DNA from: a virus
Length of the DNA: 35,126 nt
Virus record (IMG/VR): IMGVR_UViG_3300032285_003999
Location: 1 to 35,126 of that record
Direction: 5' to 3' (one strand)
This document shows positions 1-35,126 of the stretch, piece by piece. Every line of letters starts with the position of its first letter. The stretch's first letter is position 1. The translations under genes were made by a program, and so were the position numbers. The notes below the pieces were generated by a model. The model was not told where the DNA came from. It was given only the letters and a program-made list of their open reading frames with translations, and searched no databases.

Positions 1-27
1 GGTATTCTTGTTATACTGTTCAAGGAT

Positions 28-339
28 TTACCCCGCCCCCCCCTTCCTGCTCTCTCGTGCTGATTTGATATTGTGATGACGACTGCATAATGTTTGATGA
101 TTACTCAACTCCCATACTGCACCACCCTCATTAATTGGTGTAATATGATCACGAGTATTGCCAATACACTCATGCAATGGTTTATTTTCTTTAAGACATT
201 CAACACAAAACGGCTGTTGTTGTAAACCAATGCGGCGAATATGATTCCATTTTTTTGAGTTGTATGTCTCACGATTATCATTAGCTCTATTTTTAAAATT
301 ATGAGTTGATAATTTTTTGTTAAGTCTATCAACCTTCAT
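28..339 (-). CDS. HNH endonuclease (packaging-associated)
   Basis: A 103-residue HNH nuclease. The zinc and catalytic pattern is visible: C45-x2-C48, then DHITPINEGG with D64-H65, N80 in LSNHQTLC, and H88/H89 followed by K92. Phage HNH proteins of this kind sit next to the terminase genes and are needed with the terminase for DNA cleavage at cos in HK97-like phages (family knowledge). Here the stop is 27 bases from the left end, and terS starts 39 bases from the right end on the same strand, so on a circle the two genes are about 66 bases apart. The last codons fall in an unusual G-rich run (KGGAG then stop), so the exact C-terminus is open to homopolymer error. The start is the first ATG after the putative att region. 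Confidence 0.9.
   Translation of the reverse strand: MKVDRLNKKLSTHNFKNRANDNRETYNSKKWNHIRRIGLQQQPFCVECLKENKPLHECIGNTRDHITPINEGGAVWELSNHQTLCSRHHNIKSARESRKGGAG
31..45. other. C-rich run (G-rich on the coding strand), possible cos-related
   Basis: The plus strand shows four C, one G, then eight C in an otherwise AT-rich genome. The run lies at the 3' end of the HNH gene, just before terS on the circle. A GC-rich stretch between HNH and terS is where cohesive ends of HNH-containing 3'-cos phages are often found. That this is part of cos is inference. A second G-run stands on the other side of the short spacer at 35093-35098. Confidence 0.3.
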
Positions 340-387
340 TTATAAATATTTGCTGGTTTATTTTAAAAACAAAAAAATACCGCATTA

Positions 388-413
388 TTGTTCCTGTATT
401 GTTCCTGTAAATA
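388..413 (+). repeat. Direct repeats of TTGTTCCTGTA, left pair
   Basis: Two copies of TTGTTCCTGTA lie in tandem at 388-398 and 399-409, an 11-bp step, about one helical turn. The second runs on as AATA. Together with the right pair they are candidate arm-type sites for the adjacent integrase. Confidence 0.6.
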
Positions 414-440
414 TGCTAATATAATACTAAATAACAAAAA

Positions 441-473
441 AAATGCTTATAAATCATTGATCTATAAGCATTT
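441..473. repeat. Perfect 11-bp inverted repeat in the attP candidate
   Basis: AAATGCTTATA (441-451) and TATAAGCATTT (463-473) are perfect reverse complements around an 11-base centre. There is no T-run, so it is not an obvious terminator. It could be a recombinase core site or an operator. The spacer is longer than the 6-8 bp usual for tyrosine recombinase crossover regions. Confidence 0.5.
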
Positions 474-548
474 ACAAAACTGTTACATTTCATTATTTGT
501 GACGAAGAAGAGAAAACTAAAAGGTTTTTTAAAAACTTCATTTGCTTT

Positions 549-602
549 TATTTGTACATTTTACCTACTAAACAACGTATTTGTTAGAAATAAATACAAA
601 TA
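549..602. repeat. 8-bp inverted repeat
   Basis: TATTTGTA (549-556) is matched by TACAAATA (595-602). In AT-rich sequence an 8-bp match can arise by chance, so it is recorded only because it lies inside the putative attP. Confidence 0.25.
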
Positions 603-622
603 GATTAAAATATATATAAAAT

Positions 623-648
623 TTGTTCCTGTAAAATACCTACATTTG
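623..648 (+). promoter_or_regulatory. Candidate integrase promoter
   Basis: TACATTTG at 641-648 matches the Bacteroidota -7 consensus TAnnTTTG, with a TTG at 623-625. The 15-base spacer is shorter than the usual 17-23. Both boxes fall inside the two right-hand repeats, so integrase bound there could repress its own promoter. Confidence 0.4.
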
Positions 649-658
649 TTCCTGTAAA
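623..658 (+). repeat. Direct repeats of TTGTTCCTGTAAA, right pair
   Basis: Copies at 623-635 and 646-658 are spaced 23 bp, about two helical turns, and lie immediately upstream of the integrase start. They match the left pair at 388-409. Position and periodicity fit integrase arm sites, and binding there could also regulate int. Confidence 0.6.
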
Positions 659-675
659 TTAACAATTAAAATATA

Positions 676-2232
676 ATGACTTTCAACCCTGAATGCGATA
701 GCCGCCCAAATCGGCATGGCCTTTACCGTATTTATATTCGTGTAACAGAAAACCGAATTAAGAAAAAAATCGGTACTGATATATATATAAATTCCTCAAA
801 ACAATTTTTAACAAAAGCAAAATGGGGTAACTGGATATCTACACATCACCCTAATTTTAAGGAAATAAATAAATTAATTATTTTTGAATTAGAAAAATAT
901 TCCTTGATGGAATTGGAGGTAAATAGTCAAAAAAATAAATTTAATGAGTTAAAAGATTTTTTTGAGACTAAAGCAAAAAGCCTCCACGAGAAACATATTT
1001 ATTTTAAAATCCTTACTACTCCCTCAAATAACCGTAAGCTTGTGCAACTGGTTGAGGACTATAAAACTCAACGGATTAATTTAATTCGTGCCTATGAGAA
1101 TATTCCTAATTTTTTTCCTCCACATGGAGCATTGAACATTCACAAAATAATTTTAGAATATACTAAAAAACTAAATGACATTGATTTTGCTGAGAAACAA
1201 ATTACTGAAGTCCTTGAGTTAAAATTTAACCCTGATAACCTCAACGTGTTCAAAAACTTTGTTATTTTTTACATGAAGAAAAAAGAGTTAATGAATATAT
1301 CGGTAGGTTTTATCAGGCACGTAAAATCAAAGGCAAAAATGTTTATTGATTTTACCGATAATCAAAATATAACATTTCAAGAGATTAACCGTAAACTGAT
1401 TGTAAGTTTTATCGAGTATCTTTCTCAATACACAAAGTCTAACGGTGAGAAACTAAAAAATAACTCCATCATTGACATTGTTCAACGGTTATCTATGTTA
1501 TTTGAGGCTGCTGTTGATGAAGGTATTATAACGACAAATCCTGCTCGACATATTCAACTACCTGAGCGTAATCAGGTTATACGTGATAGACTTTCTGATG
1601 AAATGATTGAACGCCTTGAAAATCTTGAAATAGACCAGGAAGACAAATTTTTGTGGTTAGCTAAAAATATGTTTTTGTTTTCTTATTACAATGCTGGTAT
1701 TCGTATCGGCGATTGTATCAACTTGCGTTTTCAAAATATTTCTGGCGAACGTCTTGAGTATTCTATGTCAAAAACCACTAAAAGAAAATCTATTAAATTA
1801 TCGGTAAAATCTTTAGAAATAATTAATACTATGCGAAAGTATTATTTTACGGAGCCTAAAGATTATATTTTTAACCTCCTCGACAAAGAGAAACCGTTTT
1901 TTTGGGCTGTTGAGGTAGAGGACAGAAGAAAACTCAATATTGAAATAAAAAAGATGCTTTCACAAAATATGGATGTAGCCGCTGCTGAAATACAGGCTGC
2001 TTTAAAAGAAATTGCAAGATTAATAAATCATACTGGCCGATTAACCTTTCACATCTCACGACATTCGTTTGCGGATCGTGCCAGGCGTAAAATGAAAGCA
2101 TCTAACGGACGAATAACAATTATTGATTTAAAAAACGCTCTCGGCCACACTAAAATTGAAACAACCGAAAGATATATTGAATCGTTCGATAAAGATTCTC
2201 TTGATGTCGCTATGGATGCGGTTTTTGATTAA
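676..2232 (+). CDS. int: Tyrosine-family site-specific integrase
   Basis: Integrates and excises the phage genome by recombination between attP and a host attB. The C-terminal catalytic domain is complete: R343 (GIRIGD), the beta-hairpin lysine (K366 or K369), H459-x-x-R462 (HISRHSF), H491 (LGHTKIETTERY) and nucleophile Y500. The N-terminus (about 1-70) looks like the arm-binding domain of Bacteroidota phage integrases, and a SAM-like core-binding domain follows at about 185-290. At 518 residues it is about 100 longer than typical for the family, with extra sequence near 80-185. Start: ATG after an A-rich leader that shares a 15-mer with the leader at 4188. It converges on the secreted protein gene, the two stops overlapping by 4 bp. 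Confidence 0.95.
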   Translation: MTFNPECDSRPNRHGLYRIYIRVTENRIKKKIGTDIYINSSKQFLTKAKWGNWISTHHPNFKEINKLIIFELEKYSLMELEVNSQKNKFNELKDFFETKAKSLHEKHIYFKILTTPSNNRKLVQLVEDYKTQRINLIRAYENIPNFFPPHGALNIHKIILEYTKKLNDIDFAEKQITEVLELKFNPDNLNVFKNFVIFYMKKKELMNISVGFIRHVKSKAKMFIDFTDNQNITFQEINRKLIVSFIEYLSQYTKSNGEKLKNNSIIDIVQRLSMLFEAAVDEGIITTNPARHIQLPERNQVIRDRLSDEMIERLENLEIDQEDKFLWLAKNMFLFSYYNAGIRIGDCINLRFQNISGERLEYSMSKTTKRKSIKLSVKSLEIINTMRKYYFTEPKDYIFNLLDKEKPFFWAVEVEDRRKLNIEIKKMLSQNMDVAAAEIQAALKEIARLINHTGRLTFHISRHSFADRARRKMKASNGRITIIDLKNALGHTKIETTERYIESFDKDSLDVAMDAVFD

Positions 2233-2825
2233 AAATCAGATTTCATTGATTTGTATTGAAACTTATCAATGAAGTTTTTATCAAATACAGGTTCACTATA
2301 TTTTTTAAAACTTTCACTTACATATTTTTTCTTTGAAAAAGCTTTATAATAAAATGTTTCAAGTTCTTCTTGTTGACCTTTTTGCCAAAAGCCTACTGTC
2401 ATATCAGATATTAATTTAAAATTAAATACAGTAATCCTATACTTATCTGATTTTATTTCAATTTTAATATCCCCATTGACAAGCAAAAACTTTAAATATC
2501 CAGCGACATTACCTCCTGTCCAAATGTTTTCATCAAAACCAACTAAACTTAATTTCTCTCCTCTTAATCTACCAATTATTAAAGTATCATTTTCCGAAAC
2601 TTCAATATTATCTAAATGCCCTCCCAATTTTAAAAACTTTTCGTATTCATTAATAGAAACACTTTGTTCAAATACTTTTCTCCAAATTAGTTTACCTTCA
2701 ACAACTAAAAAATTAGAAGCATATTCTTTTGAATCAGATGATGTTTGTGTTTTGACTCCCTCATTTTGAGCAAACCCAACACTGCAAACAAACAAAAATA
2801 AACCAATCAAAATTATTTTTTTCAT
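2229..2825 (-). CDS. Secreted protein in the repressor operon (moron-like, unknown function)
   Basis: A 198-residue protein with a clear Sec signal peptide (MKKIILIGLFLFVCSVGFAQ), cleaved probably near residue 20. No lipobox is convincing around C14. The mature part is a small alpha/beta protein with no motif I recognise. Its ATG overlaps the repressor stop (ATGA), so it should be translated with the repressor from the lysogenic transcript. Proteins expressed from this position in a prophage are often lysogenic-conversion or superinfection-exclusion factors. An exported protein fits surface or periplasmic exclusion, but this is inference from position and export signal only. Confidence 0.8.
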   Translation of the reverse strand: MKKIILIGLFLFVCSVGFAQNEGVKTQTSSDSKEYASNFLVVEGKLIWRKVFEQSVSINEYEKFLKLGGHLDNIEVSENDTLIIGRLRGEKLSLVGFDENIWTGGNVAGYLKFLLVNGDIKIEIKSDKYRITVFNFKLISDMTVGFWQKGQQEELETFYYKAFSKKKYVSESFKKYSEPVFDKNFIDKFQYKSMKSDF

Positions 2826-3487
2826 AACACATAATTGTTTAAATACCCTTTTACAAGTAATAAATTAATAATTTTCTCTTTAAGCAGATCAATATCATCA
2901 TAATGATTATTGTGAGACCTCAACAGCACCATGTCATCGGGGTTTGTTGGGTGTCTTTTTACATACTTCACCATTCGCTGCTCTTCCGTAATTACGATAA
3001 ATACCTGACCGTATTCAATAACGCTTATATCGACTATCTGCTTCACAAATACAATTGCACCTGGCAGTATTTTATCATACATAGAATCGCCACGCACTTT
3101 AAAACAAAAATCTACGTCTTGAATTTCTTTCGGTACAGTATAGTAATCTGCTACCATCTGATCATTATTTTGAAATAACTGCACATTGCCTGCTGTTACG
3201 TCAAGGTCATAATAGGGTACTTTTCCTGTTGTGTCAATCGCTTCTATATTCTTATACTTTGTCTTTTCTTCTTGTAGCTCATTATTAAAATGTGGATTGT
3301 CTTTTTCTAACAAATCTCCAATTTTTTTAGATATCTCTGGTTGAAGTTTTAATTTTCCTTGAAACAATTTATATAAAACGTGAATAGTAACATCTATCAA
3401 ATTAGCTAATTCCTCTGCGGTCAAACGGTGTTTTTTTTTGTATTCCTCTAATCTGATTAGTTGAATATCAATAATATTATTTTTCAT
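2822..3487 (-). CDS. LexA/CI-like self-cleaving phage repressor (S24 peptidase)
   Basis: Master repressor of the lytic genes. Residues about 10-45 form an HTH (LTAEELANLIDVTIHVLYKL). Residues about 88-221 form an S24 domain with serine S135 in GDSMYD and lysine K174. The dipeptide A99-G100 lies 35 residues before the serine, nearly the LexA geometry (A84-G85, S119, K156), so RecA-stimulated self-cleavage and SOS induction are likely. It is transcribed away from the Cro-like gene, with three palindromes between them. The last 4 bp overlap the start of the secreted protein. Confidence 0.92.
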   Translation of the reverse strand: MKNNIIDIQLIRLEEYKKKHRLTAEELANLIDVTIHVLYKLFQGKLKLQPEISKKIGDLLEKDNPHFNNELQEEKTKYKNIEAIDTTGKVPYYDLDVTAGNVQLFQNNDQMVADYYTVPKEIQDVDFCFKVRGDSMYDKILPGAIVFVKQIVDISVIEYGQVFIVITEEQRMVKYVKRHPTNPDDMVLLRSHNNHYDDIDLLKEKIINLLLVKGYLNNYVL

Positions 3488-3507
3488 GGATTTTTATAAA
3501 AAAATTT

Positions 3508-3524
3508 ATCTAAATATTTTAGAT
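3508..3524. promoter_or_regulatory. Operator O1 (palindrome)
   Basis: ATCTAAA-TAT-TTTAGAT is a perfect palindrome with 7-bp arms and a 3-base centre. It lies just downstream of the likely repressor promoter, so binding there could limit repressor synthesis. Its centre is 23 bp from the centre of O2. Confidence 0.65.
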
Positions 3525-3529
3525 GATTT

Positions 3530-3548
3530 ATTTGGATATTATCCAAAT
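3530..3548. promoter_or_regulatory. Operator O2 (palindrome)
   Basis: ATTTGGAT-ATT-ATCCAAAT is a perfect palindrome with 8-bp arms and a 3-base centre. It overlaps the -7 box of the leftward repressor promoter and the TTG of a possible rightward early promoter, so a bound repressor would shut the early operon. Confidence 0.65.
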
Positions 3549-3562
3549 ATATTAGACTTTTG
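3532..3562 (+). promoter_or_regulatory. Candidate rightward early promoter
   Basis: TTG at 3532-3534, 18 bases, then TAGACTTTTG at 3553-3562. The downstream box is an imperfect TAnnTTTG with two extra bases. It lies inside the O2/O3 palindromes and would drive the early genes from 3622. Confidence 0.35.
3542..3556. promoter_or_regulatory. Possible third operator, overlapping O2
   Basis: TCCAAATATATTAGA differs from the O1 core TCTAAATATTTTAGA at two positions and is an imperfect palindrome. Its centre is 10 bp from that of O2, so the two sites probably cannot both be filled on the same face. Confidence 0.4.
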
Positions 3563-3572
3563 CATCACACAA
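3544..3572 (-). promoter_or_regulatory. Candidate repressor promoter
   Basis: On the minus strand TATATTTG (3551-3544) is an exact TAnnTTTG box, with TTG at 3572-3570 and an 18-base spacer. The start would fall about 50 bases before the repressor ATG, between O2 and O1. Confidence 0.55.
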
Positions 3573-3621
3573 ACAAAAGAACAAATATTATACCAAACAA
3601 AATTACGAAAAACATTGAGAT

Positions 3622-3870
3622 ATGCAAGAACAAGTAAAATTGCCTCCAATTAATCAGACAAGGTTCAGCGATGCTGAAATCAAAACCTACTTTGAACAAT
3701 TGAATCGGCAGTATGGAGCAATCAGTCAAGCAATCAAATTATCTGGATTTTCTCAAAATACTTGGAACAGAGCAATGAGGGGCGAGCCAATCAAGATTGA
3801 AACACGTAAAAAAATAACGGCTGCAAATCTTAAAGTAATTGCAAACATTCAAAAAACCCTAACAAAATGA
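3622..3870 (+). CDS. Cro-like small DNA-binding protein (putative)
   Basis: An 82-residue basic protein, first gene of the rightward early operon and divergent from the repressor. A helix-turn-helix is plausible at about 32-52 (ISQAIKLSGFSQNTWNRAMR). Position, size and likely DNA binding fit a Cro-type regulator that shuts off the repressor, but no family was recognised with certainty. Its stop overlaps the next start as ATGA, suggesting coupled translation. Confidence 0.7.
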   Translation: MQEQVKLPPINQTRFSDAEIKTYFEQLNRQYGAISQAIKLSGFSQNTWNRAMRGEPIKIETRKKITAANLKVIANIQKTLTK

Positions 3871-4145
3871 CAGCACCACAACAAATAATTACAGTTTCCT
3901 ACGAAACTCTTGATATGCTCTTATCAGAAAAAATAGAGAAGCTGTTAAGAATGGCAAAGGGAGCAAAGGGAGTGATGGACAGAAAAGAAGCTGCCGAGTA
4001 TTTGAGAATCTCAGTCCCTACCCTCAACCATCACGTAGATATGGGCGAACTGATATCTACAAAACTGGGCAAAGATAAAGGCCGTGAAGTATTCAGGCTG
4101 GAAGATATAGAGACTTTTTTAATCCGTAAGCGAGAAACCAAATAA
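3867..4145 (+). CDS. Excisionase-like HTH protein
   Basis: A 92-residue protein whose residues about 36-88 match the winged-helix HTH_17/excisionase pattern: MDRKEAAEYLRISVPTLNHH, a wing region with GREVFRLEDIETFL, and a basic tail. Such proteins bend DNA and direct integrase to excise (Xis), or act as early regulators. The location right after the Cro-like gene allows either. It is followed by a GC hairpin at 4152-4180. Confidence 0.75.
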   Translation: MTAPQQIITVSYETLDMLLSEKIEKLLRMAKGAKGVMDRKEAAEYLRISVPTLNHHVDMGELISTKLGKDKGREVFRLEDIETFLIRKRETK

Positions 4146-4151
4146 AACAAA

Positions 4152-4180
4152 ATTCCTGCACGGAAGCACCACGCAGGAAT
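4152..4180 (+). terminator. GC hairpin after the Xis-like gene (attenuator or partial terminator)
   Basis: ATTCCTGC (4152-4159) pairs with GCAGGAAT (4173-4180) around a 13-base loop. No T-run follows, so full termination is doubtful. It may reduce expression beyond the two regulators or stabilise their mRNA. The loop contains CGGnnGC, as do the hairpins at 9776 and 31504. Confidence 0.5.
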
Positions 4181-4211
4181 CTATGATATTAACAATTAAA
4201 ATTTTACAAAG

Positions 4212-4529
4212 ATGGCACTAAACAATGAATTTACAAGCAAACACCTTGAAGTATTCCGCAATGCGGGCTTTAAAGTGTATGAAAACGAACAAAACAATGA
4301 GGTAAGTATTGTAAAATACTCTGATGAACCTATTATGCCTTTGCTGATACAAGTCGATTACGCATATCGACAATTAATTATAATTGAACAAAATATTTTT
4401 AATTTTCGTCATGCAAATCCACCAAAATACTGTGCAGCTCTTCCAGACAATATATTAGACACAATTTCAATACTAAAATTTACAAAAGTTTTTAACCAAA
4501 ACCTATTAACTGAACTATGGAAATGCTAA
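4212..4529 (+). CDS. Hypothetical early protein
   Basis: A 105-residue protein of unknown function with no signal peptide or membrane segment. The leader carries ATTAACAATTAAAAT (4188-4202), identical to the 15-mer just before the integrase start, which may be a translation-favouring A-rich leader. Its 3' end overlaps the next gene by 13 bp in another frame. Confidence 0.65.
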   Translation: MALNNEFTSKHLEVFRNAGFKVYENEQNNEVSIVKYSDEPIMPLLIQVDYAYRQLIIIEQNIFNFRHANPPKYCAALPDNILDTISILKFTKVFNQNLLTELWKC

Positions 4530-4741
4530 ATACCTCCGTTTATGAAAGCCCAGTACTGATGGTAACACTATTTTTATTAGGAGGCATTTCACTCCTCCTT
4601 TTATTAGCCATAAAACCATCTGATCAGACATTGTACTATGCAAAAAAAACAGAATTACCCGAAGACGACACTCACGAAAAATCTTCTCATTTTTTTTGGA
4701 TACTGCTGCTAATGGCTATCATTCTCTATTATATCCTTTAA
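4517..4741 (+). CDS. Small membrane protein
   Basis: A 74-residue protein with two hydrophobic segments, at about 12-32 (VLMVTLFLLGGISLLLLLAI) and about 59-74, joined by a charged loop rich in D, E and K. This is a small bitopic inner-membrane protein of unknown role. An early-expressed membrane protein could act in superinfection exclusion or be an early host-takeover factor, but nothing in the sequence decides this. The start may be the ATG at 4517 or at 4523. Confidence 0.65.
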   Translation: MEMLNTSVYESPVLMVTLFLLGGISLLLLLAIKPSDQTLYYAKKTELPEDDTHEKSSHFFWILLLMAIILYYIL

Positions 4742-4748
4742 AGCCAGT

Positions 4749-4831
4749 TCCTCGACTTTCATAGTTAAATATTGTTTAGGTTGAATTTGATTAACTCTCT
4801 GGTCTTTTATAAAGGCTATGAGAGTCGAGGA
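4749..4831. repeat. Long inverted repeat / stem-loop between early genes
   Basis: TCCTCGACTTTCATAG (4749-4764) pairs with CTATGAGAGTCGAGGA (4816-4831): 16 bp with one wobble position and a 51-base loop. It fills the 120-base gap between two early genes. It lacks a T-tract, so it is more like an RNA structure, processing site or replication-related hairpin than a terminator. Confidence 0.65.
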
Positions 4832-4861
4832 CAAAAATATAGATCACTAAAATAATAAGCC

Positions 4862-5134
4862 ATGACACCATACGAAAACGCAAAATCGGTACAAGCAAAA
4901 ATCGCAACCTTAGAATACAATCAGGAGATTATTGTAAAACCAAAAAACACCAATGGCGTGCGTCCACCAGCGTTTTTTGGAAGATTTATAAAGCTTGAAG
5001 ATACTGAAATACATTGTTTAGACAAACATCCGTATCCGCCAAAGATTTTATTGATTGCTCAAAAATCAGACAATGACAAAACCAAAATCATAAGGATAGC
5101 AAATTTTTTAATAGAGGAAATCAAAAATTTATGA
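4862..5134 (+). CDS. Hypothetical early protein
   Basis: A 90-residue protein with an alternating beta-rich middle (EIIVKPKNTNG, PPAFFGRFIKL). No family was recognised. Its layout, a short helix then strands with an FFGRF motif, resembles that of the 82-residue protein at 5463 (YFGNF), so the two may be distant paralogues. It overlaps the next gene by 4 bp (ATGA). Confidence 0.65.
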   Translation: MTPYENAKSVQAKIATLEYNQEIIVKPKNTNGVRPPAFFGRFIKLEDTEIHCLDKHPYPPKILLIAQKSDNDKTKIIRIANFLIEEIKNL

Positions 5135-5463
5135 CACAGTCCGAATACGCATCGAATATAGAATCCGCAATTGAGAGCATAACAAGCCAATTGATTATTA
5201 AAGACAAATACGAGATTGAGCTATTTGATTATAACGAAAGAGCCGTAAAAATGTACAGTACAAATAGGGCAAAAATCTTTAATGCAAAAATCAGCTCAGA
5301 TCATAAACTAATTTTTAAAAAGGCAAATCAAAAGATTAGAAAGATTATTCAGCTATCAGATAAAGAACTAAAGAATATACGTACTAAAAGAAAATCAGAA
5401 ATCTTACAATCAGTTTGTAATCACTATCAAGTAAAACAAAGTACCATAACACGAATATTATAA
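5131..5463 (+). CDS. Hypothetical early protein, basic
   Basis: A 110-residue lysine-rich protein. The C-terminal third (about 65-110) is helical and ends with a stretch reminiscent of an HTH (LQSVCNHYQVKQSTITRIL). DNA or RNA binding is possible but not shown. It overlaps both neighbours by 1-4 bases, so it is part of one translationally coupled early operon. Confidence 0.65.
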   Translation: MTQSEYASNIESAIESITSQLIIKDKYEIELFDYNERAVKMYSTNRAKIFNAKISSDHKLIFKKANQKIRKIIQLSDKELKNIRTKRKSEILQSVCNHYQVKQSTITRIL

Positions 5464-5711
5464 TGGCAAATACACTATCAATTATTAAAAGCCTTGAAAA
5501 AGGCGATAGAATAAAAATTACCACTTATAGCACGCTAAAATCAGGAATGCCAAAAATATATTTTGGAAACTTTCAAGACTATCAGCAAAGACCAGGCGAT
5601 TTTATTTTCACAGTAAACATAGACCAGGGCGAAACAGACCTGCTTGGAGCGTCAAAACAAACAACATTAAATTTTAGAAATTCAACAGTTAAAAACATCG
5701 AAATATTATGA
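5463..5711 (+). CDS. Hypothetical early protein (possible small beta-barrel)
   Basis: An 82-residue protein with several short beta strands (DRIKITTYS, PKIYFGNFQD, GDFIFTVNI, TLNFRNSTVKNIEIL), suggestive of an SH3- or OB-like barrel. It directly precedes the SSB-like gene with a 4-bp overlap, so a role in DNA metabolism is plausible by position only. Confidence 0.65.
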   Translation: MANTLSIIKSLEKGDRIKITTYSTLKSGMPKIYFGNFQDYQQRPGDFIFTVNIDQGETDLLGASKQTTLNFRNSTVKNIEIL

Positions 5712-6010
5712 GCAAACTTCGTACAGCATCAATATGCTACACAGACCTCGCCGAAGCGGCAAAGGCTGGCCACACGGCTTTTTCAAGAGCAAAAAACGGA
5801 AAAGTATATTTCAACGTTGCGATTTGGGACAACGACGAAGAAAACAAATTTGGGCAAAATGTGTCCATACAATTGAGTCCAAAAAAAGACACCGATTCTA
5901 AACTTATGTACATCGGAAACGGCAATAAGCAAGAAGGCCCCTCAGAAAAAGGCAAAGCATTTACAAGTTCAACAACAAAATCAAAATCAAACGACGACCT
6001 ACCTTTTTAA
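5708..6010 (+). CDS. Single-stranded DNA-binding protein-like (SSB-like)
   Basis: A 100-residue protein. The middle (about 30-70: KVYFNVAIWDND, QNVSIQLSPKK, LMYIGNG) looks like OB-fold strands. After a disordered Ser/Thr/Lys-rich linker it ends in NDDLPF, the acidic tip by which SSB proteins recruit replication and repair partners. It probably coats single-stranded phage DNA and hands it to host enzymes. It is shorter than bacterial SSB (about 170 residues) but normal for a phage version. Confidence 0.75.
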   Translation: MSKLRTASICYTDLAEAAKAGHTAFSRAKNGKVYFNVAIWDNDEENKFGQNVSIQLSPKKDTDSKLMYIGNGNKQEGPSEKGKAFTSSTTKSKSNDDLPF

Positions 6011-6012
6011 AA

Positions 6013-6372
6013 ATGACAACCGAACAAAAACAAAACCTAACAGTAGATAACATCTACATTTTTCTTATTACAGCTCAGTTTCTCCTCGATTTTGCAGACG
6101 ACAAAATGATACATTCAGGCTGGGCAGTACAAGACTTTAAAAGTAGTTTGAAAACAACCCTTAAAAAGTTGGTAAAACTTACATCAATACCCTTTGATGA
6201 ATTTAAAAATAAAGCAACACCCGAAATAGTTGATCAACAATTTACAGGCTCATTGCTTGCCGAGCAAAATATGAGGTTAGCTCTAAAGTTTGATCAGCTA
6301 AGTAAAGACGAACAATTCAGATTTCAGATGCAATACGAAAACCTACTATCACAATTTAATATAGTACTATGA
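6013..6372 (+). CDS. Hypothetical early protein
   Basis: A 119-residue, mostly helical and mildly acidic protein of unknown function. Its stop overlaps the next ATG (ATGA). It lies between the SSB-like and replication genes, so involvement in replication is possible by position only. Confidence 0.65.
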   Translation: MTTEQKQNLTVDNIYIFLITAQFLLDFADDKMIHSGWAVQDFKSSLKTTLKKLVKLTSIPFDEFKNKATPEIVDQQFTGSLLAEQNMRLALKFDQLSKDEQFRFQMQYENLLSQFNIVL

Positions 6373-6521
6373 AAAAAATAATAAAAGTATCCATTGCACT
6401 CACAAAAATAGACGTAATACAATGCGTTCATGGAGGTTGGACAATCTCAACACACAATAAAAAAATGTGTTTAGAAAACCAAAAAACAATATTCATACCT
6501 GCATTAATGCAGAAATTATAA
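6369..6521 (+). CDS. Small hypothetical protein (50 residues)
   Basis: A short frame starting MKKIIKVSIALTKIDVIQCV and ending IFIPALMQKL. Its ATG overlaps the stop of the previous gene by 4 bp and it ends 13 bases before the next gene, exactly filling the gap in a tightly coupled operon. That spacing is the main reason to call it. The residue pattern is hydrophobic/basic with no recognisable domain. Confidence 0.55.
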   Translation: MKKIIKVSIALTKIDVIQCVHGGWTISTHNKKMCLENQKTIFIPALMQKL

Positions 6522-6534
6522 AACACAAAACCAA

Positions 6535-7494
6535 ATGGCAAGACCACAAAAACAAGGCTTGTCGTATTTCCCGATAGATGTCGATATTTTTGAAGACGAA
6601 AAACTACAATTTATTTCAGCCAAATACGGCCTTAAAGGTGAAGCAATAGTTTTCAGACTTCTTTCAAAAATTTATCGAAACGGTTATTACATAGAATTTG
6701 ATGAAGACGTACAATTGTTGTTTTCTAAATCTTGTGGTTTAGAACGTAACGACAACGCAACTCGTAACGTGGTTAGCGAATTGCTCAAACGTAATTTTTT
6801 TGATAAATCAATGTTTGAACAATTTCAGGTACTTACATCAAAGGGTATTCAAAAGCGATATGCCAAAATCTGCAACGATTCAAGGCGTATCGCCAGTAAC
6901 CTCCTACCAAAATACGACTTAACTACCGAGAAAACCGAGTTTCCTCCTGATAAAACCCCAGTTTACTACGGAGGAAACCATAAAAAGAAAAGTAAAGTAA
7001 ATGAAACAAAACAAAACAAAAGTAAAGAATTGAATAGTCAAAATTCAGAATTAAATGATTTACCTTCTTTTGTTTCAGAAAATAGAAAAAACGTAGCTCC
7101 AGCGGTGGGGCCGCGGCCAAAACTCACAAAAGAGTTTTTAAAACAAGATTTTCTAAACAACCGTGATATTGAAAAACTCTATGAAAACAACAATATCGCA
7201 GACAACTACGAAAAAGTAATAGATTCATTTATTTATGAAGCTTTTGCGGTCGGTAAAAACGAAAACTGGAAAAACATACAAGATGCCAGATCACACCTAA
7301 TCAATTCTTTCAAATACTATAACAATAAACATGGAAGCAATAACAATTTCCAAACAGGCCACTCAACTGGCAACCTTGAAAGACCAAACCTATTTGGGAA
7401 AGAAGGTAAATCCTCAAATCGCCTTGTCGCAATCGGCCAGCGACCTTCTATTAGCGACATCAGACAAAAGACAACGTTTGAAGTCAGCGAATGA
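6535..7494 (+). CDS. DnaD/DUF4373-like replication initiation protein
   Basis: A 319-residue protein. Residues about 8-105 match the Lin1244/Lin1753-like N-terminal domain (DUF4373), a winged-helix module common in phage replication proteins: YFPIDVDIFEDEKLQFI, YGLKGEAIVFRLLSKIY and NGYYI. A Lys/Asn/Ser-rich linker (about 140-195) follows, then a helical C-terminal region (about 198-265). Proteins of this class bind the phage origin and help load the host helicase. The origin may lie within or near this gene, but I see no clear iteron array. The last 164 bp overlap the next gene in a different frame. Confidence 0.75.
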   Translation: MARPQKQGLSYFPIDVDIFEDEKLQFISAKYGLKGEAIVFRLLSKIYRNGYYIEFDEDVQLLFSKSCGLERNDNATRNVVSELLKRNFFDKSMFEQFQVLTSKGIQKRYAKICNDSRRIASNLLPKYDLTTEKTEFPPDKTPVYYGGNHKKKSKVNETKQNKSKELNSQNSELNDLPSFVSENRKNVAPAVGPRPKLTKEFLKQDFLNNRDIEKLYENNNIADNYEKVIDSFIYEAFAVGKNENWKNIQDARSHLINSFKYYNNKHGSNNNFQTGHSTGNLERPNLFGKEGKSSNRLVAIGQRPSISDIRQKTTFEVSE

Positions 7495-8215
7495 CGCTCA
7501 ACTGCAAGAATTAGACAATATCCTCCTCAGCATCACAGGAGCTCAGTTTGATTCTAACGATGCAGTCATAATGAATTATCTTAAATACATTCCTCTACTC
7601 GTAGATGTGTTTGGCGAATACACGATTGACGAAATAATCATTGCCTACAAACTTGCAAAGGCAGGCAAACTCTGCAATCACAAAAACGAACAGTTTATTT
7701 TATATCGAGAACTAAATTTTGCCTCAGCATCAGATGTGCTACTGGCCTTTGCAGAATACAAAAAACAAGAGTTGGGCAAATGGATTCAAAACCAAAAACT
7801 TTTTGAGGAAGAGGAAAAAATGATTGATGAGCAAGAAAAACAAAACATTGAGCGTGATGGCCTCAGAAACATCTTTGCAGAGAGCTGGACACTATCACAA
7901 CAAAACAAATTATCGGATGCTGGTTTTTTTCTTTACGATAACCTTAAATCAAGAGGTCTAATAGATTTATCAAACGCTGAAAAAACAAGCATTCAAAAAG
8001 AAGCATTTAAAAGAGTAAAATATTTTGCCAAACTTGAACGTTACGCCGCTCTCGACAAAATAACCTACAATCGTTACAACAATTTCATAAACAGCCTATC
8101 AGCTGAAGTTGAGGAAGTAGTAATTATGTCAAAAAAAATAGCCCTAAGAACCCAAATACAAAAATGGATTAAAGAAGGTTTTTCATTGCAAGACATACAA
8201 TCAAAAATAAAATGA
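7331..8215 (+). CDS. Helical protein downstream of the DnaD-like gene (unknown)
   Basis: A 294-residue, largely helical protein with a charged coiled-coil-like stretch (about 140-175, KKQELGKWIQNQKLFEEEEK). I see no Walker motif, so it is not a DnaC-type ATPase. Its position after a DUF4373/DnaD-like gene suggests a replication accessory or helicase-loading partner. The first 55 codons overlap the upstream gene out of frame. The next in-frame ATG is at 7568. I keep the 7331 start because residues 1-79 look protein-like, not like a random shadow. It ends with a 4-bp overlap with the nuclease gene. Confidence 0.7.
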   Translation: MEAITISKQATQLATLKDQTYLGKKVNPQIALSQSASDLLLATSDKRQRLKSANDAQLQELDNILLSITGAQFDSNDAVIMNYLKYIPLLVDVFGEYTIDEIIIAYKLAKAGKLCNHKNEQFILYRELNFASASDVLLAFAEYKKQELGKWIQNQKLFEEEEKMIDEQEKQNIERDGLRNIFAESWTLSQQNKLSDAGFFLYDNLKSRGLIDLSNAEKTSIQKEAFKRVKYFAKLERYAALDKITYNRYNNFINSLSAEVEEVVIMSKKIALRTQIQKWIKEGFSLQDIQSKIK

Positions 8216-8595
8216 AAAAACAACCCGAATACACATTACAAACCCAAGTATGTAATTATCTCAAAATAAAATATAAAGAAGTACTATTTATGTCTGACAC
8301 CGTGGCCAGCCTAAAACTAACCCAAGCACAAGCCATCAGAAACAAAGCAATTCAAAAGCCAACATTTAAAACCCCAGATCTAATTATTTTTCACCCTAAA
8401 AAACAATACCATGGTATGTTCCTCGAGCTGAAAGTAGCAACGCCATACCTAAAAGATGGCCTAACTCCAAAATCCGAACACATAGCAGGCCAGCTAAAAA
8501 CAATTAAAACCCTCCGCTACCTCGGCTATTATGCCAACTTTGGAGTAGGTTTCGACGATTGCAAAAAACAAATTGATTTATATTTTAATAATTAA
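8212..8595 (+). CDS. VRR-NUC domain nuclease
   Basis: A 127-residue protein matching the VRR-NUC type of PD-(D/E)xK nuclease over nearly its whole length: TPDLIIF with D56, MFLELK with E72 and K74, Q94 in the AGQLKTI helix, then a GYYANFGVG strand. Stand-alone phage versions are thought to resolve branched DNA or trim recombination intermediates. It is the last recognisable DNA-metabolism gene of the early operon. Confidence 0.85.
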   Translation: MKKQPEYTLQTQVCNYLKIKYKEVLFMSDTVASLKLTQAQAIRNKAIQKPTFKTPDLIIFHPKKQYHGMFLELKVATPYLKDGLTPKSEHIAGQLKTIKTLRYLGYYANFGVGFDDCKKQIDLYFNN

Positions 8596-8649
8596 ATTTA
8601 AAATGTAGCCGAAAGCATACCATAGATCGTTTAAAACCAAAATAAAATA

Positions 8650-9003
8650 ATGACAGTTAAAGACCTAAAACACTACTTAAACTTTGCAGATGATGACGAT
8701 GAAGTAGATATAGATGCTGAAAAAATAAACATATATCATAAAAATTACGACTCATATTCTTTCATAAGAATTAAAGAATCTAAACATGAAAACGCCGAAT
8801 TAACGCACGAAGAAAAAATAAAATATTTGCAAATGGCATTTGTAATTGCTTATGACTTTAAAAGCATGGATTTTAAAACATTGGATATGATTGTCTCGCT
8901 ATCTGATTTGATAGATATAAAGAAAGGAAATACGTGTTTGCAATCAATTTGCAAAGTAATAAAAGAGGTTCAAAACAGATTTGAAAACAAAACAGCACAA
9001 TGA
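8650..9003 (+). CDS. Hypothetical protein, acidic N-terminus
   Basis: A 117-residue protein starting with a helix and a strongly acidic patch (FADDDDEVDIDAEK), then a helical C-terminal half. No family was recognised. The beginning resembles small phage proteins with a TVKDLKxxL start seen in many early regions. It overlaps the next gene by 4 bp. Confidence 0.65.
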   Translation: MTVKDLKHYLNFADDDDEVDIDAEKINIYHKNYDSYSFIRIKESKHENAELTHEEKIKYLQMAFVIAYDFKSMDFKTLDMIVSLSDLIDIKKGNTCLQSICKVIKEVQNRFENKTAQ

Positions 9004-9305
9004 CATACGAACAATTTCACAGAGCAATTCAAAATCTAATAAGATTCATAGAAGAGCAAGACAAACTAAAATCAGTTCTACAAGTCATTTCACCAACAGG
9101 CACAGGAGTTATGGAATTTGGTAATCAATTTATTGATGATTACATCGATATAATAGAGTTAGCACTTAAACACGAATATGGCTTAGTATCGTGGTTTATT
9201 TTTGACAATGAATTTGGGCAAAAGAATTTGGTTATAAATTTTCACGGTATAGAATACGTTATTTCATCAATTAGGGATATTTACGATTTTATATTGATGT
9301 ATTAA
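9000..9305 (+). CDS. Hypothetical protein, end of the early operon
   Basis: A 101-residue acidic protein of unknown function with a helix at about 1-30 and mixed alpha/beta after it (GVMEFGNQFIDDYIDIIELA). It is translationally coupled to the gene before it. No T-rich terminator follows immediately. The next 215 bases hold a GC-rich patch and the promoter of an independent cassette. Confidence 0.65.
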   Translation: MTYEQFHRAIQNLIRFIEEQDKLKSVLQVISPTGTGVMEFGNQFIDDYIDIIELALKHEYGLVSWFIFDNEFGQKNLVINFHGIEYVISSIRDIYDFILMY

Positions 9306-9339
9306 AAAACCTTTGCAAATATTATTTGGTTCAGGCAAA

Positions 9340-9390
9340 AATAACGGCGTCGCTCCATGCGGTGCTACCTGAGACGTACGAAAGTCGTAA
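9340..9390. other. GC-rich, possibly structured patch
   Basis: Between the early operon end and cassette 1 lies a stretch much richer in G and C than its surroundings. It includes a TACGA-AAG-TCGTA mini-hairpin (9377-9389) and a TCAGG/CCTGA pair (about 9333/9368). It may be RNA structure in the 3' end of the early transcript. No known RNA was recognised. Confidence 0.3.
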
Positions 9391-9430
9391 GAGATTATTA
9401 ATATTTGCTTTTTAAAAAATAAATAAAATA

Positions 9431-9463
9431 AATCTTGAAAAATGTATTGCATATTTCAAGATT
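9431..9463. promoter_or_regulatory. Palindromic operator of cassette 1
   Basis: AATCTTGAAA (9431-9440) and TTTCAAGATT (9454-9463) are perfect reverse complements, with a further ATG/CAT pair inside. The -33 TTG (9447-9449) lies in the centre, so a dimeric protein bound here would block the promoter. The ribbon-helix-helix protein encoded in the cassette is the natural candidate. Confidence 0.65.
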
Positions 9464-9476
9464 AGTTGTATATTTG
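9447..9476 (+). promoter_or_regulatory. Promoter of cassette 1
   Basis: TTG at 9447-9449, a 19-base spacer, then TATATTTG at 9469-9476: an exact Bacteroidota consensus. It is followed by a 44-base leader containing CAGCAACG and ending AAGACA before the ATG. Confidence 0.7.
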
Positions 9477-9520
9477 TATTGTTATCAGCAACGAAGCTGA
9501 AACGCAAAACTTTTAAGACA

Positions 9521-9769
9521 ATGGAAACTCAATTATTATCAGCAGAAAAAGTAGATTTATTTTTAGGTATTGAATCAAATAAAGAAAATTATGAATTTTT
9601 AGACGTAACAGAAGATTGCAAAGATGTTGAAGATTTTATTAAAAATTCTGAAGCTGGACAATGTTTTGATTTAGGAGAAAGTGAAGGTTATGTTTATAAA
9701 ATTAAAGATGAAAATAATGATTTTTATTGCATTGTAAAAAAAGGTGCAAGTGTAGGTTATTATAATTAA
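9521..9769 (+). CDS. Cassette 1 gene A: small acidic protein
   Basis: An 82-residue acidic protein (METQLLSAEKVDLFL...) of unknown function. I place the start at the ATG at 9521 rather than an upstream in-frame TTG (9479), because the TTG lies almost at the transcription start and because the other cassette has the same AAGACA-ATG junction. It sits in its own transcription unit with a GC hairpin after it and a DNA-binding protein next. An acidic partner beside an autoregulatory DNA-binding protein recalls toxin-antitoxin or anti-repressor pairs, but which role it has is open. Confidence 0.65.
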   Translation: METQLLSAEKVDLFLGIESNKENYEFLDVTEDCKDVEDFIKNSEAGQCFDLGESEGYVYKIKDENNDFYCIVKKGASVGYYN

Positions 9770-9775
9770 CAAAAT

Positions 9776-9809
9776 AAGCCCTCTCGGTGCTGACACACTT
9801 TGAGGGCTT
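9776..9809 (+). terminator. GC hairpin between cassette 1 genes (attenuator)
   Basis: AAGCCCTC (9776-9783) pairs with GAGGGCTT (9802-9809) around an 18-base loop (TCGGTGCTGACACACTTT). TTTAAAACTTTT follows, an imperfect U-tract, so partial termination before gene B is likely. The loop resembles that of the hairpin at 31504-31539. Confidence 0.65.
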
Positions 9810-9833
9810 TAAAACTTTTAAGAAATCAAAGAT

Positions 9834-10064
9834 ATGCAAGAAAAAGAAATAAACCAATACGGAGGAAAAAGGCAAGGTGCTGGAAGAAAAAAAGGCAAAA
9901 CTAAAACCACAAAAACCTTTCGCATAGATGATGATTTGTGTGAGTATCTTGATAATAAAGTTGGCAATAAAAATGAATTTATAAATATGTTAATTCGCTC
10001 ATATAAAGAAAACAGCGAAGCAATCATAAAAAAAATAGACAAAATATTAGAACAAGAAAAATAA
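9834..10064 (+). CDS. Cassette 1 gene B: ribbon-helix-helix-like DNA-binding protein
   Basis: A 76-residue basic protein. Residues about 10-25 carry GGKRQGAGRKKGKTKT, a motif common before small DNA-binding domains in phage proteins. Residues about 26-58 fit a ribbon-helix-helix: strand TFRIDDDL, helix CEYLDNKV, helix NEFINMLIRSY. The likely role is autorepression through the palindrome at 9431-9463 (inference). It starts ATGCAAG, as does gene B of the other cassette. Confidence 0.7.
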   Translation: MQEKEINQYGGKRQGAGRKKGKTKTTKTFRIDDDLCEYLDNKVGNKNEFINMLIRSYKENSEAIIKKIDKILEQEK

Positions 10065-10070
10065 ATGTTT

Positions 10071-10195
10071 TAATATTGTACGTCGTTAGCAACGGAATAG
10101 TAATATAAAGTACAAATCACAATCGCACCTTAACGCTAACGACCTTTGTAATCGCACCAAATGGAATTTTAAGCCTCGTCATTCGGGGCTTTTTG
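10071..10195 (+). ncRNA. Candidate small RNA or orphan cassette leader
   Basis: TAATATTG at 10071-10078 is one base off TAnnTTTG. Nine bases later comes AGCAACG (10088-10094), the same leader motif found 10-11 bases after the -7 boxes of both cassettes. No reading frame follows. Instead there is a 9-bp inverted repeat, GTCGTTAGC (10082-10090) with GCTAACGAC (10135-10143), a direct repeat of AATCGCACC (10121, 10150) and a terminator. A transcript of roughly 110 bases is possible. The -33 box is weak (TTAG near 10047). Confidence 0.35.
10171..10195 (+). terminator. Intrinsic terminator, probably bidirectional
   Basis: AAGCCTCG (10171-10178), loop TCATT, CGGGGCTT (10184-10191), then more T. There is one G-T pair in the stem. 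It lies six bases before the stop of the last leftward late gene, so it separates the converging rightward and leftward transcripts. On the minus strand the hairpin is followed by AAAATT, a weaker terminator. Confidence 0.75.
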
Positions 10196-10200
10196 CATTT

Positions 10201-10440
10201 TTACTCATCAAAATTATCTTTTTTATACCCCTCTAAGAAAAACCCCAAAAATAAAAAAGTAGATGAAATTATAGCCAAAGCCTTAGGCTGAATCATATCG
10301 GTAATGTTTACACCAGCATTGTCTATAATAATACCAGTCGCAACTGTACCGATACCAAGTGCAGTATTATACCACTTCTTTAGCGTTACCAAAAATGCGT
10401 ATAAATCTGCTGAAAGCCATTTAAAATATTTACGTGGCAT
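10201..10440 (-). CDS. Small membrane protein, holin-like
   Basis: A 79-residue protein with two hydrophobic segments, at about 27-44 (LGIGTVATGIIIDNAG) and about 52-71 (KALAIISSTFLFLGFFLEGY), and a charged C-terminus (KKDNFDE). Size and topology fit a class II holin. It is the last gene of the late operon and overlaps the previous small membrane protein by one base (TAATG). Either of the two could be the holin and the other an antiholin. Confidence 0.6.
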   Translation of the reverse strand: MPRKYFKWLSADLYAFLVTLKKWYNTALGIGTVATGIIIDNAGVNITDMIQPKALAIISSTFLFLGFFLEGYKKDNFDE

Positions 10441-10667
10441 TATTTCTTACATTTAAAAAGGTTCTTAAAATTTATCCAGTTTTGCAAGTACGTGTAAAAT
10501 CCTCCATCCTTTTCAATTTGTTTGAGTAATCCGTACAAGCCAACAATAATTGTTATAGATATGGAAAAGTTTTGCATAGAAATAAAATGCGAATTAAGTA
10601 TCATAAAAAGTATGTTTGAAATCCCGACTATCAGAACAGGAGTTTCGTTTGAAAAGTTTTGTTGCAT
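10440..10667 (-). CDS. Small membrane protein, holin or antiholin candidate
   Basis: A 75-residue protein with hydrophobic segments at about 10-25 (PVLIVGISNILFMIL) and about 36-50 (ISITIIVGLYGLL), followed by a basic tail (NLFKCKK). It pairs with the 79-residue membrane protein downstream. A pair of tiny membrane proteins in the lysis region is typical of holin/antiholin sets, but no family signature was recognised. Confidence 0.6.
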   Translation of the reverse strand: MQQNFSNETPVLIVGISNILFMILNSHFISMQNFSISITIIVGLYGLLKQIEKDGGFYTYLQNWINFKNLFKCKK

Positions 10668-10679
10668 TTTATTAAAAAT

Positions 10680-11888
10680 TTATGTTTTCCAATCAAAAAG
10701 ATACTCCTTAGTTTCTTTGCTATTTTCGGTATAATTAAAAAATACAAAGCCCGATTTTCCCCTTGCAAAATTAGTCTGCACCCAATCGCTGGACGGACTC
10801 AAAGCAGGATAGTTGTAATAATTGAACTTGCTCGGGGTGCTGTCAAATAAATATTGATGGCTGTCTCCCTTAGAAAATTCAATGGTGCTACCTTGTTTAA
10901 ATAGGTAATTAACATCTATGTATTCATTTATTTTCTTCTCGTGAACGTCATCAAGTTTCGGTTTAAACCCAAATTTCAAGTTTTTATCGTCTTTTCCGTG
11001 AGTCAAAATAAAAGTGAAATTTCCTACTTTGTAGTGTCCGATAAACTTCCGCTGATTCTCCACAACTACATTTTTTGGATATTTCAACTCCACAATAACC
11101 TTAAACGCACTATTTACAATATAACCAAAATCAGCACTATGATTATCTACGCAAATATTATGAATAAATATCTTGTCGTAGTATTTTATCAACTCATCCA
11201 CCATTTGCACCTTGAAACTTATACCACAGTCAAAAGCCTTTTGGTTTGACATATTTTGGGGTAAATCGTGTCCTTTTCTTGCTGTCTGACCATCCCATCC
11301 ATCCATGTAATCGCCCAAATCATCAATATACAATACATTACTTTTTTGATGGCTTACAACGTGGTTTATGATAATATTCAACCGCTCAAACAATTCCTCC
11401 GCATCCCACTTACCACCATAAAGGCTGTTGCCTTCGGGGTTTACATTCATTCCAATATGCGTATCGGTGTAAACTAATCTATCAAAAAAACCTAACTGTT
11501 TTTTCTTTTTAGTAACCTCAACTGGCTTAAACTCCTCACTAAAAATCGCCTTAAAATCAATTTCCTTAACTGCTTGCTCCTGTACATCTACATAATTAGG
11601 ATTCTTAACAAAAGCCGATATTTCCTTCGTTTTAAACCAAAGATGCTTCATTGCACTATTCGGCACGTCAATACTTTCAGTCGCATTATAAACGCCTTCG
11701 TGTTCGTCTAATATCGCCTTACGGTTTCGTGCAATTTGCTTTCGTAATGTTCCAAAACTTGGATGATTTTCCCCTAAATCGCTATCCTCAGCCAAAACTC
11801 TTTTTGCAATAATAGAATCATTTAAGTCCTGATTATTAGTCAAAACTTCAATAATTTTATCCTTGTATTTCTTGAATATTTCGCTCAT
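10680..11888 (-). CDS. Metallophosphoesterase with N-terminal HTH-like domain
   Basis: A 402-residue calcineurin-like metallophosphoesterase. Metal-site motifs occur in order: D142-T-H144 (YTDTHIG), G192-D193-Y-M-D196, N249-H250 (CVDNHSADF) and H297-G298 (THGKDD). Residues about 1-60 look like a winged-helix segment (SIIAKRVLAEDSD, SFGTLRKQIARNR). Such phosphoesterases occur in many Bacteroidota phages, and the substrate could be nucleic acid or a nucleotide. Its place between the lysis genes and the holin candidates is odd, since it looks like a DNA-metabolism enzyme expressed late. Confidence 0.85.
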   Translation of the reverse strand: MSEIFKKYKDKIIEVLTNNQDLNDSIIAKRVLAEDSDLGENHPSFGTLRKQIARNRKAILDEHEGVYNATESIDVPNSAMKHLWFKTKEISAFVKNPNYVDVQEQAVKEIDFKAIFSEEFKPVEVTKKKKQLGFFDRLVYTDTHIGMNVNPEGNSLYGGKWDAEELFERLNIIINHVVSHQKSNVLYIDDLGDYMDGWDGQTARKGHDLPQNMSNQKAFDCGISFKVQMVDELIKYYDKIFIHNICVDNHSADFGYIVNSAFKVIVELKYPKNVVVENQRKFIGHYKVGNFTFILTHGKDDKNLKFGFKPKLDDVHEKKINEYIDVNYLFKQGSTIEFSKGDSHQYLFDSTPSKFNYYNYPALSPSSDWVQTNFARGKSGFVFFNYTENSKETKEYLFDWKT

Positions 11889-11891
11889 ATT

Positions 11892-12227
11892 TTAGTTTTT
11901 AAGCCATCCAAACAAACGAACAAAATAATACATTGCCCAACATTGCCAAGGGCAAAGTTGTGTTTCTTTTAGCAATTCAAAAAAAATATCATCACATTTT
12001 TTACGGCTCACAATCTTGTTTCGAGAAAGATAATCGTGTACAACCGCAGCATTAACCGATAGCCCATGTGGCGGAATTATAAACCACAAAAGCCTCGGAG
12101 AGCTGACTAAATCAGTCTGAAAACCTTCGTTGATTATAATTCCGTACTGATTCAGCAAGCAGTTATCTGTAACATGCCAATTAAGTTTTTCCACCTTTTT
12201 GAGCCTTATTTCGGGGTATATTGTCAT
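11892..12227 (-). CDS. DUF1353 family protein
   Basis: A 111-residue protein with the DUF1353 signature: FQTDLVSSPRLLWFIIPPHG, then SVNAAVVHDYLSR, with the invariant-looking D, H and D residues. DUF1353 proteins are frequent next to phage endolysins and tail genes, and a peptidase-like role has been suggested but not settled. The frame opens at 12332, but I start at the ATG at 12227, which overlaps the stop of the upstream gene (ATGA) and gives a normal family length. Confidence 0.85.
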   Translation of the reverse strand: MTIYPEIRLKKVEKLNWHVTDNCLLNQYGIIINEGFQTDLVSSPRLLWFIIPPHGLSVNAAVVHDYLSRNKIVSRKKCDDIFFELLKETQLCPWQCWAMYYFVRLFGWLKN

Positions 12228-12658
12228 TCTTGTTGCTCGCTCAACGGTTTTAACGTGTAGCCGTAACCACTTGCTAATTGTCCTGCTGCTGCGTACTTTT
12301 CGGCAATTGTACCGTACTCTAACTTCTTGCAAATATCCATTATTAGTACCTTTGCATTAGGTAAAGGTATTTTCATATTGGTAGATAATTCACTTGCCAT
12401 CTTGTAATTATCGGTATTAAGACCACCATAAGATTCTACGGAAGATGTCTTAAAATCAATGTAAAATTGGCGATAGAAGGTGCTATCACTTAAATTACAT
12501 TCAATGTTATTGATAATTCTTGCACGAATCCCTTCAATTGTTATTGACTTGCGTGTTCCGTCTTGGAATGTATAAGGGTTTACCTTAAACGTAAATGACT
12601 GTGCATTAGCAATGAATGCAGAAAAAATAATTGTAAATGTTAAGTAAGTAGTTTTCAT
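12224..12658 (-). CDS. Secreted hypothetical protein in the lysis region
   Basis: A 144-residue protein with a Sec signal peptide (MKKTTY-like start MKTTYLTFTIIFSAFIANAQ, cleaved near residue 19-20). The mature part is unrecognised. It ends with an acidic tail (LSEQQE). It lies between the spanin-like gene and the DUF1353 gene, so an envelope-related lysis role such as an outer spanin-like or periplasmic factor is possible. There is no lipobox, which argues against a classic outer spanin. Confidence 0.7.
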   Translation of the reverse strand: MKTTYLTFTIIFSAFIANAQSFTFKVNPYTFQDGTRKSITIEGIRARIINNIECNLSDSTFYRQFYIDFKTSSVESYGGLNTDNYKMASELSTNMKIPLPNAKVLIMDICKKLEYGTIAEKYAAAGQLASGYGYTLKPLSEQQE

Positions 12659-12679
12659 TATAGTTATTTTATTATTTTA

Positions 12680-13093
12680 TTATTTACATATATTTTTAGG
12701 TTTCTCAAAAACCTCTTTGTAGCAACCCGACTGAAACAAACCACGTTTATCATAAATAAAATATCTAATCAAATCATTTGCTTCGTAGTGAGCAATAGCC
12801 TCATTCGCTTGCGTACAATTACTTTTAGCTTGTTTTACCTGCTTGTTTAGTTCGGCTATTACGCTCTGTGCTTCACGTACTTGTTGTATGCTTACATCGC
12901 TTGTTTGGTTGCAATCAAATAGCAATGAATCTTTTAGGATTATTACCTTTTTCAAAGTAGCAATCGAATCTGTTTTGCGTTTGATAAATTTATCACTCAC
13001 AAAAGAATGATTGTTTAAATAATGAGACACAAACAAGCCAACCGCCACAACAACGACGCCCAAAATAATTTGAAGTTTTAATTTTGTAAACAT
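12680..13093 (-). CDS. Spanin-like inner-membrane protein
   Basis: A 137-residue protein with one N-terminal membrane anchor (about 8-25, LQIILGVVVVAVGLFVSHYL), then a long helical coiled-coil periplasmic part (about 40-105, with IQQVREAQSVIAELNKQVKQ) and several cysteines. This topology is that of an inner-membrane spanin. It directly follows the endolysin with a one-base TAATG overlap. No embedded outer-spanin frame was identified. The secreted gene downstream is the closest candidate partner. Confidence 0.65.
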   Translation of the reverse strand: MFTKLKLQIILGVVVVAVGLFVSHYLNNHSFVSDKFIKRKTDSIATLKKVIILKDSLLFDCNQTSDVSIQQVREAQSVIAELNKQVKQAKSNCTQANEAIAHYEANDLIRYFIYDKRGLFQSGCYKEVFEKPKNICK

Positions 13094-13551
13094 TACGATA
13101 TTAGTTTAAAATATAATTCTGATTCTTTTTTTCGTCTAATTGTCAGTCCTCGCAGTTCGACTAACTGTCCATTTTTACGCCCTTTGTTCCACTTCCAAAA
13201 CTCCTGCTCAATGCTCGCATCGTTAGGATTTACCTTTACTTTTTTCCGTAAAGTACTCTTAAAAAACGCCCCTGTGCCGATATTGTAAACGAGCGATGAT
13301 AGGGCATCAAATTGATTTTGATTTACATTATCAGGAATATATTTTGCAAAATCTTTATCAAAAACAGTTTCAAGCAATATTGTAGCCTGTGTTTCTGTTA
13401 TTTGTGCATCCTGCATGGTTACTTTTTGTCTATCAGCATAATACGTATTACCGTAGCCGATTGTAACTACACCCACGGCATCTATATAAGGCTTCGGCAT
13501 AAACTTTTCAAAGCCTTTAATTAACTCTAACCCTTCTTTGCTTATTTTCAT
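13093..13551 (-). CDS. Endolysin, GH24 (T4-type) lysozyme
   Basis: A 152-residue muramidase that cleaves peptidoglycan at the end of the lytic cycle. The GH24 catalytic triad has the T4 spacing: E15 (GFEKF), D24 (YIDAVG) and T30 (VVTIGYGN), i.e. E-8x-D-5x-T. Further family features are QFDALSSLVYNIGTGAF and a basic RRKKESELY near the end. There is no signal peptide, so it needs a holin. It is followed by the spanin-like gene. Confidence 0.93.
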   Translation of the reverse strand: MKISKEGLELIKGFEKFMPKPYIDAVGVVTIGYGNTYYADRQKVTMQDAQITETQATILLETVFDKDFAKYIPDNVNQNQFDALSSLVYNIGTGAFFKSTLRKKVKVNPNDASIEQEFWKWNKGRKNGQLVELRGLTIRRKKESELYFKLIS

Positions 13552-13552
13552 C

Positions 13553-14731
13553 TTACCAAGTTGTTATTGCAGAGCGTTTCCAAACGTTGGTTGCCGTGCA
13601 TATGTAAATATAACTTGCATCAATTCTTATTTCTCCTGTTGTTCCTGTTGCAGTAGCACTTGCAGGGGCTGTGTTTAATGCCGAAAGATAAAATTGTGAC
13701 GCTCTTGCTGTTCCGTTTACATCAAGTTTGTAGCCTGAGTTTGTTACAGTTCCTACCAAAATATTTCCGCCATCCGTAACCGTAAGTGGTTGAGTGCTGT
13801 TATTATGATTAAAAAAAGCAAAAGCCCCACCATCTACATATAGCTGAAATGAGCGTGTAGCTAATGACCTATCTTCTATTCTTAAACCTCCACCAGTGCC
13901 TCCTACATAAATATTTCCTCCACTTACATGAAGCTTGTATGATGGTGTTGTCCCGATGCCAACACTACCGCTCGTAGTTGCAAAAGTAGCACCCAAACTA
14001 TTCGCAATTGTAGGTGCTGTTAGCGTTCCTGTTGCGGTCGGATTGCTAATAGGCAGATAAGTTGATGCAGCAGTAGAAGAACTTAAATACGTGCTATTAT
14101 CATAACTAATTGTAGTGCCACTCGCTTTTACAAAACCAGTACCGTTCAGCGTTGCTTGTTTAGCATCCAAAGCCGTTTGTGTAGCTGTGCTAATCGGTTT
14201 GGCTGCATCAGTTGTATTATCAACTGACCCTAATCCTACCATATTTTTTGTTATACCAGCTACCGTTCCTGTAAAAGTCGGGCTTGCAAGGTTAGCTTTC
14301 AAATCCAAAGATGTCTGTGTAGCTGTACTAATAGGCTTATTCGCATCACTCGTATTATCTACATTACCCAAACCTACCATTGATTTTGTTATACCGCTAA
14401 CAGTCCCTGTAAAAGTCGGGCTTGCAAGGTTAGCTTTTAAATTTAAAGCCGTTTGCGTGGCAGTCGAAATTGGCTTATTTGCATCACTCGTATTATCGAC
14501 ATTTCCCAAACCAACAGTATTTTTTGAAAACGACCCTGTTGAAATATCATACCTTGTATTAAGACCTATTAGCCGTAGGGTGTCGTTAATCATACCAAAA
14601 CCGTAGTTAGCCGAATTACCTTTGACTACATTTTTTCGTATGCTTGCCTCAGTTGTAGCCGTTATTGCAAAGTTCTGAGCCTGTGCTACCGCTCCGAGTA
14701 GCATCAGGAAAATTGTGAGTAGTTTTTTCAT
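13553..14731 (-). CDS. Tail fibre protein with signal peptide and 46-residue repeats
   Basis: A 392-residue fibre-type protein. Residues 74-192 hold two full and one degenerate copy of a 46-residue repeat starting GLGNVDNTSDANKPIS, a phage tail-fibre repeat. The C-terminal part has fibre-like repeats (GIGTTPSYKLHVSGGNIYVG, GYKLDVNGTARASQFYLS). It begins with a Sec-type signal peptide (MKKLLTIFLMLLGAVAQAQN), odd for a virion protein because those are assembled in the cytoplasm. The gene overlaps the upstream glycosidase-like gene by 4 bp. It could be a distal fibre, or a phage-encoded cell-surface protein built from fibre repeats. Confidence 0.8.
   Translation of the reverse strand: MKKLLTIFLMLLGAVAQAQNFAITATTEASIRKNVVKGNSANYGFGMINDTLRLIGLNTRYDISTGSFSKNTVGLGNVDNTSDANKPISTATQTALNLKANLASPTFTGTVSGITKSMVGLGNVDNTSDANKPISTATQTSLDLKANLASPTFTGTVAGITKNMVGLGSVDNTTDAAKPISTATQTALDAKQATLNGTGFVKASGTTISYDNSTYLSSSTAASTYLPISNPTATGTLTAPTIANSLGATFATTSGSVGIGTTPSYKLHVSGGNIYVGGTGGGLRIEDRSLATRSFQLYVDGGAFAFFNHNNSTQPLTVTDGGNILVGTVTNSGYKLDVNGTARASQFYLSALNTAPASATATGTTGEIRIDASYIYICTATNVWKRSAITTW
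14156..14512 (-). repeat. 138-bp tandem coding repeats in the fibre gene
   Basis: Units repeat every 138 bp (46 codons), starting at the G74, G120 and G166 codons. Segments such as AAAAGTCGGG recur exactly 138 bp apart (14273 and 14411). Recombination between units could change fibre length. Confidence 0.85.
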
Positions 14732-16992
14732 CCTATGTTTACTATTGTATCTGTATCTGTATATCTATTACAATTAAATTTTACCTGTCTAATAAAGTTT
14801 GATGTAATTATGTTAGGGTTAAACGTAAACGAACTTGGCGTTGAACCTACCTTTCGCTGAAATACAGTCGGACTATCTGCTTGCGGATTAATATCAAGAT
14901 TTTGCACCACGAACGAAATTTGATTTGTAGGTGTCAAATTAGTCATTTGAATAGTATAAGTTTGACCTAAAGGCAATAATACAATCGACGAAGTAACAAC
15001 TCCGCTATATTGTTTCAAAGGATGATTGTTTCTATATGGACTTTCCACATTTACAGTCTGATTATCAGTATAAAAACCTTGATTTTGTGTATTTTTCACA
15101 TAAACAACACCATCCGCACCAGTAACCGTATAACTCACCAATGTTAGTTGACCCGAAATATAAGATATTGAATGAGTAGGCAACCACAATTTGAAATGTG
15201 TGTTTTTCATCACATCTTGCAAGGCTGTGTCATTGTCATACGCATCGATTAAAATATTATTATTACTTAAACAATAAGTTTGAATAGGGTAAATCTGCAA
15301 AGCATAATTGCAGTCAACTGGTGGAGTAACATTAATGTCAGATATTTTTAAATCTATTCGTGTACTATTACCACCTTCTTGCTGCCATTTTCTAAGTAAA
15401 AAAGTAGAATCATTTAATTGCTGAGTTATTGAATAATTAACCGTTTTCGATGCAACAACTCTATATGGACTATTTTGAGCATAGTTTTTTAAAAACACAA
15501 AAGCATTATAAGTATCATCATAGGCTTGCTTGTTGTACGCTCCCGATGTCGAACTTGAAATAATCATGATATCAAGTGCTTTATTATCTATTGCAGCTAT
15601 ACCAGCGTTTTTTATGAAGTTAGAAATATTTCCCTCACCCGAATACTGATTAAAATCAGCAGTATTTAATTCTGTACCAATCTTTTTTGTATAATTTGCT
15701 CTAATTACATCGACACTTATTGCAGCATTTATATTGCTTAATACCGATATAAATTGTGCTTTGAGCATATCTGAATAATTGGGAAAATCAGCAACATTAA
15801 TACTTAGACGTCTGACAGATAAAGCATCCGAACAAGAACCAAATTCCAAAACATACTTACAAGCCGAACCAATGGCAGCTTTGCAACTTGTATGAAAAGC
15901 TTTCATTACCGAGTAATTAAAATACCACCAATCGTTGCCTTTAATATTTGAATAAACTAAACTAATACCCTCATCCGTGTTTTCAGTTGGTGGCAAAGGT
16001 GGCGTAATTGATGTTGAAGATGGAAATCCCCAAGCTGTATTGACTGCCGACAAACTGCCATATTTTGCCAAACAAAAAGCTGTAAATGCTGTTTTGCTTG
16101 CATCCGAATAATCATAAACTCTTTTTTGTGGATTGGAATAATAATTTGAACCGTCCCATTGATTTTCGTAATCATATCCAGCTTCTTCTTGCGTAGTTGT
16201 AGCTACCGAAATCCAATGAAGCCTTGACCCCAAAGAAGCAGAATACCTATTTTTCACTTTTGTTACAAAATCAATAGCTTGCGAAGTTGCAGAACTATCA
16301 GAATAAGAAAATGTTCCTCTATCATAAATATTTCGCATTACATTCCCTCTATTGTCTTTTTGAGTCTTGCTTAAAGGCCACAAGTTCCCAGTAGGATTAT
16401 ATGAGCCTTGCATATCATTATGTGTTCTTCCAGCCTTATAAACTGAAATCCTAATTGCAACCTTTGTTGTGCTATTTAAATTTTTTACAAAGTTTATTAA
16501 AGCATCATATCTTGCCCAAGATGAATCCGCATTGGTATTTTGTTCTGATAAAGTCAAAAATACATCATCCCAATTTAGCGTTAATGCCACATAAGTTGCA
16601 CCTGCATTTACAAATTGAGTAATGTCTGCAAAAGCATTATTTAAACTTACATTAGTACCACCTGCAACAAAACCCGAATCAAAAGGAAAATCAGGTTTAT
16701 AACCCCATTCACGTTTATTTTGAAATTCATCAATCGCAGATACTGAACCATACCCCGAAGGAGTATTTGCCAATGCAGTAGATTTTTCACTCCACCACGA
16801 AGCACCATTTACAGGTATTTTATTGTCTCGCTCGTCTAATTTTACGCCCGATGCGTTGCTCCTCAACCAAAACCATTTATCAACAGCCACACTTGCGGCA
16901 TCTACTTTTTCACTCAAATAATAGAGTGCAACATACAATCCGCCCGAATTAGTGCGAACCTCATCCATGTATTTTGGCTGTCTTGCTGGCAT
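14728..16992 (-). CDS. Tail-associated glycoside hydrolase-like protein (GH42-type barrel)
   Basis: A 754-residue protein. Residues about 90-480 look like a TIM-barrel glycosidase: ADITQFVNAGATYVALTLNW near the start, and CLAKYGSLSAVNTAWGFPS at about 305-325, which closely follows the signature stretch of GH42-type beta-galactosidases. Acidic residues for catalysis are available near about 265-275 (TQEEAGYDYENQ) and 382 (VLEFGS). The rest is beta-rich. There is no signal peptide. It lies between the tail tip and fibre genes, so it probably sits on the virion and trims host surface glycans. The enzymatic role is inferred from the barrel motif. Confidence 0.65.
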   Translation of the reverse strand: MPARQPKYMDEVRTNSGGLYVALYYLSEKVDAASVAVDKWFWLRSNASGVKLDERDNKIPVNGASWWSEKSTALANTPSGYGSVSAIDEFQNKREWGYKPDFPFDSGFVAGGTNVSLNNAFADITQFVNAGATYVALTLNWDDVFLTLSEQNTNADSSWARYDALINFVKNLNSTTKVAIRISVYKAGRTHNDMQGSYNPTGNLWPLSKTQKDNRGNVMRNIYDRGTFSYSDSSATSQAIDFVTKVKNRYSASLGSRLHWISVATTTQEEAGYDYENQWDGSNYYSNPQKRVYDYSDASKTAFTAFCLAKYGSLSAVNTAWGFPSSTSITPPLPPTENTDEGISLVYSNIKGNDWWYFNYSVMKAFHTSCKAAIGSACKYVLEFGSCSDALSVRRLSINVADFPNYSDMLKAQFISVLSNINAAISVDVIRANYTKKIGTELNTADFNQYSGEGNISNFIKNAGIAAIDNKALDIMIISSSTSGAYNKQAYDDTYNAFVFLKNYAQNSPYRVVASKTVNYSITQQLNDSTFLLRKWQQEGGNSTRIDLKISDINVTPPVDCNYALQIYPIQTYCLSNNNILIDAYDNDTALQDVMKNTHFKLWLPTHSISYISGQLTLVSYTVTGADGVVYVKNTQNQGFYTDNQTVNVESPYRNNHPLKQYSGVVTSSIVLLPLGQTYTIQMTNLTPTNQISFVVQNLDINPQADSPTVFQRKVGSTPSSFTFNPNIITSNFIRQVKFNCNRYTDTDTIVNIG

Positions 16993-16993
16993 A

Positions 16994-17266
16994 TTATTGT
17001 GCGTTTTTAAATACTAATAATAACTGTGCTTTTCCTGCATTTGAAAGGTTTTGACTTGCCTTTATCACTCCCTCAAGCATTTCTTTGTCGGTTGTGTCAA
17101 TGTCCAATTCTTCGCCTTTAAATAACTTCAAAGACATTTCCCAACATTTTACAGGCTCACCTGTATTCGCCTGGCTCAATACATTTGCCAATAATTTTCC
17201 CATGTTCGATTGTTCAACTTCCGAACCATCCAAATTTTGTAACGACTTGTTAAAATTTAATTTCAT
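16994..17266 (-). CDS. Small conserved phage protein in the tail module
   Basis: A 90-residue protein (MKLNFNKSLQNLDGSEVEQS...) with a strand at the N-terminus and helices after it. It resembles small proteins found beside tail genes in Bacteroidota phages, function unknown. It lies in the 3-base-spaced tail operon between the tip protein and the glycosidase-like gene, so an assembly or accessory structural role is likely. Confidence 0.65.
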   Translation of the reverse strand: MKLNFNKSLQNLDGSEVEQSNMGKLLANVLSQANTGEPVKCWEMSLKLFKGEELDIDTTDKEMLEGVIKASQNLSNAGKAQLLLVFKNAQ

Positions 17267-17278
17267 ATTTTTTATTTT

Positions 17279-20200
17279 TTATGCTGGTACGAAAAAGAAT
17301 GTACTTTTAGATGAATCGAATTGTAATAAAAATTTTTGTCCGTTAGTTGGCGTTGTAGTTGTTTGAAAATTAAAATTTGTTCCGTTAAATTTTAAAATAG
17401 AATTACCATAATTTCCACCAAAATCAATTTCAATACCCTGTAATCCTTGATTATTAGTTATGTTAGTTGACCTTGCATAAATAGTACCTGTTGACCTAAA
17501 AAACATATTAGCCAAAATAGATTCTATAAGAAAAGATTTATTATAGGGGCCTACAAAATTTGCAGTCCTTATTACACCAGTTGATGTATATTCATCTATT
17601 CGCTCAAAGTTGAGTTCTTTTGAAGGGGCAAAATTTAAATAAGTATTAACTGTACTACCTTCGCCAAACTTAGCATTAAATTCACTAAATTTTGTTGAAC
17701 TCAAAACACCTGTTTGCGTAGCCGAGGCAGTATAAATATTTACCACATTTCCACTTAAATACAAAGGGTTAGCAAATGAGTAAGTTGTTCCTCCGCCACC
17801 ACTATTTGCTAAAAATGCAGAAAAATCCTCCTTACTCAAATATCCATCCTGCGTTGCAGAAGCCTTCAAGAGTGTATTTTGTTTGCCATTAAATATATTC
17901 CAATCCTCCTTTGTCAAGACACCATTTTGTGTTGCTGATACCACTCGAACTTTTACAGCCGAGCCATCTAAATAGATAGGGTCGGTATAAGAATAAGTTG
18001 TTCCTCCACTACCAGTACCTGCATTAAATCTAATCCAATCCTCCTTGGTTAAAATACCAAAACTTGTAGCTGAAGCCACGCGAACATTGACTTGTGTACC
18101 GTTTAAATATAAAGGTTCGGCAAAAGAATAAGTTATTCCTCCACCGCTCAAACTGTCGTCAGTTGTCAGAAACCTTGCTCGTGAGCCGTTTAGTTTTTTG
18201 TGATATACAAATCCATCTCCATCAATATGCACACCGTGCTGAGTAACGTTATTGCTATTATCTAACCCAAAATAGTGTATGCCTACAATACCTGTGTCTT
18301 GGTTTGCAAAAAACAAAGCAGCCGTATCTAATTTTGCAACATCGTGATACAATTTAAAACCTCGCTCACCCTCAAATGTGCCGTATAATACCGCATCTTG
18401 TTTTGTCGTATAGTAAGTTGAAATATCCGCAATTTCACCAACTGTCATTGGTGCAAACTCCTGTGTAGTGCCGTTTGATTTTAGAAATGTATGGTCCGCC
18501 CCAAATGAACCGTTTATTCTATACATACCACTTACGTTTACGTCTCCGTTTACGTCAATACGGTATGCAGCAGCGTTCTTGCCAAATGCCCAATTACCTA
18601 AGCTATCAACAGTTGCTGTTTTTGCAGCATCAAGCGAAGTATTCGCCCCATTCATAGATGTTGAGGAATACCGCCCGATTGATAACTTATCAGCAGTTGA
18701 GTATTCAATTCCATAATAAAATTGATTAACCTCTCCAGCTGCATTATAAACGCCAAATCGCACTCCCGAACGATATCCACTTGTGCCACCTCTTATAAGG
18801 TCGAGTGAATATAAAGCCTTTGATAAGCCTGTTAATGCACCAATATGTACGTTGTCTTTTATAGAAGCACCGTAGTAATCAGGTAAACCTGTTAGAAAAG
18901 GAGGATTATAATCACCATCATTTATATGAATACCTTTTAAGCCTGTCAGCCTTCCATTTGTCAATAACTCTGCTCTTTTTATATTATTACTATAAAATTG
19001 CAAGCTGTTATTTGTAATAGTACCTATACCGTAAGTAGATATTTTTTTCCAATAATTGTTATTAATATTTGTTGAAAGGTCTGTAATGTTTGTAGTAACT
19101 CCACTTATTCTATAATCAAGATAAAAAAGATTTATAGCTTCCGTAGATGATTCTGGGTTTCTAACTTCAAGTTTGTTTGTAAATTTATTTGTGCCACTAA
19201 AAATCTGATTATTTGCAAGTAAAGAAGCAAAATTTAAACTCGTTACATTTTGAAAAGATTGCCTAAAAGTTACGGCAGTTGTACCAATAGTTATTGCAGT
19301 AGTGTTTGTGTTTACAAATATTCCGCCTTTATTTACTAAACCTCCATCAATTACCTGCACCTGCACGCCTTTGATAGTATTATTTGGCAAATCCGTAACC
19401 CTTTCCCAACTGCCTGTTCGAACAATATAAATATAATTTTCAACAGCGTTAGTTTGGTCTTTTACTAATATCTTAGTGCCATCGGTCAAACTTACACCAT
19501 CAATAGTTTGTAATCCAGTTAGATTGATATTTGCACCAATACTTGCAGCACTAACCGCCCCATAAATCCGAATATTGCCAAAGTCATAACTTAACAAAGC
19601 AACGTCAAACTGAGCATTTGTAATTGGGCTATTCGGGTTATTAGAAGGCAAAACATAAATAGGCTGATTAAAAGTAAATGGTGCATTTACGTTTACACCC
19701 AAACCATTTATGCCCGAAATTTGATTTACACCCAATACATTTGTAACATTCACAACTGGCGATACAAACCTCAATTCATTTTGTGCATCCACTTGTCCGA
19801 ACGGCTTACCGCCTGTTCCTAACTCTTTAGTAATCAAAAGCCCATCTTGCCCGACAGATATACCACTAACCGCTTCAATTCGTCCATCGACTTGAAAGTC
19901 AGAATCAACTCCAAGCTGCTTAACTATATCGCCATCGCCATCGGTAATAGATTTGTCGTAGAGTAGATTGTAGCCAACTTTTATTTTACCGCCTAAAACA
20001 TCGACAAGCGTTTGATTTTCTTTGTTTCCAAGTTCTATATTTGTATCAATACTACCGATCGCTACTTTGTCGCCTCTACGTACAATAGTCCCAAAATCAA
20101 AAGCATCGCCAGAAATAATATCGCCCCAAAATACATTTATACCCTTATTGTCGTTTGTTTTATCCGATATCCCTCCAAGCAATTGTTTTATCCAAGAGCT

Positions 20201-22300
20201 AATACTCAAAGGAGTATTATTTGTATTTCCTCCACCAACACCATTACCCATAATGGCCGAAGGTGGCGAATCATCAACCATTGTTATCTCGGTGCCATCG
20301 CTCAAAATGCCCGTTTTCTTTATTGTCGGCACAATCCCAATAGCGTGTTCAACTATCCTTACATCTGCCTCTGTGCTTCCATAATTAAACGTAAACGAAG
20401 TAATATAGCCTCGGTTAGTAATACCTGACATAGCCACACTATGCCGGTACTTTATCAAACCACGGATTGAACCATCATAAACCTTTGGCGTTGCTCCCAA
20501 ATTTCGGAGAATATTCATCGCTCCGTGTTTATGAAAATTCATTAAAGAATTACTATTTTCAGAAGTCCACAACGAAGTTAAATTACCGTTTGCATCTTTT
20601 ATGGCAGATAAATTTGAGCCATCCACATAATCACCATAAATAACCGAAATAGTCTCGTCGTTTGGTGCATAATCTGGCTGAGTAGCCTTATAATGTATTT
20701 CTTTTAGGTTTAGGTTTGTATCAGCATTTACCCACGACAAGCTAATGTTTTTATATATCACACTACTGGCTTTAGTTTCACCAGGGTACGGCTCCAACTC
20801 TCCAACACCTTTCTTTAGTTTTATTTTAATAAAAATACCTGTTACAGCTTCTTGCCAACCAGTTTTTAATAATTGCCTATTACCAGTTGGAGAGCCAAGA
20901 GTAAAAGTAATACCACCAATTCTTTTACTCGTAATATCCCAATTTTTTACAGTTTTTTTTGAAAAACCATTAATATCTTTATTTTCAAGAATTAAATTTT
21001 CACTGCCACCAGTCCAAGGTTCACCAGGCGTTCCACTACTTTTAGACAATATCCAATCTCCAGAATCAGATAATCCAAAAATATTTTCTCTACGACCTAA
21101 TCCATCACCTTCAATTTGAATTGTAAGTTCACATTCAATTAAAGCGTGATCCAAATCTTTAATAAAAGCCTGACCTTTAAAAATAATATTAAAATTGATT
21201 GCATCATTTAAACTCTGAAATGCAATCGTTTGATAAACATATTGATTATCAGAAGCTTCGTTATCTACTCCAAAACCATTTATTTTTATACCATATGCAT
21301 TGCTTGTCGTACCATCGCCAAGCCTTTCGGGCGTTACATTGTTATTAGTCCAATTGCCAAAAGTGGCATTAGCAAAGGTTAATAAATCTTTGTTTTGTAA
21401 ACGGTTTTTAAACTTTGCAAGTTTATGTTCAATTTTTGCCCATTTTATAGGCATAATATTGGATATACCTCCACCAAACGGCTGATAATTTGAATTATGT
21501 ACCGCCGATATTCCTAAGTTCAGCGTTCCGCCACTGATGTACGTTCCATCGGCCAGATATTTTCGAGCAGCTACATAGCCAGTCTTTTTTTCACTTAAAT
21601 TCTCAATCCACCATTCGCCTTCTTCCTGATATAATCTACAACTTTCTGTATTTAGTATGTCCTGAAGAACATTGAAAGTATTCTGCGGTTCGTTTTCCCC
21701 TCGGAACAAATCCATGTCCAAATACCGCTGTTTCATTGCTTCGGCCGTTGCTGAAGCATCATTACCGTTTGCAAAAGTATTATTGATTGTGTTTATTTTC
21801 AGCCCAAGATCGGTTTTGGCTAAACATAATCTGATAATCTCAAATACAGACTTGGTACCATCATAATAAAACGCTGCATTATCAACGAAAGGGTCGTTTT
21901 TGAGGTTACTCAAACTATCGCTTGCTTCTAATCTTACGTTTTTTAATCCATCTTCATAATCAGTCTGTGAATTAGTCGGCATCAGCCAACCCACAAACTC
22001 CGAGGTTGTTGTAGTACCAACGGTTTTAAAAAACTCAACTTTCCATTGTTTTGGGTTTGCTTTTTGTAATTCGCTGAGGTCAATATCATCTAATATTTCA
22101 ATATCAAGTTTTTTAGATGAAATACCCAAAAGCGAATCATTCGATATTTTTGCAACAACAGCATTTGACCCAAAAACTTTTAATGTGATTGGGCTACCTG
22201 TATAGCCTTCTTTGCTAAACGTAAGTAAATAGGTAGCAGCTACCATTTGCGGTCTTTCAACTACATCAAACGAAGAAGTATATTTTATTGCAAATGCCAT
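17279..22300 (-). CDS. Large tail tip / fibre protein
   Basis: A 1673-residue protein, the largest in the genome, directly after the tape measure (TAATG overlap), the usual place for distal-tail and tip proteins. Residues about 1-600 appear to be the tail-tip part. The region around 1000-1100 contains a common fibre module (LTGLQTIDGVSLTDGTKILV). The C-terminal part has three related units of about 45-55 residues (TYSFAEPLYL, TYSYTDPIYL, TYSFANPLYL, each followed by SAT.GVL.KEDW). It probably combines baseplate attachment with receptor binding in one chain. No protease or lytic domain was seen. Confidence 0.8.
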   Translation of the reverse strand: MAFAIKYTSSFDVVERPQMVAATYLLTFSKEGYTGSPITLKVFGSNAVVAKISNDSLLGISSKKLDIEILDDIDLSELQKANPKQWKVEFFKTVGTTTTSEFVGWLMPTNSQTDYEDGLKNVRLEASDSLSNLKNDPFVDNAAFYYDGTKSVFEIIRLCLAKTDLGLKINTINNTFANGNDASATAEAMKQRYLDMDLFRGENEPQNTFNVLQDILNTESCRLYQEEGEWWIENLSEKKTGYVAARKYLADGTYISGGTLNLGISAVHNSNYQPFGGGISNIMPIKWAKIEHKLAKFKNRLQNKDLLTFANATFGNWTNNNVTPERLGDGTTSNAYGIKINGFGVDNEASDNQYVYQTIAFQSLNDAINFNIIFKGQAFIKDLDHALIECELTIQIEGDGLGRRENIFGLSDSGDWILSKSSGTPGEPWTGGSENLILENKDINGFSKKTVKNWDITSKRIGGITFTLGSPTGNRQLLKTGWQEAVTGIFIKIKLKKGVGELEPYPGETKASSVIYKNISLSWVNADTNLNLKEIHYKATQPDYAPNDETISVIYGDYVDGSNLSAIKDANGNLTSLWTSENSNSLMNFHKHGAMNILRNLGATPKVYDGSIRGLIKYRHSVAMSGITNRGYITSFTFNYGSTEADVRIVEHAIGIVPTIKKTGILSDGTEITMVDDSPPSAIMGNGVGGGNTNNTPLSISSWIKQLLGGISDKTNDNKGINVFWGDIISGDAFDFGTIVRRGDKVAIGSIDTNIELGNKENQTLVDVLGGKIKVGYNLLYDKSITDGDGDIVKQLGVDSDFQVDGRIEAVSGISVGQDGLLITKELGTGGKPFGQVDAQNELRFVSPVVNVTNVLGVNQISGINGLGVNVNAPFTFNQPIYVLPSNNPNSPITNAQFDVALLSYDFGNIRIYGAVSAASIGANINLTGLQTIDGVSLTDGTKILVKDQTNAVENYIYIVRTGSWERVTDLPNNTIKGVQVQVIDGGLVNKGGIFVNTNTTAITIGTTAVTFRQSFQNVTSLNFASLLANNQIFSGTNKFTNKLEVRNPESSTEAINLFYLDYRISGVTTNITDLSTNINNNYWKKISTYGIGTITNNSLQFYSNNIKRAELLTNGRLTGLKGIHINDGDYNPPFLTGLPDYYGASIKDNVHIGALTGLSKALYSLDLIRGGTSGYRSGVRFGVYNAAGEVNQFYYGIEYSTADKLSIGRYSSTSMNGANTSLDAAKTATVDSLGNWAFGKNAAAYRIDVNGDVNVSGMYRINGSFGADHTFLKSNGTTQEFAPMTVGEIADISTYYTTKQDAVLYGTFEGERGFKLYHDVAKLDTAALFFANQDTGIVGIHYFGLDNSNNVTQHGVHIDGDGFVYHKKLNGSRARFLTTDDSLSGGGITYSFAEPLYLNGTQVNVRVASATSFGILTKEDWIRFNAGTGSGGTTYSYTDPIYLDGSAVKVRVVSATQNGVLTKEDWNIFNGKQNTLLKASATQDGYLSKEDFSAFLANSGGGGTTYSFANPLYLSGNVVNIYTASATQTGVLSSTKFSEFNAKFGEGSTVNTYLNFAPSKELNFERIDEYTSTGVIRTANFVGPYNKSFLIESILANMFFRSTGTIYARSTNITNNQGLQGIEIDFGGNYGNSILKFNGTNFNFQTTTTPTNGQKFLLQFDSSKSTFFFVPA
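17700..18150 (-). repeat. Tandem coding repeats in the tail tip protein
   Basis: Three related units encode TYS(F/Y)xxPxYLxGxxVxVxxxSAT.GxL(T/S)KEDW. The bases AATAAGTT(G/A)TTCCTCC recur at about 17775, 17985 and 18130 on the plus strand. They are probably trimeric fibre stalk repeats near the receptor-binding tip. Confidence 0.75.
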
Positions 22301-24561
22301 TATGCGTTTCCTGTGCGTTTTTTATAACGATTAAATGAAATGTATATATCTTCTCCCAAAATCTTAACATCTGGAATAACCGCACCACCACCACCACCAA
22401 GCAAATCTTTTAATTTCGATAGCGGAGCAATAACCTCAGGGTTACTCCTCGCCCCAGCATACTCACCCATTAAGCCCAGCGTCGGCCCCGAAACAATACC
22501 ACCATTTGCAAATTTGGGTGTTTGGGAGAATAAACTACCTGCAAGTCCTTTTAAAGCTGCTCCACCTGCTGTTACAGCTATGGCCGCTCCAATTCCACTA
22601 ATAGTTCCAAAAGTAGCCTGTAACAATAAAATTAGCTTTTGCATACCTAATGACTGCACACCAAGTTTTATCATGTAGTCTCCAATAGTCATTAACATAC
22701 TTTTAAATACGTTACTGATATCAAACCCTTTACCTCCAATTGCTTGTCCAATAGCTTCACCTAAACCTGTTGCAGCATTTACAACCAAATCAATTTTTAA
22801 TTGCTCAGTCAATGCTTTTGCTTGATTATTAAAATCTATTAATGCGAGCTTTGCACGATCAGTAACATTTTTTCTAATCTGCTCTTCAATCGTCATTCCA
22901 GCCTCCGACATATCAAGCCCAAACATTATTTTGGGCATTTCGTTTTTAAGACGAACACCAGCATCAAGTATATCTTGGAAGAATGTAGGAATTGCTTTTT
23001 TGCCGTAGTTTTGACTAAACTCTTTTTCACCGATTGACGTAAGTTCTTTTAGGTTTAGTTTTCCTAAAATATCCCTTTGTTTTTTTAATTCTTCTAAATC
23101 AATGACTTTACCATTACCTCCACCAACTGATACAGTTGGCATTTTCTTATTTCCTAAATCGTTGATGGCATCACCCAATTTTTTTAGATAATCGGTGGCA
23201 ACAGGCACTTCCGCTTTAATTTTAGATTGAAACGAGCCAAGAGCCATCTTTGCCGATTCCAATCCTGCTTTCATCCATTCAGGTTTTAATACACTTTGAA
23301 AAGCATTTAGCAAACCATTCACAAAAAAGAAAGTTACATCAACTATATCATTATATATCCTCTTTACAATATTTAAAAGCCTCGTTCCAAAACTCGTCCA
23401 GTCGCCCGACAAAGCATCAAACAACAAAGCAAATGCTTCACCTATTACGCCGACTGTAAACTTTACAATGTCAATCAAGCCATTCCAAACACCCGAATCT
23501 TTCAATACGCCCGATATTTCGCCCCAGTTTCTTATAACAGTAGCCGTAAATGCTACAATTATAGCACTAACCGCAACAACAGGAAGTGATATACCAGCAA
23601 TGGCTGCAATCACAGGACCTGATAAAGCAATAATACCACCAAGAGCAACTAATAGCGGACCAGCAACTGCAACGAAACCACCAACAGCAAAAATCGTTTT
23701 CTGAAATTCAACAGGCATTTCTTTAAAGCTTTTCACGGCTCTATCAATATAACCCGATACTCCGTCAAGTATGCCAGTCAAATCAAACAACTTATCTGCT
23801 ATATTCACCACCTCATAAGACCCAAGCTTTACGCTATCAATCACATTTTCCCATGCGGTTTTGAATCCTCCACTTACACGAGGTAGTTTTTCTAATTGTG
23901 TTACAATCTTACCCAAAAATTCATCAGCAGTAATGCCCAATTTTTGTATAGCCTCTGTACTGGCAGTTCCAAACGCTGACTGCATCAGATCCCGAATCAT
24001 CGGCAAGCGTTCGGCCAACTGATTTACCTCCTCAGCTGATATTATACCCTTACCTTTCATTTGTGCAAAAGCATTTGCAATCCCAGCTAAATCTTCTTTA
24101 CCACGCCCAGAATATACTAAAGCATTGCCAAACTCTCTCACAGCTCTGTTAGATAAGTCGGCAGCGTATTTTACACTTAAAAAATTGATTGTTGCTTTTC
24201 CTGCTTCCTCTATCCCAAGACCAGGGAGTTTAGCAGTTTGTTTTATTTCATTGAGCGAAACCCCATACACGTCTAATGCACGTTTGAGTTGATCAATGTC
24301 GCCATAAAATTTGGCAGCAGCTCCAGCCGCCACCGCAATCGGCAAAGTAAAAGCCGATGTGAGCGTTTGCCCAACGCCAGAAATCCTGTCGCCGAGCCTA
24401 CCAAAACCTTGGGCAAAGTTTCGGGTAATGTTGTCGGTCTCACGCATGGCACGAGCCAACTGTATATTTAATGATGCAGATAATCGACCAACCGAACCCG
24501 CCGCATTGTCCATCGAATTAACGAATGCTCTTTCATTTGCTGTCAGTCTTATATTTGCCAT
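22300..24561 (-). CDS. Tape measure protein
   Basis: A 753-residue protein that sets tail length and leads DNA exit. Residues about 60-260 match the tape measure N-terminal family (AAGAAAKFYGDIDQLKRAL, GIISAEEVNQLAERLPMIRD). Hydrophobic segments at about 285-340 and 640-690 are typical. At about 0.15 nm per residue the tail would be roughly 110 nm. It lies right after the frameshifted chaperone pair and before the tip protein, the usual order. Confidence 0.92.
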   Translation of the reverse strand: MANIRLTANERAFVNSMDNAAGSVGRLSASLNIQLARAMRETDNITRNFAQGFGRLGDRISGVGQTLTSAFTLPIAVAAGAAAKFYGDIDQLKRALDVYGVSLNEIKQTAKLPGLGIEEAGKATINFLSVKYAADLSNRAVREFGNALVYSGRGKEDLAGIANAFAQMKGKGIISAEEVNQLAERLPMIRDLMQSAFGTASTEAIQKLGITADEFLGKIVTQLEKLPRVSGGFKTAWENVIDSVKLGSYEVVNIADKLFDLTGILDGVSGYIDRAVKSFKEMPVEFQKTIFAVGGFVAVAGPLLVALGGIIALSGPVIAAIAGISLPVVAVSAIIVAFTATVIRNWGEISGVLKDSGVWNGLIDIVKFTVGVIGEAFALLFDALSGDWTSFGTRLLNIVKRIYNDIVDVTFFFVNGLLNAFQSVLKPEWMKAGLESAKMALGSFQSKIKAEVPVATDYLKKLGDAINDLGNKKMPTVSVGGGNGKVIDLEELKKQRDILGKLNLKELTSIGEKEFSQNYGKKAIPTFFQDILDAGVRLKNEMPKIMFGLDMSEAGMTIEEQIRKNVTDRAKLALIDFNNQAKALTEQLKIDLVVNAATGLGEAIGQAIGGKGFDISNVFKSMLMTIGDYMIKLGVQSLGMQKLILLLQATFGTISGIGAAIAVTAGGAALKGLAGSLFSQTPKFANGGIVSGPTLGLMGEYAGARSNPEVIAPLSKLKDLLGGGGGAVIPDVKILGEDIYISFNRYKKRTGNA

Positions 24562-24563
24562 AT

Positions 24564-25285
24564 CTATTCTGTGATTAGTCCCGCCCTGATTGCTTTTTCT
24601 CGTCTTTGCTCGTCGGTCAATACAAGGGGTGGAGATTGTTTTTTAGGTGGTGGTGGCGTGTCAATCATCGGCAAAAATATAAAGTCTTGTTCCTTTATTT
24701 CTCCGTTATCTTCACTACCCATCATATTACCAATAAGTGCGTAAAGCTTCCGAAACGGCAACCAAGATTTTTGCTCTTTATAATAATACGCCTCAACTAT
24801 TCGCCTATAATTATCGGGACGCATTTCCCAAAAATTATCGGCATTAATATCAAGGCCTACCTCACAGGCTTCTTCTAAGATTTGCTCGAAAGGGCTTTTT
24901 CTAATATTTCCGATGGGTTCATACCCATGCTCTGTATTTTTTCCATCTGTCGGTGGAACTGTGATTGCTCGACCGACAAAATAAAACCCATTGTTTCTAC
25001 GGCAAAATCGTTTGCTTGCTCAAAACGTTCGTCGTCGCAGTTATCAATCCATGTTCCAACCTCCGCAATCGTTAGCGTTTCTTTCAAACTCGCATCACCC
25101 ACAACCAAAGCACAATAAAACAAGACCTTAATTTGCGTAATCGGATTATCAATGTTTAGCTTTTTGTCTTTTGTAAGTTCTGTGATAGTATCAAGATATA
25201 ACTCCTGTGTTCCCATCGAAAACTTTAATGTACGCTCAACTCCACCGATATTGAGCGTACAAAAATTTTGTTTTTTGCTAATCAT
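24564..25285 (-). CDS. Tail assembly chaperone fusion (GT-type) by -1 frameshift
   Basis: The minus-strand -1 frame is open from about 25019 to the stop at 24566. It continues through sequence encoding FEQILEEACEVGLDINADNF into the frame that begins MRPDNYRRIVEAYYYKEQK. A -1 slip late in the upstream gene would fuse the two into about 240 residues, like lambda G-GT. Slippery candidates are an A6 run (24942-24937, GAA AAA ATA) and an A5 run (24900-24896, GAA AAA GCC). Neither is a perfect heptamer. If translated alone, the distal part would start at the ATG at 24824 (86 residues). Such fusions keep the tape measure unfolded during tail assembly. Confidence 0.7.
24875..25285 (-). CDS. Tail assembly chaperone (G-type)
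   Basis: A 136-residue protein between tail tube and tape measure, the standard position of the shorter tail chaperone. It has an N-terminal strand region (FCTLNIGGVERTLKFSMGTQ) and helices, and ends at a TAG shortly after the possible slip site. It is expected to be made in excess over the fusion product. Its start abuts the tail tube stop (TAATG). Confidence 0.8.
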   Translation of the reverse strand: MISKKQNFCTLNIGGVERTLKFSMGTQELYLDTITELTKDKKLNIDNPITQIKVLFYCALVVGDASLKETLTIAEVGTWIDNCDDERFEQANDFAVETMGFILSVEQSQFHRQMEKIQSMGMNPSEILEKALSSKS

Positions 25286-25713
25286 TAAGCAGTCACTAAA
25301 GTATTAGTAGTAAAAGTCTGAAACTCAAAACTTGCGTCATATTTACTATTGTCTGATACACTTGCAGTCAATTTAAATGAAGAAGCATAAGCAGTTCCAG
25401 TTAAAATTCTATCACCAACAACTTTTGTTTTAAAGGCAATTGTCAATAATGTATTATTCAAAATAGCATCAAGCCAATCAAAATAACTTTGATTTGTAGC
25501 CTCTTCAGCAGTTGTGTAAACGTATGCAAGGCCTTTCAAAGTACCTTTAATAGTTTTCTTCCCTGGTCTTGCTGTCTTAATATCTCCGCTACCTGCACAT
25601 AGTGTCGATAACATATCTGATGAAATATCCAATGAAATTTCGTCGGCACAAGCTACTGCTATTGTTCCTACGAAAATATCAATTTCAGTCCCTAACATGG
25701 TTGGTCTTGGCAT
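25285..25713 (-). CDS. Major tail tube protein
   Basis: A 142-residue beta-rich protein of the TP901-1-like tail tube type: IDIFVGTIAVACADEISLDI, GKKTIKGTLKGLAYV, SYFDWLDAILNNTLLTIAFK, then GTAYASSFKLTASV. It forms the stacked hexameric tube around the tape measure. Position between the tail terminator and the chaperones agrees. The ATG at 25713 is used, with an alternative at 25698. Confidence 0.88.
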   Translation of the reverse strand: MPRPTMLGTEIDIFVGTIAVACADEISLDISSDMLSTLCAGSGDIKTARPGKKTIKGTLKGLAYVYTTAEEATNQSYFDWLDAILNNTLLTIAFKTKVVGDRILTGTAYASSFKLTASVSDNSKYDASFEFQTFTTNTLVTA

Positions 25714-25717
25714 TGCT

Positions 25718-26101
25718 TTATTTGTTTATCGTTATTTTGAAATCGTAACTTATATGAGCCAATCGGCTATCTTTTTCTTTTTCACTTGCTCCCAGTCCTG
25801 CAAAATCAATGTTTAGCACACTAATACCCGAAAGCACACCACTAAATCTTTCTAAATCCGTTCTGATAATATTCACTATCGTTCTGGCACTTGCATATCG
25901 CTCTGCAAAAACACTATATTGTATCGTTACCTCGTCCTGAATGCAATGAGCAGTATAAATTGGCTCAATTGTTATCACCGTATAAACAACATAAGGTTTT
26001 GCACCACCTTGCGGAGCCTCGTTTACATAAATCCTATCGGCCACCAAAGCAGTAAGCGTGGTATTCAATAATAATTTAGTTCTGAGTGCGTCCTCTATCA
26101 T
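25718..26101 (-). CDS. Tail terminator / completion protein (DUF3168)
   Basis: A 127-residue protein matching the DUF3168 layout: an N-terminal helix with LRTKLLLNTTLTALVADRIY, then PYVVYTVI, a middle helix ARTIVNIIRTDLERF, and C-terminal strands with HISYDFKITI. Such proteins cap the tail tube and join it to the head. It overlaps the upstream gp10-like gene by 4 bp. Confidence 0.85.
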   Translation of the reverse strand: MIEDALRTKLLLNTTLTALVADRIYVNEAPQGGAKPYVVYTVITIEPIYTAHCIQDEVTIQYSVFAERYASARTIVNIIRTDLERFSGVLSGISVLNIDFAGLGASEKEKDSRLAHISYDFKITINK

Positions 26102-26535
26102 AATCCGTTCAATCGTCTATCTACTTCTCTTTGTATTTCCTGCGTATAAATCCTTTCTTGTTGCTCTCTGGTAGCCGAATCCGCTCGCCTCATAAAAGGC
26201 CGTGCTGGCATATCTTGCGTACCATATTCTAAAAAATGAGCAATAAAACCCTTTAGCGGTTTTCCGTTTCCTCCTCTACCTTTCTTAAATCCCACAATTA
26301 CCTGATACTCACCGAGTTGTTTATACTTAGTTTTTGCAACTCTCAAGGTTCTTGCAAACTCCCCAGTACGCTCAGGTACTGTTACATCCATTCTTTGCCT
26401 TACCACATTTGCCGCTTTCTTTAGTGCAGCAATATGTATTTCTTCATTAACCGATATCGACATATTTCTAAGAGCCAACTCCAATCCTTCCAGACTTTCA
26501 CCACCCTCAACCCCGATATCAAATACAAAAGCCAT
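26098..26535 (-). CDS. HK97 gp10-like neck / tail component
   Basis: A 145-residue protein with the family hallmark FIAHFLEYGT followed by PARPFMRRA, and a basic RTGEFARTLRV region. Proteins of this family stabilise the head-tail junction. It follows the small 71-residue gene (1-base overlap) and precedes DUF3168, the normal order. Confidence 0.88.
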   Translation of the reverse strand: MAFVFDIGVEGGESLEGLELALRNMSISVNEEIHIAALKKAANVVRQRMDVTVPERTGEFARTLRVAKTKYKQLGEYQVIVGFKKGRGGNGKPLKGFIAHFLEYGTQDMPARPFMRRADSATREQQERIYTQEIQREVDRRLNGL

Positions 26536-26750
26536 TATTTTTTAGTTGATTTAGTAACTTCTTTATCACTACCATCCGAATGATAAGTTTCCTGCTGTGC
26601 TGGCTTCTCAGCATCAACATTCATCAAATTATTTAATACCTTATTCACAAATAATCCACCAGCAATACCCTCAATCGCCTCGTGTTCAGGCAAATAATAA
26701 ATCACGCCTTTACAATGCGTACCAGTATTTTTTATTGCTAAAACTTCCAT
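26535..26750 (-). CDS. Small hypothetical protein in the head-tail connector cluster
   Basis: A 71-residue protein (MEVLAIKNTGTHCKGVIYYL...) with a beta-rich first half and a charged Lys/Ser/Asp-rich tail. The frame opens earlier, but the ATG at 26750 overlaps the upstream TAA by one base, as elsewhere in this operon. Function unknown. It is probably an accessory connector or assembly protein. Confidence 0.6.
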   Translation of the reverse strand: MEVLAIKNTGTHCKGVIYYLPEHEAIEGIAGGLFVNKVLNNLMNVDAEKPAQQETYHSDGSDKEVTKSTKK

Positions 26751-27097
26751 TATCGTTGTTGTCTTTGTTTGCATACCAAAACCAAAAAATCATTCCTGCC
26801 CATCATACGTACATTTTCTATGTCGTATATAAATCCTTTAGCCACTTCTACCACTCTCATTTTTGTGCTTGGCATCGCCTTGTGTAATGGGTATCTAATT
26901 GTAAACTCCGTCATGTCAGATGATACCCTTTGCATTCCTTCTACATTTTCCTGCTCCTGATTCGTTACTTGCTTATGCATCGCCCAGGTAGTATAATGTA
27001 GCTCCCAACTCTGAGCAGCCATTTCACCAGCAATTAGCGTTTCAATAGGCTTTTCAATCGTAATTCTTACATCCAATTTGCCAGAATCTATTTTCAT
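26750..27097 (-). CDS. Head-tail adaptor (head closure protein)
   Basis: A 115-residue protein of the SPP1 gp16/Phage_H_T_join type: RITIEKPIETLIAGEMAAQS, then WAMHKQV, TEFTIRYP and a final VRMMGRNDFLVLVCKQ. It closes the capsid exit under the connector ring. It overlaps the connector gene by 4 bp. Confidence 0.85.
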   Translation of the reverse strand: MKIDSGKLDVRITIEKPIETLIAGEMAAQSWELHYTTWAMHKQVTNQEQENVEGMQRVSSDMTEFTIRYPLHKAMPSTKMRVVEVAKGFIYDIENVRMMGRNDFLVLVCKQRQQR

Positions 27098-27663
27098 ACT
27101 CGCATCATTCTATGTTTTCGTAAAATACTTTCTGCTACGGTCGGAAACTCCTTTTTACCATTATCACGATTATTGTACCATTCGCCTACCATTAGTTGCA
27201 TAGCGGTTTTAATATAATTAGGTACATTGGCCAACTCGTAGCCACAGGTAACAGTAACCTTTACGGCATCCAAACGGTCTTGCACCGTTGGCAATGTTCC
27301 TTTGTACCTAATCAAAACACCCTCGTTCGAGTACTTAAACTTTTCATAATTAGCCAAATCCAAATCTACATGAGTGCTACCATTATGGTATTTCACCGAA
27401 TCAATAGAAATACACGGATATTTATTTACATCAAAAGCACAAAAGCCAGTAAAATTGAAAACAAATACCCCTTTTCTAATCACCTTGTTTAAATAGGCTT
27501 CAATCTCTCCCTCAGCGGCTAATATCAGCGATTCAACCAGTCCATATTCGGGATGATTCACGTCATAGCCATCCACTCGGCACCACGTAAATGCTTGTTC
27601 AACACTTACGATTGTTCCAGCTTCTCGAGAAACCTCTACGCCACTTAGAAAAGGGATATTCAT
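27094..27663 (-). CDS. Head-tail connector (gp6/gp15-like)
   Basis: A 189-residue protein. The helical N-terminal part (EQAFTWCRVDGYD, LVESLILAAEGEIEAYLNKV) and the C-terminal helix (PNYIKTAMQLMVGEWYNNRD) match the phage gp6-like connector family. It forms a ring beneath the portal. Placement after the capsid and before the head closure gene agrees. Confidence 0.88.
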   Translation of the reverse strand: MNIPFLSGVEVSREAGTIVSVEQAFTWCRVDGYDVNHPEYGLVESLILAAEGEIEAYLNKVIRKGVFVFNFTGFCAFDVNKYPCISIDSVKYHNGSTHVDLDLANYEKFKYSNEGVLIRYKGTLPTVQDRLDAVKVTVTCGYELANVPNYIKTAMQLMVGEWYNNRDNGKKEFPTVAESILRKHRMMRV

Positions 27664-27801
27664 TTATTTTACTTTTTCAGCTAATCCGTATTTTATCCAA
27701 TCCTGTGCTATTTCTTCAGGCACTTCTATTATTTCATCTTTTGTGAGGTGGTATTCACCACCTCCAAAAGACTGCAAAGCTTTTACTTTTACCTTTTTCA
27801 T
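27664..27801 (-). CDS. Small protein between capsid and connector (45 residues)
   Basis: A 45-residue frame (MKKVKVKALQSFGGGEYHLT...) that ends two bases before the capsid-distal connector ATG region and starts just after the capsid stop. Similar tiny proteins, with a KxLxSF...G start and an EVPEEIAxxWIxxGLAE pattern, occupy this place in many HK97-type phages. Role unknown. Confidence 0.7.
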   Translation of the reverse strand: MKKVKVKALQSFGGGEYHLTKDEIIEVPEEIAQDWIKYGLAEKVK

Positions 27802-27803
27802 TA

Positions 27804-29021
27804 TTATGCGTGTGTCAATTTCTTGATGGCAGCACTATTAATGATTTTAGCATCTACTCTCTGGAAGTAGTTAAACGCTACCTGATCAGAACCTTTGAAA
27901 AGTTCATCAGTACGAACCAAACGAGGCTGGTTTACAGTACGAACAATATATTTAGAGAAGTCTCCCGCAATTACTGAAGTTGCACCAGTTGCAATACTCG
28001 CCATGTCGTCGTTGATCACAAACGGCACATTAAAGATTGTATCTGGAGCTCCGCCTTTAACACCCATATTGAAAATATAGTTGTTTTGGGAATCTTTTAA
28101 TTTTCTTAACGTCAATAATGTAGCATCGTTAAACATCAAATAAAAACTTGGAGAACGACGATACGATGAGTTGATTTTGTGAATCAATTCCAAAACGTTA
28201 TCGGCAGTTAAGGCCGTAGCACCTGCACTCACACCCGATGCACTCGCACCAGTTACAACACCCTGAGGTTGTCCAGATCCTGTACCAGTAGTCAGGTGTT
28301 CAGCCAATGCACGAGCATTACGCTCTACAATCGCCTCTGTTACCATAGCAGTAATATTGAAATCAGAATCTTCAATCAATTCCTGTGGTACTTTTATCCA
28401 GCCTGTTTTATATTTGTAGGCCGAAAGCGAAACAGAGCCAAAACTTAAATCAGTACCGTTACTGATATCAGTGTTTTCTGCAACAATCACCGATTTGTTT
28501 GCAGTATCATCCAAAGTCGGAATGTCCAAGGTATTACCACGGCTATCAGATAAAATGCGAGCAACCGAATACACACCACCATAAGCCTTCAAGGCCATAT
28601 CCACCTCGTTAAACAAACTACGTGGTACTAACACACCACCAGTTGCAGCCGTTTGAGTAGTTGCAGCACGGTTTTGAGCCAAAAACACCGAACGCTCCTG
28701 AGCAGAAAAACCATTTTCTTCCTGAAATCTCGCCCATTTGTCAAACGCACGCTCATAAATTTCAGCCTGCTTCGATTTGTCAAAAGTTGTTTCTCTTTCA
28801 AAACTTGTTTGAGCAGTCTCACGCTCTTGTGCTTCCAAAGCCTCTGTACGCTTTATTTGGCGGTCAAGCACAACAATATCATTTTCCATTTTCTGATATT
28901 GCTCACGGTCTTCAGCATTTGCAAAACCATCATGCTCATTACCTCCAGTCGAACGGTCATTTACAAGACGCATATCAACTACCAACTTATTTCTTTTGTC
29001 TTTTAATTCGAGTAAATCCAT
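27804..29021 (-). CDS. Major capsid protein, HK97 fold
   Basis: A 405-residue protein. Residues about 1-95 are a charged coiled-coil delta/scaffold region (MDLLELKDKRNKLVVDMRLV). The HK97-type core follows, from about 115 (AATGGVLVPRSLFNEVDMAL), with STTG-like TTGTGSGQPQGVVTGASASG and the C-terminal KIINSAAIKKL. The upstream prohead protease probably removes the N-terminal region during maturation. This is the usual length for uncleaved HK97-type capsid precursors. Confidence 0.93.
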   Translation of the reverse strand: MDLLELKDKRNKLVVDMRLVNDRSTGGNEHDGFANAEDREQYQKMENDIVVLDRQIKRTEALEAQERETAQTSFERETTFDKSKQAEIYERAFDKWARFQEENGFSAQERSVFLAQNRAATTQTAATGGVLVPRSLFNEVDMALKAYGGVYSVARILSDSRGNTLDIPTLDDTANKSVIVAENTDISNGTDLSFGSVSLSAYKYKTGWIKVPQELIEDSDFNITAMVTEAIVERNARALAEHLTTGTGSGQPQGVVTGASASGVSAGATALTADNVLELIHKINSSYRRSPSFYLMFNDATLLTLRKLKDSQNNYIFNMGVKGGAPDTIFNVPFVINDDMASIATGATSVIAGDFSKYIVRTVNQPRLVRTDELFKGSDQVAFNYFQRVDAKIINSAAIKKLTHA

Positions 29022-29042
29022 TGCTATATTTTGATTTTTAAA

Positions 29043-29705
29043 TTAATACTTTCCCATAATGTCAATCTTTCGGCCTCTCATAGCTTTCATACCTTTTCGC
29101 ATAAAATCAGCCGAGCAATCCTCTTCTTCTTCTTCAACTACTTCAATATCCTCTACCTCAAGCATTCCGCTTTCTTCTAAGCTACGCATGGCAACGGTCA
29201 AATCTGTTTGGGTAAACGCAGGGTCAAATACAGGTCCAATGTGCACAATTGCACGAATCCTGTTTACTGTCCTGATATAAGTACTGTCGGCTTGTCTCTC
29301 CCAAGTATCATCACCCGCCATTGTTAGGTATCGAAAAGAATTACCCTGATAATCACCTCTATTTGTAAACTCAATTACTTTATTTCCAATTTCAAGATTA
29401 GGCAGCTCGCATTCAAACGTCATTCCTCTGTCATCTTTCCCGATCTTCAGGGTGTTAGGAACACGGCCTAAAAACTCATTTTTATCGTCGTGATTCAAAC
29501 AGCATTTAACGTTTGATAAATCGGCAACATCCAAAGCAGACGATGGTATAATTTCACGAAAAACAACTTTCTGTCCTGCTCTCTCTCCAATCAATGGCTC
29601 AGACAAAACATTAAACGGCAACCAATAGCCCGAAAGAGACTTCCCTTTCATTACTGGCTTAGTTAGTTCGCTTACTACGGCTCTATTTTCAAAAAATCCT
29701 TCCAT
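29043..29705 (-). CDS. Prohead protease (HK97 family)
   Basis: A 220-residue serine protease that matures the capsid. H72 (CLNHDD) and S123 (GNSFRY) are in the family positions. The third catalytic residue, Glu in HK97, aligns by eye with H155 in VHIGPVFDPAF. The acidic stretch VVEEEEEDC near 189-197 and a basic tail are probably removed or assembly-related. TGATG overlap with the portal gene; capsid follows 21 bases later. Confidence 0.9.
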   Translation of the reverse strand: MEGFFENRAVVSELTKPVMKGKSLSGYWLPFNVLSEPLIGERAGQKVVFREIIPSSALDVADLSNVKCCLNHDDKNEFLGRVPNTLKIGKDDRGMTFECELPNLEIGNKVIEFTNRGDYQGNSFRYLTMAGDDTWERQADSTYIRTVNRIRAIVHIGPVFDPAFTQTDLTVAMRSLEESGMLEVEDIEVVEEEEEDCSADFMRKGMKAMRGRKIDIMGKY

Positions 29706-30973
29706 CAGGCACCTATTTTATTATCAAGTTTTTTTGCATTCCAAAGTGCTTCGTCGAGTGGCATATCGCCGCTACCTACAAAAGGCAGATCACACATTGG
29801 GTTATCTATTCTATTTTCACCTTCACGCTCACGGATCATATTACCCGTAATTGAGCCAGTTTTAAATCTGTTCATATACACCACGCTACGGCTCACGCTA
29901 TCAGCCCTAAGCACATAATCAATATCAAGATTAAACCAATGATTAGGTTTATCACGGTTTAATAGCAGTTTTCTTTTAAATTCTTGTTCTATTTTCTCAG
30001 ACCAGGGCAGCAAACAATCTACCTTAAAGTCATCAGATTGCTGTTCAATATTATTATTAGTCGAGCGGTCGAGCGATTGTAATTTGTGAAGTGGTACACG
30101 GTACATTCTTGCAACTTCCTCAACCTGAAACTTACGAGTTGCAAGCGTCTCAGCATCTTGTGGAGACATCGTTAGTGTAGTTACGCTATTACCATTTTCC
30201 AACAAAAAGAAATCCTTATCGCCTCGCATCGAATCTTTAATACTCTGATTCAAACGGTCATAAGCGGAGTCACTTAGTTCGCCTTGTGTAGAAAACACCG
30301 CCTTAGATTTAAGATTACCTTTATAAAACTTCGACATCGTGTTCTGTGCCTGAATACCCAACGCAATACTCTCACTCGCAATACTGATCGGACTTTTACC
30401 AATAATACCATTGCTACCAATGCAAGTAATATGAATCATGTCTCGCTTTTCTACCAATTGCCCAAAGACATAATAATACAGCGTTTCGCCCGATGGCTGC
30501 TTTAGGTAGTAAGGTGTACATTCAAAGTTTTCTAATATTTGTAGTTGTATCGGCTGGCCAGCCCCATTTCTAAAAATCCGTGCAAAGCCATTACCCCAAG
30601 TTAGGGCATTGTTTACAAGGGTTTCTTTGAAAGTAAACCAAGTCATAAAATCGTTGGGTTCTTTCATTAACATTTCATACAAATTATGATCTGTTGCTTC
30701 GGTAGTTCTACCATCTTGGCGTTTCATCAACCGCAACGGCAAGTTTGCAATACTTTCAGAAATGATTTTTTTTGCAGAATAAACCGCCGTAAAGCAGTCT
30801 GCATTGGCTGGGCTAATAGTTATGCCAGCATTTGTATAGGAGGATGTACCCGTTAATTCGTCCCAATTATCAATATTATTTCCATTGTACCTAATAGAAG
30901 ACGTCGAGCGATTCTCGGCAAATAAATTACCGAAATTCTCTGCAAAATTTCCTAATCGATGGAAAATATTCAT
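29705..30973 (-). CDS. Portal protein (HK97 family)
   Basis: A 422-residue portal that forms the dodecameric DNA entry ring. Family features: DCFTAVYSAKKIISESIANL near the start, LVNNALTWGNGFARI, and EVARMYRVPLHKLQSLDRST. I start at the ATG at 30973 (MNIFHRLGNF) because HK97 portals usually begin this way. The frame opens 19 codons earlier at 31030 without family support. The gene is separated from the large terminase by about 1.9 kb of accessory genes. Confidence 0.92.
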   Translation of the reverse strand: MNIFHRLGNFAENFGNLFAENRSTSSIRYNGNNIDNWDELTGTSSYTNAGITISPANADCFTAVYSAKKIISESIANLPLRLMKRQDGRTTEATDHNLYEMLMKEPNDFMTWFTFKETLVNNALTWGNGFARIFRNGAGQPIQLQILENFECTPYYLKQPSGETLYYYVFGQLVEKRDMIHITCIGSNGIIGKSPISIASESIALGIQAQNTMSKFYKGNLKSKAVFSTQGELSDSAYDRLNQSIKDSMRGDKDFFLLENGNSVTTLTMSPQDAETLATRKFQVEEVARMYRVPLHKLQSLDRSTNNNIEQQSDDFKVDCLLPWSEKIEQEFKRKLLLNRDKPNHWFNLDIDYVLRADSVSRSVVYMNRFKTGSITGNMIREREGENRIDNPMCDLPFVGSGDMPLDEALWNAKKLDNKIGA

Positions 30974-31028
30974 AAAAAGCCTTAAATAATTGGAATATTC
31001 AAATTTCCAACTTTTTAAGGGCTTCAAC

Positions 31029-31052
31029 ACGGAAGTTTTTTCCGTTTTTTTT
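31029..31052 (+). terminator. Plus-strand intrinsic terminator
   Basis: ACGGAA (31029-31034), a 5-base loop, TTCCGT (31040-31045), then seven T. It points rightward, yet no rightward gene lies between 10064 and here. It could shield the cassette at 31127 from antisense readthrough. On the minus strand there is no U-tract. Confidence 0.7.
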
Positions 31053-31126
31053 ATGATCTATATTTTGCTTCTTTTTAATATTTGTTTGCACTCAACAATA
31101 TATTTTTAAATATTTATAAAAATAAT

Positions 31127-31144
31127 TGTCAATATATATTGACA
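31127..31144. promoter_or_regulatory. Palindromic operator of cassette 2
   Basis: TGTCAATATATATTGACA is a perfect 18-bp palindrome. Its right arm contains the -33 TTG (31139-31141). A dimeric repressor here would block the promoter. The HTH protein of the cassette is the likely ligand. Confidence 0.65.
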
Positions 31145-31168
31145 TTCCAATAAAAAGCATTATCTTTA
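31139..31168 (+). promoter_or_regulatory. Promoter of cassette 2
   Basis: TTG at 31139-31141, a 19-base spacer, and TATCTTTA at 31161-31168, one base off TAnnTTTG. The 44-base leader contains CAGCAAC and ends AAGACA before the ATG, like cassette 1. Confidence 0.65.
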
Positions 31169-31212
31169 TATCATCAAACAGCAACAAAGCGGTTTGCTAA
31201 ATAAATAAGACA

Positions 31213-31497
31213 ATGTTATTATCTGAAAAATTATTCACAGAAATTAAAGAATCAACAAAAGTTAAAATGTTTATTGATGAATCAGCAAACATTTTTTGGG
31301 TTTCAAAAGATGGTCATTATGTTTGGATGTCGCAAGATTCAACTTACAATGAATATCTTGATGAAACTCACATTGAAGTAAAACAAAAATCACCTGAAGG
31401 TGTTGGAAATACAGGGGTATATTGGAATAATGAAGATTTTAATAATCCTTTCCATGTTACCGATTTTGAAGAAAGAATCGCAACTATCAATATTTAA
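31213..31497 (+). CDS. Cassette 2 gene A: small acidic protein
   Basis: A 94-residue acidic protein starting MLLSEKLFTEIKES, of unknown function, on the strand opposite to the surrounding late genes and with its own promoter. Aromatic-rich strands (NIFWVSKDGHYVWMSQDS) suggest a small beta-sheet fold. No clear similarity to gene A of cassette 1 beyond a short LLS.K start. Stop at 31495-31497, then a GC hairpin and gene B. Confidence 0.65.
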   Translation: MLLSEKLFTEIKESTKVKMFIDESANIFWVSKDGHYVWMSQDSTYNEYLDETHIEVKQKSPEGVGNTGVYWNNEDFNNPFHVTDFEERIATINI

Positions 31498-31503
31498 TAA
31501 AAA

Positions 31504-31539
31504 AAGCCCCCTCGGTTGCTCTATTAACTTTGGGGGCTT
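31504..31539. terminator. GC hairpin between cassette 2 genes; strong terminator on the minus strand
   Basis: AAGCCCCC (31504-31511) pairs with GGGGGCTT (31532-31539), loop TCGGTTGCTCTATTAACTTT. On the plus strand no T-run follows, so it acts as an attenuator at most. On the minus strand the stem is followed by an unbroken T-run (complement of the A-run 31499-31505), a textbook intrinsic terminator facing the late operon. Confidence 0.75.
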
Positions 31540-31552
31540 AATAAATAAGACT

Positions 31553-31798
31553 ATGCAAGATAACACAATAAGTTGGAAACAAAGATTTAAAAGCATGAAA
31601 GATTTTTATGGATATACTTTGGAAGATATATCAGAAATAACTGGAAATAGTTATGGCTCTGTCAGAACCGTAATAAGTAGTAAATCACAAGACTTTCCAA
31701 GATGGCTCAAATTAGCAATTGTAAATTATGAAATGGAGCGTGAACGTGAAATTGAAAAAGACCCAGATTTTAATCCAAGTATTTTTGAAAATGAATAA
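31553..31798 (+). CDS. Cassette 2 gene B: HTH DNA-binding protein
   Basis: An 81-residue protein with a helix-turn-helix at about 21-42 (YTLEDISEITGNSYGSVRTV) of the XRE/Sigma-like type, followed by a basic-aromatic helix (RWLKLAIVNYE) and an acidic tail. Likely the autorepressor of the cassette through the palindrome at 31127. The start is the ATG at 31553, just after the hairpin. An upstream extension of the frame overlaps gene A and is not used. Confidence 0.7.
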   Translation: MQDNTISWKQRFKSMKDFYGYTLEDISEITGNSYGSVRTVISSKSQDFPRWLKLAIVNYEMEREREIEKDPDFNPSIFENE

Positions 31799-31803
31799 TT
31801 TAA

Positions 31804-32079
31804 TTATTTATTCTTAACCTGCTTTTTTCGTTCGTCCAATTTATTAATGGCTTTAATATCTCCCGACTTAGCCATTTCAAATAACTTTAAATCAATCAAA
31901 TAGCCACTATAATCCACACCTTTGTTATATAATTTTTTTATTTCAGAATTTTCATTTCTAAATTCTTTTTCGAAAGTCTCTCTCTCAAAAGACATAATAC
32001 TACATATTTTTGAAACTGGATAGCCTAATGCACCCATATTTTGCAGCATCATACTTTGTTCTTCTGTTAATTTATTCAT
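31804..32079 (-). CDS. Small helical protein, terminase-small-subunit-like
   Basis: A 91-residue protein. The first half resembles an HTH (LGYPVSKICSIMSFERETFE) and the second reads SGYLIDLKLFEMAKSGDIKA INKLDERK, a pattern familiar from small terminase proteins. The similarity is by eye and weak. The phage already has a P27-type small terminase, so this may be a second packaging regulator or an unrelated DNA-binding protein. It overlaps the PLD-like gene by 8 bp, suggesting the two work together. Confidence 0.55.
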   Translation of the reverse strand: MNKLTEEQSMMLQNMGALGYPVSKICSIMSFERETFEKEFRNENSEIKKLYNKGVDYSGYLIDLKLFEMAKSGDIKAINKLDERKKQVKNK

Positions 32080-32704
32080 TTGATAACCAATCGAATTGGT
32101 TTTTTAAATTATTAAATATTCTGTCTAATGACCTATTGACAATTGATGAATCTGGAGTAAATCCAACTGGCATTTCTCCAAAAGTTTGAGTTATAAAATC
32201 TTTATAAAAATCATAAATTTCAGTTGATTCGTCAATTTCAAAACTTTCACAAGTCCTATTAGCATTCAAATTCATTGAAGTTCTAATAACAACTTTATAA
32301 TTATCATTAGCAATTAAACAAAACTTGGCGTGAAGTTCAGAGGTTCTAATATTTTCCTTCCCAAATAATTCAGTCAATTGCAATGCGTATTTTGATTGTC
32401 GAGTAACATAGGAATGATCTGTAACAAGCAAAAATGATTTTATTAAATTGCTATCAACCATCCATTTTACCGTATTTGCATCTTTTATTCCAGCCGACCA
32501 TGTAGCACAAATAACATCTGAACTACCTATATTTTGTAAGATTGAGTAAATCAAATCAATTAATGAAAATTGTCCTCTTGTAAGCCCAATTATTCTAATA
32601 TCTTTTTTAATTAATCTTGCAACCTCAGAAGCCGTGGTATTAGGCATATAGGCTAAAGATGCTTTTTTTTGTGGTATTTCTTTAACTATATCTAATTTTT
32701 TCAT
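32072..32704 (-). CDS. PLD-like (HKD-type) domain protein
   Basis: A 210-residue protein with one phospholipase D-like motif: H125-A-K127, then S143-M-N145 in RTSMNLN and E154 in CESFEIDE. The aspartate expected after HxKx4 is A132, so the motif is atypical. A single HKD half-site would need to dimerise to form an active centre, as in Nuc-type nucleases. It could be a nuclease, a DNA-binding relic or a lipid enzyme. It overlaps both neighbours (ATGA upstream, 8 bp downstream) and sits between terL and portal, where accessory genes often enter. Confidence 0.65.
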   Translation of the reverse strand: MKKLDIVKEIPQKKASLAYMPNTTASEVARLIKKDIRIIGLTRGQFSLIDLIYSILQNIGSSDVICATWSAGIKDANTVKWMVDSNLIKSFLLVTDHSYVTRQSKYALQLTELFGKENIRTSELHAKFCLIANDNYKVVIRTSMNLNANRTCESFEIDESTEIYDFYKDFITQTFGEMPVGFTPDSSIVNRSLDRIFNNLKNQFDWLSNE

Positions 32705-32880
32705 TTTTTATGTTTTCTTGAATTTCTAAAAGAATCAGAATCAGAATACGGAGCGGCCAAACCTTTTTCCTGCTCAAACTTTTGTCGAGCATCATCAAAA
32801 GCATCAGGCAATTTCATTTTTGCACGATTTTCACTAACTAAATCAGAAAAATACTCTTGTGGTGTTTTTAGCTTCTTCAT
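32701..32880 (-). CDS. Small basic protein after the large terminase
   Basis: A 59-residue charged protein (MKKLKTPQEYFSDLVSENRA...) ending in RNSRKHKK. The start at 32880 is one base after the terL stop. The frame opens earlier inside terL, but that extension is not needed. Function unknown. The basic tail and location suggest a packaging or nucleic-acid-binding accessory. Confidence 0.6.
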   Translation of the reverse strand: MKKLKTPQEYFSDLVSENRAKMKLPDAFDDARQKFEQEKGLAAPYSDSDSFRNSRKHKK

Positions 32881-32881
32881 T

Positions 32882-34633
32882 TTATCCAAGTGGTCTAAGT
32901 CTAATAACTTTCTCTTCCTCTTCAAACATTACGATGGCCAACCCATCCAAACAAGCACTCACACCATCTATTTTATAAGTACGTTTCAAATCGTTTTTCT
33001 GAAACCAAAGATTATTATTTCTATCAATCGTTTGTTTCAAATTCCGTATCATCCACCGTATCACAGGGTTACCGTTATGGTTCAATCGTTTCTTGTCAAT
33101 CAATAGCTTAAACCAGACAATTACAGGGCTTAAACCTACATTTAGGTTAATTCTATCGCCACCGTTCCGCACCTCCACACCGCCATTTATAAACGATTTC
33201 TGCACAACTTCTTTTATCCTTATTCCTTCATTGTGGCAAGCCTCTGCAATACTACCAATGTTAAAAGGGTCAAAACCAAAGGCTTTTATATTAAAAAGCG
33301 TATTCAATTCCAAAATCTGTTCCTGTATCTGCACGTGAGAGTGGTAATTACCTTCAACAACCGTAATAAATCCCTTTTTTACCCAGTCTTTCATTTCAAA
33401 AACTCCAGAAGCTTCGCATTTTTTAAGCGAATCCTCAGTAATCCAAAACCACCAAAAAACCGTAAAACTTACATTGGCCTCATAATCAACACGCCTATCA
33501 TAGTCTTTTCTTGAAGAATTAGGAAAAATCAAACAAAGAGCTGCAATATCATCAGTCATAGCCATGTCAAAGCCAGCATAACACTCCTTCCCATAAAACT
33601 CACTCAGTTGTAATTCCTTATTACAATTCGACATCCAATCCTCATCGCTAATTACAATTGTTGGAGCATCAACCCAAATATTTAGGTTTTTAGTCTTAAA
33701 CTCCACAAAACTTTGCTCACCTTTTTGAAAGGCATTTATCAAATCTTCTTTAAAATCCTTTACTGGTATAGTTATCCCAAGGTTAGGGTTGCCCTTATAC
33801 CATGTCTTTGGGTCAAATATATCATCCTCATCATCAGGCGAAAAAATCAAAACAAAAATCGAATCATTTTCAATAATCCCCTTTACAATTGGAATATAAA
33901 GATTTTGCTCATTCACATAGCACGGTTTACTTTTGTCAAACCCTCTGGTAGTAATATACTCCAAAATCTTTTCACGCCTGTTAATCATACCCGAGCGAAG
34001 CACATTGGGCATATCATCAGTTTCAAACTCATGGTACTCGTCAATAATTCCATAAGTCGGCCTTGTACCATCGGCAGTTTTCGGGTTAGATGTCAAAAAA
34101 CTAATCTTGCTCTGGTCTTCTATCGAGTAAATTACCTCAGATGTTTTTCTAAAATAACTCTGTAAATCCTCATTATAATCTAAAATTGTCTTAACGTCAG
34201 AAAAACAGATTTTAGCCTGGTCTTCCTTATTAGCAACAATATAAACCTCAGGATTATAATTATCCTCCACCAAGCCATGGTAAAAAATCTTTGGTACTCT
34301 TGTCAAGGTTTTTTGGTTTTTCCGAGCCATGGAGCAGTACATCGTCCTAAATCTTCTGCCTTTAGTATCAGCTCTACGCCAACCAAAAAAATAATAATAC
34401 TCTAACTTTTGCCACCAAAACAATGTAGCAGGCTCATTCTTAAAATCATTCAGCAACTCCGCAAACCTAACAACATCAATACCTTTTTCATGGTCAAAAT
34501 AAATCCCTCGTTCCTTCCCAGTCTCCAAATCTCGCCTATGCCTAATCACACAATCCTTCAACAACTGCCCAGCAGGAATAGCCCCATTCAATATTTTATC
34601 TTCAATAAGTTTAATAGATTTGTCATATTTCAT
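32882..34633 (-). CDS. terL: Terminase large subunit
   Basis: A 583-residue packaging motor and headful/cos nuclease. The ATPase part has a Walker A-like SMARKNQKTL (K108, T109), with Gln107 where Gly is usual, and Walker B YGIIDEYHEF (D198-E199). The nuclease part has D356 (YAGFDMAMTDD), D455 (FGFDPFNI) and D563 (DGVSACLDGLA). It matches the Terminase_1 (P27-associated) family. Gene order HNH-terS-terL across the window ends is standard for cos-packaging HK97-like phages. Confidence 0.94.
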   Translation of the reverse strand: MKYDKSIKLIEDKILNGAIPAGQLLKDCVIRHRRDLETGKERGIYFDHEKGIDVVRFAELLNDFKNEPATLFWWQKLEYYYFFGWRRADTKGRRFRTMYCSMARKNQKTLTRVPKIFYHGLVEDNYNPEVYIVANKEDQAKICFSDVKTILDYNEDLQSYFRKTSEVIYSIEDQSKISFLTSNPKTADGTRPTYGIIDEYHEFETDDMPNVLRSGMINRREKILEYITTRGFDKSKPCYVNEQNLYIPIVKGIIENDSIFVLIFSPDDEDDIFDPKTWYKGNPNLGITIPVKDFKEDLINAFQKGEQSFVEFKTKNLNIWVDAPTIVISDEDWMSNCNKELQLSEFYGKECYAGFDMAMTDDIAALCLIFPNSSRKDYDRRVDYEANVSFTVFWWFWITEDSLKKCEASGVFEMKDWVKKGFITVVEGNYHSHVQIQEQILELNTLFNIKAFGFDPFNIGSIAEACHNEGIRIKEVVQKSFINGGVEVRNGGDRINLNVGLSPVIVWFKLLIDKKRLNHNGNPVIRWMIRNLKQTIDRNNNLWFQKNDLKRTYKIDGVSACLDGLAIVMFEEEEKVIRLRPLG

Positions 34634-34634
34634 A

Positions 34635-35087
34635 TTAAGAAACCTTTTTTAAACGAGACGCTTCTATTTTAGCCTTCAACGGACTAATCGTAACTTTTGA
34701 GACAATATTCATATTAGCACGCCCCCGAGGATTCAATCCAAAGTTTGTTTCAAAATCAGTCAAATACTTAGAAATAGACAAAACTTTATAATAATCCTGT
34801 GCAGTAGTGCTTTCGTCATTTAAATACTCAGTATGCAAATTATAAAAATGATAATGCTGGCAATACCTCGAAAATGCTGGTAAATCAATTGCAGTCAGCA
34901 CACCTTTATCAATCAACTCATTTCCAGAGTTAAACCAAATATCTTTTATTTCTTGCCCAAAGTGTTTCGGAGGTTCAGGCATTTTTTTTAAAGCCTCAAC
35001 CCTAATTTCATTTTTATTTATCCGTGATTTTCTTAAAGTACCTTGTTGTGCTTTCAAGGCATCTGATTTTCTTGGTCTTCCTGCCAT
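34635..35087 (-). CDS. terS: Terminase small subunit (P27 family)
   Basis: A 150-residue DNA-recognition subunit. The N-terminus MAGRPRKSDALKAQQGTLRK is the P27-family hallmark, followed by PEPPKHFGQEIKDIW and a helical core (DLPAFSRYCQHYHFYNLHTE). It separates from terL by one base. An SD-like AAGGGGGG stands five bases before the ATG. Confidence 0.92.
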   Translation of the reverse strand: MAGRPRKSDALKAQQGTLRKSRINKNEIRVEALKKMPEPPKHFGQEIKDIWFNSGNELIDKGVLTAIDLPAFSRYCQHYHFYNLHTEYLNDESTTAQDYYKVLSISKYLTDFETNFGLNPRGRANMNIVSKVTISPLKAKIEASRLKKVS

Positions 35088-35092
35088 ATAAT

Positions 35093-35100
35093 CCCCCCTT
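35093..35100 (-). promoter_or_regulatory. Shine-Dalgarno-like G-run before terS
   Basis: On the minus strand AAGGGGGG lies five bases upstream of the terS ATG. Most starts in this genome have only A-rich leaders, so this is unusual. It may serve as a ribosome site or be part of the packaging signal that also includes the G-run at 31-43. Confidence 0.45.
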
Positions 35101-35126
35101 AAATTTTGGCACTCGTTTTTTCACAA

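Follow-up and report, generated by a model that had tools for sequence, protein, structure and literature searches.

A conserved regulatory chassis carries exchangeable cargo genes at two loci of a phage genome

We have analysed a 35,126-nt virus record of ~35 kb from IMG/VR (IMGVR_UViG_3300032285_003999), and this whole stretch of DNA is called the window in the following. It contains two small cassettes on the plus strand, and in each of them a cargo gene (A) is followed by a gene for a putative DNA-binding regulator (B). A sequence-only reading had described them as twin two-gene cassettes built on one regulatory chassis, and this architecture was borne out, with all coordinates of locus 1 (9431–10064) and those of locus 2 (31127–31798) confirmed. 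The features of locus 1 are as follows.

9431–9463, plus strand: operator, palindrome AATCTTGAAAAATGTATTGCATATTTCAAGATT across the −33 box, 28 of 33 positions self-complementary
9447–9476, plus strand: promoter, with TTG at 9447–9449, N19 and the −7 box TATATTTG at 9469–9476
9480–9504, plus strand: 5'-terminal leader stem-loop with loop AACGAA; every leader folds so, with compensating changes between phages
9521–9769, plus strand: cargo gene A1, 82 aa, pI 4.2, acidic orphan; unrelated ORFs stand instead in L002, L007, L010 and L040
9777–9809, plus strand: separator hairpin AGCCCTCTCGGTGCTGACACACTTTGAGGGCTT with paired changes; the block 9762–9834 is conserved though the flanking cargo is unrelated in the relatives
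9834–10064, plus strand: regulator B1, 76 aa, predicted ribbon-helix-helix (RHH), with 71–83% identical homologues in three relatives
10171–10191, plus strand: intrinsic terminator 3' of B1, from a terminator scan

Locus 2 has the corresponding parts.

31051–31805, plus strand: cassette 2 as an accessory insertion unit, missing in L034; the junction shifts by some bases between aligners
31127–31144, plus strand: operator, perfect 18-bp palindrome TGTCAATATATATTGACA, with a 20-bp perfect form TTGTCAATATATATTGACAA in L008
31139–31168, plus strand: promoter, with TTG at 31139–31141, N19 and TATCTTTA at 31161–31168
31175–31196, plus strand: 5'-terminal leader stem-loop CAAAC-A-GC-AACAAA-GC-G-GTTTG, with a compensating outer stem in L003
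31213–31497, plus strand: cargo gene A2, 94 aa, pI 4.6, acidic orphan, kept in L006 and replaced in L008 and L004
31505–31539, plus strand: separator hairpin AGCCCCCTCGGTTGCTCTATTAACTTTGGGGGCTT with a 7-A run on its 5' side
31553–31798, plus strand: regulator B2, 81 aa, predicted helix-turn-helix (HTH), 87–96% identical in three relatives

At both loci, 44 nt separate the −7 box from the start codon (ATG 9521 and ATG 31213, with predicted transcription starts at ~9481 and ~31173), and both leaders contain CAGCAACRAAGC and AAGACA-ATG. The TAnnTTTG-like −7 box that had been proposed for the two cassettes is present at locus 1, while at locus 2 its final base is A and not G. The locus 1 promoter fits the F. 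johnsoniae consensus TTTG/TANNTTTG (PMC6847099), with T at −12 and G at −5, and both leaders fit the start context favoured in Flavobacterium, i.e., A at −3 (PMC6847099). Such a −33/−7 promoter and an A-rich start are the norm in the phylum; the finding consists of the leader stem-loop, the hairpin, the operator and the gene order.

The core protein encoded at 10680–11888, which is a calcineurin-like phosphoesterase in annotated homologues, has its closest annotated phage relatives (52–55% identity) among phages that infect the flavobacterium Cellulophaga. The relatives used here are IMG/VR contigs. In a scan of 2.9 million viral contigs, the leader pattern was found in five, of which four are real instances, and the remaining relatives were found by hairpin, protein and neighbour-gene searches. 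The comparative sample comprises nine operons from a single phage group and one distant leader, that of the more distant phage L003, where it accompanies a 122-aa acidic cargo protein. The nine operons are distributed as follows.

Locus 1 with RHH-like B1: the window, 32330_002083 (L010), 09185 (L007) and 27730 (L002)
Locus 1 with HTH-like B3 instead: 11337_000383 (L040)
Locus 2, all with HTH-like B2: the window, 32330_002083 (L006), 12667 (L008) and 11337_000394 (L004)

The two 11337 contigs share one metagenome and may be one phage. Searches of ~400 Flavobacteriales genomes each for B1, B2 and the phosphoesterase neighbour found none of the three, and these searches, run without a positive control, show little.

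At both loci, i.e., in the window and four relatives for locus 1 and in the window and three relatives for locus 2, a small unrelated ORF has taken the place of the cargo, or the cargo has been joined by a second one. The cargo at locus 1 has 82 aa in the window, and 91 aa, 64+71 aa, 65+85 aa and 111 aa in the relatives. At locus 2, the sizes are 94 aa (window), 94+93 aa (L006), 70 aa (L008) and 143 aa (L004), and the extra ORF of L006, with its own ATAAGACTATG start segment, is inserted between A2 and the hairpin. When all cargo proteins are compared against each other, there is no significant similarity (best E 0.037), and the sole recurrence is A2 in L006. The 12 cargo ORFs are small, soluble and almost all orphans. 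Gene A had been called acidic, which holds for both window copies and for most relatives (10 of the 12 proteins), whereas two are basic. No hydrophobic segments were found in the cargo proteins. Pfam, PHROGs, NCBIfam, PADLOC and PDB give no family above the cut-off for the cargo, and the same databases give no match to a known Acr, another anti-defence family or a toxin family. Only one cargo protein has an outside homologue: the 71-aa cargo of L007 is related (E=2e-5) to the product of the first ORF next to a CI-like repressor in a Porphyromonas prophage. In this prophage operon (L094:2917–3414, BK068109.1), the first ORF, which has the L007-cargo domain, precedes a GC hairpin and more small ORFs. 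A single weak match of one cargo family in 396 genomes of the phylum spans an efflux-pump-like gene and was dismissed.

The identity of the promoter-leader to that of the window is 88–99% at locus 1 of the B1 phages, 75% in L040, which has a different operator, and 98–100% at locus 2. Within one type, the B genes are 80–98% identical at the DNA level. The 86-nt promoter-leader has an identity to the window of 100% in L008 and 98% in L004, while the 400 nt upstream show 63%. Since random segments of the window average 64%, this upstream identity is at background level, which indicates that the chassis is conserved independently of its surroundings. In addition, the BLAST blocks stop at the chassis edges (9425–9523 and 9762–9834 at locus 1; 31097–31215 at locus 2).

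The regulators and operators of the two loci had been described as different, and the predictions agree with this: B1 is RHH-like, B2 is HTH-like, and each has a separate palindrome. B1 weakly matches a MazE-type RHH (E=1.6e-4, below the cut-off), and its low-confidence model places two helices after residue 33; the fold predictions of B1 and B2 have a mean pLDDT of 59, i.e., low confidence. B2 matches PHROG 8898 (E=4e-7) and is related to gp3/gp5 of Polaribacter phage P12002L with an hhalign probability of 91.6%. For B1 and the third regulator B3 the HMM matches are weak, and B2 and B3 show no detectable relationship. The common start ATGCAAG noted for gene B applies to B1, B2 and B3, but the B1 homologues of the relatives and the B2 copy of L004 start with ATGGAA.

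The inverted repeat is regulator-specific and lies inside the core promoter, over the −33 box. B1 goes with the palindrome CTTGAWAAATGTATTGCATA..TCAAG, B2 with TTGTCAATATATATTGACAA and B3 with TTGTCCAAACATTTGGACAA, so that operator type tracks regulator type throughout the group, in nine of nine operons. In these same nine, a DNA-binding-like gene lies 3' of the cargo, presumably on a single transcript. The symmetry of the locus 1 palindrome is kept in L007 by paired A/T changes (GAAA..TTTC to GATA..TATC), and the palindrome of L002 is less symmetrical (18/33). At locus 1 of L040, the operator (TTGTCCAAACATTTGGACAA) and the regulator (HTH-like B3) have both changed, whereas the leader stem-loop and the separator hairpin are retained, with the hairpin block (window 9764–9834) and the outer flanks still 82–85% alike. 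As operator and regulator have been exchanged despite gene A and the conserved hairpin block between them, this case offers the strongest sequence evidence that B may act at the palindrome.

The leader opens at the predicted start with a stem-loop, whose hexaloop is AAC(G/A)AA, or AGCAAA in L007. Compensating changes occur in its inner stem (CAGC/GCTG to TAGT/GCTA in L040) and in the outer stem of the locus 2 form (CAAAC/GTTTG to ATAAC/GTTAT in L003). Among five distinct leader rows, 88% of cells are paired and two pairs are changed on both sides; 14 of 500 shuffles reach this covariation score, the sample being small, and the folding z-scores of single sequences are modest (−0.6 to −3.7). Since three unrelated regulators share one leader, B is unlikely to bind there. 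For the separator hairpins, the covariation score is reached by 1 of 500 shuffles: their eight distinct forms have 98.7% of cells paired, with paired changes in both helices. Most of them have a run of 4–11 A on the 5' side (only 2 A at locus 1 of the window) and only 2–3 T on the 3' side, so that any activity as intrinsic terminators is expected mainly on the minus strand, which is the late-gene strand. The terminator scan of the window called them on neither strand. Our prediction is that the separators hinder late antisense transcription into the cargo and let plus-strand transcription reach B. Neither the separator nor B is obligatory, because L003 has no separator hairpin and no recognisable B, and L004 has no hairpin. 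We have also considered pairing of the leader CAGCAAC with the separator GTTGCT, as in antitermination or attenuation; the two are complementary in several copies, yet the pairing fails to track the changes in L007 and the window, and it was rejected. An Rfam search of the window returned no family.

Within the window, CAGCAACNAAGC upstream of AAGACAATG is found at these two loci and nowhere else. When hairpin 1 is compared with the rest of the window, hairpin 2 comes out best, with a score of 45 (30 at the next-best unrelated place), and 1 of 5000 dinucleotide shuffles reaches the score of this pair. Local alignment gives weaker support for the leader pair taken alone, whose score is reached by 25 of 5000 shuffles. 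The decisive support is comparative, i.e., the same chassis at the same place with different cargo in related phages. A scan of phages for the chassis, proposed earlier as a check, found the leader and hairpin patterns with varying cargo in this phage group, and the leader also in L003; all other matches among the 2.9 million viral contigs (L005, L009 and others outside the group) were judged to be apparent chance or coding matches. In 84,980 bacterial and archaeal species genomes, the leader pattern has 18 matches; the five Bacteroidota ones were inspected and lie within ordinary coding sequence, and the remaining 13, not read individually, are non-Bacteroidota. One may suppose that the resemblance is trivial, being that of ordinary Bacteroidota leaders and terminators before ordinary genes, as the −33/−7 promoter and the A-rich start context are normal in the phylum (PMC6847099) and GC hairpins are common. 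With the scan results above, and with a chassis that is conserved where its flanks diverge, we regard this as highly improbable. The sequence-only reading had named a lack of copies in relatives, or a general Bacteroidota sequence, as what would speak against it, and the scans revealed neither: the chassis is not a general Bacteroidota leader or terminator, and its family is narrow rather than general.

Cassette 2 carries its own promoter and lies on the strand opposite to the surrounding late genes. Its neighbours are the portal gene (Pfam Phage_portal, E 7e-81) on one side and, on the other, the small ORFs that precede the large terminase. Because the near-identical phage L034 has it cleanly missing, with flanks 91.5% and 94.8% identical to the window, we regard cassette 2 as an accessory 'moron'. 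That is, it shows what marks a phage moron, an autonomous unit between genes that is absent in a close relative. For cassette 1, no empty site was found among the relatives. Overall, the relatives show the modular cassette that had been proposed, in which a common regulatory chassis is combined with a regulator of its own and with cargo that can be exchanged, and they include a swap of regulator plus operator. On the level of sequence comparison, chassis conservation, cargo turnover, operator-regulator co-change, RNA structure and the empty site are established.

The neighbourhood of the cassettes has several features of its own. Directly upstream of the locus 1 promoter (9309–9411) lies a candidate structured RNA with a long closing stem GCAAATATTA/TAATATTTGC and at least two internal hairpins. 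It is conserved in L002, L007, L010 and L040, with three pairs changed on both sides; it has no Rfam match, and a pattern scan of the viral contigs finds this group only. The genes just upstream of the locus 1 chassis vary too: the 101-aa protein of the window is replaced by a 365-aa unknown protein in L036, and L040 has a DNA methyltransferase-like protein and a 153-aa unknown protein. In L008, the end of the large terminase gene occurs twice, together with the small ORF that follows it: in addition to the full copy elsewhere in the contig, this part is repeated just upstream of cassette 2 (L008:3412–3680), which is due to duplication or an assembly effect. The product of 32072–32704, between the terminase genes, has weak PLD-like domain similarity (E=0.013), and by inspection a protein resembling it follows the cassette in L003 and L004. 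Beside the leader of L003 (L003:8283–8400), an intergenic RNA candidate with a promoter-like TATATTTG has a long-range stem GCTCGCAAC/GTTGCGAGC that overlaps a terminator-like hairpin.

We consider it probable (roughly 0.6) that the two cassettes are autoregulated accessory operons ('morons') working like anti-CRISPR/Aca operons, with the cargo as early counter-defence and B as autorepressor. The architecture is well supported; from here on we infer the repression by B, the early timing, the function of the cargo in anti-defence and the route of recombination. The strong Bacteroidota-type promoter would fire early in infection, as we assume, and the 5'-terminal stem-loop and the favourable A-rich start context on the mRNA would give a burst of the cargo protein or proteins, most likely small counter-defence proteins against host immunity. 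Read-through of the separator hairpin would then allow B to be transcribed, and B (RHH at locus 1, HTH at locus 2) would bind the palindrome over the −33 box and shut off its own operon. Since each slot has its own operator/regulator pair, we propose that one genome can carry both with no cross-talk between them. The leader, the hairpin and the start-site segments around the ORFs may serve as short homology for exchanging or adding cargo.

Among the functions suggested earlier, i.e., toxin-antitoxin, exclusion and anti-defence, the last seems to fit best. It is supported by the small soluble orphan cargo, the downstream DNA-binding protein and the core-promoter operator, which match acr-aca anatomy (PMC9410906). 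If A were a toxin and B its DNA-binding, autoregulating antitoxin, two small genes under an autoregulation-like operator would be expected, RHH and HTH proteins are common as antitoxins, and the weak, below-cut-off MazE-type match of B1 points the same way. A cognate antitoxin should, however, change with its toxin, and here B stays 71–96% identical, whereas unrelated proteins of 64–143 aa, sometimes two of them, take the place of A. In addition, A is mostly highly acidic, unlike typical toxins, and matches no toxin families, so that a toxin-antitoxin role is disfavoured and seems quite improbable to us. More weight should be given to the idea of generic lysogeny or accessory morons, with cargo that aids the lysogen (fitness, superinfection immunity) and a B that keeps prophage expression low. 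The cassettes are autonomous promoter units, cassette 2 lies among opposite-strand late genes with an empty site in L034, and the 518-aa ORF at 676–2232 looks by inspection like a tyrosine integrase. On the other hand, soluble proteins with no hydrophobic segment argue against exclusion at the membrane, and the very fast cargo turnover suits an arms race better than lysogen housekeeping. We hold the lysogeny account unlikely, but worth keeping in view.

As an extension of the counter-defence reading, the cassettes may possibly represent a standardised Bacteroidota-phage expression slot, a suggestion that we put forward tentatively and with more doubt than belief. The RNA leader (5' stem-loop, loop AACRAA) and the separator hairpin would be the constant parts, and cargo, repressor and operator would be exchanged as parts. 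Some common factor of the host or the phage, rather than the repressor, would read the leader, the separators would act both as a block to antisense late transcription and as recombination joints, and B1 would found the first ribbon-helix-helix Aca-type family. If the counter-defence reading is right, the chassis may be used as a search key for new counter-defence genes in Bacteroidota phages, with about a dozen candidate inhibitors already at hand, and Aca-type control would extend to ribbon-helix-helix proteins. It would also mean that the expression slot stays fixed in phages while its cargo and its regulator can each be replaced on their own. In a phylum without Shine-Dalgarno initiation, one may ask what reads the constant RNA leader.

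Several known systems resemble these cassettes in part. In Polaribacter phage P12002L, the B2-like HTH proteins gp3/gp5 are encoded close to the small terminase gene, where the surrounding ORFs are small and unknown, and we know of no autoregulation by them. The SAS/ESAS of cluster K mycobacteriophages are likewise conserved start-associated sequences, some with inverted repeats, upstream of a gene subset (PMC3203893). SAS, however, is a 13-bp sequence at 11–19 translation starts per genome (PMC3203893), whereas here there are two copies, each of them a complete operon with promoter and regulator. In archaeal viruses, proven anti-defence genes have been reached by way of a conserved regulatory sequence of early genes whose cargo is highly diverse (PMC11065993). 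These Aca8 regulons of SIRV2 and its relatives share with our cassettes the conserved regulatory sequence before unrelated cargo, there anti-defence, and the Aca-like repressor (PMC11065993), but their promoters are archaeal, and one regulator controls what are mostly single genes. Our cassettes have one regulator per slot, and an RNA stem-loop is among the parts that they share.

In acr-aca operons (Aca1–Aca12), as here, variable small orphan cargo comes first and a small DNA-binding protein last, an inverted repeat lies in the core promoter, and the operons are found on mobile elements, phages among them (PMC9410906, PMC9765179). Every bacterial Aca family that has been tested acts as a repressor at an inverted repeat in the core promoter, and aca lies downstream of acr (PMC9410906). 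Unlike in these operons, no known Acr is among the cassette cargo. The 12 accepted Aca families are all HTH (PMC9765179), whereas B1 looks RHH by a weak match, and the HTH-like B2 and B3 have no sequence match to the solved Acas in PDB; we do not claim B1, B2 and B3 as members of the known families, for which HTH is the mark. Another difference from acr-aca operons is that three unrelated regulators are here combined with the same RNA leader and separator hairpin.
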